A stretch of DNA of 64,000 nucleotides. Source: Rhodopirellula islandica (GTDB taxonomy: Bacteria > Planctomycetota > Planctomycetia > Pirellulales > Pirellulaceae). Made by a program: the position numbers and the translations under genes. This document shows, piece by piece, positions 1 to 64,000 of this stretch. Numbering within the stretch: the stretch's first letter is position 1; every line of letters starts with the position of its first letter. The notes under the pieces were generated by a model. The model saw only the letters and a list, made by a program, of their open reading frames with translations. It was not told the origin of the DNA and searched no databases. The DNA is taken from assembly GCF_001027925.1 (NCBI RefSeq), contig NZ_LECT01000030.1, forward strand, positions 1 to 64,000, read 5' to 3'.

Positions 1-66
1 GGAGGTAACGGGTTCCCCGATCAGGACTTTCACCTGACAATTCAATCGCCTTTGCAGGCGCACTAG
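1..66 (+). CDS. Possible C-terminal tail of a CDS cut by the window start
   Basis: Frame 1 is open from the first base to a TAG at 64-66, giving 21 codons. No motif is recognisable in so short a piece. The stop codon abuts the first palindrome of the following repeat. It may be the real end of an upstream gene or a chance open stretch. Confidence 0.2.
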   Translation, partial: GGNGFPDQDFHLTIQSPLQAH

Positions 67-247
67 AACAGTTGTCCCCAACTGTTCCGTCGGGCAACCC
101 TCAGCCGCCAAGCCCCGTCGCCTCATCAAGTTCACTGCCAGGCGTTCGCGTCACGCTGCTCGACGAATCCACCCTGGCACGCAAACAGTTGAGGACAACT
201 GTTCTACTCTGCCCGAGCTTCGCTCGTGGGATTCAGGCCGCCAGCGA
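66..247. repeat. Direct repeat copy 1 with two palindromes
   Basis: About 182 bp that recur at 411-593 with few substitutions and a constant offset of 345 bp across both palindromes. Palindrome A (66-87) has arms GAACAGTTG and CAACTGTTC around TCCC. Palindrome B (184-203) has arms AACAGTTG and CAACTGTT around AGGA. Any open frame through both copies only translates the repeat twice and is not called a gene. Confidence 0.8.
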
Positions 248-410
248 TCAACCTCGATTTTTGGGAACCACGCAGGACGCGAAGAGCACGAACGGGTGTT
301 GCCGTCGCGGTGTAGGCCGGACCCAGCGAAGCGCCGTTCCGGCAATCCAAAGTTGTTTCTCGCCGCATCGCTCGCGCGTTGCCGGTCCGGCATTCCATGA
401 CATCAGAGTA

Positions 411-593
411 GAACAGTTGTCCCCAACTGTTCCGTCGGGCAATTCTCAGCCGCCAAGCCCGGTTGCCTCATCAAGTCCACTGCCAGGCGTTCGCGTCACG
501 CTGCTCGACGAATCCACCCTGGCACGCAAACAGTTGAGGACAACTGTTCTACTCTGTCCCGAGCTTCGCTCGTGGGATACAGGCAGCCAGCGG
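411..593. repeat. Direct repeat copy 2 with two palindromes
   Basis: Second copy of the unit at 66-247, with palindromes at 411-432 and 529-548 in the same arrangement. One T is inserted just after palindrome B. The 163-bp spacer between copies (248-410) has no assigned function. The same arms occur again as an isolated hairpin near 58435. Confidence 0.8.
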
Positions 594-1083
594 TCGGGCA
601 GGAATTTGTCCAGGCATCCAGCTTGGATGCCTGGCGCTCAAGACCATACAGCTAGCCAATCAGGTTGAGCGCATGCGCAGCACCCGCGTTCACCTGCTGC
701 CAGCTTCTTGGCATGAGACAAAACTGATCCGGCCCAGTGGTCAATCTCGTGAGACTGGCACTGACGTTCAAACAGGTTGCGAAGTTCGGCCAGTCGCCGT
801 TGCATCTCGGACGTGCCCACATCCCTGATGTTGCCGACGCTGAATCGTTTGTCGCCGACTTCCGGTCGCAAGTTGCCTCGGCGGTCTGGATTGGAAAGAC
901 GTCCTCGGTTGGTTCGCTTGGTCGTCTGTGCAGGCTCCTCAGAGAGTTTTGAGAGTTGGTTATTGGCCTGCGTAGTGGGTGTCCGTTCGATGGAGCGAAA
1001 TCCGACACTCCACTCCATCACCACATTTGGGCCGAAAGCGTAAAACGCCGTGAATCGTTGGTGTGAACGAAGATCGGCGCACG
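594..1083. other. Unassigned stretch with one strong hairpin
   Basis: No recognisable gene. A perfect hairpin lies at 610-634 (arms CCAGGCATCCA and TGGATGCCTGG, loop GCT). Minus-strand frames are open over about 640-1020 (up to 128 codons), but two overlapping frames are equally open and neither shows a known motif. It could be a decayed gene or a small lineage-specific protein. Confidence 0.4.
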
Positions 1084-1113
1084 AAAAAAGCCGCTTGTGA
1101 AATCACAAGCGGC
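1084..1113 (-). terminator. Rho-independent terminator of tRNA-Ala
   Basis: Arms 1090-1100 and 1103-1113 (GCCGCTTGTGA and its complement) are separated by two bases. On the minus strand the stem is followed by six T (complement of 1084-1089). It starts 8 bp past the tRNA 3' end. Confidence 0.85.
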
Positions 1114-1120
1114 TTTTGAG

Positions 1121-1193
1121 TGGAGGATAACGGACTTGAACCGATGACCTACGCGCTGCCAGCGCGTCGCTCTCCCAACTGAGCTAATCCCCC
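1121..1193 (-). tRNA. tRNA-Ala (anticodon GGC)
   Basis: Read on the minus strand this is a 73-nt cloverleaf. The 7-bp acceptor stem has one G-U pair. The D arm is GCTC/GAGC, the anticodon stem is ACGCG/CGCGT, the anticodon loop is CTGGCAG (anticodon GGC), and the T loop is TTCAAGT. The discriminator is A and CCA is not encoded. The T stem (ATCGG/CCGTT) has a U-U mismatch at its second pair, a small oddity. A promoter lies directly upstream and a terminator directly downstream, so it looks like a single-gene transcription unit. Confidence 0.95.
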
Positions 1194-1205
1194 GGGTGAA
1201 GACGC

Positions 1206-1235
1206 AGATTATCGACTTGATTCGCGTTGCGTCAA
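1206..1235 (-). promoter_or_regulatory. Sigma70-like promoter of tRNA-Ala
   Basis: On the minus strand TTGACG (1230-1235) is followed by GATAAT (1208-1213, 16-bp spacer) or TAATCT (1206-1211, 18-bp spacer). Transcription would start a few bases before the mature tRNA 5' end at 1193, the usual arrangement for a tRNA gene. Confidence 0.55.
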
Positions 1236-1348
1236 GCCCGTCAGAACCTGGTTTCGACGATTCTTTGCAGTTCTTTGGGAGGCCGACGCCCCCCACTGCT
1301 GCCAGGCACGGGGATCTCGCTGAGAAGCGATCCCTCCGCCTGCTCGCC

Positions 1349-3475
1349 TCACAGCGACGGCCAAATCAACACGCTCGCCAAATTGTGATGCTGGTCCGTC
1401 CACAAGGGAGCGGACTCCACCACCGATGAATCGGGCTTCTGAGCCACCGACAGAAAATCGGATTCCCAGAATGATTCGCCGCGGTCCGCGGCGATGACCC
1501 AACGCGATGGCCGCGTGTAAACCTGGTCTCGATGATTGTTTTGAATCAACCGGCTTGGCAACCCAATCGCTTGGGTCAATCGATGCGTCAACGGCACCAA
1601 GTCCAAGTGATTGTTCGACACGTGGACGGCCAACACGCCGTTCTCCGCCAAGCGTTCGCGGTAGAGCTGCATCGCTTCCAGCGTCAACAGGTGAGCCGGG
1701 ATCGCGTCGCTGCTGAATGCATCCAGGATCAGCAAATCGAACTGCTTGTCAGTGTGCCTTTCCAACAACAATCGCCCGTCGCCCAAGTGATGCTCAATCG
1801 TGGCAGGGCAATCGCTGAGGAATGTGAAGTGTTCTTCGGCGATCGCCAAGACATCGGGATTGATTTCGTACATGTCCATCGAGTCGCCTTCTCGCCCGTA
1901 GGCCGCCAGCACGCCGCATCCCAAACCAATCACCCCAATTCGCATCTCGGGCGACTCGGCCTGCATCGCGTGGATCAGTCGCCCCACACCGCTACTGTGA
2001 CCAAAGTAGGATGTCGGTGTCATCCGCTCGGGACCGTGCAACTGAATGCCGTGAACCGTGTTGCCATGGACCAACTGAATGCGTTCGGCATCATTTTCAA
2101 CCCGGAGCACGCCAAAGAAGTTGCGACGCTGGTCGATCGTATCCGTGCGGTTGGTCATGGTCGTGACCACTGCGGTGAAACCAATGATCGCCACGATCAA
2201 CCCGGTGATTCCCTTGGACATCTTCCAGTCGCAGGTCATGGTCAACCAAGAGCGAGAGGCCAAGAACGTGATCGCAACCACACCAATCGACAACGACATG
2301 GCGATCGGAAGTTCGCGGTAGTCTTGAAAGACCAGCGGACAAATCAGAGCCACCAAGATCCCGCCCATGGCACCGCCAAGCGAGATCAAAGCGTAATACT
2401 GCGTCAATCGCTGGGTGGCAGGTTTCCGAGCAGCGGTCTCACCGTGGCACAGCAGGCAAACGCCGAACAAAACCACCAAGTAAGAAAGTGCTTCCACGGG
2501 CATTTGCCATCCGCCGGGGAACCAACCTTTCAGTTGGATCGCGACAAACGCCAGACCGGTGAACGCTGAAATGAGCTTGGGTCGGTACCAGGTCGGAGAA
2601 TCAAAGCTGATGATGAAACTCAGCAAATACAAGCTCAGTGGCAACACCCACAAAAATGGCATCACCGCGATGTCTTGGCAAACGTGACTCGTCACCACCA
2701 ACAACATCACCGAAGCAAGAGCAGGCAATCCGACCCAGACACTCCAATCCGCCAAACGCAGTTTGGCAGAGACCGATTCAGTCGCGACCACGGTTTCGTT
2801 GGACGCTTCCGAGTGACTTTTCCGTCGGCGAAGCAGACTGATCGCCAACCAACCGTCCACGATGACAAACGCGTAGAACGCCAGCGACCAAAAAACGGAT
2901 TGCTGTTCGATCGACAACAGCGGCTCAACGACAAAGGGATAGCTCAGCAACGCCACCAACGACCCAGCGTTGGACAGGGCGTAAAGCCGATAGACGGAAT
3001 TGGATTGATTCTCGTAGCTCAACCACGCTTGAACCAACGGCCCGGTACTGGAAAGGACGAAGTACGGCAACGCAACGTGTGCGGTCAGCAGCCACAGCAA
3101 GGCCCACGTGGGGTCTTCCGTTCCGACGGGTTTCCAAGCGTCCGAAGGTGCAATCGGCAACGACCATGCCGCTGCACACAACAGCACCAGGTGCACGACA
3201 CCTTGCATCGCCGGAGGAAGAAATCGTCTCAAACAGTGAGCGTATAAATATCCGGCGAACAACAAGACTTGGAAGAACAACAAACACGTTGTCCAAACCG
3301 CGGGTGTGCCACCGAACCATGGCAACACACATTTGCTGATCACAGGCTGAACCTGGAAGACCAAGAAAGCCCCCAACAACGTCGCTCCCGCAAAGACGAA
3401 CCACGACGTGGTTTGCTTGGAAACGGTGGCTGAAGAAGAGGTGGAACCCGAAACATCCGAGGTGCACGACGGCAT
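1349..3475 (-). CDS. Membrane protein with fused C-terminal spermidine-synthase-like domain
   Basis: A 708-residue protein. Residues about 25-450 are strongly hydrophobic with roughly a dozen predicted membrane helices. Residues about 510-650 resemble the Rossmann methyltransferase-type fold of spermidine synthase: a glycine-rich VIGLGCGVLAAYG loop, an acidic end of the next strand (MYEINPDV), and LLILDAFSSDAIP, where aminopropyltransferases carry their catalytic acidic motif. Fused integral-membrane spermidine synthases are known in bacteria, but the substrate is often unproven. ATG at 3475. It is transcribed towards the tRNA gene; no terminator was found between them. A polyamine role is inferred. 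Confidence 0.8.
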   Translation of the reverse strand: MPSCTSDVSGSTSSSATVSKQTTSWFVFAGATLLGAFLVFQVQPVISKCVLPWFGGTPAVWTTCLLFFQVLLFAGYLYAHCLRRFLPPAMQGVVHLVLLCAAAWSLPIAPSDAWKPVGTEDPTWALLWLLTAHVALPYFVLSSTGPLVQAWLSYENQSNSVYRLYALSNAGSLVALLSYPFVVEPLLSIEQQSVFWSLAFYAFVIVDGWLAISLLRRRKSHSEASNETVVATESVSAKLRLADWSVWVGLPALASVMLLVVTSHVCQDIAVMPFLWVLPLSLYLLSFIISFDSPTWYRPKLISAFTGLAFVAIQLKGWFPGGWQMPVEALSYLVVLFGVCLLCHGETAARKPATQRLTQYYALISLGGAMGGILVALICPLVFQDYRELPIAMSLSIGVVAITFLASRSWLTMTCDWKMSKGITGLIVAIIGFTAVVTTMTNRTDTIDQRRNFFGVLRVENDAERIQLVHGNTVHGIQLHGPERMTPTSYFGHSSGVGRLIHAMQAESPEMRIGVIGLGCGVLAAYGREGDSMDMYEINPDVLAIAEEHFTFLSDCPATIEHHLGDGRLLLERHTDKQFDLLILDAFSSDAIPAHLLTLEAMQLYRERLAENGVLAVHVSNNHLDLVPLTHRLTQAIGLPSRLIQNNHRDQVYTRPSRWVIAADRGESFWESDFLSVAQKPDSSVVESAPLWTDQHHNLASVLIWPSL

Positions 3476-3672
3476 GCGTTCATCTCATCAAAGTACTCGC
3501 AATGCGGCCTCGCCCCCGCGACGTGGTTCCGCCCAAAAGGTTACCCCATGTTGCGTGACCAGGCGTCAGAGAGAACGCAATCGGTGCCCCCTTCCGAGTT
3601 TCCGTGAGCGGTCCACCAAGGAAATCCGCTACAAACGAAACAGCCGGCACTCGGGTCCCCTCTCAGACACGC

Positions 3673-3705
3673 AAAACGCCTCCCAGGTCAAAACCCAGGA
3701 GGCGT
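3673..3705 (-). terminator. Terminator after the thioredoxin/YHS gene
   Basis: Arms ACGCCTCC (3676-3683) and GGAGGCGT (3698-3705) enclose a 14-nt loop that can pair partly. On the minus strand the hairpin ends in TTTT. It lies about 40 bp past the stop codon at 3745. Confidence 0.7.
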
Positions 3706-3744
3706 CAGCGAATTCCATTGTGAGCGTTTCCGTCTTGCCAGTGA

Positions 3745-4887
3745 TCAGTTCAAGCCTGGATTGGCATCCCGGACGGCGTGATCCATGACTTCGATCGCTG
3801 CGTCGGTGTAGCGTTCGTACTCGTTCCAGAAATGATCCATCGCGGCTTCATCAGCGAAGAAGAACATCCGTTGGTGCACAGGGTCTTTCATTCCGAACTG
3901 ACGCTTGCCAGGAACAATCACGCGTTCTTCAAAGAAACGAACCACATCGATTTCGTTCAGAACCGGTGTGTAGGGAACCGGGTCCGCCAAAAAGGTCTTC
4001 ATCTTGGCTTCGCTTGCAAACAAGTACAGCTTGCCCAGGTGAACGACACCAAACTTTGGATTGCCTTCAATCCATTCATCTTCATTGATGACCGTCACGG
4101 AGCAGAAACCTTCCATGGCCAGTTTGGGTTGTTCGGTTCCAAACGCAGGCGTCTTTGTCTCGGTTTTGGTCATCGTCTGAGCCGGCATTCCAAGCGACAT
4201 GCCATCGGTGCGAGCGCCAGCCAATTGAGCGGTCGCGCCGCTGGCAAATTGGCTATTCGGTGATGGCAATTCGCTGCCGGATGCCACATGCGGATTCTGC
4301 TGAGTGCGAGGGGGTATGCTCGCGACCGCAGTTTTTGCTTGAGCCGGCGCGGTTGCCGATGGCTGAGCATTGGATGCCAACATCGTTTGCGGTGCATTGG
4401 CCGCTGGCGAGACGGGCGCGGCAGGCATTTTGCTGGACGCTTGACCCAGCATTGCAACGTAACGCGTTGGATCTTGCGGGCTGACCGAACTGCCCAAGTG
4501 CTTGCCGGTTGGCGTGATCATCACGTCCGTCGGGAACTTGGTGACGCCAAACATCTTGGCCAGTTCCGGTGATTTGCCAGCATGAATTTTGACGGGCACA
4601 AACTGTTGCTCGACCGCGGAACCGACCTGAGGGCTCTGAAACGCCCCCGCTTCCAAGCGATCGCACCAGACACAATTGTCGCTGGTGAAGTGCAGTAGCA
4701 AAGCTTTGCCGGACTGCTGAGCTTCCGCTTGAGCCGTGGTCAGATCTTTTCGCCAAGCGATCTCTGCCTGAGCCATCCCGGAGAAGATCGTGGTCAACCC
4801 GAGCAAGCCCATCGCTGGCAAAACCCGCGTCCATCGCGAGGTCGCAGTCGAAGAACAAATTCGCGGTGGTTTGGAGGACAAACGCAT
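3745..4887 (-). CDS. Exported thioredoxin-fold protein with YHS-like repeats
   Basis: A 380-residue protein. Residues 1-42 form a signal peptide ending near MAQAE. Residues about 45-150 are thioredoxin-like with a CVWC redox motif and a cis-proline region (TKFPTDV). Residues about 150-245 are Ala/Gln/Thr-rich and probably a linker. Residues about 250-375 hold two YHS-like segments; the first begins GFCSVTVINEDEW and has GVVHLGKLYLFAS, and the second has PGKRQFG followed by RMFFFADEA. YHS domains often bind metals, so periplasmic thiol or metal handling is plausible but inferred. It has its own terminator and appears monocistronic. Confidence 0.75.
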   Translation of the reverse strand: MRLSSKPPRICSSTATSRWTRVLPAMGLLGLTTIFSGMAQAEIAWRKDLTTAQAEAQQSGKALLLHFTSDNCVWCDRLEAGAFQSPQVGSAVEQQFVPVKIHAGKSPELAKMFGVTKFPTDVMITPTGKHLGSSVSPQDPTRYVAMLGQASSKMPAAPVSPAANAPQTMLASNAQPSATAPAQAKTAVASIPPRTQQNPHVASGSELPSPNSQFASGATAQLAGARTDGMSLGMPAQTMTKTETKTPAFGTEQPKLAMEGFCSVTVINEDEWIEGNPKFGVVHLGKLYLFASEAKMKTFLADPVPYTPVLNEIDVVRFFEERVIVPGKRQFGMKDPVHQRMFFFADEAAMDHFWNEYERYTDAAIEVMDHAVRDANPGLN

Positions 4888-5342
4888 CGGACAAAATCCT
4901 TTTTGTCTTTCTCAAAGAGAGCCAGAATCAGCTCAGGTGTGCCGGTATCGGTGGTATCGGTCGCGCCAACCTTGACGCTTGAGCGGAACCTACGAAGTTT
5001 TCCGCGGTCGCCGCCACACCAATGGAGGGTGTTTCGCAATCAGCCAGTTGCTCTTCCAGCGAGCAGTTTCACGCTGCGAAGGAAGCCCTGCCTGATCGAG
5101 TCCCGGCAATGAACAGGGAAACAGGGTTCCCGCGGAACGCCTTGCATTCCCGGGAGAGAACAGGATGACGATGTCGACAATCGATCCGCCATCCCCGTCA
5201 GCAAAGGCTTCACCCTGCCCAGGTCCTGATCCGGCAGGCAGGAGTCATTTTGCCATTTGAAATACGATGGCGAACGCCACTGTTCCCACGTGCGACCGGG
5301 GCGAATGCCCAAACGGCTCACATGGCCATTCCCGATCGTTCC
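4888..5342. other. Intergenic region with a REP-like element at its end
   Basis: About 455 bp between two minus-strand genes. No convincing gene or promoter was recognised. Minus-strand frames of up to 93 codons have no motif. The last 75 bp contain the REP-like repeat described at 5269-5323. Confidence 0.5.
5269..5323. repeat. REP-like element, copy 1
   Basis: A 42-bp imperfectly palindromic core (5269-5310) is followed by the tail AAACGGCTCACAT (5311-5323). The core aligns with the reverse complement of the core at 55178-55217, while the tail matches 55218-55230 exactly in the same orientation. Confidence 0.6.
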
Positions 5343-7442
5343 TTAGAGCTTTGGCACGGGCCGCTTGGGCGCTCTTTTGATCATCCGCTTTTGATCGTCG
5401 CGTGGCGGTGGATTGTTGTTCCCGTTGTTGCCACCATTGCGACGCGGCGGAGCCAAATCAGTGAACGTTTCGGTCCACATCCAGCCAATTGGAACCTCCA
5501 GTTCTTTTTCAGCCAGCATGGCCCAGGGCGTGCCTTCGTGCTCCGCAGCCACACGTTCCAAGAACTCCCGCGCGGTTTCCGCCTCGCGTTGCCACTTGCT
5601 CCCCACCGAGATCTCATCGGCAGGCTTCAACACCCAGGTGTTGTTCTTGGGATCATCGAAAGGCATCCCGCGTTTCGCCTTGGCGAGAATCGCGTTGTAA
5701 GTTTCGGTGCGGACCTTTTGAGCCAACACTCGGCCATAAGCCAAGTCAAAACCAGCCCTCCAACGAAGACTTTCTTCTTTGTCCCGATCCTTGACGCCTT
5801 GTTCCAAAGTGGCGGCCAACTGGATCAACACCGGTTCCAACTTCGCAGCGTCTTGCTGCGCAGTCGTCAACGCTTGGGCCAGTCCCGCTTCGTCGCGTTT
5901 CACGAACCGGGTTTGTGGGCGTTGGATCCCACTGACATTTTTAATTTGTGCGGCCGCGATCAATGCCTGACGGAGCGGGCTTCGCTTGACCGCTTTGACA
6001 TAGTCCTGCGGCGACAAGTAATCGGGGCGATAACGAGCCATCGCGGTCGGATCAAAGAACGCACGCAGATCCGCGGTGAACGCGTCGATCTCGCCCCGTC
6101 GAACCTCTCGCGAAACATTGCGATTGGGGTGAACGGTGAAGTAAATCCCACCCGTCTCGTAACACAGACGCGTCAAACCATAGGGTCCAAAACCACTGTC
6201 AATCACCGGTTCCTGCTCGAAGTCCCCCGTGAAGCTCAACTGAACTCGTTCCGGCAGAAAGGTTTCTGGCCCTTGATCGACTTGCGCCCACTGAGGCGTT
6301 TGGTCGTAATCAGGATCCGGGTCAACGTACTTGACCAAGGTGTGTTCGCGACCAAATGGAGCGGGCACACCGACCACGTAGACGGGGATGCCCCACTTTC
6401 GACACGACGTGATGGAAGATTCCAGCAAGTGGGCGTCATCTCCACGCTCATCCGTGACCACCACAAACATCACATTGCGTTGTGGACCACGAGTCCCCGC
6501 GTTGCGGCGCAGCGAACTGTATTGCTTGGCGGCAGATTCGATGGCCGTGAAGACCCGTTCCGTTCCCGAGTTATCAACCGGAATGTCAGCAACGGTCTGC
6601 TTGATCAACTCCAAGTCGGCAGTGGGTTCCTCGGTGAACAGTTGCACCTTTTCACCAAACCCTATGATGGACGTGAGCACACGGGATCCGGATGAATCAT
6701 TGGGGTCTTCGCCAGCAGTCTTGGAATCCAATTGCTCGCGAAGCATGCCGAGCTCTTCATAAATCCGATCGAACCGGTCGCGAATGTCTTGGCGTTGTCG
6801 AGTCAGCGACCCACTTTGGTCGAACAACCAAACGATCAGCGTCGGGCGTTCTTCCGCGGCCTGCATGACCTCGAACGTGATTTGGTCCACGGCTCCGGAG
6901 GCCCCCGCGGTCCCTTGTCCGACACGACCTTTCTGGTCGACCAACCGATCTTGGGGCGCCACCGGTTGGCTGAACATTTTGTTGACCATGATTTCGCCCA
7001 AATCGGTGGGCTCCAAGTCGACTGGGCTGACCATGTTGGCGATTTGGGCGAAGGTCGCTGCCGACGCCTCTGCCATGTCAAACTCAGCCAGAGCGTCCGA
7101 ACCGATCTCGACCTGAGGTTGATCGCTGACCACGATTTCCTCGATCAAGTCCACCGTCTCTTCGTATTCAGGCGGCGGTGCGATCATCACCACGGCCTCG
7201 TCGTCGACTGGATTTTGCAACTGGACCAACGCCAACGACAAAATCACGATCAGGTGCACCAGCATGGTGCCGACCATCGCAACCGTCTCGTCTGCATCCC
7301 AGAACGATTCCTCTTCCCATTGGTCAAGCGAATCCCCCGTCTCGTAGGGGTGAACCGCACTGGCCTCCTCCGTCGCGGCGTGAGACCGCGAGCTCGTGGG
7401 CAATGCTTTCTTGATCGATTGAAGAAACGATGAGTCGCTCAT
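5343..7442 (-). CDS. Membrane-anchored VWA-domain protein
   Basis: A 699-residue protein. One predicted membrane helix lies at about residues 54-76, after a polar N-terminus, so most of the protein should be outside the cytoplasm. Residues about 200-390 form a von Willebrand A domain: a beta strand into DQSGS at 208-212 (the MIDAS DxSxS motif), a central conserved threonine region and FVVVTDERGDD. The remainder is charged and has no clear motif; the C-terminus is Arg/Lys-, Asn- and Pro-rich. VWA proteins usually mediate metal-dependent protein contacts; the partner is unknown. ATG at 7442. Confidence 0.8.
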   Translation of the reverse strand: MSDSSFLQSIKKALPTSSRSHAATEEASAVHPYETGDSLDQWEEESFWDADETVAMVGTMLVHLIVILSLALVQLQNPVDDEAVVMIAPPPEYEETVDLIEEIVVSDQPQVEIGSDALAEFDMAEASAATFAQIANMVSPVDLEPTDLGEIMVNKMFSQPVAPQDRLVDQKGRVGQGTAGASGAVDQITFEVMQAAEERPTLIVWLFDQSGSLTRQRQDIRDRFDRIYEELGMLREQLDSKTAGEDPNDSSGSRVLTSIIGFGEKVQLFTEEPTADLELIKQTVADIPVDNSGTERVFTAIESAAKQYSSLRRNAGTRGPQRNVMFVVVTDERGDDAHLLESSITSCRKWGIPVYVVGVPAPFGREHTLVKYVDPDPDYDQTPQWAQVDQGPETFLPERVQLSFTGDFEQEPVIDSGFGPYGLTRLCYETGGIYFTVHPNRNVSREVRRGEIDAFTADLRAFFDPTAMARYRPDYLSPQDYVKAVKRSPLRQALIAAAQIKNVSGIQRPQTRFVKRDEAGLAQALTTAQQDAAKLEPVLIQLAATLEQGVKDRDKEESLRWRAGFDLAYGRVLAQKVRTETYNAILAKAKRGMPFDDPKNNTWVLKPADEISVGSKWQREAETAREFLERVAAEHEGTPWAMLAEKELEVPIGWMWTETFTDLAPPRRNGGNNGNNNPPPRDDQKRMIKRAPKRPVPKL

Positions 7443-7658
7443 GAAATCCGATTTTCAGAGGTTTGCGTTCACAAAGCCGGGCGATGGGGATTGCAAACCA
7501 GCGATCATGGGCGAAGATTTGCGATTCCAGATTGCTCCGGATACTCTTTCAAACGTTTTTTGCGACGATTTGAACCCTTTGATTGTAATCGAAAGTCCGA
7601 TTCACATTCTTCCCTGTGCAATTCGAAACGTCGTTGACTTGAGGATCAGGCCGATTGA

Positions 7659-8336
7659 ATGGAACAAACAAACGAATCATCAGGACGCCTGATCGCCATC
7701 GGAGACATCCACGGCTGCAACGCCGCTTTGCAAGCGGTCCTGGCCGCGATCAATCCTCAACCCAATGACATTTTAGTCACCCTTGGTGACGTCGTTGACC
7801 GCGGCCCCGACTCCAAAGGGGCGGTCGACACCCTCCTGCAGTGCGGCCAACAAACCCAGCTGGTTGCTCTGCAAGGCAATCACGAGGAAATGATGCTGAA
7901 TGTGCTTCGCGGCAGCGAATCGCACCACAGTTGGTTGCGGTACGGTGGGGTCGAGACGCTGGACAGCTACGGATTCGACGGGGGGTTGGACTTCCTTCCC
8001 GAAGCTCACCGAGCCTTCTTTGAGTCGTTGGGCGATTACTTCGTCTACGAAGATTATTTCTTCACGCATGCGGCGTACGATCCCGCACTGCCGCTCGAAG
8101 AGCAGACCGTCGAAATGCTTCGCTGGCACTCGCTGCGACAAGGTGTTCCGGAACCACACCACAGCGGCAAAACAGCCTTTGTGGGTCACACAGCCAACCA
8201 CGAAGGTCAAATCCTCGATGTCGGCCACTTGGTGTGCCTCGACACTCACTGCTACGGCGGTGGTTGCTTGACCGCGATGGATGTCCGAACGCGACAAACC
8301 TGGCAAGCCAATCAGGACGGCGTCCTCCTGTCCTGA
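7659..8336 (+). CDS. PPP-family metallophosphoesterase (Ser/Thr phosphatase or Ap4A-hydrolase-like)
   Basis: A 225-residue cytoplasmic protein with the phosphoprotein phosphatase signatures in order: GDIHG near the N-terminus, GDVVDRG, GNHE, then a late VGHTAN histidine and DTHCYGGG. These residues bind the two-metal centre. The length matches bacterial PrpA-like phosphatases and ApaH-like hydrolases, and the sequence alone does not separate them. ATG at 7659 follows AGGAT about 14 bp upstream. The 28-bp gap to the convergent pseudopilin operon has no visible terminator. Confidence 0.85.
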   Translation: MEQTNESSGRLIAIGDIHGCNAALQAVLAAINPQPNDILVTLGDVVDRGPDSKGAVDTLLQCGQQTQLVALQGNHEEMMLNVLRGSESHHSWLRYGGVETLDSYGFDGGLDFLPEAHRAFFESLGDYFVYEDYFFTHAAYDPALPLEEQTVEMLRWHSLRQGVPEPHHSGKTAFVGHTANHEGQILDVGHLVCLDTHCYGGGCLTAMDVRTRQTWQANQDGVLLS

Positions 8337-8364
8337 CGGTCTGCTTGGAAATTTCTCGTCGAGC

Positions 8365-8871
8365 CTAAAACGCAGAAGGCGCCACGACCGCTGGTGCGGG
8401 AGTCGATGGCTGCGGAGCTGGCGCGACGCTAGGGACCGAAGTCGTCAGACTGGCCGCTGGCACGGTCGCCCCTGGGTACATGTACACCTGCAGCGACACC
8501 GTTTGGTTGGCGACGTCCATCACCGGTGGTGCCATCCATGCGTCAGGAAACGACGTGGTTCCGAGCTCAGTGTCCAAACTCGCGACCGGCAAAGCTCCGT
8601 TGGCGCGCGCCAAGGCGACATTGCGATGGATCAACCCTTCCGCCACCAAGCGACCTTCCACTTGCTGACGAACATTGGCAGAACGCACGTTGGATCGGCG
8701 ATGCGATCGGACAATGCTGATCGCGGCGAGCGACAGAACCGCCATCGCGAGAAAGCTCAAAACCACCGCCGACCCACTGCGAGGCAGGCCAGGACGAGAC
8801 TCATGAGCGACGCAAGACTTTCGAATCGCTCCCCGCTTCCGCGGTTGGTTGGAATGCAATGCTGTGTTCAT
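8365..8871 (-). CDS. Last gene of the pseudopilin operon, pilin-assembly-like
   Basis: A 168-residue protein. A basic N-terminus is followed by a hydrophobic helix (about residues 30-50) with SGSAVVLSFLAMAVL, which resembles PilX/GspK-type minor pilins but lacks the usual glutamate at +5. The rest is soluble and ends in a Pro/Ala-rich tail. The chosen ATG at 8871 overlaps the upstream stop as ATGA; a longer start 18 bp earlier is possible. Coupling to four pseudopilin genes suggests a role in the same pseudopilus. Function is inferred from context. Confidence 0.65.
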   Translation of the reverse strand: MNTALHSNQPRKRGAIRKSCVAHESRPGLPRSGSAVVLSFLAMAVLSLAAISIVRSHRRSNVRSANVRQQVEGRLVAEGLIHRNVALARANGALPVASLDTELGTTSFPDAWMAPPVMDVANQTVSLQVYMYPGATVPAASLTTSVPSVAPAPQPSTPAPAVVAPSAF

Positions 8872-9428
8872 AGTTGCGGCGACAAACAAAGGACAGTGGT
8901 CATCTCGGCAGTGCGGTGATCAGGACGCAGTTCCGCAGCACGGTCGTCAGAGGCTTGCAATTGCATCGACAACTGAATCCCAGCCAGTCGACCATCCACA
9001 AGGATTTCGTTCATGGCAAAGGAACCAACCGAACTTTCCAAGCAAACAGTCTCGCCTAGCAAAGGGTCGACCATCACCAAGGAACGGTTCTCGCCATCCG
9101 GCGCCCGCCGAACTTCAAAACGAATCCGTCGTGTGTTCAGTCCGTCGCTGACGACGACATCACTTGAGCGAACCGACGTGATGGTCTGGCCCGAATTGGA
9201 CATGTCTCTCAACCGTCCCGACACAAAACGCAACGCTTTGCGCCCCTGAGCTGAGACGCCCTCATGGCCGAGTGAAATGGCGGTGACACGCGCCGAACCA
9301 CGCATCATGCCAACCATACTGGTCGCCAGGGTACCAACGATCACGACACAGGCGATCGTTTCGATCAGGCTCACGCCCTTTCGACGCGAACGCGTTTTGG
9401 ATGAAGAAAAACGGCGGTGCCTGTTCAT
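8868..9428 (-). CDS. Type II secretion-like minor pseudopilin
   Basis: A 186-residue protein with a prepilin signal: a basic leader, then the cleavage site within KGVSLIET followed by a long hydrophobic stretch (ACVVIVGTLATSMVGMM). G at -1 and E at +5 are present. The body is a small beta-rich domain as in GspJ/GspI-type minor pseudopilins. ATG at 9428 overlaps the upstream TGA as ATGA, and the downstream gene is coupled the same way. It should be processed by a prepilin peptidase not found in this window. Confidence 0.75.
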   Translation of the reverse strand: MNRHRRFSSSKTRSRRKGVSLIETIACVVIVGTLATSMVGMMRGSARVTAISLGHEGVSAQGRKALRFVSGRLRDMSNSGQTITSVRSSDVVVSDGLNTRRIRFEVRRAPDGENRSLVMVDPLLGETVCLESSVGSFAMNEILVDGRLAGIQLSMQLQASDDRAAELRPDHRTAEMTTVLCLSPQL

Positions 9429-9874
9429 GGTTGACTCCACTGTGTCCGCAATGACTGGCTCAGTTCGCCCGCGTCGAGGGAACTGTTGTTGTTCCCATCT
9501 TCCCAGACCACCACATTGAGCGTGACCAAATTCAGCACCAAGGAATCTTGGATCGAAACCTGCGATCGCATCGATCTGGTTTCATTGCCCGTCACGATTG
9601 CCTCCAAGGTGCCTCGTGTGCTGGCAAATTGAGTGGGGTCACAAAGATCAACCTTGGTTTGTTCCATCAAACGCTCGGCCTCGAACAACAATTGGTCCTG
9701 CCGATCCATACGCTGGAGCAATTGACTGGACTGCCCCATCAAACTCAACGCCGGGATCAAAACCAACGAGAGCAAAGCGGCTCCCACGGCAACATCGATC
9801 AACGTCGCTCCACGTCGAAGCGTTCTACAACGGCTTCGAGGCGATGTCGTCAGCGAAGTAGTCAAACCGCTCAT
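9425..9874 (-). CDS. Prepilin-like protein with Asp at +5
   Basis: A 149-residue protein with the prepilin-type start RRGATLIDVAVGAALLSLV and a helix of about 20 residues. The conserved +5 glutamate is replaced by aspartate, which is unusual. The domain after the helix has a heptad-like segment (LLQRMDRQDQLLFEAERLM) and then beta-rich sequence, like GspI-type minor pseudopilins. Start and stop codons overlap those of its neighbours (ATGA), which points to translational coupling. Confidence 0.7.
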   Translation of the reverse strand: MSGLTTSLTTSPRSRCRTLRRGATLIDVAVGAALLSLVLIPALSLMGQSSQLLQRMDRQDQLLFEAERLMEQTKVDLCDPTQFASTRGTLEAIVTGNETRSMRSQVSIQDSLVLNLVTLNVVVWEDGNNNSSLDAGELSQSLRTQWSQP

Positions 9875-10428
9875 GGTGATGCATTTTGATAGATGTTTCC
9901 GGACGCCGCCTGGACATAGACGTCGATGGATTCGGAGTCCCGATAAACCTTCAGTTCCAAATCACGATTTGCAATTCCAGTGGGATCAAAGACGATGCTG
10001 GATGCATTCGCCCGAACACTGACATCCGGATGCAATTCGATGGGGTCCGTCATCCAAGTGGATGCGCCCGGCAAAGCCGCGGGCCCGAAAGCGTCCGCCC
10101 CGTCGCTGTAAATTCCTGGTGTGGCCACCATGTCGACCACGGTTCGCGTCTCACCATCTTCGTTTCGCACGGATTTCCATCGAACCGTCACGGAACATCG
10201 ACGAGCCAAAGCGGTCTCCCGAGCGAGTCGCAAGGAACGCAACACGACATCGGAGTCCTGACGCACCGTCGTACGCTGCGAAAACAACTGGCCAACACGC
10301 GGTGCCGCCAGCATCGAAGCACTCAAAACCATCAGCACCAACAACGCTTCGACCAAAGTCACGGCAGCACGACGTCGAGCGTCCCGCCTGGTGCACGATG
10401 GACAGAAGCGAGGTGGAGAATGAATCAT
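9871..10428 (-). CDS. GspH/FimT-like pseudopilin
   Basis: A 185-residue protein. The leader is basic and long, with three Cys/His-containing residues before AAVTLVEALLVLMVLSASML. It has E at +5 but A rather than G at the expected -1 position, so processing may be atypical. The segment after the helix (VVLRSLRLARETALARR) is characteristic of GspH/FimT proteins. It starts 7 bp after the major pseudopilin gene and overlaps the next gene by ATGA. Confidence 0.75.
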   Translation of the reverse strand: MIHSPPRFCPSCTRRDARRRAAVTLVEALLVLMVLSASMLAAPRVGQLFSQRTTVRQDSDVVLRSLRLARETALARRCSVTVRWKSVRNEDGETRTVVDMVATPGIYSDGADAFGPAALPGASTWMTDPIELHPDVSVRANASSIVFDPTGIANRDLELKVYRDSESIDVYVQAASGNIYQNASP

Positions 10429-10435
10429 GATGGAA

Positions 10436-10768
10436 CTAGTTCGTCACAGTCTTGCTGAACGTTCCAGTTGCGGCGTCATAAGGATACTGACGCAACTTGT
10501 TGTAACGAGCCTTCGAGGCAGTGTCGTCGGATTTGATATAGTTTTCGCGAACCAAGTAGTCGATGCTACGTGGGTACGAACCAATTTCGAGGTAATAAGT
10601 TTGGGCCATCGCGTTGAGCGATGCGATGTCTTGTTCAGCCAACTTGTCTTCACTCTTCGCACGCATCGGAGCAACGGTGGCAACCGTGGCTGCAGCAACG
10701 ACGGCGAGAATCACAACAGCAGCGATCACTTCCAACAACGAGAAGCCAGATTTTTTAGTATGTTTCAT
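10436..10768 (-). CDS. Major pseudopilin, GspG-like
   Basis: A 110-residue protein and first gene of the operon. MKHTKKSGFSLLEVIAAVVI is a classic prepilin signal with G at -1 and E at +5. The C-terminal part has the GspG-like pattern of a helix (AMAQTYYLEIGSYP) and a short loop region, but it is shorter than proteobacterial GspG (about 130-145 residues). It should be the most abundant pseudopilus subunit. The 157-bp upstream gap holds an exceptionally strong Shine-Dalgarno-like sequence (10851-10860) that is not next to the ATG. Confidence 0.8.
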   Translation of the reverse strand: MKHTKKSGFSLLEVIAAVVILAVVAAATVATVAPMRAKSEDKLAEQDIASLNAMAQTYYLEIGSYPRSIDYLVRENYIKSDDTASKARYNKLRQYPYDAATGTFSKTVTN

Positions 10769-10850
10769 TTCGAGAGACTTGGTCTGAATGAGGAGAATTG
10801 GAAGACGGATGTCCTCACGGACAGAACCCGAGAAATGATCCGAGAGTCGT

Positions 10851-10860
10851 GATCACCTCC
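10851..10860 (-). promoter_or_regulatory. Extended anti-16S sequence in the pseudopilin leader
   Basis: On the minus strand this reads GGAGGTGATC, a full complement to the usual 16S rRNA 3' end. It lies 82 nt upstream of the pseudopilin ATG, with no start codon at normal spacing. A short hairpin (TGTCC, GTGA loop, GGACA; near 10807-10822) lies between them. It might be a standby or regulatory site, or chance. Confidence 0.3.
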
Positions 10861-10925
10861 ACTCAAACCTAGGTCAGAAATCAGGTAGTGGACGGAAATC
10901 GACCGAAAAGATGCCCCGATTCTTT

Positions 10926-11708
10926 CTACTGCCCTGATTTGCGGCTCGAAATCGAGTCGTGACGTCGCACACGTTGGACGTCGCCGCTGTTGCAAGCCAG
11001 CAACCCGTCGTCAGTGCGAAGCAAAAGGCTGCCATCCGCCTGCAGGCCTTCGCAAACACCCTGGACGAATTTCCCGGCAATGCGGCATGCAACGGTTGTG
11101 CCGCGCAATACATTGCGGTCTTCGAAACGCTGCAACAGATCCTGCGGCTGACGCTTCGCCTCCTCGATCACTTCCACCAGATGAGGAGCGAGGGTATCCA
11201 AGAATTGATCCTTGGAGATCAATCGGCCGGTCGCCTCCGCAATCGAAGTCGGCAAAACCGCACCTTCTTCGACTTGCTCCAACGTGGGGTGCTGCCGCAG
11301 ATTGCACCCGATCCCGATCGCAAACCAAGACTCTTCATCACCCGCCGGATCGCCATGCCGTTCAATCAGAATCCCGGCGACCTTGCGTTCATTCATCCAA
11401 GCGTCGTTGGGCCACTTCAACTGAACCGATGTCGGGCCAGCCACCATCTCGATCGCCTCGGCCAAAGCGACGCCGACCGCGAGAGACAACAACTCCGGTG
11501 AGGCTTTTGCAATCAACGTGCATGCCAGCCCATCCTCCGCAGCGAACCAGGACTTCCCATGGCGACCACGTCCGGCCGTCTGCTGCTCCGCAACCACCAA
11601 CTTGGGCAGCTCTTGCTGAAGTTGCAACGCGTTCGCCTGACGCAGCCAATTCAATGCCCACGAGTTCGTCGAATCAACGGTTGGCAAACGAACAATCGAC
11701 GAAATCAC
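10926..11708 (-). CDS. birA: Biotin--[acetyl-CoA-carboxylase] ligase
   Basis: A 260-residue protein with catalytic-core motifs of biotin protein ligase: DSTNSWAL near the N-terminus, EQQTAGRGRHGKSW (biotinyl-AMP loop), LKWPNDAW and KVAGILIE, then GIGCNL. The N-terminal DNA-binding domain of E. coli BirA is absent, so it should be a ligase without repressor function. The C-terminal 50 residues match the small SH3-like domain. It activates biotin and attaches it to carboxylase carrier proteins in the cytoplasm. ATG overlaps the upstream WD40 gene stop (ATGA), so the two are probably co-transcribed despite unrelated roles. Confidence 0.93.
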   Translation of the reverse strand: MISSIVRLPTVDSTNSWALNWLRQANALQLQQELPKLVVAEQQTAGRGRHGKSWFAAEDGLACTLIAKASPELLSLAVGVALAEAIEMVAGPTSVQLKWPNDAWMNERKVAGILIERHGDPAGDEESWFAIGIGCNLRQHPTLEQVEEGAVLPTSIAEATGRLISKDQFLDTLAPHLVEVIEEAKRQPQDLLQRFEDRNVLRGTTVACRIAGKFVQGVCEGLQADGSLLLRTDDGLLACNSGDVQRVRRHDSISSRKSGQ

Positions 11709-13756
11709 TGAATCGCTTCGGCCAACAACTGCCTCTTCTTTTCAACTTCGCTGAGTTCGCCGGCCACAGCCGCGTAGGACTGCTCCGCCTGCTCAGCAGA
11801 AACTCGGGCGGCCTGAACCATCTTTTCCGTCTCCGCTCGCTTCGCCTGCATCCCAGCCAGTTCGCCTTGCTGAGCTTTCAGAGTTTCGGCCAGCGCCGCT
11901 TCGTCCTGCTTGGTTTGCACGACCAATCGACGCTGCTGGGCAATCGCAGTGAGCTGTGCGGCCAGCGACGCTTCCAAATCAGCCGCTTGAACCAATGCGG
12001 CGTCGTCGGGTGCGTCGCCTAAACCGACCCGTGATGCAATGACCGAATCGTGTGCATCACGCGACTTGGAAACCAACGCGGGCAACCCCATGATCGCCTG
12101 CTCTCGCTGCGTCTTCTTCTGGGCGATGGCCGTTTGGCTCTGGGCGATCGCTTCATTCTGCTGCTTGATCTTGGCATCCATCTCCACCAAGGACTTTTGA
12201 GCGGCTTGCAAGCTGGCCGTCATCGCATCCCGTTTCGCTTGCAATGGTGTCAACTTGACTTGAATCGACGCCAGAGTCTGCTCGACGGCACCGATGCGAT
12301 CTTTCGCCGGGGGTGGATTGGCCGCCAACTCTTCGATCTGCTTCGGGTCTGCGACGGCCGACATCCGGACCATTCCAGTCCAATCACCGTAAATCATCTT
12401 GGAGCTGTCATGCGTGATCGCAACCTCCAAAACCGCTTCCGAGGTGGCGGGGGTTTCCGCGATCTGTTTGCCACTGGCATCCCACAGACGCACTTTGCGA
12501 TCCTTGCTGGCAGTGACGAGTTGCCCCTTGTGGTCAAACTGAACTGCCGTCACCCCGCCGCTTCCCGCATTGATGGAGCGAATGGCTTTTCCTGAGTTCA
12601 TATCCCACAACTTGACCGTGCCGTCTTCACTCGCACTGGCCAAGACATTGGAATCATCCCGCCACGCGATCGCGCGAATGGCTCCTTTGTGCCCTGCCAA
12701 ATCGAGATACTGCCGGCCCGTGTCGGCTTCCCAGACAATCAGGCCACCGCTTCGGTCCCCCGACGCGATCAGGACGCCGTCCGGACTGTAGGCGACCGAA
12801 TAGATCCAATCGGTGTGTTTCTTGATGTCAAACAACTGGGTGCCATCGGTCGCGTCGTAGATCCGCAGCATTCGCTGTGGCCCCCCCAGCGCGATTCGCG
12901 TCATGGTGTCGTTCACGTCGGCATCAAACACGGTGTCCAATTCATCGCCCACTTGAGCGACACGTTCGCCCGTTTTGATGCTGTAGACAGCAGCGATTCC
13001 TTGGACGCTGTGCTCTCCACCGCCAGCGATCAAATATTGACCATCGCGACTGAACCGAATCGATTGTGGAATGCCTTCCTCAAAAGGCAGCACACCCAAC
13101 AATTCAGCCGTCTCCGTGTGATACAGCGAAATTTGCTTTTGACCGGCGAGAGCCACCAAGGGTGCCCAAGGACTGGCGCCAATCGCAGTGGTCGCTGCGG
13201 CCCGCTGCGTCACCACGGGAACGCGTTGCGGCAAAGCCTCCGGCATGGGCGGAGGACCTTCCGGACGTCCGCTCGTGGAGGCCACAAATGCCAACGCGTT
13301 TTTCTTCTTTGCTTTCGCCTTGGACCCAGAATTTTCCAGAATGCCGCCTTCGATCCATGACCGGATCACCTGCAATTGCTCAGCAGGAAGTTTCGGTTGG
13401 CTGGGAGGCATCACCGGGGTGTCATCGTGATTGACCAATTGCCAAAGCCGGCTGGTTTCGGCATCGCCATCGTCATAGACAATCTCCCCGCTGCCGCCGC
13501 CTTCCATCATTGCACCGTAAGAATCCATCGCCAAACCACCGCGTTTATCGCTTTGGCTGTGACAGTTCAAACAGTGCTGACGAAGGATCGGTTTGACATG
13601 GTCTTCGAAGGTCACCTTCGCTGGTTCGTCGGTTGACTTGGCATCTGCCGCGAACACGCCAGCAGACGAACCAACCCATAGAACACTTGCCAGCGACAAG
13701 GCCACGTTTCCGAACCGTGTTGAACGCGTTCGCTTCATTGGAAGATGCAACATCAT
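11705..13756 (-). CDS. Exported PSCyt1 c-type cytochrome-like protein with WD40 propeller and coiled coil
   Basis: A 683-residue protein. Residues 1-37 are a signal peptide. Residues about 45-130 form a planctomycete cytochrome C domain with the haem motif CLNCH and the following SQSDKRGGLAMDSY. Residues about 190-490 hold WD40-like repeats (for example YSVAYSPDGVLIASGD, IRAIAWRDDSNVLASASEDG). Residues about 505-680 are Ala/Gln/Glu-rich and strongly predicted as coiled coil. Such proteins are abundant in planctomycetes and are presumed periplasmic. It follows the PSD1 gene by 30 bp in the same direction. Confidence 0.85.
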   Translation of the reverse strand: MMLHLPMKRTRSTRFGNVALSLASVLWVGSSAGVFAADAKSTDEPAKVTFEDHVKPILRQHCLNCHSQSDKRGGLAMDSYGAMMEGGGSGEIVYDDGDAETSRLWQLVNHDDTPVMPPSQPKLPAEQLQVIRSWIEGGILENSGSKAKAKKKNALAFVASTSGRPEGPPPMPEALPQRVPVVTQRAAATTAIGASPWAPLVALAGQKQISLYHTETAELLGVLPFEEGIPQSIRFSRDGQYLIAGGGEHSVQGIAAVYSIKTGERVAQVGDELDTVFDADVNDTMTRIALGGPQRMLRIYDATDGTQLFDIKKHTDWIYSVAYSPDGVLIASGDRSGGLIVWEADTGRQYLDLAGHKGAIRAIAWRDDSNVLASASEDGTVKLWDMNSGKAIRSINAGSGGVTAVQFDHKGQLVTASKDRKVRLWDASGKQIAETPATSEAVLEVAITHDSSKMIYGDWTGMVRMSAVADPKQIEELAANPPPAKDRIGAVEQTLASIQVKLTPLQAKRDAMTASLQAAQKSLVEMDAKIKQQNEAIAQSQTAIAQKKTQREQAIMGLPALVSKSRDAHDSVIASRVGLGDAPDDAALVQAADLEASLAAQLTAIAQQRRLVVQTKQDEAALAETLKAQQGELAGMQAKRAETEKMVQAARVSAEQAEQSYAAVAGELSEVEKKRQLLAEAIQ

Positions 13757-13786
13757 GAGATTGACTGATTGGGAATGAAAGCGGGA

Positions 13787-16282
13787 TCAGTGGTTGAAGA
13801 CGAATTCGCGGCCGTTCAAGACCGCCCAAAAAACGTCTTCCATGACCGCCTGAGGCTTCGCCCCTTCTTCGGCGAGCAACGTCTTGACCGATTCGCGTTC
13901 CTCTGGCGATGGATCGCGACTGAGAGCTCGGCGATAGATGCGATCAAGGACCGCAATCGGTTCCAGCTTCTCATCGTTCATCCAACGTTTGATCAGTCCA
14001 CCACCCACAATTTTATTGTGCACGGAACTGCCGTTGAGCAGGTGCAATGCCTGCGACAACGATGGATCGGTCGTGGCTTCGCAATCACACACGGTTGCTC
14101 GAGCCGAACGGCCAAAGGTCGTCAAGAAGTAGTTCGAGGTGGCACCATCCGAGATTTGCACCGCACGACTTCCGAGCGGCAAACCGCTGAACTTCTCAGG
14201 GCTTTCGGTCACCTGACAGATGCAATCCAACAGGCTCTCCGCAGGCACACGGCGAATCGTTGCGTGGGCGTAATTTCGCGAATCGTGACCATTGGACTCG
14301 TTCGTTTTCGCACTGCGTCCATAAGCACGGCTGGTGCAAATGTCCCGCACAAGTTTGCGAAAGTCGTAGTTGTACTCGACCAATTTCTCGCCCATCTCGT
14401 CGAACAACTCCGGGTTGCTCGGCGGGTTGCTGACCCGAATGTCATCGACCGGATCGACCAAGCCTGACCCCATGAAGTGGGCCCACACTCGGTTGGCGAT
14501 GCTGGTCGAGAAAAACGGGTTGTCGCCAGCGACCAACCAATCCGCCAAGACTTCACGGCGGTCTTTTCCCTTCGTGTCCGGTGCGTCACCGCCCAGGAAC
14601 TTGGGAGCGACGTTTTGATTCGTCACCGGATGCTTGGTTTCGCCGCTGAACCGGTTGTAAACGATCCGTTCACGGTAATCCTCGGCTTGCTTGCGTCCGA
14701 CTTGACTGAAGAAAGCCGTGAACCCGTAGTAGTCGTCCATCGTCCAACGGTCGAATGGATGGTTGTGACACTGGGCACACTGAGTGCGAATCCCCATGAA
14801 GACCTGAGCCACGTTTTCGGCTGTCTTCAGTGTGTCGCGTTCGATCTCGTAAAAGTTCGTCGCAGGTTCCCCAAACGTCCCACCGGTGCTGGTGAGCAGA
14901 TCATGAACCATCTCGTTGACTGGCACATTGCGAGCAAATTGATCCGTCAACCAGCTGGCATACAGCATGGCTGATTTCTTGCTGACTTGGTTGGTGCTCT
15001 TGATCATCAGCAACTGAGCAAATTTCATCGCCCAAATTTCGCTGAACTCTTTTCGCTCCAACAAGCGATCAATCAACGCCTCCCGTTTGTCCGGAGCCAC
15101 ATCGTTGACAAACAAGTTCAACTCTTCTTCCGTGGGCAACAATCCGGTGATATCGATCGTTGCACGTCGAATGAATTCCGCGTCCGTGCATTGACCACTC
15201 GGCACCAAACGCAATTGCTGCAACTTTTTGTCGACCAACTCATCCACGTAGCTGCTTGGCTGAGGTTCCGGCACGGTGTATTGCAAATCCGTTGGCAGAG
15301 TCAGGATCTGCGACCCAACGGTGTGCGTGTCGAAACGAGCCATCACAAAGGCTTCGCCCCTGGCACCTGCGGTCGCCAAACCATTCTGGTCCATCGCAGC
15401 AACCGAGGCGTCGTTGGTTGAAAAAGTTGCCAAACGACTCAAATCACGAGTGTTTCCATCGGCGTAAGTGGCAACCGCGACGAAACGCTGAGTCGCCCCC
15501 GTTCCTTCCAAAACCGCTTGCGGAGGATAAATCGAAACGGAGGTGACCGCGGGTGGCAACGCATCGGCGGGATCACTGGGTGCGCCAGCTTCCAACCAAC
15601 GGTGAAGGGTCTCGTAATAGTCCGAGTCAACGTCGAACAACTTCCCGCCGGTGTGCGGGACTGAGCCGACGGACTTCTTCAACAGAAGACTTTCCGACGG
15701 CACTGCCAAGTTGATTCGGCGGACGCCAATTTCACGAGTGATTCGTTGGTAGTCACCGTTGGGATCAAAACCAAACAGACTGAGATTGAAACCGTCTTTC
15801 CCACGGGCAGCTCCGTGGCACGAGCCGGTGTTGCAACCTGAACGCGTCAATGTCGGCATCACGTCCTTGATGAAACTCACGGGTGACCGGGTGGCCGCCT
15901 GAGCAACCTTGACCTTGATGTCAACGCTGGTGCCGCTGAACCGTCCACTCAAGGTGGTTTCGCCATCGGCGAGCGGACGCAGCAGATGCCCGTCGATCTT
16001 CGCGAGTTTGTCATCCCCCAACGTCCAACGGACTTTGTCGGTGATGTCTTCCGTCACTCCATCTTCGCGACGCATGACCGCGACGAAGGACTGAAAATCA
16101 CCAGCCGTGGTCAACGAGATCTCAGGCGGATAGACCGCCAGATCCACCTTGGGCAACTCACCCGGCTTTGTCTTGATCGCTTCGGGGGAAGCGGCAGAGA
16201 CCGAACTGACCGAGACCACCGCGATCGCAATCGCAGCCAGCCCCAATGAGTGAACAGTCAATCGATGGAAGGACCGGTTCAT
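13787..16282 (-). CDS. PSCyt2/PSD1 protein (DUF1549-DUF1553) with Ig-like domains
   Basis: An 831-residue exported protein with a signal peptide ending near VSAAS. Two bacterial Ig-like segments (about 45-125 and 245-330) flank a haem-like motif region SGCNTGSCHG. Residues about 345-560 match DUF1549, including TQCAQCHNHPFDRW. Residues about 590-820 match DUF1553 (NPFFSTSIANRVWAHFMG, then TNESNGHDSRNYAH). These proteins nearly always pair with DUF1501 proteins, as here. The family role is uncharacterised; a link to extracellular polymer breakdown is a common inference. Its ATG overlaps the stop of the PPC gene (ATGA). Confidence 0.88.
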   Translation of the reverse strand: MNRSFHRLTVHSLGLAAIAIAVVSVSSVSAASPEAIKTKPGELPKVDLAVYPPEISLTTAGDFQSFVAVMRREDGVTEDITDKVRWTLGDDKLAKIDGHLLRPLADGETTLSGRFSGTSVDIKVKVAQAATRSPVSFIKDVMPTLTRSGCNTGSCHGAARGKDGFNLSLFGFDPNGDYQRITREIGVRRINLAVPSESLLLKKSVGSVPHTGGKLFDVDSDYYETLHRWLEAGAPSDPADALPPAVTSVSIYPPQAVLEGTGATQRFVAVATYADGNTRDLSRLATFSTNDASVAAMDQNGLATAGARGEAFVMARFDTHTVGSQILTLPTDLQYTVPEPQPSSYVDELVDKKLQQLRLVPSGQCTDAEFIRRATIDITGLLPTEEELNLFVNDVAPDKREALIDRLLERKEFSEIWAMKFAQLLMIKSTNQVSKKSAMLYASWLTDQFARNVPVNEMVHDLLTSTGGTFGEPATNFYEIERDTLKTAENVAQVFMGIRTQCAQCHNHPFDRWTMDDYYGFTAFFSQVGRKQAEDYRERIVYNRFSGETKHPVTNQNVAPKFLGGDAPDTKGKDRREVLADWLVAGDNPFFSTSIANRVWAHFMGSGLVDPVDDIRVSNPPSNPELFDEMGEKLVEYNYDFRKLVRDICTSRAYGRSAKTNESNGHDSRNYAHATIRRVPAESLLDCICQVTESPEKFSGLPLGSRAVQISDGATSNYFLTTFGRSARATVCDCEATTDPSLSQALHLLNGSSVHNKIVGGGLIKRWMNDEKLEPIAVLDRIYRRALSRDPSPEERESVKTLLAEEGAKPQAVMEDVFWAVLNGREFVFNH

Positions 16283-18825
16283 TTCGACTCCTTTTGCTGG
16301 CGTAGTTGCTCCAAGCGACTGAGTGGCTTGGCGGCGGGCTTCGGTTTGGGTTTCGCTTCGGGCTTCTTTTCAGCGGGCGGATCCTGTTTGACCGGCAAAG
16401 GTTTGTCGATCCGAATTTCGCCCGTGCCGTCCGTTTGCATCATCGTTTCGCCTTCGCGAGTGATCAGTGTCTGAACGACCATTGTCTTGTGGGTGCCCGG
16501 CTTTGCATCCGGTGCAACTTTCAGCAGAAACTGAACCGACTCCGATCCAAGCTCCACCTTCTTCTGTGGTTCGTCGCAAGTGACCCCGTTCGGGATCCCG
16601 ACCAAGCGAACTTCGATGTCGCCCTCAATGTCCCGGCGCTTGGTCATTCCAATCGCAAGAATCGCTTCCGCTCCTTGCTCAGCCGCAGACTTGGGAAACG
16701 CAAAGTCGAACACGGGCTCTTCGACGTCCAGCATAATCGGCGCGGTCGACATCGTTGCCGTTCCGCGATTGGTTCCGTAGCTGACCTGCATCACCATCGG
16801 CCAAGATCCGATGGCCGCACTCCCGTTGGCCGTGATTGGAATGATCACTTCACTCTGGCCCTTTTCAATCCGCTTGCTGTTGTTCACACCAATCCCAGGC
16901 GGGTTGTAAAGCGTTCGGAACGAAACCGTTCCTTCAAAGCCTTCATCACGTTTGATTCGAACCAACAAATCTTTGCTGCCACGGCGAAGAATGGGAGTCT
17001 TCGGTTGCACCACTTCCACACTGAATGGCATCGCTTCGCAAACCGCCAAAGCAGCCTTTTCGGTTTCGTAACCGAGCATCTCACGACGGTTTTGGCCCAA
17101 CACAACCTTGTGGTGTTGTTGGAAATCGCCCCGAATCTCGCGATCGCCCAGTTTGCCGACTCCTCCGACTTCAAAGAACGCTCCGCCGAGTGCAGCCTCT
17201 TTCGAAGCGTGAAACACCACGGGGATCTCAACACGACCGGCTGGCATAGGGAAGGTTTGAGCGGTCACGCCTTCAGGCAATCCTTCGACGATCGCGTCAA
17301 ACTGTTCATTGAATTGATTTCGCTGTGCGGTCAACACCATCGCACTGTGACCGCCGACCGGCACCGGCACTACCATCGCTTCATCACGCCGCAGCTCCTT
17401 CAGCGTCAGCCCCAGCGAGGGCTCGCGACGACTGAGCTCAATGACGTAATTGTGATTCGGGCTGCCACTGCGCAAGTGGTCGTAGACCCGTACAAAGTGA
17501 TTCCCATCAACCGCCGCATCGAAGTCGACCGAGCCATCCGGGTTGGGACCAATGTCATCGCTGCCTTTGAGCGTTTTTCCGTCGGGACCAAAGACGTGAA
17601 TGACACCATCAAGCGGTGAGCGAAGCGTCTTGCGAGCGTGCAGTTGAACTTGCACGCGATCGCCCTTCTTGCACTCAAACGAGAACCAATCGTAACCATC
17701 GCCCTCTTCGATCACGCCGCAAAGCAAGGCGGGAAACTGTCCCGGCGTGGCTTGCGATTGACCTTCATTGGGTTCCGTCTCGGTCACGATTGGAGCATCA
17801 CTGACTCGGATCCAGTTGGGTGACGGGGAGATTCCACGATCGTCCTGGTGAGTCACGGGCCATTTCTCAACAGGCTCGCTGGGAAGCTGCACACTGGATT
17901 CTGTCACGGTGCCATCGACATCAATCAACTTCGCCTGCAGAACTTCTCCTTTGACTCCGCCCGACGGGATCACCGTCACAGGTCGTGGAAACGACCCCAC
18001 GTGCAATCGATACCCACAAACGTTGGCAGCTCCTAAGAACGAACTTTCACGCACCACGATCGTGTAGTCGCCCGCTTCTTCGGGCGTGAACGAGCACAGA
18101 CTGTCTTGCTGAAGCAGCGAGGAATCATCGCTGACAGCAACTTCAAAACGATCCGAATTCAAAATCGCGATCGCGGGATCGAAGATGTTGCGGTTGTTGA
18201 GCTGTTGGACCAATCGAATGCCCTCGATTTCAACGGTCAGCTTTTGTCCCGCCTCCAAGTGAACTTTGAAACAATCCACATCCTCACGGTCGATGTTGCC
18301 TTCGATCGTGCGATCCATCTCAATCGCCTGAGTTTCCTCAAACGAATTGTTGGGCTCGACCTCGTTGACGATGGGCATCGTTCCGACGCCGATCAAACGC
18401 AAGTCAGTGATTCCTGACTTGGTGACCAAGCGGACTGGATAAAGTCCCGGAGCAAGCTTTTCATCCGCCTTCAACTTCACCGTCACCGACTTTTCATCAA
18501 CCGGTTTGACTTCCAAAATTTCCAACCCCGGCAAATCCGTCAGGACCTCCGTCGCATCACCAAGAGCACTGCCGTGAAGCGTGATCGTTGACTCCTCGCC
18601 ACGAACGACGCCAAGCGGTCGGATATAAGAAATCTTGGGAAAGGCCGCCGAAACGGAACTGGCCGCGAGCGATGCACTGATGACCGCAACCATGCCCAGC
18701 AACAGCCTGTTGGCCGTTGGAAAAGCAGAGTTTGAAACCAGAGAAGCCAGGGACCTTTTGGCTTGGCAAGTCAACCGGAGATGCGGTCGGTCTGCGCAAG
18801 CAGGGAGATTGTCGTGTGACATCAC
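16279..18825 (-). CDS. Exported protein with pre-peptidase C-terminal (PPC) domains
   Basis: An 848-residue protein. The N-terminus is long and basic before a hydrophobic signal segment (LLLGMVAVISASLAASSVSA). Residues about 60-145 resemble an IPT/Ig fold. Two PPC-type beta sandwiches follow, recognised by NEVEPNNSFEETQAIE and the later TETEPNEGQSQATP, each with the acidic pattern of these domains. The last 40 residues are Lys/Pro-rich. No catalytic domain is visible, so it is more likely a binding partner than a protease. It sits between DUF1501 and PSD1 genes, the standard planctomycete arrangement. Confidence 0.8.
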   Translation of the reverse strand: MMSHDNLPACADRPHLRLTCQAKRSLASLVSNSAFPTANRLLLGMVAVISASLAASSVSAAFPKISYIRPLGVVRGEESTITLHGSALGDATEVLTDLPGLEILEVKPVDEKSVTVKLKADEKLAPGLYPVRLVTKSGITDLRLIGVGTMPIVNEVEPNNSFEETQAIEMDRTIEGNIDREDVDCFKVHLEAGQKLTVEIEGIRLVQQLNNRNIFDPAIAILNSDRFEVAVSDDSSLLQQDSLCSFTPEEAGDYTIVVRESSFLGAANVCGYRLHVGSFPRPVTVIPSGGVKGEVLQAKLIDVDGTVTESSVQLPSEPVEKWPVTHQDDRGISPSPNWIRVSDAPIVTETEPNEGQSQATPGQFPALLCGVIEEGDGYDWFSFECKKGDRVQVQLHARKTLRSPLDGVIHVFGPDGKTLKGSDDIGPNPDGSVDFDAAVDGNHFVRVYDHLRSGSPNHNYVIELSRREPSLGLTLKELRRDEAMVVPVPVGGHSAMVLTAQRNQFNEQFDAIVEGLPEGVTAQTFPMPAGRVEIPVVFHASKEAALGGAFFEVGGVGKLGDREIRGDFQQHHKVVLGQNRREMLGYETEKAALAVCEAMPFSVEVVQPKTPILRRGSKDLLVRIKRDEGFEGTVSFRTLYNPPGIGVNNSKRIEKGQSEVIIPITANGSAAIGSWPMVMQVSYGTNRGTATMSTAPIMLDVEEPVFDFAFPKSAAEQGAEAILAIGMTKRRDIEGDIEVRLVGIPNGVTCDEPQKKVELGSESVQFLLKVAPDAKPGTHKTMVVQTLITREGETMMQTDGTGEIRIDKPLPVKQDPPAEKKPEAKPKPKPAAKPLSRLEQLRQQKESK

Positions 18826-18896
18826 AACAAACCTTCGGTGGGAAAGAGGCGGGGCGGGATAGGTGGGATTGGACCGGCCGTGGCGGAAAGCCAGGC

Positions 18897-20216
18897 TTAG
18901 GTCAAAATCTTCTCGACGACGTTTCCGCCATCAACAATTTCAATGGGCCGATCGCCAGGTGCCATCAGCTCTTTGTCAGCCACAATGCCAAGCAAACGAT
19001 ACATGGTCGTTGCCAAGTCAGCGGGAGAGACGGGATCCAACTCAGGTTCTGAGGAGGTCGAATCCGATGCACCGTGAATCATTCCGCCCTGAACGCCACC
19101 ACCAGCCAGCATCACGCTGAAGACCTTGGGCCAGTGATCTCGCCCGGCGTCCGCATTGATCTTTGGTGTGCGGCCAAATTCAGTGGTCACCATGACCAAG
19201 GTTTCGTCCAACAAACCACGTTCGCTGAGATCGTCCAAGAGAACCGCCAAGCCTTGATCAAACGAAGGCATTTGGCTGCGGATACCAGCGGTGATCGATG
19301 CGTGCTGATCCCACGAACCGTATGTCATGGTGACCAAACGCGATCCCGCTTCGATCAAGCGACGGCACATCAACATTCGCGAACCGGCTTGATTGCGACC
19401 GTAGCGATCACGAGTCTTGTCGTCTTCTTTCGACAGATCAAATGCCGCCTTCGCTTCCGGCGTGTCGAGCAAATCGTAGGCACGCTCGTAGAACGTGTTC
19501 ATCGCCCCCACATTGTCAGCCGACGTCCCCGTTGCAAAACGCTGGTTGACCATTTCGAGAGCGCGTTTGCGACGCATGAAACGAGCTTCATCCACGCCAC
19601 CCGCCAAGTTCAAATCACGAACTTGGAAATCACTCCGAGCAGGATCTGCTCCCAGAGCAAACCCGCCATAGGAACTGGGCAGGTAGCCGGTTCCCGCGTA
19701 CTCGTTGGGGACGTTGGGCACGCAGATGTAGGCTGGCAAATTGTTGCGAGGCCCGTACTCGTGACTGACCACCGCACCAAAACTGGGGTAACTCAGGGCA
19801 GGGCTGGGTTTGTAACCCGTGAACATGTTGTGCGTGCCACGCTCGTGAGCCGCTTCGCCGTGCGACATCGACCGAATGACACAGTACTTGTCGGCTCGCT
19901 TGGCCAACTGCGGCATCGCGCTGCCAATGACTTCGCCCGTGTTGGTTTTGATCGTGCCCAAGTCACCACGATATTCCATCGGGCTGTAGGGCTTGGGATC
20001 AAAGGATTCCTGCTGAGCCAACCCGCCCGGCAGAAAAATGTGAATGACGCTCTTCGCTTTCGGCTTCACGAAGTCGTACTGTTTGATCTCTGCTGATGCT
20101 TCTCGCATCAACAATTGAGGCAAACTCAGTCCAAGACCGCTGGCTGCTCCCGCAACCAAAAATCCTCGGCGATCAAACATGCCGGGCTGCGTCAGTGGGT
20201 TTCCGTGACAACGCAT
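18897..20216 (-). CDS. DUF1501 protein with twin-arginine signal
   Basis: A 439-residue protein from ATG 20216, which is preceded by GAGGAG about 10 bp upstream; an open frame runs 192 bp further upstream but lacks such a site. FDRRGFLVAGAASGLGLS near the N-terminus is a Tat signal. The mature part is a DUF1501/sulfatase-like fold: VIHIFLPGGLAQQESFDPK, MSHGEAAHERGTH, VTTEFGRTPKIN and GRDHWPKVFSVMLAGGG. The late TEFGRTP and DHWP motifs are hallmarks of the family. It is probably a periplasmic metal-dependent hydrolase-like protein acting with the PSD1 partner; the substrate is unknown. Confidence 0.9.
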   Translation of the reverse strand: MRCHGNPLTQPGMFDRRGFLVAGAASGLGLSLPQLLMREASAEIKQYDFVKPKAKSVIHIFLPGGLAQQESFDPKPYSPMEYRGDLGTIKTNTGEVIGSAMPQLAKRADKYCVIRSMSHGEAAHERGTHNMFTGYKPSPALSYPSFGAVVSHEYGPRNNLPAYICVPNVPNEYAGTGYLPSSYGGFALGADPARSDFQVRDLNLAGGVDEARFMRRKRALEMVNQRFATGTSADNVGAMNTFYERAYDLLDTPEAKAAFDLSKEDDKTRDRYGRNQAGSRMLMCRRLIEAGSRLVTMTYGSWDQHASITAGIRSQMPSFDQGLAVLLDDLSERGLLDETLVMVTTEFGRTPKINADAGRDHWPKVFSVMLAGGGVQGGMIHGASDSTSSEPELDPVSPADLATTMYRLLGIVADKELMAPGDRPIEIVDGGNVVEKILT

Positions 20217-20543
20217 GTCTCTGATGCTCCTCAATTGAAGCGGGAAGTGGGGCCACCGCAACAATCGCCTGCACGGCGTGCCACGGATAAAACCCAAAAG
20301 GGCGGGACCAACCTTGATCAGGGCGACCAAGTTCGGTGAAAGGTGGGATCCAACGTTTGTGGAGGTTTCTGTCGACTCTTCTTGCTTTGAGTTCGAAACT
20401 CCTCGCAACTCGAACGTTGGCGAGCTCGATTCGTACCCTCAAAACATTCGCATCGTAACAAAAACACTCCTTGTGTCAATTAATACACAGCCTCCAGGGG
20501 GGACGGGGACGACCGCACCCACCCCCTGAACAAGCAAACAGGA
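20217..20543. other. Intergenic region upstream of the DUF1501 gene
   Basis: About 327 bp. It holds the candidate promoter at 20451-20479 and GC-rich sequence near 20490-20530, where CAGGGGG can pair with CCCCCTG. That could be a weak terminator for the upstream gene, though no T run follows. Confidence 0.4.
20451..20479 (-). promoter_or_regulatory. Sigma70-like promoter candidate
   Basis: Minus strand TTGACA (20474-20479), 17-bp spacer, TACGAT (20451-20456). It would drive the DUF1501-PPC-PSD1-WD40-birA block with a leader of about 230 nt. Confidence 0.4.
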
Positions 20544-21188
20544 TCACCCAACAGGGCCGTTTCCACGCACAATTTCCAGCAACTCGATGGCTGGTCGGTG
20601 ATCACAGCGAATCAAAGCGGTTCGCCCATAAACCACGTCACCAACCTCGAGATCCAGGTATCCAGCCAAGCGTTCGCCCGCGGTGACCTTCCAAAGACGA
20701 CACAACTGGACTTGGCGAAGCACGTTGTTCTCGATCAACACCCTGCCAAGTGGAATCTCCCCGCTGGCAATCTGATGCCACACCGAACGTGACAGTGCAG
20801 AGGGGTCCAGACGAACGATTCCATGCTGAACCACCCGTTGAGTGTCTCGCGTGACCAAGGTGATCTCGCGCGTGTAGGCCACCGTCGCGTCCAACTCGTC
20901 CGGATTGGCTGGGTCGACCGCCTGAGCCACGTGACCGTCGCGAAAACGATTGCGACGGCGATGCACCACCACCTCGACCGGCTCCCCGTGATAGTGCTCG
21001 ACGGTCACCGTCATGTGGGACTGGTGATTCAGCAACGTGTCGAATGGCTCGGGAATGTCGGTCGCTAGTTCAAACTCCGCAAGCTCACCAAATTCGCTGT
21101 AGAACTCTTTCACCAACGACTTCAAATCAACTTGTTCGGCGGACTCACTCAACGTTTCGATATCCGAGGACGGTGAACCAGGAGGCAT
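20544..21188 (-). CDS. Chorismate-pyruvate-lyase-like (UbiC/DUF98-type) protein
   Basis: A 214-residue protein from ATG 21188; a TTG 6 bp upstream is an alternative. The second half resembles chorismate lyase: an REITL strand, WHQIASGEIPLGRVLIEN (compare the PLGRYLF region of UbiC), then VYGRTALIRCDHRPAIELLE, equivalent to the R..L...G.PLL.TE strand. UbiC makes 4-hydroxybenzoate for quinone synthesis; related proteins make other aryl acids. Placement after a polyprenyl synthase fits a prenylated aromatic product. The N-terminal 60 residues are not explained. Assignment is moderate. Confidence 0.55.
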   Translation of the reverse strand: MPPGSPSSDIETLSESAEQVDLKSLVKEFYSEFGELAEFELATDIPEPFDTLLNHQSHMTVTVEHYHGEPVEVVVHRRRNRFRDGHVAQAVDPANPDELDATVAYTREITLVTRDTQRVVQHGIVRLDPSALSRSVWHQIASGEIPLGRVLIENNVLRQVQLCRLWKVTAGERLAGYLDLEVGDVVYGRTALIRCDHRPAIELLEIVRGNGPVG

Positions 21189-21276
21189 GAGCAACTTTCA
21201 AACGGAGTCCACGTGAGGTGATCTTCAGTTCGTTCGACCAAGAACACACGGGAGCGAGGTTCAATCACGGAACAAA

Positions 21277-23256
21277 CTATCGAGCGACAACACCAATCTT
21301 CACGACCGCGGGCGAACTCGACGGCTGAGATTCCTCACCAGAGCCCGATGCCTCAGGACGTTCCAACACGGTGTCGACCAAAAAATACAGCAGTCGTCGT
21401 AGATTTTCCTTTTCGATCTCGTCGGCAACCTGCTCCGCGCGGGCCTGATGCTTGTCGATCAGCTGCAAGCTCATCTCAAACACGTTGGCCTTCTCGTACA
21501 GCTCACGTGCCGTGCTCAATCGTTCACGATCGGACAAATCGCAACCAGGTTCCGCCAGCCCGAGCAAGCGTTCTTTGTCGTCAGCATCAAGGTGCTGGAG
21601 CGCCAACGCCCACAACAATGTCGGGCGTCCACCGATCACATCCGCCCCAGCCGTCAACTTGTTCGAATCGTCCCCCGCCCAGTCATTCAGGTCGTTGATG
21701 ATCTGAAATGCCACACCAAGATTGCGGCTGAACTTGCGAATCGGATCGACCAGCGCCGACGCATCCCCCGCCATCCGCACGCCGCTGTAAAGCGCCGCTT
21801 CAAACGCAGGCGAAGTCTTGAGTGCATAAATTTTGAGCGCGTCCAAGGGCGTCAGTCGGCGATCCTTGGCATCACGCCAAAGCAATTCCGCTCCTTGTCC
21901 CTCGGACAATCTCACGTGGGCCGCCGCCAATGAATCCAGTAAGTCAACGCGTGTTTCCGCGTCCACTTCGTCGCCCATCACGTTGCGGCTGAGCAAACGG
22001 TACCCCAGTCCGATCAAGTAATCGCCCACATTGATCGCGGTGGCGGTTCCAAATCGCTGGTGCACCGCGGGCTGACCGTACCGAAATGCGTCCCCGTCTT
22101 CGATGTCGTCGTGAACCAAACTGGCTTTGTGAAACGTCTCGATGCTCAAAGCCGCCCGCCGCACCGCATCCGGCACGCGGTTGAGCACGTCTTCGCCGTC
22201 CGCTCCCGTGCCATCCCCACCCTTCATCGCATCGTACGCGGCCAAGGTGATGAACGGACGCGAATGTTTTCCACCGCGGACCAAGAAATCCAGGGCAATG
22301 GATTCCGTGGCGGCAATCGGGTCGACACCCTCCAGTTGCTCCGCCGTCACTGCGGGTCGCGATCCGGTCTCGGACGGGGTCGTTTCCAACATGCGAGTGC
22401 CGGGCGAATAAGCGTTGGCTCCCTCGCCACCCAAACGGCTTTCGCGTTGCCGCGGTGCCAGTCGTTCAAACAAAGTGTCTTCGAACAGCAATCCTGCCGC
22501 TCGCATCAGGTGAACGTAGCTCTTTGTTTTCGCGGCTGCCGGTTTGTAAGGCGTGCGAATCATCTGTTCCACCCAAGGCTCATCGACCTTGGTGTTTCGG
22601 CAATCGCTGGACAGCAGGGGCACCGCCATGCAGGGAATTCCCGCCAGCAAAACCTTGTCGATGGCTTTTTCCAGCACATTCAAACAAGCCACGCCGACCA
22701 CCGCGTCGACGTATCCACCGACGATGATCTTCATCACGACCGGTGAACCTTCGGCCACCAACACTCGGTAGCCCATGTCTTCGGCGACCGAGCGGAAATC
22801 GGCGATGCTGCAGGCACCACATTCTTTGCAATTCATGCCGAATTGGTCGTATTCGGCGGGACAACCCTCGGCGTGCTTCAAACAGTGAGGGAGCAAAAAC
22901 AACCGACGTTCGGGAGGAACCGATGCCAAGGCATCCGCCCAAAACTCGCTGCTGATCATCACCATCACCCAACCCAGATAGCTCTCAGGCAAATCAGCCT
23001 CTTCGAGCATTCGGCGGGAGATCTGTTCCATCTCATCCTTGGTCATCGGATGAGAACGATCCAGCTTGGCCGCGACTTGCGCGCAGCGATCTCGCAGACT
23101 CTCCCGCATGGCCAAGGTTTCAGGCACCTCCTTCAAATGGCTCGTCTTGCGACGTCGCCCTGAGGAGGCTCCCGGGACAGACACATCACTCGATGCGTTT
23201 TCACTTGGCGGGACAGATGCAGGAAGGGAGGAGGATCCGGTCGACAAGCCAATCAC
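21277..23256 (-). CDS. DUF116 and polyprenyl synthase fusion protein
   Basis: A 659-residue protein starting at GTG 23256 and overlapping the cyclase stop (GTGA). Residues about 60-250 match DUF116: LLPHCLKHAEGCP, NCKECGACSI and VVGVACLNVLEKAI, with a cluster of Cys that may hold a metal or Fe-S centre. Residues about 310-640 are an all-helical isoprenyl diphosphate synthase. The first Asp-rich motif is DDIED (about 379-383), then GDYLIG, and the second motif is NDLND (about 519), where the first Asp is Asn. It should condense IPP with an allylic diphosphate. The fused domain suggests regulation or a coupled step, which is inference. Confidence 0.85.
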   Translation of the reverse strand: MIGLSTGSSSLPASVPPSENASSDVSVPGASSGRRRKTSHLKEVPETLAMRESLRDRCAQVAAKLDRSHPMTKDEMEQISRRMLEEADLPESYLGWVMVMISSEFWADALASVPPERRLFLLPHCLKHAEGCPAEYDQFGMNCKECGACSIADFRSVAEDMGYRVLVAEGSPVVMKIIVGGYVDAVVGVACLNVLEKAIDKVLLAGIPCMAVPLLSSDCRNTKVDEPWVEQMIRTPYKPAAAKTKSYVHLMRAAGLLFEDTLFERLAPRQRESRLGGEGANAYSPGTRMLETTPSETGSRPAVTAEQLEGVDPIAATESIALDFLVRGGKHSRPFITLAAYDAMKGGDGTGADGEDVLNRVPDAVRRAALSIETFHKASLVHDDIEDGDAFRYGQPAVHQRFGTATAINVGDYLIGLGYRLLSRNVMGDEVDAETRVDLLDSLAAAHVRLSEGQGAELLWRDAKDRRLTPLDALKIYALKTSPAFEAALYSGVRMAGDASALVDPIRKFSRNLGVAFQIINDLNDWAGDDSNKLTAGADVIGGRPTLLWALALQHLDADDKERLLGLAEPGCDLSDRERLSTARELYEKANVFEMSLQLIDKHQARAEQVADEIEKENLRRLLYFLVDTVLERPEASGSGEESQPSSSPAVVKIGVVAR

Positions 23257-25193
23257 CTAAGTAGTTCGTCGCGTTGCATAACCCGGCCCAGTGCCGCAGT
23301 CGTGAAGACCAGCGGATAAAGCCGCTCGTAGTACCAAAGTTTGGCAAAATAAAACCCGATCGGCCAAGCCACCTGGTGACGCTCGTGCTGCACGGCGTCG
23401 ATCAGCCAGCGGGTGCCCGAAAGTATAGCCGCTCTCAGCGAGGAACGCATCGACGGATCCCAAAGGCTTCCACTGAGAATGTCGTTTGGCCCTGCCTGCC
23501 CGCCCTCGTCGCCCGGAATCCGGGCCCACCAACTCACCAGAGCCTCCACCGCCAGCGCCGTTTCTTCCACCGTGCTGATGGAACCCTCGGGCAAAGCAAA
23601 AGTTTCGCGAACCGAAGGGCCGCCTCCCCACCCCCCATCTCCATTCTGATTCTCGATCAAATACCCCAGCCCGCGAAGTATCGCGTCGTGCCCCAACTCT
23701 GGACTGGCGTCCACCAACACTCGCGACGTCCCGTAAACCGGATTGTCCTCCTCCGCCCGGTCCTGATTCCCAAACCACAGCGGCAACCACGATCCATCGG
23801 ACTGCTGGTTTTTCCGTAAGAATTTGAGCCCACGCCGAATCGCCGGCTCCCGTTTCGCCGAATCGCGTTGGGGCAAACAAGCGATCGCTCGCAACGCATG
23901 GGCCGTCAAATCATTGCTGCTCCGGTCGAACGGCAACTTGCCCCAACCGCGGCAAAACGTCGGCCAGCCCCCATCGCGGTTCTGCAATCCCAACAACCAA
24001 TCGACTCCGCGATCACATGCCTGCGACGCCGGCCACGGTTGTGAATCATCGCCCCCCAGCAAGCTCGGTTTGGTGGTCGCCTGCATTCGCAACGAGATGA
24101 TTGCACCGGGAGTGTCGTCGGCGTCCGGCACCGAACCTGTCAGATCGGTCCACCCCCAGCCACCCGGGGCAGCTCCCGTGAACGGATGCCGCTCCTGATA
24201 CTGACAACCTCGCTGCCACTGAACCAATGCCTCCGTCGACCAAGACCGATCGTCCTCCGGATCCATTGCCAGCGCCGTCGTTGCCAGTGACGTCACCCAG
24301 TTCGCGAGGTTCGTGTCGATCGGCCAACTCCCATCGGGCAACATCGACTCTCGCAAAAAACGCAGCCCATTTTGAGTCACTTCATGCGACGCACGTCCAC
24401 TCGCCGAAAGCGACATCACCACAAACGCAGTCAGCGGCGTGGCTTCGAGGTAACCGCCGCTGGAGGGCTGCATCGATTGCAGCACCTTCATCGATGGCTC
24501 GATCGCGGCTCGCCGAACCAGCGACCAAGGCGGCAGACAACCGCCGCCTTCGAGGAACTTGACCTGCCCAATCGCAACCAGCGCCGGGATGGCGTAGCTG
24601 ACCACGGGCATCCCCACGAATCGATACAACGATTGAGGGACAACCGCCGCCTCAAATGGCAACGCGGAAACCCGTTTCCAAGGCACCAACCCCGCAATGG
24701 CCATGTTGGTCAGAATCGGCACGACAAACGTCTTGTCTTTGCCATAGCGTTCGCGCAGCCCGTCGAGTTCGCCGGCCGCCTCAATCCAACCCTTCAATCG
24801 CGCCACCGCACCGGCGTCCGTCGCTTCACCAATGACTTGGTCCGACAACGCCCAGGCCGCCAACACCAAGTAACTGGTCGCAATGTTGCTGTGACTGCGA
24901 TCGGTGTCGCCAAAGCCACCATCGTCGTTCTGCTGCGCTGCCAGCCAACTTCGTCCGCATTGAATCTGCTTCAGCAGGGCCGCCTGTTCCGCATCCGGCA
25001 ACTCGCCCGAGCGAACCGCCGCACTCATCGCGCTGACCGCCGTCGCGGTCGACAATGCCGAAGCCGACAACTCGCCCAACCAATGCCCCTCCTCCGTTCG
25101 CTGCGCCAGCAACTCGCCACGCAATCGATCCAACGTCGAGCGTAATTCGCGTCGGCACACCAACTCATCAACAGTATTTTCAGCGACAGACAT
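23253..25193 (-). CDS. Squalene-hopene-cyclase-like triterpene cyclase
   Basis: A 646-residue protein. The class II cyclase acid motif is present as DADDTPGA (about residue 356; DxDD type). Several QW-type repeats are visible: QNDDGGFGD, LPDGSWPIDTN, QNRDGGWPTF, QQSDGSWLPLW and QNGDGGWGG. Length agrees with squalene-hopene cyclases (630-720). Such enzymes are monotopic membrane proteins that cyclise squalene or related polyprenes. The next gene is a polyprenyl synthase, coupled by a 4-bp overlap. Squalene synthase-type genes (hpnCDE) are not in the window, so the true substrate is open. Confidence 0.85.
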   Translation of the reverse strand: MSVAENTVDELVCRRELRSTLDRLRGELLAQRTEEGHWLGELSASALSTATAVSAMSAAVRSGELPDAEQAALLKQIQCGRSWLAAQQNDDGGFGDTDRSHSNIATSYLVLAAWALSDQVIGEATDAGAVARLKGWIEAAGELDGLRERYGKDKTFVVPILTNMAIAGLVPWKRVSALPFEAAVVPQSLYRFVGMPVVSYAIPALVAIGQVKFLEGGGCLPPWSLVRRAAIEPSMKVLQSMQPSSGGYLEATPLTAFVVMSLSASGRASHEVTQNGLRFLRESMLPDGSWPIDTNLANWVTSLATTALAMDPEDDRSWSTEALVQWQRGCQYQERHPFTGAAPGGWGWTDLTGSVPDADDTPGAIISLRMQATTKPSLLGGDDSQPWPASQACDRGVDWLLGLQNRDGGWPTFCRGWGKLPFDRSSNDLTAHALRAIACLPQRDSAKREPAIRRGLKFLRKNQQSDGSWLPLWFGNQDRAEEDNPVYGTSRVLVDASPELGHDAILRGLGYLIENQNGDGGWGGGPSVRETFALPEGSISTVEETALAVEALVSWWARIPGDEGGQAGPNDILSGSLWDPSMRSSLRAAILSGTRWLIDAVQHERHQVAWPIGFYFAKLWYYERLYPLVFTTAALGRVMQRDELLR

Positions 25194-25650
25194 CTTCGTC
25201 CAAACAGGAAGCGTTCAATCCAAACCAACCTCTATTCGAACACACCTCGAGCAGTCGCCGAAACCACCCCTGCCGAAGGTGCCCTGCAACGGACGGATGC
25301 GCAACCAACCGACCAGTGGGTTAGATGCCTGCCCGGGATTGCAACGCTTGGCCGACGAAGAAGCGGCATTCCCCCTGGTGCGTGCTCGCCCTGTTTCTTT
25401 GTCAGGGTGGAATGATTCGAAAGAGCGATCCGGAGTGTGATTGGAGCAAACCGACTGCCGGCCAACAGCAACGGTTCATCTTTTCCAACGCGTAGCCTCG
25501 TCATAACCCGCAAAGCCTTTGCAGAGCGTTCTTTTTTACAGGATCACGTTGCGTTTTCGCAGCATGCGCACCGTTTAGGTCGTAGGGTTGGGTGAGTCAT
25601 TTCAGGCACTCTGTACGGGTGCCCGACACACCGTCAAGGAAACCAGAATC
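25194..25650. other. Divergent intergenic region, cyclase/tadA
   Basis: About 457 bp between divergent genes, so both promoters should lie here. No strong sigma70 match, repeat or RNA was recognised. A frame opening 63 bp upstream of tadA at a GTG is judged non-coding because the ATG at 25651 has the better ribosome site. Confidence 0.4.
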
Positions 25651-26970
25651 ATGCGACAAGCAGCGCCTCCCCAACGTCCCGAAGCGAATCGCCAGGAACA
25701 ATTCGAGCAAATCAAACGCCGGATCCACGGCAAGCTCGTCGACAAATTGGATCTTTCGCGTGTTGGTGACCTCCAAGGCGACACGCTCAAACGTGAAATC
25801 CGCATGGTGGTGGAACACCTTTGCGATGCCGAAGACACGCTGCTGAATCGACAAGAGCGTGAGCGAATTGTCGACGAAGTGCTGGACGAAACCTTTGGAC
25901 TGGGTCCCTTGGAATTGATCCTGAAGGACCCCAAGGTCAGCGACATTCTGATCAACGGTCCCAAGAACATTTATGTCGAAAAGAACGGCCAAATGCAGAA
26001 GACCGACGTGGAATTCCGCGACGGCAAACACCTTCTGCAAATCATCGACCGAATCGTCAGTAAAGTTGGCCGCCGCGTCGACGAAACCTGCCCGATGGTC
26101 GACGCTCGACTGGACGACGGCTCGCGGGTCAACGCCATCATTCCTCCATTGGCACTCGACGGTGCCGCCGTTTCGATTCGTCGTTTCGGTAGCAACCCTC
26201 TGCGTCTGGAAGACCTGCTCAACTACCGGGCCTTCACACCTGAGATGGTGATGTTGCTCGAAGGCTGCATCAAAGCACGCCTGAACATGATCATCGCCGG
26301 TGGTACGGGTTCTGGTAAAACGACGCTCCTGAACACACTTTCATCGTTCATCGGTCATGAAGACCGAATCGTGACGATCGAAGATGCAGCGGAGCTTCAA
26401 TTGCAACAAGACCATGTTGTGCGACTGGAAACTCGACCGCCTAACATTGAAGGCAGTGGAGCGGTCACCGCAACGGACTTGGTCAAGAATGCTTTGCGGA
26501 TGCGTCCCGAACGAATCATCATCGGCGAATGCCGGGGTGGTGAAACGTTGGACATGCTGCAAGCCATGAACACGGGTCACGATGGATCGCTCACCACGAT
26601 TCACGCCAACACCCCCCGTGACGCAATCGCTCGTCTGGAGACGCTGGTCATGATGTCCGGATTTGATTTGCCGGTCAAAGCCATTCGCCAACAGGTCAGC
26701 GGAGCAGTCGACGTTTTGATCCAGGCCAACCGTTTGCAAGGTGGACCTCGTCGAGTCACCGCGATCACCGAAGTGGTCGGAATGGAACAAGACACGATCA
26801 TCCTGCAAGACATCTACCGATTCAATCAAACAGGCATCAACGCCGAAGGCAAAGCCCACGGGCAATTTGTCTGCAGCGGTGTTCGCCCAAGCTTCATGGA
26901 CAAACTCGAATCCGCCGGCGTGCGCCTGCCCGCCAGTGCCTTCCGTGAACGAGTCATGATGGACGCCTGA
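25651..26970 (+). CDS. tadA: Tad/CpaF-type secretion ATPase
   Basis: A 439-residue cytoplasmic ATPase. ATG 25651 follows AAGGA at normal spacing. After a helical N-terminal domain (about 20-110), the nucleotide domain has Walker [13 protein letters not shown], an Asp box ([10 protein letters not shown]), Walker B region [14 protein letters not shown] and a His box ([12 protein letters not shown]). The invariant arginines of CpaF/TadA (LETRPPN, LRMRPER) are visible. It powers assembly of Tad/Flp pili or a related type II-like machine. It is followed by tadB and tadC in the same direction. The prepilin, secretin and peptidase genes are not here. Confidence 0.93.
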
Positions 26971-27084
26971 TCCCAGGCGAACAGCCAGTCGTGACGCCAA
27001 TTTGATCGCGTCACGACTGCTGAAGCGACCTTGTAGTTCTCTTCGCAAACTTACGCTCGACTCTCCTCTTCTATCAACACTCCC

Positions 27085-28050
27085 ATGTCATCCATCATCA
27101 TCATCGTCGCCGCCGGGGTCTTTGTTGCCTCGATCATCGCGTTCGGTGCATCTGTCTTGATGCCTTCGGAAGAAACGACCGCGACGGAAGATCGCTTGAC
27201 TCAATTGGCCCACGGGAAACGTGGAGCAGAATCTGAGAGCAACTCACAGTCGTTCTTGCTGAACGACCTGGACGACACCACCGGCATCTTGAAGATCATC
27301 ATGGACCGCATTCCCGCGGTCCATAAGATCCTTGAACAAGCGGACATTGACCTGACCGTCACCAAGTTCACCATGATTTGTGGGGCTTGCTTTGCCTTTG
27401 GGCTCGTGCTGTGCATCGTCACTCCCATCCCGATCCTGCTTGGTCCCATTGTCGGTGCCATGTTCGTTGGCGGACCAGTGTTCTACGTGATGTTCAAACG
27501 CAAACGACGCTTGAAGCGATTCGGGGAACAAATTCCTGAAGCGCTGGAGCTGCTCGGCCGTTCCCTTCGTGCCGGCCACTCGCTCAACGCGGGATTTGGT
27601 CTGGTGGGTGAAGAAATGGAAGCTCCTTTGGCGACCGAATTCCGCCGCTGCTTCGAAGAACAAAAGTTTGGCATCCCACTGGATGAATCGATCGAAGACA
27701 TGGCGGAGCGAGTCCCCAACATGGACCTTCGATTCTTCGCGACCGCTGTGATTCTGCAGCGACAAACCGGGGGTGACTTGAGCGAAATCCTCCACAAGAT
27801 CGGACACTTGGTCCGCGAACGCCTGCAAATCCTGGGAACAATCCAGGCCCTCACCGGGGAAGGTCGGATGAGCGGTGCTGTGCTGCTCGCTCTACCACCG
27901 GTTTTGTTCCTGGTCATGCTGAAAATCAACGCCGAATACGTGTTGATGCTCTTTTCGGACGAACTCGGACGATACGCCCTGGGAATGGCCTTGGTCACTC
28001 AGGTGCTAGGAGCCTTGGCGATCAAGAAGATCATCACGATCAAAGTCTAG
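27085..28050 (+). CDS. tadB: TadB-like inner-membrane platform protein
   Basis: A 321-residue protein with an N-terminal membrane helix, two helices around residues 90-140, a cytoplasmic type II secretion F domain (about 155-280: EQIPEALELLGRSLRAGHSL, then RQTGGDLSEILHKIG) and two C-terminal helices. This is the usual T2SSF layout of TadB. It lies 115 bp after the ATPase gene and 66 bp before tadC. It should form the membrane platform with TadC. Confidence 0.9.
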   Translation: MSSIIIIVAAGVFVASIIAFGASVLMPSEETTATEDRLTQLAHGKRGAESESNSQSFLLNDLDDTTGILKIIMDRIPAVHKILEQADIDLTVTKFTMICGACFAFGLVLCIVTPIPILLGPIVGAMFVGGPVFYVMFKRKRRLKRFGEQIPEALELLGRSLRAGHSLNAGFGLVGEEMEAPLATEFRRCFEEQKFGIPLDESIEDMAERVPNMDLRFFATAVILQRQTGGDLSEILHKIGHLVRERLQILGTIQALTGEGRMSGAVLLALPPVLFLVMLKINAEYVLMLFSDELGRYALGMALVTQVLGALAIKKIITIKV

Positions 28051-28116
28051 ATCCCACCGCCGCTCGCTTCGCATTCCCCATTCTTTCGCTCATTGCACTT
28101 CGCACAACTCAGTCCC

Positions 28117-29103
28117 ATGTTCACACACTCAATCGCTTCCGAACTCATCGGCTTCGTCAGCCCGTTGACTCTGACCACCATCGCGATTTTTGCTTCGGTG
28201 ACATCGTTCGCTTGGTTCGTTCTCAGCAAAGTGGGCGGGGACGACCAAGCACCTGCCGAATCACGCCTCGAGCGGATGAAGGATGCCAAACGCGGGATCC
28301 GCGACATCGCCGCCGATGACAAACAACGGACCAAGAACGAAGCCCTGACCGAAGCGTTGGAAAAAGCAGCGACGCCCATCGCCAGTTCCGTGTCGGGTAA
28401 CGAAGCCGAGATGGGAAAACTGCGTGAGAAACTGGTCAACGCTGGCTTCCGTCGCGAAAGCGCGCCGGTCATTTTCAAACTGATTCAACTGGTCTGCACC
28501 GGCATTGGACTGATGCTGGGTGGTGTCACCGGAGCGGTTCTCGATGGACTGACTCAGGGAATGATCATCAAGCTGCTGCTCGGGATGATCTTTGGCTTCA
28601 TGCTTCCCACCTTGGTTTTGGGTTACCTCGCCGGCAAACGCCGCGAAAAGATCTTCCTAGGACTGCCCGATGCGTTGGACCTGATGGTCGTCTGCGTGGA
28701 AGCCGGCCTGGGGCTTGACCAAGCCCTTCGGAAAGTGGCCGAGGAAATGCAAAAGAGCCACAAAGCGATCGGTGAAGAATTCTCGATCTCCAACCAACAA
28801 TTGCAACTCGGTCGCCCACGTAGCGAAGTGCTATCAGGACTGGGCTATCGAAGCGGAGTGGACGACTTGAAGCAATTGGCATCGATTCTGATCCAAGCGG
28901 ACAAATTCGGTTCGAGCATCGCCCAAGCACTTCGCGTGCAAAGCGATTCCATGCGAACCAAACGACGCCAAATCGCGGAAGAGAAAGCCGCCAAGACAGC
29001 CGTGAAGATGATCTTCCCATTGGTGCTGTTCATCTTCCCAGGCATCTTCGTGGTGCTGGTTGGCCCCGCCGCGATCAACATGTATCGCCAAATGCTTCAG
29101 TGA
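28117..29103 (+). CDS. tadC: TadC-like inner-membrane platform protein
   Basis: A 328-residue protein from ATG 28117; a TTG 24 bp upstream is less likely. Layout parallels TadB: an N-terminal helix, a charged cytoplasmic stretch, a helix pair near 125-170, a T2SSF domain (GLPDALDLMVVCVEAGLGLD, then LIQADKFGSSIAQALRVQ) and a C-terminal helix (MIFPLVLFIFPGIFVVLVG). TadB and TadC are ancient paralogues and are expected to act as a pair. The gene ends 37 bp before the convergent response regulator. Confidence 0.9.
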   Translation: MFTHSIASELIGFVSPLTLTTIAIFASVTSFAWFVLSKVGGDDQAPAESRLERMKDAKRGIRDIAADDKQRTKNEALTEALEKAATPIASSVSGNEAEMGKLREKLVNAGFRRESAPVIFKLIQLVCTGIGLMLGGVTGAVLDGLTQGMIIKLLLGMIFGFMLPTLVLGYLAGKRREKIFLGLPDALDLMVVCVEAGLGLDQALRKVAEEMQKSHKAIGEEFSISNQQLQLGRPRSEVLSGLGYRSGVDDLKQLASILIQADKFGSSIAQALRVQSDSMRTKRRQIAEEKAAKTAVKMIFPLVLFIFPGIFVVLVGPAAINMYRQMLQ

Positions 29104-29140
29104 GCCCCAAAGGACTCGGCGACACAACCCAACACGCGAA

Positions 29141-29536
29141 CTATTTCAGCAATCGTTCCACCGCTTCCAGCAATTTTTCGATCGCGAATGGTTTGCGAAT
29201 GTACTCGCTGACGCCCAGCAATTCCGCGTACGCTTGATGCCGACTGCCTTCGTTGCCCGTGATCATGATCACAGGAACCGGCAACTCGTTTTCGCGCCGC
29301 ATCTTCTCCAGAACCAAGAATCCACTTCGCTTGGGCATCATCATGTCCAAGATCATCAGCTGTGGATTTTCGCATTCCGCCAACGCAAGGGCCTGGTTGC
29401 CATCGCGGGCAACCACCACTTGGTAGCCATTGGATTCCAAAGCGTACGAAACCGCCTCGATGATTTCCGCATCGTCATCCACAACAAGGATTTTCGCGGT
29501 GGAGGTGGCACTGACTGACTGGGCAGGGGTGTTCAT
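29141..29536 (-). CDS. Single-domain response regulator
   Basis: A 131-residue receiver. Phospho-acceptor and switch residues are all present: DDD near the N-terminus, LMILDMMMPK (acceptor Asp), ITGN and the late KPF lysine. There is no output domain, so it should act by protein contact like CheY or Spo0F. The start chosen is ATG 29536; the longer frame would overlap the upstream hydrolase gene by 119 bp. It is 10 bp downstream of that gene in the same direction, so a joint transcript is likely. No kinase is nearby. Confidence 0.88.
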   Translation of the reverse strand: MNTPAQSVSATSTAKILVVDDDAEIIEAVSYALESNGYQVVVARDGNQALALAECENPQLMILDMMMPKRSGFLVLEKMRRENELPVPVIMITGNEGSRHQAYAELLGVSEYIRKPFAIEKLLEAVERLLK

Positions 29537-29546
29537 CAAGTGGCGA

Positions 29547-30332
29547 TCAATTGGCGGAGAAATCGATCGGTGACAATCCCTCGCTGGGACGAACCGTCGA
29601 ATTTTCCGCGGTGGACTCGGAACGTGGTTGGATGATGTTATCAAAACACCACTGATCCATGTCACGCAACGCCACCGCGTTCATGACATCATCGCCTCGG
29701 TACTGGCGAATTTCAACACGCGCTCGGATGGATTCCGCAGCCAGGATGCCACGCTTCAATTGTTCGGGGCAATCATCGACGCCATTGATGGCTTGCTGCC
29801 ACAAAATCGGCAGACGTCGTTCCCGAAGTCGATGGTACTCCCTCATCACTGATTGACTGGTGGGAAATTGCCCTCCCATCATTGCCACCCCGGCAAATCG
29901 CTCGGGTTCCATCAACGCGATTCGGCAGGCCATCGTGGCGCCACTGCCATAGCCCGCGATCAAAACTCGCTTGGAATGAATCGACATTTCCGCCTGGGTG
30001 TGCTCAATCGCCTCCACCACGGATTCGCGAGCGGAGGCGATGGAGGACTTTCCTTCGGCCCAATCAAACCCCCAACCGCGGACATCGGTGGCCTGATTCC
30101 CTCGGACTCCGACACCGACATAGTTCCGGACGCTGACGTGCGGCAGAACCTGTTCGACCTGCAATTCATTGTGGCCGCTGTGGTGAAGCCAAACCACCAA
30201 CGGGTACTCGTAGGACGGCGTGTAGTGCAGCGGCGAGACGATCGACAGGGGACGACGCCGCTGTTCAGACCTTGCCGCAGCAGGCTCGGGAGAGGGATAC
30301 GAGCGCATTCGGCTTGCAAACGGGTCGCTCAT
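29547..30332 (-). CDS. Alpha/beta-hydrolase-fold protein, probably catalytically inactive
   Basis: A 261-residue protein resembling esterase/PHB-depolymerase-like hydrolases: PLVVWLHHSGHNE (oxyanion strand), a helix, then RVLIAGYGSGATMACRIAL, the nucleophile elbow. In this elbow the serine position is Gly (G127-Y-G129-S130-G131). The usual late histidine is also not visible (YRGDDVMNAVALRDMDQW). The fold is likely retained but serine catalysis seems lost unless Ser130 substitutes. It precedes a single-domain response regulator by 10 bp, which suggests a sensory or scaffolding role. Confidence 0.65.
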   Translation of the reverse strand: MSDPFASRMRSYPSPEPAAARSEQRRRPLSIVSPLHYTPSYEYPLVVWLHHSGHNELQVEQVLPHVSVRNYVGVGVRGNQATDVRGWGFDWAEGKSSIASARESVVEAIEHTQAEMSIHSKRVLIAGYGSGATMACRIALMEPERFAGVAMMGGQFPTSQSVMREYHRLRERRLPILWQQAINGVDDCPEQLKRGILAAESIRARVEIRQYRGDDVMNAVALRDMDQWCFDNIIQPRSESTAENSTVRPSEGLSPIDFSAN

Positions 30333-30438
30333 CTTTTGTCCTGAATCGGTCAGTGGGTAGTCCGCGGAAGACGACGGTGGGAAACTAGTTTCACGCCGCC
30401 TTCAATGTCAACGTCGAAAAGTCATCTGGCTTCGGATC

Positions 30439-31479
30439 TCACTCCGAACGAGGACAAACCAACACCTTCATTTGCTCCGCGTCACCGGCGTGCAAGCGGT
30501 CAAACCACTTCGGACCATCCGCCAAAGAAATTTTGGCGGTGATCAGTGGCTCGACGTTGATCACGCCGCGATTCATCAAATCGATGCACTGCGGGTACTC
30601 GCCGTTGCAGCCACAGGTGCCCTGCAGACGAATTTCTCGTGTCACCACCGACTGCAAAGGCAATTCGATTGTCGGCGCCACGTTGCCCACCAAGGTCACC
30701 GAGCCTCCTTTGCGGACTGATTCGATGGCTGTTTTGATCGTGGGCGTGGCTCCGACGACTTCCAATGCCACATCCGCCCCCCGTCCACCCGTCAATTCGC
30801 GAACTTTTTCTGGCACGTCGACTTGGTCGGCTCGTAGCAACACGTCGGCGCCCAACGCCCCGGCTGTTTCCAAGCGTTTGTCATTCAAATCCACGGCGAT
30901 GACTTGTGTCGCACCGGCTGCTCGCACAGCCTGAACCGCCAACAGACCGATCATTCCGGCCCCGACCACCACGGCGGTGTCCCCCAACCGAATCGGGGTG
31001 AGTTCTGCCGCGTGCACCGCGACGCTGACCGCCTCGACCAAGGCGGCGTGTTCAAACGGCAGGGTGTCAGGCAATCGATAGACAATCCGGCGTGGCACTG
31101 AAATCCGCTCGGCAAACGCACCGTGACGTCGATAGTCGCCACACGAGACCCCGAGAACCATTCGGTTGTCGCACAGGTTTCCGTGCCCTTCTCGGCAGAA
31201 ATCACAATTTCCGCACGACACCATCGAATCAAACGTGACGCGTGCCCCCAGTTCCAAATCGGTGACGTTCTCGCCGACCTGAACCACCACACCAGCCGCC
31301 TCATGCCCCATCACCAAGGGCGGGATGCGACGCCCAGTGCTGCCGTCGTAGCCATGAATGTCACTGCCGCAAATCCCACACGCTTCGACCTGGACCAAAA
31401 CATCGTCCGGCCCCACCTCGGGCTCGTCCACGTCCGTCACTTGCATGTTTTTGTACTCGGTCAGCAACAATGCCTTCAT
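30439..31479 (-). CDS. Zinc-dependent medium-chain alcohol/polyol dehydrogenase
   Basis: A 346-residue enzyme. Catalytic zinc ligands are in GICGSDIHG and GHEAAGVV. The structural zinc loop is complete (CGNCDFCREGHGNLC, four Cys). The Rossmann segment VVVGAGMIGLLAVQAVRAAG is followed by VDLNDKR, whose Asp favours NAD+. Overall similarity is to sorbitol, threonine and butanediol dehydrogenases, and the exact substrate cannot be read from sequence. It stands alone: the next gene downstream is about 107 bp away and unrelated. Confidence 0.88.
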   Translation of the reverse strand: MKALLLTEYKNMQVTDVDEPEVGPDDVLVQVEACGICGSDIHGYDGSTGRRIPPLVMGHEAAGVVVQVGENVTDLELGARVTFDSMVSCGNCDFCREGHGNLCDNRMVLGVSCGDYRRHGAFAERISVPRRIVYRLPDTLPFEHAALVEAVSVAVHAAELTPIRLGDTAVVVGAGMIGLLAVQAVRAAGATQVIAVDLNDKRLETAGALGADVLLRADQVDVPEKVRELTGGRGADVALEVVGATPTIKTAIESVRKGGSVTLVGNVAPTIELPLQSVVTREIRLQGTCGCNGEYPQCIDLMNRGVINVEPLITAKISLADGPKWFDRLHAGDAEQMKVLVCPRSE

Positions 31480-31884
31480 GGTGCAACGCTTCTGTGGGTG
31501 GGGAGAGGAGGAAGGGACGGCTCGGAATTCTATGCCAAATCAGTGGGCAATGAAACGATGCCCGCGAGAAAGAAACGGACCGATGGCAAGCCCGATTCAA
31601 ATTCATCGGCACAACGAAGTAAACTGCGTGCCTCGCCATTCGTTTCGCACATCTTCGGAACAGTCGGGAAAGAAGTGTCAGGCACCTTTTGCCGTGACAG
31701 CCCCTCAAACGCTGCGCACAAACGGTCCCCAATACTTTTTTCCCGCTTCCTGCGAAGCGACTGTTGAGACGCAATGGAGCATTGGATGCAGGAGCCTTGG
31801 CGGAACTTCGATTCTGATCCCAATTGATTTGCGAATCCCCTTTGACCGAGTCCATCCAACCCAATCCAGAACGGTTTGTTCCCA
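31480..31884. other. Divergent intergenic region, dehydrogenase/metzincin
   Basis: About 405 bp. Open frames on both strands overlap one another and show no motif. No clear promoter, repeat or hairpin was recognised. Confidence 0.4.
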
Positions 31885-33357
31885 ATGAGACCTTCCTGCA
31901 TCCGCCTGTCTCGCGCCGCCACGCCACTGATGTCGATCTGCATCGCCTTGGCCGTCGCCACCACCCAACCCCAGCCCAACTCTGTCTTTGCCAGCAATTC
32001 CGACTCGGCGATCCAGGTCGACAACCACGAATCCAATTCGGAAGTCCGCTACAGCGTGGTTCTGCTGCGAGGCACGTTGCCAGCTGAGCACGACATCCCC
32101 CTGACGATCGTCAATGAGCAAGCACCAACCGGGGCCAGCCCCGTTAAAGTCCTGACCGACGGAAAACGCTTCAAAGCGTTGGTCGAACTCTCAGAGGGAA
32201 AAAACGTCATCCACTTGGAACACGCTTCCACTCCCACGACGGAATTGATCCTCACGTACAAGCCTTCCACCAACCCGCACTACGTTCGGTTGATCTGGAT
32301 GACGGATCAATCGGGGGAAACAGATTTCGCGACGCCGGATGATTCGGTCACCCAGGACTACGAGAATCGACTTCGCACCGCGGCTTTGCTGATGCAAACG
32401 TTCACCGCTGAACGGATGAAGGACCTGGGTTACGGCCCCCGAACCTTTGCGTTGGAACACGACGAAAACGGCCAAGTGATCGTGCACACCTGGAAAGGCG
32501 ACGAAGACAAACAGGACTACTACGCTCAAGCCGACAACAACCGGTGGTGGCCACGCGTTCGCCGTTGGATCAACGAAGAACACCCTGACCCGATGGCCAA
32601 GAACGTTGTCTTGGCGGCCTACACTCGCAAAGACCCACGAACCGGAAAGATGCTGGGACACACCGCTCTGGGCGGAGCCAACCTGGGATTGTTCGGCAGT
32701 GCATCGGTGTTCTGTTGGCCGCGTGACATTCAATCGGCGATGGATGTTTTCCAAGACGACACCGCGGTGGACGCCACCCATGTTCACGACGACAGTGCCT
32801 TTCGTGGAACGATCTGGGCCCTGGCGTCCACCACCATCGGCGCCACCTTGCACGAAACCGGCCACGCCATGGGATTGCCTCACTGCACCGACAACATGGG
32901 GATCATGACGCGAGGATTTGATCACTTTCATCGCGTGTTCACCTTCACGGATCCGCCGAGCAAGCACAACCAACAGTCCCGCCAGTTTTCTCCCCCGCAA
33001 GAAGCCTACTTTTCACCCGTCAGTGCTTCGTTTCTTCGCTGGAGCCCTTGGTTTCAACTGGATGCGACCAGTCATGAAACGTCACGCCCCGATGTCGAAG
33101 TCGATGAAGCGGCGAAACTCGTTCGCATCCACAGCGACTCCGGCATCCCTTGGATCGGATTCCATTCCAAAGATCGAATCGAAACCTTTCGCGAATACGG
33201 ATCCCATGACGCGGAAGCCGCCGACCATCCCAAATCGATTGAACTCACCTTCGATGAAATCCAAAAGATGAAACCGGACACGGCAATTCATCGAATCGTG
33301 GTCGTGGACAGCAACGGAGCGTCTCAAAACGTCTCGCTGCCCCAACCTTCGAACTGA
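31885..33357 (+). CDS. Secreted metzincin-type zinc metalloprotease
   Basis: A 490-residue protein from ATG 31885 (a TTG three codons earlier is possible). An N-terminal signal peptide of about 35 residues ends near SVFASNS. The key motif is LHETGHAMGLPH (about residue 322), the full HExxHxxGxxH metzincin zinc site. The expected Met-turn region may be NMGIMTRGFDHFHRV. The N-terminal 120 residues are beta-rich, and the C-terminal 120 contain a short beta-sandwich-like segment. Substrate unknown. No operon partner; the Cys-rich gene follows 143 bp later. Confidence 0.82.
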   Translation: MRPSCIRLSRAATPLMSICIALAVATTQPQPNSVFASNSDSAIQVDNHESNSEVRYSVVLLRGTLPAEHDIPLTIVNEQAPTGASPVKVLTDGKRFKALVELSEGKNVIHLEHASTPTTELILTYKPSTNPHYVRLIWMTDQSGETDFATPDDSVTQDYENRLRTAALLMQTFTAERMKDLGYGPRTFALEHDENGQVIVHTWKGDEDKQDYYAQADNNRWWPRVRRWINEEHPDPMAKNVVLAAYTRKDPRTGKMLGHTALGGANLGLFGSASVFCWPRDIQSAMDVFQDDTAVDATHVHDDSAFRGTIWALASTTIGATLHETGHAMGLPHCTDNMGIMTRGFDHFHRVFTFTDPPSKHNQQSRQFSPPQEAYFSPVSASFLRWSPWFQLDATSHETSRPDVEVDEAAKLVRIHSDSGIPWIGFHSKDRIETFREYGSHDAEAADHPKSIELTFDEIQKMKPDTAIHRIVVVDSNGASQNVSLPQPSN

Positions 33358-33500
33358 TTGCACGGACTTAAAAGATGGCGGATTCGGCTACGTTTTCGCC
33401 ATTTCTAAAGCGAGCGTTGACGCCTGGCAGCACCGCAACTGCGGCGTTTTTCGAGAATTCCCCTCGACCCATCGCCGCTTGGTTGCGTAGAAAGGAACTC

Positions 33501-33980
33501 ATGAAACCGACTGCATGGACCCAAACAGCACTTCGAGCACCAGCATTGCTGGCAATGCTCGCGTTGTGCATTTGGCCAATGCTGCAACCTCCGTGTTGCT
33601 GCGCCGCGTCGGTCTCAAAGGGTGCCTCGGTGGCAGCGGGATGCTGTGCATCCGCCGAAACTGCCACCGCTTCGTGCTGCCAATCGACCGCATCGGGCTG
33701 TGCAGAAGCCAAGCCTTCGGAATCAGGTTCCGACTGCCTTTGCCAATGGACTTCCCAGTGCGACTGCGATGTTCGGTCGGCCCTGACTGACTCGTGGGTG
33801 AGTTCACGCGTGCTCACCGTCGATGACCAGCCCGTCGCTTTCAGCATGCCAATCGGTTTGCTGGAAGATTTCCTGGCTCCGCTGCCGTCCCCCACTCTGG
33901 ATCGGCAACCGGAGACGTCATGGCAATCGGCTGTGACGTCGCGAGACCGCTGCGTGCTCCTGTGCCGCTGGCTGAATTGA
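33501..33980 (+). CDS. Cys-rich exported small protein
   Basis: A 159-residue protein from ATG 33501 with AAGGA just upstream. A hydrophobic signal (LLAMLALCIWPML) is followed by CCC and about a dozen further Cys in the first half, in pairs such as GCC, SCC and CLCQ. The C-terminal 60 residues are Cys-poor except near the end. No family was recognised. Proximity to the metallothionein-like gene (72 bp downstream, same strand) suggests a joint metal-binding role; this is inferred. Confidence 0.6.
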   Translation: MKPTAWTQTALRAPALLAMLALCIWPMLQPPCCCAASVSKGASVAAGCCASAETATASCCQSTASGCAEAKPSESGSDCLCQWTSQCDCDVRSALTDSWVSSRVLTVDDQPVAFSMPIGLLEDFLAPLPSPTLDRQPETSWQSAVTSRDRCVLLCRWLN

Positions 33981-34052
33981 AATCCAAGACTGATCTGACT
34001 GACAGTTTTGTTTGAATTTTCAATTGAGTTTTGGTTCGATAGGAGCCCTAAG

Positions 34053-34514
34053 ATGTTACGTACTTCCATGATGTTTGCTGCCACCGTGTTGGTGGGAGTT
34101 GCGATTCTGTTTGCCGCTCGAAGCGCCGTTTCGAGTGACAACGCACCCGCCGTTCTCGGTGAGACGTGCCCGTGCGGTCAATGCGAAGCCGGTTGCGATT
34201 GCTGCCTCGATGGCGATGTCTCGTGCGACAACTGCTCGTGCGAGGCCTGCGAGTGCGACGCCTGTGATACCGCCGGCAACGCAACCGCAGCACCGAAGAT
34301 GAGCTGCTGTGCAGGTTCGTCCTGTGGAGACGCTGCCAGTGACCGAGTCGCGTCAAACGACTCGCTGACTTCAGCGATCGCGGAAGCTTGCATTTGTGGT
34401 CAGTGTGATGCTGACTGCAACTGCTGCTTGGACGAATCAGTCGACTGCGACAACTGCAGTTGCGAAAGCTGCCAATGCGAGGGTTGCGTGGACGCACCCG
34501 CAACAGGTGCCTGA
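34053..34514 (+). CDS. Membrane-anchored or exported metallothionein-like protein with two 12-Cys repeats
   Basis: A 153-residue protein from ATG 34053, with AGGAG 7 bp upstream. Residues 1-27 form a signal or anchor helix. Residues 39-71 and 113-145 are two repeats of 33 residues, each with 12 Cys at identical positions, sharing CGQC, CCLD and CDNCSCE. A shorter CC/C segment (86-91) lies between. Acidic residues fill the gaps. The pattern is metallothionein-like and should bind several soft metal ions such as Cu, Zn or Cd. No homologue is recognised. A bidirectional terminator follows. Confidence 0.75.
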   Translation: MLRTSMMFAATVLVGVAILFAARSAVSSDNAPAVLGETCPCGQCEAGCDCCLDGDVSCDNCSCEACECDACDTAGNATAAPKMSCCAGSSCGDAASDRVASNDSLTSAIAEACICGQCDADCNCCLDESVDCDNCSCESCQCEGCVDAPATGA

Positions 34515-34580
34515 TCGCTGCATTTGCGATGACCTCCGCACGGGATTCACCGTGTAGGCATCGCCTTGGCTAAAAAAGAA

Positions 34581-34614
34581 ACACCTCGCCGAGCGGACTC
34601 GGCGAGGTGTTTTT
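34581..34614. terminator. Bidirectional terminator
   Basis: Arms ACACCTCGCCGAG (34581-34593) and CTCGGCGAGGTGT (34598-34610) pair perfectly around CGGA. TTTT follows on the plus strand, and the A-rich side upstream gives a T run on the minus strand. It serves both the Cys-rich gene and the convergent Wzz-type gene. Confidence 0.85.
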
Positions 34615-34630
34615 CGTTGAATTTCGTTGC

Positions 34631-36106
34631 TCAACCCCGATCGGAACCACGCCGACGATCCTGCCCGTCCGGCGGAACCGAAGTGACTTGCGCGGCCACT
34701 TCCGGCGGCATGTGATCCGTCGCCCGACGCCCCGTCAGTCGGTCGCTCCAGCGACGTCCCGCACTGGCACCTTCCGGCCCAGGTGCAATCAAGAACACGG
34801 TTCCCAGTCCAAACACCAATCCGGCAAACAACGATCCAAAGGTGACGGAGATTCCCGACATACCTTCGGGTGAATCACCGACTTGTGGTGGTCCGAGTTC
34901 CGCCAACAAATTGGTCGAGAGAGCAGCGGACCGGCTGGCCTGAGCTTCCCCTAACGCGGCCTCCGCTTCCGCCAACTGGTGAGTCAACGCTTCCGCATCG
35001 CTATCCAGCTTGGAGTAACTGGTCCGCACACCGGCCAATCGGCTCAGCTTGTCGTGCAGTTGATCCTGTTTATCACGAAGTCGTTGAACTCGGTCGCTGG
35101 CCAACGCCAACGTCGGCTTCATGGCTCGAACCGCTGCTCGTGCTTCTTCCAACATCCGCGAAGTGATTTCGCGTTCAGTCGTGATCGCGGAGCGACGACG
35201 TGGATGCAATTCGGTGTAAACGCTCGCCAATCGACTGGATTCGATTTGGGCGTCGATCAATCCGTCCTTCAATCGTTGCAGGGAAGGCTGACTGGACAGC
35301 AACTCATCGCCACTGACCAACAACTGACGTGGGTCTTGCGACCCCGCAATCAACAGTTGCTGCAACGCGTTCAAACGTTCGAGTTCCAATTCTGCCAACT
35401 GCAACTCTTTCGCGTTCTCTTCCATCGTTCGTCGGTTGGCACCATCACCCGAGATCGCATCGTTCAGATTTCGCAACTCACTGAGGTCCGATCCAAAGCG
35501 AACTTCGACCTCGTTCATCTTGTTCAAGACCGTGTCCAATTTCTGCCGCGTCAAATCACGTGCATTGGTCAACTCGATGATGACACTATCCGCCCGAATT
35601 CGGCGGACCGTCCGCAGGTGACTGCTCAGGTTATCCAGGAGTGCCCGGCAGAAGTCGGTCGCACGCTCGGGCGTCTCCGCTTCGACTTTCAGGTAAACCA
35701 GTTCACTGTTGCCAAACTCGCTTCCTTGAGGCGCGACCACGTTGACGCGTCGGTTGGCGACCGTGTCGACCAAGGTCGTCGATGGATAGGTCTCGTCTTC
35801 TTCGCCACCCACCGGTCCAACGTCTCGCAGCGCCGCGGCAACCACTTCTGGGTTGCGAGCCATTTCGAGCAATGTTTCTTGGGCTGCCTTCAGATCCGTT
35901 TGACTCGAGAAACGTCCCAAACGATCGACGGCACCGGTCGCTTCGTCACGAAGAACGAGCGGTTGTCGAGCCGCCCAACGGTCGCTTGAAAACAACGCCG
36001 TCCCCAGCCCTAGCACGCCAAACAAGACGGCCGCTCCGCACCAAACCGGTGCGAACAAAACCAAAATATTGCGAATGTGTTTCCACGGAATAGGAGCAGC
36101 TGACAT
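34631..36106 (-). CDS. Wzz/GNVR-type polysaccharide chain-length or export protein
   Basis: A 491-residue protein from ATG 36106; the frame extends 75 bp upstream, but that part is less convincing. Two membrane helices lie at about residues 15-40 and 415-440, with a long extracytoplasmic middle that is largely coiled coil (for example LRNLNDAISGDGANRRTMEE, ending with LSRLAGVRTSYSKLDSDAEA). This is the topology of polysaccharide co-polymerases. The C-terminal tail is Arg-rich and has no tyrosine kinase domain. No polysaccharide cluster is adjacent. Confidence 0.75.
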   Translation of the reverse strand: MSAAPIPWKHIRNILVLFAPVWCGAAVLFGVLGLGTALFSSDRWAARQPLVLRDEATGAVDRLGRFSSQTDLKAAQETLLEMARNPEVVAAALRDVGPVGGEEDETYPSTTLVDTVANRRVNVVAPQGSEFGNSELVYLKVEAETPERATDFCRALLDNLSSHLRTVRRIRADSVIIELTNARDLTRQKLDTVLNKMNEVEVRFGSDLSELRNLNDAISGDGANRRTMEENAKELQLAELELERLNALQQLLIAGSQDPRQLLVSGDELLSSQPSLQRLKDGLIDAQIESSRLASVYTELHPRRRSAITTEREITSRMLEEARAAVRAMKPTLALASDRVQRLRDKQDQLHDKLSRLAGVRTSYSKLDSDAEALTHQLAEAEAALGEAQASRSAALSTNLLAELGPPQVGDSPEGMSGISVTFGSLFAGLVFGLGTVFLIAPGPEGASAGRRWSDRLTGRRATDHMPPEVAAQVTSVPPDGQDRRRGSDRG

Positions 36107-36226
36107 GTTGGAACACGGGCTCGAGAGGAGATTCAAAGAATATTCCCCCAACACTAGGACGCCCCCAACGCACAGCCCCAAGAAACTCCATGGGTTCGAA
36201 AAACCGAACGACCAAACTGGCGGTTC

Positions 36227-36847
36227 TCAATCGACCTTGCGGGAGGTGACGTTTGTGCCGGTCATCTCCTCGCGATAGAGCCGGCCCAACCTGACATAGT
36301 GCTGAGCCCCTTCCCGGGAACGTTCCAGAAGCGATTCGCTCACTTCTTTGATCGGTTTCGCGGGGGTGCCCACGGCCAACATCCCCGGCGGGATGACCGT
36401 GCCCTCGGTCACCAGTGCGCCTGCGGCGACAATGGCCCCTTTGCCAATCGTGGCGCCATTGAGAACAATCGCACCAATCCCTATCAAGGCATCGTCTTCG
36501 ACGGTGGCACCGTGCACGACAGCCGAATGCCCCACCGTAACGCGTTCGCCAATCACACACGGCATCCCAGGATCGCAATGCAGCACGCATTGGTCTTGGA
36601 CATTGCTCTGTCGACCAATCACAATTTTTTCCGTATCGCCACGCATCACAGCGCCAAACCAAATGCTGACGTCCTCGGCGATGTACACTTCCCCCAAAAC
36701 AGTCGCGTTGGGGGCGATGAATGCCGACGGATCGATCAAACTCCGATCCGCTTCACTGGTGACGATCGCTTGTCGCCGCGTTCGATCCGCTGGGCCCGCG
36801 GCGGACTGTTGGGGAGAGGATTGAGAATCCGAATCATTCGTTGACAT
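36227..36847 (-). CDS. Gamma-class carbonic anhydrase-like hexapeptide protein
   Basis: A 206-residue protein from ATG 36847. A left-handed beta-helix spans about residues 35-190: [20 protein letters not shown] and repeating hexapeptides. Candidate zinc histidines are in VLHCD and VGHSAVVHG, matching the three His of gamma-carbonic anhydrases. The sequence [18 protein letters not shown] is also typical of the family (YrdA/CamH). The first 30 residues are Ser/Gln-rich and may be non-coding, because this start codon overlaps that of yidD on the other strand. Confidence 0.85.
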
Positions 36848-37166
36848 GGTAAATCGGTTGCAGGAAGAGCAAGAAAACCTCGAACGAGTAGAACCTGACC
36901 CGGCGGAGGCTGCGCCGGAGTCACCACCGCCAATCCCGCGAGGCGTGTTGTCACGATTGGCGATCTCAACATTCGTGCTGAGCATCCGATGGTACCAAGT
37001 CGTGATCAGTCCGATGATGGGCCCCAGTTGCCGGTTCACTCCGACCTGCAGTGCCTACGCCATCGAATCCATTCAAAAACACGGGCCGATTCGTGGCACC
37101 TGGCGAGCGATCCGGCGCATCGGCCGCTGCCACCCTTGGAACCCAGGTGGCTACGACCCGCCGTGA
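36846..37166 (+). CDS. yidD: Membrane protein insertion efficiency factor YidD
   Basis: A 106-residue protein. The core is diagnostic: [33 protein letters not shown] and [13 protein letters not shown]. YidD assists YidC-dependent membrane insertion and associates with the inner membrane through an amphipathic helix. The N-terminal 35 residues are acidic and Pro-rich, longer than in E. coli YidD. The ATG at 36846 overlaps the ATG of the divergent carbonic anhydrase gene; a GTG near 36945 is an alternative start. yidC and rnpA are not nearby. Confidence 0.9.
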
Positions 37167-37239
37167 ACCGCCCTCCCGCAACTTCGAACGCTGAACGCTT
37201 CGCGATTCCCTGAACGAAAGGGCGTGTTATCATCGCCAC

Positions 37240-37761
37240 ATGCCGAACTCCGCCTCGCAAACGACCGACGCTTTTGTGCCCCACTGGATCATTTCCGGCG
37301 GACAAACCGGAGTCGACCGTGGTGCCTTGGACGCGGCCATTGCACTTGATTTGCCACACGGCGGATGGTGCCCGGCAGGTCGCATCGCGGAAGACGGACG
37401 TATCCCGGATCGTTATTTGTTGCAGGAACACGCCTCGCGACATTACCCCGATCGGACGGAACAGAATGTCATCGACACGGACGCGACCCTGATTTTATAT
37501 CGCGACAAAATCTCCGGTGGGACGGCGCTGACGAAACGAATTTGCAAACGGGAATCGCGTCCCTGTTTGGCCGCTGATTTGGCGTCGCCCAAAACGGCCG
37601 CCCAGCGAATTCGAACCTGGCTCGACAAGACGCGTCCGACCAACCTCAACGTGGCTGGTCCACGCGAAAGCAACTCCCCGGGAATTGGCGAACAAACCCG
37701 GCAGATGCTCACTCATATTTTTCGCGGCGGAGGCGGCGACATTCAGTCGTCGCTGTTCTGA
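37240..37761 (+). CDS. YpsA-like / putative molybdenum carrier family protein
   Basis: A 173-residue protein. SGGQTGVDRGALDAAI near the N-terminus is the nucleotide-binding-like signature of the putative molybdenum carrier family (Rossmann-type, related to TIGR00725/SLOG proteins). GGWCPAGRIAEDGRIPDRY and TLILYRDKISGGTALT follow in the expected order, then LNVAGPRES near the end. The family may bind a nucleotide-like ligand; the original molybdenum-carrier label is poorly tested. Its 3' end overlaps the convergent GGDEF gene by 19 bp. Confidence 0.8.
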   Translation: MPNSASQTTDAFVPHWIISGGQTGVDRGALDAAIALDLPHGGWCPAGRIAEDGRIPDRYLLQEHASRHYPDRTEQNVIDTDATLILYRDKISGGTALTKRICKRESRPCLAADLASPKTAAQRIRTWLDKTRPTNLNVAGPRESNSPGIGEQTRQMLTHIFRGGGGDIQSSLF

Positions 37762-40106
37762 ACCATCTCGGCCATCAGATAACTCTTCAGACTGCCAAGC
37801 ACTTCCCGAACACATGGCTGCAGATCTCGACTCCGTCGATCCCGGTTTCGGATCGGCTGAATGGTGACTCGCATCGATGTTTGCGTCACCGTGTTGTCGT
37901 TGCGATTTCGTCTGCCGCGTCCTTCGCTCAACTGAATCAACACATGAAGCGTCATCTGGTGATCGGCCGCTCGCCGGCCTTTGCCGCCTTGCGAAACAAT
38001 CCGAAGTGAGACCACACTGCCGGTGACCTGAATGATCTCCGCCCGGTGATCCGAAATGAATCCGCGGAGTTTCTCCACCGCCAAATCGATTGGCACCGGT
38101 GTGACCAAGTGGTAATCGTTGTTCTCGTCCTTCTTGCTGGACGTCAACCAACTGAACCATCCCACCCTGGAACTGGCGTCCTGGTCTTGGTGAATGCCGG
38201 TTCCGAGTTGAACCACCCGGTTGCGACCGTTTTCCTTGGCTTTCAACAGAGCCCGGTCCGACCTTGCCAAAATGGTTTCCGCGGCGTCGCCCGTTTGATA
38301 TTCAGTGACCCCAAAACTGACCGTGACCGATTCCCCGTTGAGTCCGTCCAGCGGAGTGACCTCAATGGCTTGACGAATCTGTTCGGCTCGGCGGGCGGCG
38401 GTGGCATTGTCGCTGTTGATGGCCAAGAAAACGAATTCTTCGCCACCATAACGAGCCACCAAGTCTTCGTTGCGAGCGTGACTTTCGAGGATGCGAGCAA
38501 ACTGCATCAATGCTTCATCGCCGGCCGGGTGACCATGCACATCGTTGACTTGCTTGAAGTGATCAATGTCGCAGATGATCAGACTAAACTTGGTGTTGTT
38601 CTTCTTGGCATCGGCAGTGGCCCGCAGCAGACGACTATCGAATTCGGCTCGATTGGCAATGCCAGTCAAAGGATCGCTGGTTGCCTTTTTGTGCAACGAC
38701 TGAATCTGACTTTGCAACTTGTTCTGGTCCGACATGTCGCGAACGAGGACCAATGCTCCTCCACCATACGAATCGCGAACAGGACTGACCTGCAACAGCA
38801 CATCTTGCGAGACACCGCCACGAACCAATTTCATGGTTCGCGTGACAGTGGTTTGCAATCGCAAACTATCCGCGACCGGGCAAGAGGTCGTTTCGTCCCC
38901 CGATTCATCGACGATTCCCAGTGTGTTGACATCCCAGTGGCGGCCAACCATCGCTTCACTGGCAACGCCGGTCAGGCGTGACAAAGTCTCGTTCCAATAC
39001 GTGACTTGTCCTTCGCAATCCGTGAAGGCCACCCCGTCCCGAACTTGGTCGCCCAAGGCTTGGTAGAAGGGCATCGCACCGGAAGTCTCACCCTGCAACT
39101 TCGCTTCCGTTTGGACAGAAGTTTTTTCCTGAACGACCGTCTGTTCGCTCGCAGCCGTCAGACCAAGGAAATGAGGTGAATTCGCATTGAGCTTCTGCAA
39201 CCATCGATCCACGACGCTGCTGTGCAACAGTTCCGGACGCCGCTCCAACATCGTTGCGAAATCACGCGTCAGCTCGGGATCGAACTGCGTGCCGCTGCCT
39301 CGAAACAATTCTTGCAGAGCTCGTTCGCGACTGAGAGCGGAACGGTAGACTTGGTCCGTTGTCATCGCATCAAAGGCGCCCGCAATGGACATCATCCGGG
39401 CTCCCAACGGCAACGCGTCTCCGCGCACATGGTCTTCCTGTCGACGTGAGTCGTACCAGACGCCGCAATACTTCACGATATTCAGCAGGCTCTGATCGGT
39501 CGTGCATCCACGCAAGATTTCACATCCCAGCTCGGCACAACAATCCATTGTCAATTGTTCTTCAATGCTGAGCTTGCCAGGCTTGCGCAAAATTCGATCG
39601 GGGATGCCGATCTTGCCGATGTCGTGCAGCAAAGCTGCCACTTCGATGCGATCACGAGCTTCATCCGCCAACCCCAAACGCTCGCACCATGCGGAACACG
39701 CCAGGGCCACACGCAAGCTGTGAGCTGCAGTGGGTGCATGCTTGGTTCGCAAGGCATAAAACAGCGATGTCGCCATGCCCAAACGAACCATGGCCAAATG
39801 ATTCTCAAAAGGCCGTGTGTCCTCCACCGAATCGCCAATGTCCCCTTGAGCGATCGCGTCGGCCGCGGAAACAGGTGCCACCACACCGGGAAGCTGTCCG
39901 GTCGCTGCCTCGCCCAATCCCATCAACAGCTCGCTCAAACGCGAAGCGGAATGGGCCGCGTCGGGTGGGGCTGTTTCAGGTTGAGCGGGATCGTTGGGAG
40001 AAACATCGGAATGTGGCACATCCGCGACAGGCCGTCCTGCGGGGACGGGCACCATCGGTGGCATACTGTGGTTGGCGAGATCGCTGGGCACCATTTGGTC
40101 GTTCAT
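37743..40106 (-). CDS. Degenerate HD-GYP, PAS and GGDEF signalling protein
   Basis: A 787-residue protein with no membrane helix. Residues about 125-290 are HD-GYP-like: H129 and HDIGKIGIPD (161-170) remain, but the HHE...GYP region is replaced by CGVWYDSRRQEDHVRG and the next usual His is Cys. Residues about 343-460 are a PAS domain. Residues about 475-635 are GGDEF with DPLTGIANR, GGEEF (554-558) and an inhibitory-site RNED (545-548). The last 150 residues are charged and unassigned. It is predicted to make cyclic-di-GMP under PAS control, with little or no HD-GYP hydrolysis. Confidence 0.88.
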   Translation of the reverse strand: MNDQMVPSDLANHSMPPMVPVPAGRPVADVPHSDVSPNDPAQPETAPPDAAHSASRLSELLMGLGEAATGQLPGVVAPVSAADAIAQGDIGDSVEDTRPFENHLAMVRLGMATSLFYALRTKHAPTAAHSLRVALACSAWCERLGLADEARDRIEVAALLHDIGKIGIPDRILRKPGKLSIEEQLTMDCCAELGCEILRGCTTDQSLLNIVKYCGVWYDSRRQEDHVRGDALPLGARMMSIAGAFDAMTTDQVYRSALSRERALQELFRGSGTQFDPELTRDFATMLERRPELLHSSVVDRWLQKLNANSPHFLGLTAASEQTVVQEKTSVQTEAKLQGETSGAMPFYQALGDQVRDGVAFTDCEGQVTYWNETLSRLTGVASEAMVGRHWDVNTLGIVDESGDETTSCPVADSLRLQTTVTRTMKLVRGGVSQDVLLQVSPVRDSYGGGALVLVRDMSDQNKLQSQIQSLHKKATSDPLTGIANRAEFDSRLLRATADAKKNNTKFSLIICDIDHFKQVNDVHGHPAGDEALMQFARILESHARNEDLVARYGGEEFVFLAINSDNATAARRAEQIRQAIEVTPLDGLNGESVTVSFGVTEYQTGDAAETILARSDRALLKAKENGRNRVVQLGTGIHQDQDASSRVGWFSWLTSSKKDENNDYHLVTPVPIDLAVEKLRGFISDHRAEIIQVTGSVVSLRIVSQGGKGRRAADHQMTLHVLIQLSEGRGRRNRNDNTVTQTSMRVTIQPIRNRDRRSRDLQPCVREVLGSLKSYLMAEMVQNSDD

Positions 40107-40494
40107 AGCCGGCTATTCTGCGAGACATCTGTGTCGTGACGCAAAACCATACGTTCCATTTTGGGCTTGGTTGAAAGTCACCTCCCGAGCTGGAGCAATC
40201 GTGCGGGTTTCCGACCGCCACGATGCCGCAAACCCCGCGCAATCCGAACAACCCCATCAAAAAGCCGAAATGGGACTTCCAATCCGCCCCGTTCATGGAA
40301 CTTGGCCCCCCTTTTTGGCTCCAATGGATCACAGCGAATCGGCGCCTGTTGTGCGCCTCCTATTCGCAATATTCCGCGAAAAACTTGCCACCGAACCCCC
40401 GTCCATCTAACATGGTTACGCGGCTTGTGACGGACCCTTAGCCTTCAGTCCTGAGCCCACCGGCTCCATTCATCTCATCTTCCGGACCATCACT
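40107..40494. other. Divergent intergenic region, GGDEF/sigma factor
   Basis: About 388 bp between divergent genes. Short open frames on the plus strand lack motifs and overlap each other. No convincing promoter, repeat or RNA was recognised. Confidence 0.4.
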
Positions 40495-41088
40495 GTGAGC
40501 CTATCCGACGTCGATCGTCAGCTTCTGCAACGTTGTCTCGACCGGGAACCCCGGGCGTGGCAGGACTTCGTCGATCGATTTGTTGGCCTGGTCGTTCATG
40601 TCGTCAATCGGACCGCGATGGGCCGTGGGTTGTCGATGGACGAATCGACTCGCGATGACATGGTGGCGGAAGTGTTCCTGGTCATCATTCGGCACGATTT
40701 TGCCGTGCTTCGCCGCTTTCGACGGCAGTGCTCGCTGGCGACGTACCTGACGATTGTTGCCCGCCGCGTTGTCGTTCGACGCCTGACTGCCAAAGCGGCG
40801 GTCACCGGCAACCGTGATCCTGCGTCGCTTTCCAACGGGCACACCAACAACGGATCCGCCAACGGTCACGCCGCCCCAACGCAGGTCAACGGCGAATTGC
40901 AGCGAATCGAAAATGCAGAAGAAGTCGAGCACCTGCTGCTCCGTCTGGACCCGCGAGAAGCCAGCGTCGTTCGGATGTATCACCTGGAAGGCAAGTCGTA
41001 CCAAGAGATCAGCCAGGCAGTTGGCGTGAGCGAAAACACGATCGGCCCCATGTTGCACCGGGCGCGCGCCAAAATGGGTCGCGGCTGA
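40495..41088 (+). CDS. Sigma-70 family RNA polymerase sigma factor (ECF-like)
   Basis: A 197-residue protein starting at GTG 40495. Region 2 is recognisable in about residues 8-90 (AWQDFVDRFVGLVVHVV, DDMVAEVFLVIIRHD, FRRQCSLATYLTIVARR). A Gly/Asn/Ala-rich linker of about 35 residues follows. Region 4 is at about 135-195 with LDPREASVVRMYHLEGKSYQ and VGVSENTIGPMLHRARAKM. The layout is that of a two-domain ECF-type sigma factor. No anti-sigma gene lies next to it, and recQ follows 87 bp later. Confidence 0.85.
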   Translation: MSLSDVDRQLLQRCLDREPRAWQDFVDRFVGLVVHVVNRTAMGRGLSMDESTRDDMVAEVFLVIIRHDFAVLRRFRRQCSLATYLTIVARRVVVRRLTAKAAVTGNRDPASLSNGHTNNGSANGHAAPTQVNGELQRIENAEEVEHLLLRLDPREASVVRMYHLEGKSYQEISQAVGVSENTIGPMLHRARAKMGRG

Positions 41089-41175
41089 GCACCCTCGATC
41101 GAGTGAACGACACTCCCGGTTGAAACTGCTAACCTGTTCGATTGTTTTCTTCGAACGATCGCAGTGAGTTCCCGG

Positions 41176-43413
41176 ATGTCGTCGCCCTCTAAATCGACCT
41201 CAACCCTCTCCCAGTCCACCGCCCCCGACACCGAAATGGACCAAGCCCATTCGGTCCTTCGATCGGTCTGGGGGTACGATTCATTCCGGCCTCTGCAAGC
41301 CGATGCGGTTCAGGATGTCGTCCGAGGACGCGACAGCCTGGTCGTCCTGCCGACCGGCGGCGGGAAATCACTGTGCTATCAAGTCCCCGCGCTCGTGCGA
41401 GATGGCATGTCCGTGGTGGTCTCGCCGCTGATCTCTTTGATGAAGGACCAGGTCGACGCGTTGACCGCCAACGGTGTCGCAGCGGCCCTCGTCAACAGCA
41501 CGCAGTCGATGGATCAAAAACGCGAAACGGCGGACCGGATCCGTCGCGGCGAAATCAAGATCCTGTACTTGGCCCCGGAGCGTTTGCTCACGCCCAAAAC
41601 GCTCGCCTTTCTTCGCAGCTTACCGATCTCTTTTTTCGCCATCGATGAAGCTCACTGCGTCAGCAACTGGGGGCATGACTTTCGCCCCGAGTATCGCGGG
41701 TTGCGAATCCTCAAAGAACAGTTCCCTGCCGCATCGGTGCACGCCTTCACCGCCACCGCCTCCCAACAAGTTCGTGATGATATCACCGAACAATTGCAAC
41801 TCCACGAACCGCGGGTCTTGGTTGGTAACTTCGACCGCCCCAACCTGACGTACCGGATGCTGCGCAGCGACGGCAAACTGAACCAGATTCAACAGTGCAT
41901 CCAGCAACATCGCGGTGAATCAGGCGTCGTCTACTGCATCACTCGCAAAGAAGTCGAACAAACCGCCGCCGCATTGGAATCCATGGGCGTCCGGACACTG
42001 CCGTACCATGCGGGGCTGGCAGCCGAGATCCGGCAGGCAAACCAAGAAGCGTTCATCCAAGAAAAGGTCGATGTGATCGTCGCGACCGTGGCCTTTGGAA
42101 TGGGAATTGACAAATCCAACGTGCGGTTTGTCATCCACGCCGGGATGCCCAAATCGATTGAACACTACCAGCAAGAAAGCGGTCGCGCCGGCCGCGATGG
42201 GCTCGCCGCTGAATGTGTTCTGATTCACAGTGGTGGCGATTTGATGTCCTGGAAACGCATCCTCGAAAATGGCGACCGCAACAACTTTCAATCCGCCATG
42301 GGTTCGGTCGAGGCGATGGCGTCGCTGTGCAACGGAGTGCAATGCAGGCACGCCTCGCTGGTGGAGTACTTTGGCCAAGAATACGATGCCGACAATTGCG
42401 ATGCCTGCGACGTTTGTCTCGGGGAACTCGACGTCGTGGAGGATCCAATCACACTGGCACAAAAGATCCTGTCGTGTGTGGTCCGTTTGAAAGAACGCTA
42501 TGGCGTCGCGCACACCGTGAAGGTCCTCACCGGATCAAAAGACCAAAAGGTCATCCAAGCGGGGCACGATCAGCTGAGCACCTACAACCTGCTTTCCAAC
42601 GAAGGTGCCAACGCGGTTCGCACCTGGATCGAACAACTCATTTCGCAAAACCATTTGATCCGAACCGGCGAGTACCAATCCCTTCGATTGACCGAATCTG
42701 GTCGTGCGTTGCTCAAACGTGAAGGCGACGTGACGCTCACCAAGGTGAGCGCAAAAAGCTCGTCTCGCCGCCCTGCCGCCAATGCATCCTGGGAAGGCGT
42801 CGACCGTCAATTGTTCGATCACTTGCGTTCTCTCCGCAGCGAAATGGCGTCCGAACGAGGTGTCCCGGCTTACGTCATCTTCGGCGACGCGGTGCTGCGA
42901 GAATTGGCTCGCGTGCGTCCCACGTCGATCGACAAACTCACCCACATTCGAGGCATCGGCGATCGCAAACGGGAAGAATTTGGTCAACTGTTCCTGGACT
43001 CGATCGATCAATACTGCGAGAAAAACCCACTCGTCAGGGACCAATCCGACAACACGGCCCCAGCGCCGATCAACAAACCGCGAGCGAACACCGCCCCAAA
43101 CGCGGCGATGGTCCAAGCCTTCCAACTTTTTCGGGACGGGCGATCCGCCTCCGAAGTTGCAGAAAAGATGGGTCGCGCCGAATCGACCGTGAGCAAGTAT
43201 CTCAGCGATTTCATTCAATCCGAAAACATCACCGATCCAACGCAGTGGGTCCCCAAAGAAGAAGCCGAAGCAATCCGGGCGGCCCTTCTGGCAGCAGAGG
43301 ACGAACGGCTTCGACCGGTGTTCGAAGCCTTGAATGAAGAGATGTCTTACGAAAAGATCCGCATCGTCGCCACGTGCATGAAGAACGAAATGGCTGACGA
43401 TGCGGACGATTGA
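41176..43413 (+). CDS. recQ: ATP-dependent DNA helicase RecQ
   Basis: A 745-residue helicase from ATG 41176 (a GTG 12 bp upstream is possible). Motif 0 is FRPLQADAVQ, Walker A is PTGGGKSLCYQ, Walker B is the DEAH-type FAIDEAHCVSNWGHDFRP, and motif VI is QESGRAGRDG. The RecQ zinc site has four Cys ending in NCDACDVC. A winged-helix RQC region follows, then HRDC at about 535-610 and a C-terminal helical domain (about 640-740, SASEVAEKMGRAESTVSKYL) resembling HTH_40. It unwinds DNA 3'-5' in recombination repair. Confidence 0.93.
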   Translation: MSSPSKSTSTLSQSTAPDTEMDQAHSVLRSVWGYDSFRPLQADAVQDVVRGRDSLVVLPTGGGKSLCYQVPALVRDGMSVVVSPLISLMKDQVDALTANGVAAALVNSTQSMDQKRETADRIRRGEIKILYLAPERLLTPKTLAFLRSLPISFFAIDEAHCVSNWGHDFRPEYRGLRILKEQFPAASVHAFTATASQQVRDDITEQLQLHEPRVLVGNFDRPNLTYRMLRSDGKLNQIQQCIQQHRGESGVVYCITRKEVEQTAAALESMGVRTLPYHAGLAAEIRQANQEAFIQEKVDVIVATVAFGMGIDKSNVRFVIHAGMPKSIEHYQQESGRAGRDGLAAECVLIHSGGDLMSWKRILENGDRNNFQSAMGSVEAMASLCNGVQCRHASLVEYFGQEYDADNCDACDVCLGELDVVEDPITLAQKILSCVVRLKERYGVAHTVKVLTGSKDQKVIQAGHDQLSTYNLLSNEGANAVRTWIEQLISQNHLIRTGEYQSLRLTESGRALLKREGDVTLTKVSAKSSSRRPAANASWEGVDRQLFDHLRSLRSEMASERGVPAYVIFGDAVLRELARVRPTSIDKLTHIRGIGDRKREEFGQLFLDSIDQYCEKNPLVRDQSDNTAPAPINKPRANTAPNAAMVQAFQLFRDGRSASEVAEKMGRAESTVSKYLSDFIQSENITDPTQWVPKEEAEAIRAALLAAEDERLRPVFEALNEEMSYEKIRIVATCMKNEMADDADD

Positions 43414-43448
43414 CAATCAACTCGTTCAGCTAACTGCCTGGCAAGCAA

Positions 43449-44420
43449 TCAACTGCCAACCGATCCGCTTTTGTCCCAGCGAGTTCGCAGTGCGTCCAAC
43501 AACACCGCGACCACGATCACCACGCCGGTGATGATTTGCTTGCTGGCATCGGACACACCGACCTGAGCCAGACCGGTCTGCAAGACCTGGATGATCAAAA
43601 CACCAATGAACGATCGCACCACGTTCCCGCGCCCGCCCATCAGACTGGTGCCGCCAATCACACAGGCCGCGATCGCAGCCAGCTCGATGCCGATCGCCGC
43701 ATTCGGATCGGCAGTCGACAAACGGGACGTCTGAGCCAACCCGGCCAAGCCGCACATCATGCCGCTGATCGCGAAAATCCCAATGCACAGAGGAGCGGAC
43801 CGAATCCCCGACATCCGGACCGCTTCCGCGTTGGTACCGATCGCGATGCAGTACCGGCCCCACACCGTTCGCGTCAAAAACAGTTGCCCCAGGATCACGG
43901 TTCCAATCGCCGCCATGAAAGCGGGCGAAACGAAGGCGCCGGGCAACGGCTGACCGAACCATTCAATTCGACTGCCGATGTAAATCGATTGGGAATCCGT
44001 GACCACCTTGGTTGCTCCTCGAGCAATCTCAAGCATCCCCAGCGTGACGATGAAGGAGGGAATCCCAAAGCCGATCGAGATTGCTCCGTTCACCCCGCCG
44101 CCAATGGATGCGACCAACACAGCCACCGGGAGAGCCGCCCAAATCGACCAGTCGTGATTCGCCATCAACACGCCCAACACCGCGGACGAAACCGCCAGCA
44201 AAGAACCGACCGACAAATCAATGCCGCCGATGATGAGCACCAGCGTCATCCCAACGACCAGAAACGTCAGGTCGGGAACTTGATTGGCAATCGACACCAA
44301 CGTCGACCACTGGAAAAAATTCTTGCTGAGCAGCGAAAAGATCGCCACCAGCACCAGCAAAACCGCGACCAAACCAAGGTGCGGTGCCATCTTCCGGAAA
44401 GAATCTTGCAAACGACTCAT
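43449..44420 (-). CDS. Sugar ABC transporter permease (RbsC type)
   Basis: A 323-residue membrane protein with about 8-10 helices. The BPD_transp_2 signatures are present: LIIGGIDLSVGSLLAVSSAV, GLAGLAQTSRLSTADPNAAI and IAACVIGGTSLMGGRGNV, as in RbsC, AraH and XylH. It is the last gene of a three-gene minus operon in the order binding protein, ATPase, permease, with 4-bp ATGA overlaps. Ribose specificity is not provable from sequence. Confidence 0.9.
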   Translation of the reverse strand: MSRLQDSFRKMAPHLGLVAVLLVLVAIFSLLSKNFFQWSTLVSIANQVPDLTFLVVGMTLVLIIGGIDLSVGSLLAVSSAVLGVLMANHDWSIWAALPVAVLVASIGGGVNGAISIGFGIPSFIVTLGMLEIARGATKVVTDSQSIYIGSRIEWFGQPLPGAFVSPAFMAAIGTVILGQLFLTRTVWGRYCIAIGTNAEAVRMSGIRSAPLCIGIFAISGMMCGLAGLAQTSRLSTADPNAAIGIELAAIAACVIGGTSLMGGRGNVVRSFIGVLIIQVLQTGLAQVGVSDASKQIITGVVIVVAVLLDALRTRWDKSGSVGS

Positions 44421-46000
44421 GAGGTGGCCCCGTTGTTTTGTGGGCCAACGGGCGTGGTCACTGCGCCGAGTCGACTTGGCGTGGGACTGGATTCGTGCCC
44501 AGCAAACGACGCCTCCAGAATCGCGTCCTCGCTGAAGTCGTCTCGCTCAAACGTCGCCATGATCTTCCCGGCGGACATGACCGCGATCGCATCGCAAGTC
44601 TCAAATAGCTCTTCCAAATCACTGCTCACAATCACAATCGTTTTGCCTTGCTTGGCCAATTCCTCAAACAGCTCATAAAGTTTGCCTCGCGCCGCCACAT
44701 CGATCCCGCGTGACGGTTCATCGAACAGGTACACTTCGGCCCCCCGAGTCAACCACTTGGCCACAGCCACCTTCTGCTGGTTGCCGCCGCTGAGCGTCCC
44801 AACCGCCTGTTCCAACGATTGATGCCGCGTTTCCAAAGACCGGTGAATCGACGTCGCCGCATCGACCTCTGCCTTTTCGCGAATCCATCCCTTGTCCGAA
44901 AACTTGGTGGCCAGTGCCGCGAGGGACGTGTTGGCTCGAATCGACTGCGACAACAGCAAACCGTTTTGCTTGCGGTCCTCGGTGACCATCGCGAAACCGG
45001 CTTGGACGGCTTGGCTGGGGTGGGTGAATCGCACACGTTTTCCTTCGCCCAGCGAAACGTTGCCGGACGTTGCGACCTCCGCGCCGAAGATCGCTCGCAG
45101 CAACTCGGTTCGCCCGGAACCCACCAAACCCGCGATCCCAAACCGTTCTCCGCGGCGGACCGAGAACGAAACATCGTCGACCATTCCACACGTCATTCGC
45201 TCCACCGACAATCCGATCTGGTCGGTCCGATGACTCACAAACTCGGGTCCCGATTGACTGGAAGACCTGGATTCGTTTTCCTCCGCACTCATCCATGCCA
45301 CCATCTTCTCACGATTGATTCGCGAAATCGGTTCCGTGGTGACAAGACGCCCGTCGCGGAGCACGCTCACCTGATCTGACAGCTGCTGGACTTCTTCGAG
45401 TCGGTGGGAGATGTAAATGATCGCAACGCCTTGTTCACGCATCTGTTTCAGGTGCGTGAACAACTCTTCGGATTCGCTGCCCGAGAGCGCAGCGGTCGGC
45501 TCATCGAGAATCAACACGCGAGCATCGCGGGCCAGTGCCGCCGCAATCTCAATCATCTGCTGTTTCCCAACCCCCAGCTTTCCGACAATCGCGTGCGTGT
45601 CGACATCGGGCAGACCAAACTGATCCAGAATCTTGCGAGCCGATCGATGCAGTTCGCTCATGCGCAACACGCCCCATCGATTCGGCAACGACGCCAACCG
45701 GAGGTTTTCAGCAACCGACAACGTTTCAATCAAATTCAGTTCTTGCTGGACGATCTGAACCCCGCGAGCTTCGGCGTCTTGCTTGGTGCCGGGGCAATAG
45801 TCGTCGCCCAAAAGACTCATTTGCCCAGCGGACGCCGGGATCAAACCACTGATGATTTTGCAAAGGGTGCTTTTTCCAGCACCGTTGGCACCGAGCAAGG
45901 CGTGCAGATGCCCAGCTTGAAAATCGATCGAGACATCATCCAGCACGGTGACCGTGCCATAGCGTTTGGTCAGTCCGCGAACGGAGAGAGCAACGGTCAT
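44417..46000 (-). CDS. Sugar ABC transporter ATP-binding protein (RbsA type, double NBD)
   Basis: A 527-residue protein with two nucleotide domains. The first has Walker A GANGAGKSTL, signature LGVGKQQMIEIA and Walker B VLILDEPTAAL. The second has a modified Walker A (GLVGSGRTE), signature LSGGNQQKV and LFDEPSRGID. This asymmetry is typical of the CUT2 family (RbsA, XylG, AraG). Its start overlaps the binding-protein stop and its stop overlaps the permease start, so the three are translationally coupled. Confidence 0.93.
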   Translation of the reverse strand: MTVALSVRGLTKRYGTVTVLDDVSIDFQAGHLHALLGANGAGKSTLCKIISGLIPASAGQMSLLGDDYCPGTKQDAEARGVQIVQQELNLIETLSVAENLRLASLPNRWGVLRMSELHRSARKILDQFGLPDVDTHAIVGKLGVGKQQMIEIAAALARDARVLILDEPTAALSGSESEELFTHLKQMREQGVAIIYISHRLEEVQQLSDQVSVLRDGRLVTTEPISRINREKMVAWMSAEENESRSSSQSGPEFVSHRTDQIGLSVERMTCGMVDDVSFSVRRGERFGIAGLVGSGRTELLRAIFGAEVATSGNVSLGEGKRVRFTHPSQAVQAGFAMVTEDRKQNGLLLSQSIRANTSLAALATKFSDKGWIREKAEVDAATSIHRSLETRHQSLEQAVGTLSGGNQQKVAVAKWLTRGAEVYLFDEPSRGIDVAARGKLYELFEELAKQGKTIVIVSSDLEELFETCDAIAVMSAGKIMATFERDDFSEDAILEASFAGHESSPTPSRLGAVTTPVGPQNNGATS

Positions 46001-46983
46001 GGTTGGCTCAAGATCTCGGCGGTGATCAGATCCACCGGCGTTTCGACATCTTCGATCGACACATCCGATCCGGAGGCTTGACTTTGGATTTGTTCCAGTG
46101 CGGCTTCGATCCCAAAAACGGCCAACTGATCACCGTGTTGATCCGCCGTCGCCAGCACTTTGCCGTCTTCAATGGCTTGCCGAATCGCCGAGATATTGTC
46201 GAAGCCAACAATCTGCACTTCGCCGGCCCGGCCGGCACCTTTGACCGCAGCGATGGCTCCGAGCGCCATCGAGTCATTCGCCGCCAAAATGCCGCTGATC
46301 TCGGGATGCTCACTCAACATGGACGAGGCCACAGTGTTCGCCCGAGACATTTCCCAATCCGCGGATTGGCTGCTGACAATCTCCATGCCCGCTTCCTGCA
46401 TTGCGGCTTCAAATCCCTTCAATCGCTGTTGAGCGTTGTAGGACGTGCGGATCCCTTCCAGAATCGCGACTTTGTCACCTTTGCGATTCGCGGCCAAGTG
46501 ATCACCGACTTTCTTCGCCCCGGCCATGTTGTCGGGACCAACAAATGGGATGCTAACGCCTTCTTGTTTCAGCACTTCCACGTCCAAGCGGTTGTCGATG
46601 TTGACAACGATGACTCCCGCTTCGATGGCTCGTCGGAGGGCCGGCACCAAAACCTTGGAATCCGCCGGGGCGATCACAATCGCGTCCACGCCGCTGGCAA
46701 CCATCTCTTCGACCAAAGCGACTTGGCGACTGACATCTCGCTCATCTTTGATCCCGTTAACGACCAAGTCGTATTGATCCGAGTTTTCGGACTGATGCGA
46801 TTCGGCTCCCTTCGCCATCGTCGAGAAAAACTCATTTGCCAATGACTTCATGATCAAGGCAACTCGAGGTTTGCCGTCTCCATCCGCCTCGCTTTGTGAA
46901 GTGGAACTGGAGGAACTGCATCCCGACACAAATAGGACCAGAAGTGCGGCAAGACAGCCAACTCGATTTGCGATTTTGAACAT
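45997..46983 (-). CDS. Sugar ABC transporter binding lipoprotein (RbsB type)
   Basis: A 328-residue protein. The lipoprotein signal ends in LFVSGCSS (lipobox VSGC), so it should be anchored to a membrane surface. The mature part is a periplasmic binding protein type I fold: VALIMKSLANEFFSTMAKGA, VDAIVIAPADSKVLVPAL and LAANDSMALGAIAAVKG. It is first in the operon; the start is ATG 46983. The ligand, probably a sugar, cannot be read from sequence. A 425-bp region upstream separates it from divergent genes. Confidence 0.9.
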   Translation of the reverse strand: MFKIANRVGCLAALLVLFVSGCSSSSSTSQSEADGDGKPRVALIMKSLANEFFSTMAKGAESHQSENSDQYDLVVNGIKDERDVSRQVALVEEMVASGVDAIVIAPADSKVLVPALRRAIEAGVIVVNIDNRLDVEVLKQEGVSIPFVGPDNMAGAKKVGDHLAANRKGDKVAILEGIRTSYNAQQRLKGFEAAMQEAGMEIVSSQSADWEMSRANTVASSMLSEHPEISGILAANDSMALGAIAAVKGAGRAGEVQIVGFDNISAIRQAIEDGKVLATADQHGDQLAVFGIEAALEQIQSQASGSDVSIEDVETPVDLITAEILSQP

Positions 46984-47408
46984 GGTTCAAGTGGTGGTGG
47001 GTTTGAAAGAGCGGGGATGATTTCCGATGCAAATGTTGCCGAAAACGTTTGTCCAGGATCTGGCAACGCGGAGTGTCGACGGAGCCAATCGAAACGGATC
47101 GCCTCGACAACGAGCGTTCGTGCTCGGTGAAAGAGACACGGAGGGCAGGGAAGCATCAGGCGGGACGGCGGGAACTCGAATCGAACGACGCCGGTGCGAT
47201 AGCATAGCGACTGCATCGAGGACGGTGGCGGTGACATCCCTCTGGTTTCGTCAGTGGCTGGGAATCTCAGTCCGAGGGAATCTCGACGTCCGGGGGGGGG
47301 CGCCAGTGGGGTTGCCCAGTTGCCGGCCGACCATGAAATTGGTCGCTCACTCATTCCATCCTGGAATCCTGTTTCGGATTCTTCCCTTCGCACGCGACCG
47401 GCCCGCAC
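46984..47408. other. Divergent intergenic region with a nine-G run
   Basis: About 425 bp between the sugar ABC operon and the gene at 47409. No gene was recognised. An uninterrupted run of nine G lies at 47292-47300, about 110 bp upstream of the plus-strand ATG. No clear promoter or riboswitch was seen. Confidence 0.5.
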
Positions 47409-47936
47409 ATGTTTGCTCTGGATGTCCTATCACGAATCATCCACGTTGGCACCGCGATCACCTTGGTCGGTGGTTCTGCGTTCATGCTGATGGTTTTGCT
47501 CCCGTCCGCCAAACTGATCTCCGAGGAAGCCCATCAAACGTTGGCTCAAGCCGTGACGGGGCGATGGAAACGGTTCATTCATGGCGGCATCCTGCTGTTT
47601 TTGCTCAGCGGTTTTTACAACTACATGCGAGCGATCCCGAATCACAAAGGGGACGGGCTGTACCACGGTTTGCTGGGCGCGAAGATGCTGCTCGCGTTCG
47701 CGATTTTCTTCCTCGCCTCGGCATTGGTGGGTCGCAGCGCCGCCTTCGCCGGCATTCGCGAAAACCGCTCCAAGTGGTTGAAAGTCATCGTTCTGTTCGC
47801 CGCCATCATCGTGGGCATCTCCGGTTTTGTGAAAGTTCGCGGGGTCCCCGCAACCTCGAATGAGGTTGCCACCTCTGTCCCCGTCCAAGTTGATCCGGCC
47901 GACACCCCGGAACCGCAACCGGCGACCGCTGAGTGA
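47409..47936 (+). CDS. Four-helix membrane protein (CopD-like)
   Basis: A 175-residue protein with four predicted membrane helices (about residues 10-35, 55-75, 90-110, 125-145). Conserved-looking His/Arg residues near helix ends (RIIHVG, RFIHGG, LYHGLLGAKM) resemble copper-resistance CopD-type or haem-binding membrane proteins. The C-terminal 30 residues are Pro/Thr-rich. Its stop overlaps the next gene start (GTGA). Function is inferred weakly. Confidence 0.65.
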   Translation: MFALDVLSRIIHVGTAITLVGGSAFMLMVLLPSAKLISEEAHQTLAQAVTGRWKRFIHGGILLFLLSGFYNYMRAIPNHKGDGLYHGLLGAKMLLAFAIFFLASALVGRSAAFAGIRENRSKWLKVIVLFAAIIVGISGFVKVRGVPATSNEVATSVPVQVDPADTPEPQPATAE

Positions 47937-49300
47937 ATCGTCTGCGAACGTGGAGGGAACAATTCTTTCGCCCGGGAGAGATCCAGCTTTTGGTTTGGTC
48001 CACGGCGTGGTTCTTCTGTTTGCTGGGCGGCTACTACCAACTGCGTCCCCTTCGCGAAGCGGAAGCGTTTGCTCGCGGCAGCGATGAGATTCCGTGGCTG
48101 TTCTTGGCGAGCTTCCTGGCAATGCTGGTCGCCTCCCCCATCTACGCCTCCGTCGCCAACCGCGGCCGCGGAATGCGGTTGGTCAGCCGTGTGTATCGAT
48201 TCTTTGAACTGAACTTGCTCGTCTTTTTTTTCGCGATGCAAGCCAGTGACCCACACGTGGCCGCCTGGGTCGGGCGTTTCTATTTCGTCTGGTTGAGCGT
48301 CTTCAATCTGTTTGTGGTTTCGCTGATGTGGAGCGTTTTCACGGACTCGTATCAAAGCGATCAAGCCAAGCGTTTGTTCGGCTTCATCTCGGCGGGAGGA
48401 ACCATCGGCGGAATCGCGGGGTCGGCCTTTGCATCCTGGCTCTCGCAGCAGGTGGACGTTTCCTATGTCTTGATCGCTGGCATCGTCGCCTTGGAACTGT
48501 GCCAACAATGCGGCCACTTTTATGCGAAAACGAAATCCAAGCAGGCCCGAGTGAGTGCGGACACGGACAACGGGATCCCCCAAGAAACCGCCGCCGAAAC
48601 TCCAGGACTGGCCTCGATGGAAAATGCTGACTCGCCCAACGCGGGTCCAGCCCAAGCCAAGACCTCGATGTGGGTCGGCGTTCGAGCGGTTGGCAAATCA
48701 CCGTATCTGTTGGGGCTGTGCGTGTTTTTATTGACGCTGCAAGCATGCGCGACCACCGTCTACTGCGAACAAGCGGATTTCATTCGCGAAGCGGGGCTGA
48801 ACAAGGCTGACCGATTCGCTCTGATGTCCCAGATCAATCTCTGGGTGCTCAGCCTCACGCTCGCGATTCAATTGCTCGGCACCGCTGCCTTGCTGCGTCG
48901 TCTCGGCATGGCAATCGTCCTCGGCGTGTTCCCGATGATCTACGTGATCGGGTTCGCCGGATTGGCGTTTTGGCCCAGTCTCCACTGGATCGTCGCGTTG
49001 GTTGTCGTCCACCGAGCGGCCAGCTACTCCGTGTTCGCACCCGGAATCCAGGTCCTGTACACGGTGGTGGATCGCCGCACGCTGTATCAAGCCAAAGGTT
49101 TTCTGGACACGGCCGTGGTCCGAGGAGGCGACGTCATGTCGGCACAATTGTTCGGGCTCCTGCGTTTCAGTGGCCTGAGTTTGACGGCAATCGCCGCCGG
49201 ATTCCTGCCTCTCGCGGTCCTGACCGGGTGGTTAGGGATGCGAACCGGCCGCCAGCAGGCAGAAATGCAGCGGCGCGGTCGACCGGCCGGCCATGATTGA
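47933..49300 (+). CDS. MFS / ATP:ADP-antiporter-like transporter
   Basis: A 455-residue membrane protein starting at GTG 47933, coupled to the upstream gene. About 12 helices are predicted, with a charged loop near residues 195-240. The N-terminal half (YYQLRPLREAEAFARGSDEI, VVSLMWSVFTDSYQSDQAKR, LFGFISAGGTIGGIAGSAFA) matches the TLC-like ATP/ADP translocase relatives found widely outside obligate intracellular bacteria. The substrate is unknown. It precedes argB by 129 bp. Confidence 0.75.
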   Translation: MNRLRTWREQFFRPGEIQLLVWSTAWFFCLLGGYYQLRPLREAEAFARGSDEIPWLFLASFLAMLVASPIYASVANRGRGMRLVSRVYRFFELNLLVFFFAMQASDPHVAAWVGRFYFVWLSVFNLFVVSLMWSVFTDSYQSDQAKRLFGFISAGGTIGGIAGSAFASWLSQQVDVSYVLIAGIVALELCQQCGHFYAKTKSKQARVSADTDNGIPQETAAETPGLASMENADSPNAGPAQAKTSMWVGVRAVGKSPYLLGLCVFLLTLQACATTVYCEQADFIREAGLNKADRFALMSQINLWVLSLTLAIQLLGTAALLRRLGMAIVLGVFPMIYVIGFAGLAFWPSLHWIVALVVVHRAASYSVFAPGIQVLYTVVDRRTLYQAKGFLDTAVVRGGDVMSAQLFGLLRFSGLSLTAIAAGFLPLAVLTGWLGMRTGRQQAEMQRRGRPAGHD

Positions 49301-49429
49301 CCCGCTCGTTGGCCATTCGTAGACTTGTTCGGTTTCCACCCAGCAATTCTCGACGAAATTCGCCCACGCCGGCCAGCATTCGCTTGCCGGCATCTTTTTT
49401 TCGTCGATCTTTCTCATCATTCAGTTCTG

Positions 49430-50335
49430 ATGTCATCTGATTCTCACGGCCACCTGGGACCCCCGCCGCTCATGGACCAAGCGATTGCGAAAGCCGACAC
49501 TCTCATCGAAGCCATGGGGTGGATCCGTCGTTTTCGTGGCAAAACGATGGTCATCAAACTCGGTGGCAGTCTGCTAGAGGACCAAGAAGCACTCCATCAT
49601 TTATTACTGGATGTGATCTTCATGGAAACCGTCGGACTGCGTCCGGTGGTGGTGCATGGTGGTGGCAAGGCAATCACAGCGGCAATGGCCAAAGCGGGGA
49701 TCCAAGCCCAATTCATTCGCGGCCGTCGCGTCACCGACGAGGAATCGCTGAAGGTCGTCGAGCAAGTTCTCGCGGGAGAATTGAACGTCGAACTGACCGA
49801 GATGATGGAACATCTGGGTGGCCGCGCAGTCAACTTGTCGCCACGCACCACGTGCGTTTTGAAAGGCAAAAAACTGATCGATCCCGAGGGTGATGACCTG
49901 GGATACGTTGGGGAAGTGACTGAGGTCGACCGCGACGTGATCGAAAGCCTGGCTTACACCGATCAAGTCGCCGTGATCCCCTCGTTGTGCGAGGATGAGC
50001 AGGGCCAAATGTACAACGTCAACGCTGACACCGCCGCGATGGCTGTCGCTCAATCACTCGGTGCGGACAAACTGGTTTTCCTTTCCGACGTCAACGGTGT
50101 TCGTCGCGACCCCGAAGATCCCTCCACCATCATCCCCGCGTTGTCCGCCGATGAGGCTCGCCAGTTGATCACCGATGGCGTGATCAAATCCGGCATGATC
50201 CCAAAGGTCGAGGCCTGCTTGGAAACCTTGGGACGCGGCGTGCAAAAGGTTCACATCATTGACGGTCGCTTGCGCCATTCCTTGTTGCTAGAAATCTTCA
50301 CCACGGACGGCGTGGGCACGGAGATTCACCAGTGA
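49430..50335 (+). CDS. argB: Acetylglutamate kinase
   Basis: A 301-residue amino-acid kinase, matching the usual length of about 300. ATG 49430 is chosen; the frame is open a further 105 bp upstream. The ATP site has KLGGSLLED, and the substrate site has [10 protein letters not shown] and [10 protein letters not shown]. Later [13 protein letters not shown] and LSDVNGV follow, then [16 protein letters not shown], which matches the typical C-terminal segment. It phosphorylates N-acetylglutamate, the second step of arginine synthesis. It overlaps the ArgD-like gene by GTGA. Confidence 0.95.
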
Positions 50336-51867
50336 AGGCAACTGGCAGCGACGATTGCCCGCTTGGCGAAGGCTGGATCAATGCGATCGCGGGCCGCCTC
50401 TCACCCACCGGTGGAAACTCGTGTCGTGACGCGCTGCATCAATTCGCGGACCAACCGGAATGGCGCGGCGATGTTGCGTTGCGAACCAAGATCGCAGAGC
50501 AACTTCGAACGCTGACCCAACACGATGCCTCCACGATCGCGGACTGCATCAGCGCATCGACGAAAGACCAGGCCCTGGAGCATGCTCTCGCAACGGGGCG
50601 CCGTCACCATCAGTCGCTGCAAGCCTCCGACACCAATTCTGGTGACGTCGCCTTGCCACCCAAGTGCCTGTGCTTGGTCGGCAGCGATCATGGACGCAGC
50701 ATCGTGGCCAGAATGGCAAGTGGCAAATCATCCCTGCGAGGTAGCGAGTGGCCCTTGTTGCCCGGATTCGTTCACGCTTCCACCGATCGCTTCGTTGACC
50801 GCATCGATTCGTCCACAGCCGTGGCCTTGGTGTCCCCGTGGGATTTCAACGGTGTCGGACAACCCTTGACTGCGGAATGGTGGGCGCAGTGCCGACAACG
50901 ATGCGACGAGACCGGCACCTGCTTGATCATCGACCATGGCAACCTCCCCGCAGTCGGAAACGGACACCTCTTCGCACATGAGATGGTCGCAGGAATCTCG
51001 GCTGACGCTGTGATCCTTTCAGCCGGACTGACATTTGATCTGCCCGGTGGGTTGCTGGTGCTTGGCCAATCTCTCGCATCGCATGCACAGGGTTTGGTTC
51101 CCTCCAATGATCTGGTCGGACATTTGATCTCCTCCACCCTCGCGACGCTCATTCAAACCGACGCACTCACGACAGACACGGACGCTTTCGCAATCGCATT
51201 GGCAGAACGAATTGCGACCCGTGGTTGTGTTCGCGATCTGCACGTCAGTGGTCACACCGTGGTCCTGGAACTGGACGTTGACACGCAAGCTTGGCTCGAA
51301 AAAGCCAACGCGAAGAAACTGCACGCATCGATCTGCAGCGAACACTCCGTGCTGTTCCAGCCTCCTTTGTTGATGACAAACGAAGAACACACCAACCTGA
51401 TCGACCGAATCGATGCCGTGCTGGCGGGGTTGGAACAAAATCAGCAACCGCCCCCCTCCTCCGATCAAGTGATTCCGGAGGAAGACGCTGGCCCGGAGGC
51501 AATGCCAAGCGACTCCCTTGCCGGTGCAGTCGCGACGGGGGCACTGGCAGACAGTGCACTCACAGATCCTGTGATCACCGACGAAACCCGGGAAGCAGCC
51601 CTCCCAAACGAAACAAAAGCGGATTCAGACAACGCGAACGAGGCGTTTGAAGAGGATGAATCCGAGGAAATGGTCGAGGAAGATCCTGTCGAGGAGGACG
51701 AAGAAGACGAGGACGAATTCGACGAGGAGTACGACGAAGAAGAACAGGTAGAGGAAGAGGAAGTCGACCAAGAAGAAGACGACGAACCAACCGAACAAGA
51801 TGAAACTGAACTGGAAAGCAACGAACTGGACGAGTTCGAATCCAACGAGGAAACGGAGAAACATTGA
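50332..51867 (+). CDS. Degenerate acetylornithine-aminotransferase-like protein with acidic tail
   Basis: A 511-residue protein starting at GTG 50332 inside the argB stop. Residues about 110-370 follow the class III aminotransferase order: [12 protein letters not shown] (SFHGRT region), [14 protein letters not shown] (EPIQGEGG region), [13 protein letters not shown] (D201 retained) and [16 protein letters not shown]. In the last, the PLP lysine (AKGLGGG in ArgD) is Ala231. PPLLMTNEE is the usual C-terminal loop. Residues about 437-511 are almost all Glu/Asp. Position between argB and argF shows it derives from argD, but aminotransferase activity is doubtful. Confidence 0.75.
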
Positions 51868-52805
51868 TGCGACACTTGCTCACCCTCTTTGATCTGACCC
51901 CGCAAGAGTTGCGTCAGATTTTAGCAACCGCTCAAACCCTCAAAGCCAAATTGAAGCAGGGCGAACGGCCCGCGATCTTGGAACGCTACACACTGGCGTT
52001 GCTGTTTGAAAAACCAAGTTTGCGGACCCGCGTCAGCTTTGAGACGGGCATGAATCACCTTGGGGGCAGCAGTCTGTTCCTAGGCGATGACGTCGGCTGG
52101 GGCAAACGCGAATCGCCATCCGACTTCACTCGAGTGCTCGGTCAATTCGTTGACGCAGTCGCGTGTCGCGCGAAGTCTCATGAACGTGTCGAGCAACTGG
52201 CGAAATACAACGCCGTTCCGGTCATCAACAGCCTCACTGATCTCTGCCATCCCTGCCAAGCGATTGCGGATGTGTTGACGCTGCAGGAAAGCTTCGGTGA
52301 TGTCAAAGATCGCCACATGGTGTTTGTCGGTGACGGCAACAACGTCTCCCGTTCATTGGCCCTCGCCTGTGCGATGCTGGACATTCAGTTCACGCTTGCC
52401 CGCCCAGACGGCTACGAACTCGACCAACCTTGGCTCGATCGCATCACGGCCAAATACCCGCACGCGAAACTGAACCAGATCACGGACCCAATCGCTGCGG
52501 TCCAAAACGCCGACGCGATCTACACCGACGTTTGGACCAGCATGGGACAGGAGGCGGAGTCGATTGAACGACGTGCCGCCTTCAAAGAATTCCAAGTCAA
52601 CGAGGCGTTGCTCGAAGCGGCTCCGAAAACCGCCCGCGTGCTGCATTGCTTGCCCGCCGTGCGAGGCGAGGAGATCACCGACGCGGTGATGGATGGTCCG
52701 CAGAGCGACGTGATCGAACAGGCGGGCAATCGGATGCACGCCCAAAAGGCGTTGATGATTCAACTTCTGCGTCCCGAGTGGATCGCAGAAAACATTCGCG
52801 TTTGA
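51867..52805 (+). CDS. argF: Ornithine carbamoyltransferase
   Basis: A 312-residue enzyme from ATG 51867, which overlaps the previous stop by one base (TGATG). Carbamoyl phosphate site: [13 protein letters not shown] with [13 protein letters not shown] is the second signature, and [14 protein letters not shown] plus [12 protein letters not shown] bind ornithine and complete the site. It makes citrulline from ornithine and carbamoyl phosphate in the cytoplasm. Last gene of the arg operon; a small hairpin (52817-52835) separates it from the convergent gene. Confidence 0.95.
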
Positions 52806-52816
52806 TGCCGAACCCA

Positions 52817-52835
52817 CTCGCTCAACACGAGCGAG
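52817..52835. terminator. Hairpin between convergent argF and Tyr-rich gene
   Basis: Arms CTCGCTC (52817-52823) and GAGCGAG (52829-52835), loop AACAC. No T run follows on either strand, so termination is possible but uncertain. Confidence 0.3.
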
Positions 52836-52859
52836 CGTGGTCCATCCAACGTCAACGAA

Positions 52860-53435
52860 TCAGCGCTGTGCGAATTGCAATTCGGCCGACACGAAGGGGT
52901 TGGTTTGAACCTTCCCGGGAGTGAAGTCGGCCGAATTCGAAACCAACGTGGTGGCGGACTCGGAATCGGTTTCCACGTCGCTCGACTTGCTGCTTTTCAC
53001 TTTGGACTTCGTGACCAAGTGCGAGGTCGACTCACCGGCCTTGCAGACATAAGGATTCGAAACCGGTCCGACGTAGCCGCGACGTTGATTCATGGGTGCC
53101 ACTTGGCTGCGATAGTCCGCTCCGGGACTCACAACGGGTGGCGACGCAAAGGGGCTGACACCGTAGGGACGGTAGTGACGCGTGCCGTAGTAAACCGGTG
53201 GGTTGGTCGCGAAATACGGCGGGTTTGGGATGCTGGATCGATACGTCGATCCGTAGGGCTGATAAAAACCGTATGGTTGGAACCCAAATGCATAGGGCGA
53301 CTGAGCGGACGCTTCTTCGCAGCCTGCAACAACCGCCAAACCCAAGAAAAGGCGTTGGATCGATCGCTTCAAGCGACTCGAACCCCGCGAAAAGGCAGAT
53401 TTCTGAGACAACATAGCTGGCCCGCTTTCTCTCAT
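52860..53435 (-). CDS. Exported Tyr/Pro-rich small protein
   Basis: A 191-residue protein taken from ATG 53435; starts at 53465 and 53414 are also possible. A hydrophobic signal (LFLGLAVVAGCEEASAQ) could be a lipoprotein or Sec signal. The next 80 residues are rich in Tyr, Pro, Phe and Gly (YAFGFQPYGFYQPYG). The C-terminal half is Ser/Lys/Thr-rich. No family was recognised. A surface or cell-wall role is a guess from composition. Confidence 0.55.
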   Translation of the reverse strand: MRESGPAMLSQKSAFSRGSSRLKRSIQRLFLGLAVVAGCEEASAQSPYAFGFQPYGFYQPYGSTYRSSIPNPPYFATNPPVYYGTRHYRPYGVSPFASPPVVSPGADYRSQVAPMNQRRGYVGPVSNPYVCKAGESTSHLVTKSKVKSSKSSDVETDSESATTLVSNSADFTPGKVQTNPFVSAELQFAQR

Positions 53436-53664
53436 AGAATGAGGTGTGATTGGATCATTTGGCAAACTTCGATCGTGAACACCCCCGTGTCCATTCCACC
53501 GTAGTCACCCGTCCAATCGTTGCAATCCAAACAACCACCCCGAAGCCAAATAATTTCGCAAATCGAACATAGAATTTCCCCGCACGCTGCCATTCCGTTC
53601 CACTGCGTGATAAACGTTCACCTGAGTTCGCTGTTCACGATTCCCCATTCCGCCCATCCGGTCC

Positions 53665-54792
53665 ATGAAAATGAAACTTGCCTGCGTCATCCACTCGCTC
53701 GACGGCGGCGGAGCCGAACGAGTGATGGCGGGCTTGGCATCGCGACTGGCAGGTCGCTCGCACTCTGTCACGCTGATCACCCTGGACGATGGAAGCCACG
53801 ACCGACACAAAGTCGACTCACGAGTCTCGCGTCAGTCCATTCACGTCTTGTCGACGCCCGAATCCCCTGTCTCTCTCTGGGCGCGGACCCGCCGTCTGCG
53901 AGCAACGATCGCCGCTGGCAACTTTGACGTGGTGCTCTCCTTCTGCGACGCCACCAATTGGCTGACGCTGCTGGCGACCCGCGGGCTCGGCGTCCCCGTC
54001 GTGGTCAGCGAACGCAGCGACCCCAAGCATCAATCGCTCGGCCGAACGCGCGAGTTCTTGCGGCGGCAGTTGTACCCCAAGGCTTACCAAGTCGTGTGCT
54101 TGAGCGAAGACGTGGCAACCACGCTGCAGTCGAGCACACGCTGCCACACGCTTGTGATCCCATCCGCCGTGGAGGCTCCCACCAACGCCCCCACCACCAT
54201 GCGTCCAACCAGCCCGAACGAGGAAAGTGATCCCGACGGGAAGACACAACAGATCGTTGCGGTCGGACGTCTGGAACACGAAAAAGGATTTGACCGATTG
54301 ATTCGCTGCCTCGCGGCATTGCCAGGCGATGCACCGGAATGGCAACTCACGATTCACGGCGAGGGCAGCCAGCGAGGTTCTCTGAAATCACTGGCTCGGG
54401 AACTCAACGTGGATTCGCAAGTCGAGTTCCCTGGTTGGACGCGGCCGATCTGGCCGGCTTATTCCAACGCCGACTGGTTCGTTTTGCCCAGCCGATACGA
54501 AGGGTTCCCGTCTGCGTTGTTGGAAGCCATGGCTTGCTCCACCGCTGTGCTCGCAGTCGACGCTGCAGGAGCGGTCCGAGACGTGATCGATCATGGCCGC
54601 AACGGTTGGCTGGTCGAAAACAATGACACCGCTTTACGCGACGGACTCCAGCACTGCTTGGCTTCTTCCGAACTGCGAACGCATCTGGCTCTGCATGCGG
54701 GGGAAGTGGTGGACCGCTTTGGGTGGAAGGCGATGGTGGACGCTTACGAGACCTGCCTGCAAGAAGCCTGCGAGGGGCGTCCTCGCCCCTGA
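53665..54792 (+). CDS. GT4-family glycosyltransferase
   Basis: A 375-residue protein (start 53665, or ATG 53671). The N-terminal Rossmann domain begins MKLACVIHSLDGGGAERVMA, the donor-site loop is IVAVGRLEHEKGFDRLIRCL, and EGFPSALLEAMACSTAVLAV contains the E-x7-E motif of GT-B retaining transferases. Sugar donor and acceptor are unknown. No other polysaccharide gene is adjacent, though a Wzz-type gene lies 18 kb away. The following 690 bp are non-coding. Confidence 0.88.
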   Translation: MKMKLACVIHSLDGGGAERVMAGLASRLAGRSHSVTLITLDDGSHDRHKVDSRVSRQSIHVLSTPESPVSLWARTRRLRATIAAGNFDVVLSFCDATNWLTLLATRGLGVPVVVSERSDPKHQSLGRTREFLRRQLYPKAYQVVCLSEDVATTLQSSTRCHTLVIPSAVEAPTNAPTTMRPTSPNEESDPDGKTQQIVAVGRLEHEKGFDRLIRCLAALPGDAPEWQLTIHGEGSQRGSLKSLARELNVDSQVEFPGWTRPIWPAYSNADWFVLPSRYEGFPSALLEAMACSTAVLAVDAAGAVRDVIDHGRNGWLVENNDTALRDGLQHCLASSELRTHLALHAGEVVDRFGWKAMVDAYETCLQEACEGRPRP

Positions 54793-54928
54793 CCCGCTGA
54801 GCAGGTTGGCAGGAATGATCGGGCATAATCATGTAAGCCGTTTGGGCGTTGGGCTGGGCTGCGAAATGTTTGATGTTGGCGTTCGGATAGCGAATGCAAT
54901 TCTTCTTCCGGCTCGCTGTCCTTCTTCA

Positions 54929-55128
54929 TCCCGGTAGGGATGTCAGATGGTAGCCGGGGGTTGCTGCGTAGCAGCGTACCCCCGGAAACCGTGCGTCCCC
55001 AAAAACACTCTCCATCCCGCCGTGGCCATCGGCCACGGCGGGATGGAGAGTGGCGGCGTGGGCTACAGGTCCGTCGGTGGCGCGATCGCTTGCCGACGGC
55101 TACCATCTGAAATCCCTACCGGGATGAA
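54929..55128. repeat. MITE-like 200-bp element of nested palindromes
   Basis: Terminal inverted repeats of 29 bp (54929-54957 and 55100-55128) differ at one position and begin CATCCCGGTAGGGAT. Inside are a hairpin at 54956-54987 (CCGGGGGT with ACCCCCGG, plus GCTGC/GCAGC) and a perfect 21-bp stem with a 3-nt loop (55009-55029, 55033-55053). There is no coding capacity. It may be a non-autonomous mobile element or an RNA-forming repeat. Confidence 0.7.
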
Positions 55129-55177
55129 AACTTGCGCAAACGAATGCGTTCCATCACACCACATATTTCGCAGCCCA

Positions 55178-55230
55178 GCGTTCGCCCCGGTTTTGCGTGG
55201 GAACCGTGGCGAACGCCAAACGGCTCACAT
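55178..55230. repeat. REP-like element, copy 2
   Basis: Stem GCGTTCGCC (55178-55186) with GGCGAACGC (55208-55216), extended by CGGTT/AACCG after one mismatch, loop of 9 nt. The tail AAACGGCTCACAT (55218-55230) is identical to that at 5311-5323, but the core is inverted relative to that copy. Confidence 0.65.
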
Positions 55231-55481
55231 ACCCGATGACACCTGCGTACCTGCTTCGCTCTCGTCTGATGGATTCCAAGCCGGTCGGACTGACTTGAAA
55301 ACGACGAAAAGCCCGACGGGCCTGCAAGCAGACCGGTCGAGCTAGTCGTGGGGGTGGGTCGTGGATCCAACGCGCGTGTGTCGGACGACAACCACCCAAG
55401 CCTCCGCCCCTACGAAGGTGATGAGAACCGATCTGGCCCGGTCAGTGACTCGGGTTCAGACCTGGTTCGTGTTCAGGTGTT

Positions 55482-57947
55482 TCAGCGAGGGATGGGTTTC
55501 CGTCGCACAGGTTGTGGTGAGTACTCGGCAGGTTCCGCGACCGATGTGGTCACGGGTGCCGTGTAGGCCGCGGGTTGGACTCGGCGAGCCGTTCCCCACG
55601 ACGCACCATCGCTGGACGATGCGGCGGGCGACCGAAGTGGCTGAGCCGATTCGATCGAAGGAGCCGGTGTCGGAACGGTCACGGGAGCCGACAGCCGATC
55701 AATGGGCTGAGGAGCCTGCAACATTTCATGAGTGCTGGTGCCGTACTCGCTGAGTGGTTGATCTTCAATTCGCATTGGGTCGCGAACAATTCCCATGTCC
55801 ATTGGCAACGAATCGCCGTTGGCATCGCCGAAGAAGACTTGGCCGTCAGCCGCGTTCATCTCGAACTCACCCGGTGGCAACATTTGCCCGTGGGTGCTGG
55901 TTCCACTGCCAACGATTTGCGAAACGGAATCCGCATCCCGAACAGGCCCTTGGCGAACCACGCCTGGACGAGTCACACCGTACTGCAATTTCTTGCCAGC
56001 ACTTCGTTCACGAGCTCGTTCGAGTGCGTCCCAGTAGGCTTTCTTGTTCCATGGTCCTTCTCGCAGGGTGATGCCGCTGTTGGCGAGCAAGGTTCCCTTC
56101 AAGTAGTCCACGTAGCTCAGCGACTTGCTGTATTCGGCCAATGCACGGTAGTAGCTGATCTCGGCTTGAGCCTTGCGTTGCTGACTTTGCAGGACCACGT
56201 TGATGTCTCGTGTGCCAGCTTCGTATTCCGCCAATCGAGTTTCCACTTCGGTTTCAAACGCTTGCCATTGCTGGGCGTTGGTGTGAGTCAGTTGGTAATG
56301 CGAGCGAGCCTTGCGAACGGCACCCGACAACTTGCTGACAAGCAATCGTTCGTCCTCTTGCAACTTGGATCGTTCGCGAACAATGCGGAGCTTTGCGTTC
56401 TGGATGCGTGCCAATTCACGACGTGCACCAAAGGCGGGCGGAGTCACTTCGAGGCGTACCGCACCTTCTTGGAAATCACCACCGGTCAGGCTGCCGAGTG
56501 CGGAACTGCCTGGTTCAGGAAATTCACCGGTGCCGCCATTGGGAGGACCGAGCGTGTCACCGACACCGACCCAGCGGTACAGCAACGACAGGTTGACCTC
56601 GGGAAGGATCTGGTTCTTGGCCGAGATCACTTCCAGTTCTTGTTGCTTGATCCGAGTCTTGGTCTGACGAAGCTCAGGCGACAAGTACAACATCTGAGCA
56701 ACTGACTCGAACCAATCGAATTCAACTCGAGCGAGCGTTGGTTCGTCGATCGGACGAATCAAAAGCCCATCCGTTGCAGCCAATCCCATCAGCTCCCGCA
56801 ATCGGTTTTCGGCACCATAGACACCAGCACCATCCGGCCCGGGCAAATTCGATCCAGCCAGTGCCGTTTCGAGCTGAGCTTGGAACTGGAAGTACTGTCC
56901 TTTGGCTTGCGAAAATTCTTGCAATGTTCCCGTGCCGTTTTCCAACGCGAGTTGTGCAAACTGCTGAGTCGCCATCGCACTGTTGCGAGCGACCACGGCC
57001 GTGGCCACATTGCGATAGGAAACGTACAGGTCCCAGTAAGCGTTCTCAACGTCACGGACCAAGTTGCGAACTTGAATTTCATATTCGGCGATCGACACGT
57101 CTTCGTTCAGGCTGGCCAAGACAACCGGGATTCGGTTGACCAAGGTGCCGCGGTTCCGCATCAAAGGTTGTTGAACTTGTGCTTCCATCGTCACGGTGTA
57201 ATCACTTGGAACCACTCGCGATGCGGAGTTCAGAGCCAACGGTGCCGTGGGCAAGTTACTGTAACCGTAAACCAATTGGTGACGCAGCGTGGCGACCCCA
57301 CCGGTTGCGAAGCGTTTGCTGATCGCGGCTTGAGCGGTCACATCATCGGATTGAAACAACGACGTTGAAACAGCACTGTTGCCCGAGTTTCGTGGACGGT
57401 CGGTGTTGCTGTAGCTCAGGAAACCGCTGGCTTGAGCATCGAATTCGGCCAAGGCATCTTCGACACCGCCGACTTGGTTGGCTCGCAACACACCACGAGG
57501 CAGCGTGCGGTTGCCATTGCTATCCACCGTCAAAGGAACCGACTGAGTGGTCGTTTGCTGGATGGCGACATCATAGATGCTGCCAAACTGATCTGCGGTT
57601 CCGCTGATGAACTGATCGGACACGTTTTGACGGGTTTCTGCGATCCCGCTGGTGGTGACGTAGAACTTCGCATTTTGCAACGCGATGTTGGTCGCTTCTT
57701 CCAGCGTCAGATCCCAGAACTGGTAGTCGTGATTGCCAATCGCAAGCGGTGGCAACGACTCCGTCGCTTCGGGCAGACTCTCCACGTCCACATCCGGATA
57801 TTCAATCTGGGTGGCTGAGTTGAGATAGTAGTTCAGGTCCGGAGACTCGTTCAAGAAGAACGGCTGAGTTGGTGCGCACCCACTGGCGATCAGGAGTGTG
57901 ATTCCCAATTGCAGTTGTGCAGTCAAACGGATCAGTGAGCGATTCAT
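55482..57947 (-). CDS. TolC-family outer membrane efflux lipoprotein
   Basis: An 821-residue protein from ATG 57947. The signal ends in LLIASGCAPTQP, a likely lipobox. Two outer-membrane-efflux-protein repeats are visible, with long helical segments such as VENAYWDLYVSYRNVATAVV and AQAEISYYRALAEYSKSL. It is far longer than E. coli TolC (about 470): extra N-terminal sequence and a C-terminal Pro/Ser-rich tail of about 150 residues. It should form an outer membrane or envelope channel for export. No membrane-fusion or pump gene is adjacent. Confidence 0.85.
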   Translation of the reverse strand: MNRSLIRLTAQLQLGITLLIASGCAPTQPFFLNESPDLNYYLNSATQIEYPDVDVESLPEATESLPPLAIGNHDYQFWDLTLEEATNIALQNAKFYVTTSGIAETRQNVSDQFISGTADQFGSIYDVAIQQTTTQSVPLTVDSNGNRTLPRGVLRANQVGGVEDALAEFDAQASGFLSYSNTDRPRNSGNSAVSTSLFQSDDVTAQAAISKRFATGGVATLRHQLVYGYSNLPTAPLALNSASRVVPSDYTVTMEAQVQQPLMRNRGTLVNRIPVVLASLNEDVSIAEYEIQVRNLVRDVENAYWDLYVSYRNVATAVVARNSAMATQQFAQLALENGTGTLQEFSQAKGQYFQFQAQLETALAGSNLPGPDGAGVYGAENRLRELMGLAATDGLLIRPIDEPTLARVEFDWFESVAQMLYLSPELRQTKTRIKQQELEVISAKNQILPEVNLSLLYRWVGVGDTLGPPNGGTGEFPEPGSSALGSLTGGDFQEGAVRLEVTPPAFGARRELARIQNAKLRIVRERSKLQEDERLLVSKLSGAVRKARSHYQLTHTNAQQWQAFETEVETRLAEYEAGTRDINVVLQSQQRKAQAEISYYRALAEYSKSLSYVDYLKGTLLANSGITLREGPWNKKAYWDALERARERSAGKKLQYGVTRPGVVRQGPVRDADSVSQIVGSGTSTHGQMLPPGEFEMNAADGQVFFGDANGDSLPMDMGIVRDPMRIEDQPLSEYGTSTHEMLQAPQPIDRLSAPVTVPTPAPSIESAQPLRSPAASSSDGASWGTARRVQPAAYTAPVTTSVAEPAEYSPQPVRRKPIPR

Positions 57948-58525
57948 GCCCTGGACTTCCCTGGCGCGGTGCCGCCGCAGAACATGCCCCACGAGTGCCG
58001 CGAGTGCGGCATGGCATGTCCCCGAACGGGCCGAGTGTGGAAAGCCCCCCTATGAAAAGTCCCGCCCAACAACGTTCCACCGAATGGAACGAGACCTTCA
58101 TCCGAAAGTAGTTATCGGATGGCGGTCGGGTAAACTTTGACGGCAATCGGAAAAAACGTGAAGTTTCTCTCCCTTTGTCTGCGCAGCTCGTTTTCGAGCC
58201 AAATCGGCACCGTTTCAGCGTCTCTCATCATGAAGATTGGATTGAGAAAGAATGCGTCCTGCCGCAATGTCCAGTACAAAGGGCACTCAGCATGAAACGT
58301 TTTTGTGAAACGCGACCAAAGTCGAGCGCCCCCCTGTTCCGTCAAGCAGCGCTCCGCTCCATGCCATCGGCCACGACGAACCAGCGTTCACCGCGATCAC
58401 TTCACATTTTCCAAAGACAATGAGCACCTCACGTGAACAGTTGGGGCAACTGTTCTTCTCGGTGACTGGTTCTACTTTGTGACTGACACTCGATCTCCCG
58501 CCAACTCTCTCGCCTGAATTCCACC
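57948..58525. other. Divergent intergenic region, TolC-like/PHP
   Basis: About 578 bp. It contains the GAACAGTTG palindrome at 58435-58455, otherwise no clear feature. A minus-strand frame of 77 codons (58112-58345) has no motif and is not called. Confidence 0.5.
58435..58455. repeat. Isolated copy of the GAACAGTTG palindrome
   Basis: Arms GAACAGTTG (58435-58443) and CAACTGTTC (58447-58455) around GGG. The arms are identical to palindrome A of the direct repeat at 66-87 and 411-432, almost 58 kb away. Confidence 0.7.
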
Positions 58526-59791
58526 ATGAAACTCTCCCAGCGTTTGCATCCTCGCCTGCTTCCTGTTTTCCTCCTGTCGCTCTGTTTCACGTCGCTCTGT
58601 TGCTCACAACCGTGCCGCGCTGAGGAACCTGCACTGAAATGGTGGAAGGGCAATATCCACGCGCACTCGCTCTGGAGTGACGGCGATCAATTCCCAGAGA
58701 TGATCGGGGACTGGTACCAATCCGAGGGCTACAACTTCCTGGCCCTGACCGACCACAACGTGCTCAGTGAAGGCTCGCGATGGATGGACTATTCGAAAAT
58801 CCTGCAGCGCAGCGACGCCGGAATCCTAGATCGCTACCGAGCCCGATTCGGCGACGCGTGGGTCGAAACTCGCGGCACAGAGGATCAAGCGGACTACCAA
58901 GTGCGGCTCAAACCGCTCGATGAGTTCCGCTATCTGCTCGAACAACACCACCAATTCATCCTGATTCCCGCGGAAGAAATCAGCGACCGCGGCGATGGCA
59001 AACCGGTTCACATCAACGCGACAAACTTGGCCGAAGCCCTCGAACCCGCCGGCGGCGACACGGTTCGCCAAGTGATCGAAAACAACCTGCGAGCGATTCT
59101 GGAACACGAAAAGGCTCACGGACGCGAAGTCCTGCCGCACGTGAACCATCCCAACTTTCACTACGCCGTGACCGCCGAGGACCTCGCATCAGTCGTCTCC
59201 GAACGGTTCTTCGAAGTCTACAACGGGCACCCCGGTGTCAATCATCTCGGCGACGACGATCACCCCAGCATCGAACGCATGTGGGACATCATCAACGCCC
59301 TGCGTCAAACTTCGCTGAACGTCCCACCGATGATGGGCATCGCAACCGATGACAGTCACGAATACCATGGCAAGCCCGGATCGCGCCCCGGCCGCGGATG
59401 GGTGATGGTCCGCAGCCAATACCTGACGCCTGAGCACCTGATCCGCGCGATGAAACGCGGCGACTTCTACGCATCCAGCGGGGTCAGCCTGGACGACATG
59501 AACTACGACCCCGAGTCACAAACCCTGTCACTGAAAATCCAATCGGATCCCGACACGACGTATCAAACCAAGTTCATCGCCACCCTGGCCAAGGAAGACG
59601 GCCTGATCGACGAGCACCGAATCGGCGTGACCGTCGGAGCTTCCGACAGCCTTCAGCCTCAGTACACCCTGACCGGAAAAGAACTGTATGTCCGCGCGGT
59701 CGTGACCAGCAGCCAACCTCCCCGAGACCCGTCCTTCCAGGACCAAAAACAGCAGGCTTGGACCCAGCCTGTCGGTTGGGAATCCCCCTGA
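58526..59791 (+). CDS. Exported PHP-domain phosphoesterase-like protein
   Basis: A 421-residue protein. A signal peptide (LLPVFLLSLCFTSLCCSQPC) is followed by a PHP-type metal site: GNIHAHSLWSDGD, LALTDHNV, IPAEEISD and VLPHVNHPNFHY, then GIATDDSHEYHG. These His/Asp/Glu residues match the metal ligands of PHP hydrolases. The C-terminal 110 residues are beta-rich. Substrate unknown; export suggests an extracytoplasmic phosphate or phosphoester. Start ATG 58526. Confidence 0.82.
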   Translation: MKLSQRLHPRLLPVFLLSLCFTSLCCSQPCRAEEPALKWWKGNIHAHSLWSDGDQFPEMIGDWYQSEGYNFLALTDHNVLSEGSRWMDYSKILQRSDAGILDRYRARFGDAWVETRGTEDQADYQVRLKPLDEFRYLLEQHHQFILIPAEEISDRGDGKPVHINATNLAEALEPAGGDTVRQVIENNLRAILEHEKAHGREVLPHVNHPNFHYAVTAEDLASVVSERFFEVYNGHPGVNHLGDDDHPSIERMWDIINALRQTSLNVPPMMGIATDDSHEYHGKPGSRPGRGWVMVRSQYLTPEHLIRAMKRGDFYASSGVSLDDMNYDPESQTLSLKIQSDPDTTYQTKFIATLAKEDGLIDEHRIGVTVGASDSLQPQYTLTGKELYVRAVVTSSQPPRDPSFQDQKQQAWTQPVGWESP

Positions 59792-59886
59792 TTCGCTGTT
59801 TTCCAGCGGCTTGATCCTGCGAGATCCCGGGACCGTGCGTGAACTCTATGTTGATCGCCGGTCAGAGGCAGATTATCGTAGATCGC

Positions 59887-60249
59887 ATGAGCAAGAACAA
59901 AAACCTAAACATCTCCCGGGGTCTCGAAGGCTGGACCGTTCGGATCGTCCGCCAAGGCGAGCAACATTCCAAGTACTTTCGGTTCTCCGATGGCGGGATC
60001 CGAAAGTCGCTGGCCAAGGCCCAGAAATGGCGTGACGCCAAGATCAAAGAGCTCGGCGAGCGACAGTGGCGCAAGGGACCTCGCAAAAAACCCACCAACA
60101 ACACCTCGGGTGTGACCGGCGTCAGCAGAAACTTTTACGGCCGCTGGGTGGCGACTTGGCAGGAAGAGGGGGTCCAACGTTTCTTGACGTTCAAAACCAA
60201 GCGGGAAGCCGTCGCACACCGAAAAGCAATGATCGAAGACATGGGCTAG
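59887..60249 (+). CDS. Small protein with two AP2-like DNA-binding repeats
   Basis: A 120-residue basic protein (ATG 59887; an upstream ATG at 59839 would add 16 residues). Two AP2/ERF-like units can be seen: GWTVRIVRQGEQHSKYFRFS with a helix rich in Lys/Arg, and SGVTGVSRNFYGRWVATWQ, then FLTFKTKREAVAHRKAMI. Bacterial AP2 domains usually sit in HNH homing endonucleases; no endonuclease domain is present here. It may be a DNA-binding regulator or a relic of a mobile gene. Confidence 0.65.
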   Translation: MSKNKNLNISRGLEGWTVRIVRQGEQHSKYFRFSDGGIRKSLAKAQKWRDAKIKELGERQWRKGPRKKPTNNTSGVTGVSRNFYGRWVATWQEEGVQRFLTFKTKREAVAHRKAMIEDMG

Positions 60250-60254
60250 CCGTA

Positions 60255-60276
60255 CGACGGACTTCCGAGTCCGTCG
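60255..60276. repeat. Hairpin after the AP2-like gene
   Basis: Arms CGACGGACT (60255-60263) and AGTCCGTCG (60268-60276), loop TCCG. It sits just after the AP2-like stop codon. No T run follows; it could be a weak terminator or a dispersed repeat. Confidence 0.45.
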
Positions 60277-60394
60277 GTGCCAAGAACGATGGATTTCGTA
60301 AGGCCATCGCTCTGCGTCCCGACCCAAGCGTTCCGGCAATCCTTTGCACGTCCGCCACACGATGCCTGCGACATGGACTTCGCCGTCGAATCGA

Positions 60395-60811
60395 TCACTC
60401 CCCCGTCAGCTTGCCCATGCTAATTCGTTCTTCCACTTGAAATCCGAGTGATCGATAGAATGCAACAACCTCGCTGTTGTCGGCGATCACTTGCAGGTTC
60501 ACCTTCGGGCAACCACGACGGGCCAGTTCCGATTCAGCATGCCGGATCAATCGAGTCCCCACGCCACGTCGCCGGAAGGCAGGCGACACCGCGACGGAAT
60601 ACAGCCATCCGCGATGCCCGTCGTATCCGGCCATCACCGTGCCCGCCACATTCTCTTCGTCCGTTGCCACGAAGAACAATCCATCGTCCGCAGCCATTTT
60701 GCGATCGATCGACGTGCCAGGATCATTATGCCCAGTGGAGCGAGGAAATACCGTCAACCAAAGATCCACAACCGCATCACGATCTTCGGCGACGAACTTG
60801 CTTATCAACAT
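60395..60811 (-). CDS. GNAT-family N-acetyltransferase
   Basis: A 138-residue protein from ATG 60811, which has GAGGA close upstream; a start 39 bp earlier is possible. Conserved GNAT features: LYSVAVSPAFRRRGVGTRLI with the acetyl-CoA loop RRRGVG, and VAFYRSLGFQVEE near the end. Size is normal for a single GNAT domain. The substrate is unknown. It lies 35 bp from the end of the toxin remnant, in the same direction. Confidence 0.88.
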   Translation of the reverse strand: MLISKFVAEDRDAVVDLWLTVFPRSTGHNDPGTSIDRKMAADDGLFFVATDEENVAGTVMAGYDGHRGWLYSVAVSPAFRRRGVGTRLIRHAESELARRGCPKVNLQVIADNSEVVAFYRSLGFQVEERISMGKLTGE

Positions 60812-60846
60812 GAATCCTCGCCAATCAAGAAACCAATTTTCAGCGA

Positions 60847-61144
60847 TCAATCCGATCGCCGGGTTGCCCAGTAGTTTGGGTCTTGCGAACCGTGTGCGAC
60901 AGCGACGACAACAACATCCTCGCCATCAACACGGTAGATCACACGAAACGGAAATCGACGCAACAGATAAAAACGATGCCGAGCATCGCATTTCGGAAAG
61001 CGCATCGCGTCGGTCGAAATCAACGCGATTGCGTGATCAAACTCTTTTGAATTCCTCGGCGACACCGATGCTCTTCTTTGAATACCAACTCAAGGATTCG
61101 GAATAGTCGCGTTCGGCATCCTTTAAAACGATCACATTAACCAT
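60847..61144 (-). pseudogene. Frameshifted RelE/ParE-type toxin
   Basis: ATG 61144 opens a frame of 35 codons (VNVIVLKDAERDYSESLSWY, then EEFKRV) that stops at 61037-61039. The rest of the toxin continues one frame away: KEFDHAIALISTDAMRF, then RRFPFRVIYRVDGEDVVVVA and a final GSQDPNYWATR, ending at 60847. Removing one A from the AAAA run just before the stop restores a ParE-like protein of about 98 residues. The ATG overlaps the antitoxin stop by 8 bp. It is either inactivated, recoded, or a sequence error. Confidence 0.8.
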
Positions 61145-61373
61145 CGAGGCCTGCCTGGCGACGAGCACGCTCGCGGACTTCTCCCCAAGGCGCACCGGAC
61201 GTTTCTCCGGAATCATAAGCATCGCTTCGTCGATTCGCCTCAGCAATCCACTGCGAATCCGGTGGAACCCAGTCAGCTGGTGAGATGCCGTCCCAAAGCG
61301 CTTCAATCAACCTTGCTCTCTCTTCGGAAGGAAGAGCCTTCGCAGCCGTCAGAATTTCATTCATCGTGGTCAT
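61137..61373 (-). CDS. Addiction-module antitoxin (TIGR02574-type)
   Basis: A 78-residue protein from ATG 61373; ATG 61364 is an alternative. EILTAAKALPSEERARLIEA is the helix typical of the 'putative addiction module component' antitoxin family, followed by an acidic, Arg-rich C-terminus that should bind toxin. It overlaps the toxin gene by 8 bp, the usual antitoxin-first order. With the toxin frameshifted, it may be an orphan antitoxin. Confidence 0.82.
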   Translation of the reverse strand: MTTMNEILTAAKALPSEERARLIEALWDGISPADWVPPDSQWIAEANRRSDAYDSGETSGAPWGEVRERARRQAGLDG

Positions 61374-61475
61374 TTTGCTGTCGCTCAACTGATTCGAGAC
61401 AAGGGAAAACAAAGACCGCATTCACTCGACGTGGCTTTCCCATTCTATCAGCCGTCTTCAATCTCTGTTGAAGAA

Positions 61476-62084
61476 TCAAGGCAGCAGAAAAACCTGGAGC
61501 TTGCGGCATCCGTGGGCGCCCAGAACCAACGACTGCTCGATATCGGCCGTCTTGCTGGGGCCGGACACAAAGACACCAAAACCAGGGTCGGGAGTGCCGA
61601 TTCGGGCGTACGCTTCGTGCATGTTGTTCAGCAAATCCGATCGCGAAATCACGATCGCTAAGTACTGGGCGATGAAGATCATGACACGGTGAGGCAGCGT
61701 CTTGCCGTCGATCCAAATCGCTCCGTTCTCGGCCACACCAAACTCGCCGCGAACGATCGTCCAGTCCAACGTTGACAAGGCATGCGGGTCGTCGATGGTC
61801 GCTAAATCCACGGTCGGCGTGACCGCGTCGGGAACCGTTGACGCGATCCGGCGAGCGGACTGGAAGACTTCGATGGTTTGCAATTTCTCGCGAATTTCGC
61901 TGGGCGTGTTGACCAGATGGGCTTCGCCGCCCACCGATGCCAACGTGTCTTGAAACTGCTGCAAACGATCCTCAAACTGAATCACGCGAGCGGGATCGAT
62001 CGTGGGCAACTCCGGCGCATCGACGATGCAACCTTTCAATCGATCCAAAATGATCTGCCGACTGTTGGATTGTGCTTCGCTCAT
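61476..62084 (-). CDS. lutC: Lactate utilization protein LutC (LUD domain)
   Basis: A 202-residue protein from ATG 62084, overlapping the lutB stop (ATGA). The LUD-domain core is visible: WTIVRGEFGVAENGAIWI, then MIFIAQYLAIVISRSDL and GPSKTADIEQSLVLGAHG. LutC is one of three subunits of the Fe-S lactate oxidation complex. Last gene of the lut operon here. No terminator was seen before the antitoxin gene. Confidence 0.9.
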   Translation of the reverse strand: MSEAQSNSRQIILDRLKGCIVDAPELPTIDPARVIQFEDRLQQFQDTLASVGGEAHLVNTPSEIREKLQTIEVFQSARRIASTVPDAVTPTVDLATIDDPHALSTLDWTIVRGEFGVAENGAIWIDGKTLPHRVMIFIAQYLAIVISRSDLLNNMHEAYARIGTPDPGFGVFVSGPSKTADIEQSLVLGAHGCRKLQVFLLP

Positions 62085-63502
62085 GATCGCTCCTCCTTCG
62101 AAGCCGTTGCCGCCCCCGATGGCCGGTTCTTCGCATACCACTCGTGGAACGATTCTTTGGGAGGTTCAGGAAGGTCTCGGTCTTTGGCCCACGTGTTGAA
62201 ACGATTGTGCGTTAGCGATTTCGGCAGCACCTTCAGACTGACTCGCCCGAAGTACCCCGCCGCAGCAAACAGCGTTGGGTTGCGGAACAAGAACGAAGCC
62301 GCTTTCATCGCCATGCGTTTGTTCCAGGCAACCAAGCGTTTTCCCACCAAGACCTTTCGCCACGCCAGCAACTGGTGATGCAGTGGAATCTTGACGGGGC
62401 AAACGTCGGTGCATGATCCGCACAAGCTGCAGGCAAAGGGCAAACTTTTGTGAGCCTTGGCATTTTTCGCGGGGCCCAGCACGCTACCGATCGGACCGGG
62501 AACGGTGGCCCGATAGCTGTGCCCGCCACTGCGGCGATACACCGGGCAAGTGTTCATGCAAGCGCCGCAGCGGATGCAGTTCAAAGACTCACGAAAGGTT
62601 TTGCTGTCGCGAATTTTCGAGCGACCGTTGTCGACCAACACGATGTGCAGTTCGCTGTTCTCGTCGCGGGGCCCGTGAAAGTGCGACGTGTAGCTGGTGA
62701 TCGGCTGGCCGGTTGCACTGCGAGCAAGCAACCGAGTGAACACCGACAGGTCCTGGAACCGTGGCACCAACTTTTCGATGCCCATGCAAGCGATGTGAAT
62801 TCGCGGCAAGGAAACGCCCAGGTCGGCGTTGCCTTCATTGGTGCAAACGACCAAACCGCCGGTGTCCGCGATCGCGAAATTGACGCCGGTGATTCCGACT
62901 TCACCGCTCAAAAACTTGCCCCGCAAGTGCCCCCGTGCGGCTTCGGTCAACACCTGTGGGTCCGACTCGCCAGCGCGTGTGCCGAGATGCTGATGAAAGG
63001 TGTCGCCGACTTCTTCTTTTTTGATGTGAATCGCCGGCAGCACAATGTGACTGGGAGTTTCGCCACGCAATTGCACGATGCGTTCGCCCAAATCCGTGTC
63101 GACGACCTCGATGCCGTTGTCGATCAAGTATTCGTTCAGACCGCACTCCTCGGTCAACATCGATTTGCTCTTCACGATCCGAAGTGTGTCGTTGCGGCGA
63201 AGCAATTCCAACACAATGCGGTTGTGCTCTTCCGCGTCAGCCGCCCAGTGCACCACCGCTCCCAATCGAGTTGCATTGGCCTCGAACTGTTGCAGGTACT
63301 CGGGCAACTTTGCGATCGTATGATTCTTGATCGTCGACGCTTGCTCGCGGAGGTACTCCCACTCGGGAATCGATTGCGCTTGCTTGTCACGTTTGCTGCG
63401 AACGAACCACAACGAATCATCATGCCAATGCGACCGAGGTTCATTGGTCACAAACTCACGAGCGGCACTCGGGTGATCGACGATGGGAAGAGTAGAGGTC
63501 AA
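62081..63502 (-). CDS. lutB: Lactate utilization Fe-S protein LutB
   Basis: A 473-residue protein. The start is TTG 63502; a GTG about 17 codons later is possible. The N-terminal LUD-type domain contains LTEECGLNEYLID and ADTGGLVVCTNEGNADLGVS. Two [4Fe-4S] ferredoxin motifs follow: CIRCGACMNTCPVYRRSGGH (about 307) and CSLCGSCTDVCPVKIPLHHQ (about 355), then an alpha-helical tail. It carries electrons in L-lactate oxidation with LutA and LutC. Confidence 0.92.
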   Translation of the reverse strand: MTSTLPIVDHPSAAREFVTNEPRSHWHDDSLWFVRSKRDKQAQSIPEWEYLREQASTIKNHTIAKLPEYLQQFEANATRLGAVVHWAADAEEHNRIVLELLRRNDTLRIVKSKSMLTEECGLNEYLIDNGIEVVDTDLGERIVQLRGETPSHIVLPAIHIKKEEVGDTFHQHLGTRAGESDPQVLTEAARGHLRGKFLSGEVGITGVNFAIADTGGLVVCTNEGNADLGVSLPRIHIACMGIEKLVPRFQDLSVFTRLLARSATGQPITSYTSHFHGPRDENSELHIVLVDNGRSKIRDSKTFRESLNCIRCGACMNTCPVYRRSGGHSYRATVPGPIGSVLGPAKNAKAHKSLPFACSLCGSCTDVCPVKIPLHHQLLAWRKVLVGKRLVAWNKRMAMKAASFLFRNPTLFAAAGYFGRVSLKVLPKSLTHNRFNTWAKDRDLPEPPKESFHEWYAKNRPSGAATASKEERS

Positions 63503-63563
63503 GAGAAGTCACTTCGCTTTGGAATTCATTCAAACAAACAAGAACGCCGAAACCGTCAAACGG

Positions 63564-64000
63564 TCAGGGATTCGTCAACGCTGAGGAAGCTCGGTCGGCG
63601 TCGGGGGAACCTTCCTGCATCGCCTCCACCAACACCTCGGCAATGTGTTTGACCGACATCGGCATGTTGCGCCGGCGGATCAACCCACCCATGTGCATCA
63701 GACAGCTCATGTCACCGGCAATCATCACTTCACTGCCGGACGAGATGTGATCCGTCACGCGATCGATTCCCATCGCCACACTGGTCTCTCGTTCAGCAAC
63801 CGCAAACGTCCCTCCAAAACCACAGCATTCGTCCACGCGGGTGAGTGACTTCAGCTCGATTCCATCCAGCGATTCCAGTAACAGCCGCATTTTGTCTTCC
63901 CGCGGCGTCATGTTTTCACTGCACGCGCCCAGCCGCAATTCTCGCAGGCCGTGGCAACTGGAGTGAATGCTCGCCGGCCGTGGATACCGTCCGGGAATCG
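63564..64000 (-). CDS. lutA: Lactate utilization Fe-S oxidoreductase LutA, 5' end beyond window
   Basis: The frame runs off the window end at 64000; about 145 C-terminal residues are visible. CHGLRELRLGACSENMTPRE and VDECCGFGGTFAVAE are the CCG-domain motifs that bind Fe-S or heterodisulfide-type clusters in LutA/GlcF proteins. The segment DMSCLMHMGGLIRR carries the second CCG-type Cys region. It is first in the lut operon and ends 62 bp before lutB. Confidence 0.9.
   Translation of the reverse strand, partial: IPGRYPRPASIHSSCHGLRELRLGACSENMTPREDKMRLLLESLDGIELKSLTRVDECCGFGGTFAVAERETSVAMGIDRVTDHISSGSEVMIAGDMSCLMHMGGLIRRRNMPMSVKHIAEVLVEAMQEGSPDADRASSALTNP

Follow-up and report, generated by a model that had tools for sequence, protein, structure and literature searches.

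The open reading frame lying between the arginine biosynthesis genes argB and argF of Rhodopirellula islandica appears to encode a degenerate acetylornithine aminotransferase (ArgD): a pseudoenzyme derived from the former argD of an argB-argD-argF cluster, replaced by another class III aminotransferase (hereafter designated AT38) and kept by selection. Taken as a whole, this explanation has an estimated probability of about 0.75. The locus was analysed within a stretch of 64,000 nucleotides (contig NZ_LECT01000030.1, positions 1 to 64,000), hereafter referred to as the window, and the protein is designated pseudo-ArgD. Under this explanation, an ancestor would have run both ArgD and the arginine succinyltransferase (AST) breakdown pathway, whose aminotransferase AT38, an analogue of AstC, would have made ArgD redundant. 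ArgD would then have been stripped of its catalytic lysine and of most contacts to the cofactor. The argD gene would have disappeared altogether from some lineages, while others, including this genome, would have kept a non-catalytic protein under purifying selection, its translation coupled to that of ArgB and ArgF.

Pseudo-ArgD is the 511-amino-acid product of a forward-strand ORF (50332..51867) that starts with GTG and carries, according to profiles, alignment and structure, an alanine at the PLP-lysine position (Ala231, codon 51022..51024). Its aminotransferase-fold core (residues 1-373, 50332..51450) is followed by an acidic C-terminal tail (residues 373-511, 51448..51864), in which 62 of 139 residues are Asp or Glu. 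Upstream on the same strand is the acetylglutamate kinase gene argB (49430..50335; TIGR00761, 227.8 bits for a cut-off of 151.3, scored from 49436), with an ATG start at 49430 that was chosen in an ORF opening further upstream. Downstream, also on the forward strand, is the ornithine carbamoyltransferase gene argF (51867..52805; TIGR00658, 351.4 bits for a cut-off of 280.85; PF00185 and PF02729). These profile matches to both neighbours bear out the gene order described in the first-pass annotation of the sequence. The three genes are tightly packed, the GTG start of pseudo-ArgD overlapping the argB stop by four bases (GTGA, 50332-50335) and its own stop overlapping the argF ATG by one base (TGATG, 51865-51869).

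The similarity to class III aminotransferases that had been read from the sequence is genuine but weak, with scores below the cut-off for all three profiles: 39.2 bits for the ArgD model TIGR00707 (cut-off 410.05), 57.8 bits for PRK01278 (cut-off 372) and 26.4 bits for PF00202 (cut-off 30.5). Alignments to acetylornithine aminotransferase models begin at residue 53 or 80 and end near residue 370, and the best sequence matches among solved structures were acetylornithine aminotransferases (E 2e-6). Among the best 25 of 32 NCBIfam matches, and in Pfam and PADLOC, no family other than aminotransferases and their relatives came up. A defence-related protein was also considered and rejected, as PADLOC gave no match to pseudo-ArgD. 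An AlphaFold2 model of residues 1-373, without the acidic tail and built with 15 orthologues, reached a mean pLDDT of 76.1 and a pTM of 0.80. Its top Foldseek match was the acetylornithine aminotransferase 1vef (E 1.3e-17), and VIA-align superimposed it on E. coli AstC (4adb) over 324 residues (Z 28.6, rmsd 3.2), with several acetylornithine aminotransferases tying with 4adb and other class III enzymes within 1-3 Z units. A class III aminotransferase fold is thus predicted for the core, and the absence of any fold match, which the first-pass annotation had named as grounds against its own proposal, was not what the model returned.

The central claim of that annotation, a former ArgD devoid of its catalytic lysine, is upheld by alignment with the canonical ArgD of Pirellulaceae, which places Ala231 at the PLP-lysine position; the search for a conserved lysine in this column found none in any of the 28 orthologues read. 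An assembly error or a single mutant was rejected as the source of the lysine loss, which is common to 28/28 loci. Among 25 degenerate sequences, the column is occupied by Ala in 20, Gly in 2, and Ser, Glu or Gln in one each, whereas Lys is found in 25/25 canonical sequences; across Pirellulaceae, it is therefore the loss of lysine that is constant, the alanine itself being held in 20/25. The reported loss of the EPIQGEGG motif was also correct, the window protein reading SPWDFNGV. Contact positions were taken from the PLP contacts that a passage of PMC3590144 describes for E. coli AstC. The Asp facing the pyridine nitrogen (Asp201 in the window) is kept in all 25 degenerate sequences, while the Gln contacting PLP O3 is kept in five, the threonine contributed by the neighbouring subunit (FGGNP) in three, and the phosphate-loop Gly (NSG-A/T-EANE) in a single one. 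The position that follows this Gly is acidic in 22/25 (17 Asp, 5 Glu), and the window protein has Lys, Asp and Asp at the phosphate-loop Gly, the next position and the FGGNP threonine, respectively. The substrate Arg of HGR is kept in 16/25; the preceding Phe is lost in all 25, with Asp in its place in 20.

More broadly, 81 of the 135 ArgD-invariant columns are kept in at most 5/25 degenerate sequences, although some of these columns are N-terminal, where rows were trimmed; 31 positions are common to the degenerate and canonical ArgD of Pirellulaceae. At seven positions, the residue invariant in ArgD has given way to a different one, shared by 19 to 24 of the 25 sequences (Gly118Ser, Phe119Asp, Thr130Ser, Ala131Gly, Tyr148His, Glu168Ser and Lys231Ala in window numbering), including Asp119 (20), Ser168 (19), Ala231 (20), His148 (23) and Gly131 (24). 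Judging from the ArgD motifs, we take Phe119, Glu168 and Lys231 to be old active-site residues. Since most cofactor contacts are gone and an acid is found where the phosphate should sit, pseudo-ArgD has very probably ceased to bind PLP and lost its activity. Homology to ArgD combined with the loss of catalytic residues across the whole group makes it, as far as sequences tell, a pseudoenzyme.

The distribution of the gene was analysed in 149 Pirellulaceae genomes, some of them incomplete, so that the counts below refer to related genomes rather than to independent events. A canonical ArgD above the TIGR00707 cut-off was found in 74/149, located between argB and argF in 70, and adjoining one of the two in the other four, with the second on another contig. 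The 75 ArgD-less genomes comprise 29 with a degenerate ArgD, 26 with argB beside argF, and 20 that could not be placed, argB and argF being unlinked or in another order, or either of them being missing. In 28 genomes, the degenerate ArgD is located between argB and argF, which are 1179-2359 bases apart; in the 29th (G106), it is found beside argB at a contig end. In the 26 genomes with no gene between them, argB and argF are separated by 98-368 bases, as measured between model matches. Within genus g37, the gene occurs in one sampled member (G138), while argB lies beside argF in five others (G036, G086, G111, G127 and G148). Sixteen loci were found in public genomes, with named carriers such as Rhodopirellula europaea 6C, R. 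maiorica SM1, the Planctomycetes bacteria CA13 and K23_9, and Rubripirellula metagenome genomes. A side observation concerns four genomes (G029, G049, G095 and G118) with a carbamoyltransferase that, at 181-186 bits, falls short of the argF cut-off; three of the four have two argB matches above cut-off, and these genomes possibly use an acetyl- or succinylornithine carbamoyltransferase route.

Sequences were read for 28 of the 29 degenerate loci, the exception being G126, which was placed by a match between argB and argF. Three loci containing N (L023, L032 and L033) were left out of the tree, which kept 25 of the 28 degenerate sequences and 25 of 30 canonical loci (L053, L057, L059, L060 and L064 gave extractions below 381 residues). 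The row of G115 (L015) was included in the tree and column counts, even though its reading frame is shifted upstream of residue ~110. Degenerate and canonical ArgD were separated by a branch with 100/100 support, present in 100% of 200 bootstrap trees. As this branch sets the degenerate sequences apart in one group, the data are consistent with a single origin, with the root left unsure by the long branches of the EctB, BioA and AT38 outgroups.

Pseudo-ArgD is maintained by selection as a protein. The core gave dN/dS values of 0.112 and 0.13 with two close relatives, and of 0.069-0.149 across 10 partly overlapping pairs, the values being rough for the six pairs in which dS exceeds 1; the proposal that the protein was kept is thereby borne out. 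For this genome and G130, which we take to be R. baltica SH1, dN/dS is 0.11 for the core and 0.44 for the fast-evolving tail, compared with 0.057 and 0.039 for argB and argF, respectively. In the same comparison, amino-acid identity is 74% for the pseudo-ArgD core vs 92% and 95% for argB and argF. The frame is unbroken over the matched core in 27/28 degenerate loci. In G115, which belongs to the genus of the window's genome, an apparent frameshift near residue 110 (L015, locus position ~1400) is either real or an assembly error. Overall, pseudo-ArgD gives the impression of having been retooled rather than left to decay, even if it evolves faster than its neighbours. It can nevertheless be dispensable, as indicated by this faster evolution, its absence from 5/6 sampled g37 members, and the G115 frameshift.

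The acidic tail noticed in the first-pass annotation is real, but its description as nearly all Glu/Asp was overstated, the last 75 residues containing 48 Asp/Glu (64%). The densest 40 residues of the protein are 75% Asp/Glu, whereas, of the 49 non-overlapping stop-to-stop ORFs with at least 150 aa in the window, the remaining 48 reach 32.5% at most. Its conservation across Pirellulaceae did not hold up. A 40-residue stretch with at least 40% Asp/Glu is C-terminal in six sequences of genus g1, N-terminal in eight from genera g14, g46 and g29, and lacking in 14/28 degenerate orthologues, a count in which N-terminal lengths depend on the chosen start codon and three loci (L023, L032 and L033) have unknown bases. 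The tail was therefore rejected as a defining feature of the family, its end varying by lineage, and the acidic stretch was probably acquired more than once as an accessory extension. The N-terminal acidic extension of L095 / L023 displays near-perfect EEELEDD repeats beside unknown bases, which suggests that acidic tails can grow by repeat expansion.

The presence of argC and argJ in the window's genome indicates that the pathway needs an acetylornithine aminotransferase. The first-pass annotation had placed the true ArgD elsewhere in the genome, an expectation that found no support: in this 99.94%-complete genome, the search for a canonical ArgD returned five TIGR00707 matches, all below the cut-off. 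Besides pseudo-ArgD, the class III matches in this genome comprise BioA, EctB and HemL, each above the cut-off of its own model, and AT38, an unnamed enzyme (C38:157738-159123; L071, G000) in which 12 of the 13 ArgD active-site positions that were checked are conserved. With the AstC model TIGR03246, AT38 scores 102.9 bits, far below the cut-off of 609.95, and AstC analogues of this type would be missed by model-based annotation.

AT38 orthologues (E 1e-40 or better) were detected in 82/149 Pirellulaceae genomes: 28/29 with degenerate ArgD, 25/26 with argB beside argF, 19/74 with canonical ArgD, and 10/20 unplaced. Among ArgD-less genomes, AT38 was found in 59/61 in which argB and argF were both matched (in some cases incompletely or with scores under the cut-off), in 3/5 with only one of them, and in 1/9 with neither. 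Because the genomes are related, Fisher p-values computed from the AT38 and astA counts overstate independence. Two incomplete genomes, G126 (82%) and G134 (91%), have argB and argF with neither AT38 nor an ArgD above cut-off. The eight genomes having no argB, argF or ArgD above cut-off and no AT38 (G024, G034, G039, G054, G062, G089, G102 and G110) are mostly below 85% complete; G054 (94%) and G102 (91%) may be arginine auxotrophs.

In relatives, AT38 belongs to the AST arginine-breakdown operon as an AstC analogue, since it is found directly upstream of astA on the same strand, with a gap of 19-181 bases, in 45 of the 56 genomes holding both genes, and astD comes next in 3/3 loci tested (L104, L110 and L113). 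AT38 also adjoins astA in L080, and G031 and G126 have astA without AT38. All 19 genomes combining AT38 with a canonical ArgD have astA, whereas it is missing in 26/63 AT38 genomes devoid of canonical ArgD; the window's genome and five other sampled members of its genus fall in this category. A takeover by AT38 fits this pattern, in which the AST aminotransferase is kept without astA only where the canonical ArgD is gone, and AT38 probably performs the acetylornithine step. According to PMC3590144, the AstC and ArgD enzymes of E. coli can functionally stand in for each other. Phylum-wide, in 294 genomes and with an ArgD match threshold of E 1e-95, the association is weaker, 9/20 AT38 genomes vs 56/274 others having no ArgD match (p 0.02). 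Seven genomes of families f5 and f87 (G150, G182, G243, G319, G397, G416 and G423) have an AT38 homologue 38-41% identical and no ArgD above the model cut-off; in them, ArgD may have been replaced independently in the same way.

Several other explanations were weighed against the replacement of ArgD by AT38. It is rather unlikely that some other aminotransferase (EctB, for instance, or one of class I/II) carries out the ArgD step, AT38 being only a clade marker or an AST leftover. EctB is present in the window's genome and handles a substrate similar to acetylornithine, so that it could also act on acetylornithine itself; moreover, AT38 and the ArgD-less state may both track the family tree, and the candidate search was for class III enzymes. 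Four genomes of the same genus (G045, G091, G115 and G141) speak against EctB, which is probably absent from them because their best TIGR00707 matches (E 5.3e-57 to 5.5e-64) are weaker than that of EctB here (E 3.3e-75). The restriction of astA-less AT38 to genomes without canonical ArgD also speaks against this explanation, as does the absence of AT38 from 8/9 ArgD-less genomes lacking both argB and argF. Even less plausible is that pseudo-ArgD itself still performs the step, lysine-free or paired with a lysine-bearing subunit. This very unlikely scenario would account for a protein occupying the operon place of ArgD, with the pyridine-binding Asp in 25/25 and the HGR Arg in 16/25, in a genome with no other ArgD above the model cut-off. 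It is opposed by the loss of most cofactor contacts, by the Asp or Glu found in the phosphate loop of 22/25 sequences, and by the 26 genomes without a gene at this position: since 25 of these carry AT38, the pathway seems not to need pseudo-ArgD in these relatives.

The persistence of the gene may also be viewed differently. Start and stop codons overlapping both neighbours, evolution faster than that of argB and argF, absence from many relatives and the apparent frameshift in G115 would all suit a decaying, functionless relic, left open by chance or only for translational coupling between argB and argF. Coupling by itself would leave the protein sequence unconserved, yet core dN/dS is 0.07-0.15 in 10 pairs, the frame is unbroken in all but one of the 28 loci, and seven swapped invariants are each held as a new residue in 19 to 24 of 25 sequences, making a relic unlikely. 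These newly held residues (Asp119, Ser168, Ala231, His148 and Gly131) would suit a cofactor pocket turned into a PLP-free active site working outside arginine synthesis. Such neofunctionalisation is quite unlikely, as the gene sits between argB and argF in 28/29 genomes, and beside argB at the contig end in G106, and the profile matches point to nothing beyond aminotransferases and their relatives (NCBIfam best 25 of 32 matches, Pfam and PADLOC).

If pseudo-ArgD is indeed a pseudoenzyme kept after replacement by AT38, its present role may, tentatively, be to act on ArgB and/or ArgF, either as a partner protein or as a sensor of metabolites, the acidic region being a disordered appendage. A more specific and more doubtful version is that the pocket region (Asp119, His120, His148, Ser168, Asp201 and Ala231) was rebuilt as a putative metabolite-sensing site controlling ArgB and/or ArgF, with synthesis run by the AST-derived aminotransferase.

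These data outline a conserved family of ArgD-derived pseudoenzymes, in which the loss of catalysis would be explained by a predicted replacement. No description of pseudo-ArgD was found in the titles and abstract openings of the papers retrieved on planctomycete or Rhodopirellula argD, arginine biosynthesis, and pseudoenzyme aminotransferases. A single bacterial family offers a natural series, from a working enzyme to a constrained dead enzyme to a missing gene, and with AT38, an aminotransferase of an arginine-breakdown operon, named as the candidate gap-filler, it becomes possible to test directly how an enzyme of primary metabolism is replaced and how a pseudoenzyme arises. The proposal would also fill an annotation hole in R. 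baltica. A passage of PMC2754498 describes its growth on glucose and ammonium chloride in a mineral medium, so that it presumably makes its own arginine; no ArgD above the TIGR00707 cut-off was found in G130.

Compared with known systems, pseudo-ArgD is closest to ArgD itself (TIGR00707), with which it shares the predicted fold, the gene position between argB and argF, Asp201, and the His and Gly of HGRT. It differs from ArgD by lacking the PLP lysine, the phosphate loop, and the EPIQGEGG and FGGNP motifs, and by the acidic extension found in half of its orthologues. AT38 resembles AstC in adjoining astA in 45/56 genomes and preceding astD in 3/3 loci, and departs from it by scoring far below the TIGR03246 cut-off and occurring without astA in 26 genomes. 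From general background, the LCB1/SPTLC1 subunit of serine palmitoyltransferase is likewise a PLP-fold protein devoid of the lysine and kept for a biosynthetic pathway; it is, however, the obligate partner of a lysine-bearing homologue, whereas relatives live without pseudo-ArgD. Antizyme inhibitor, known as an inactive homologue of ornithine decarboxylase, offers another parallel as a former enzyme of arginine/ornithine metabolism kept as a regulator. It belongs to another PLP fold type and to other organisms, and the regulatory role that it plays is one that pseudo-ArgD may have.
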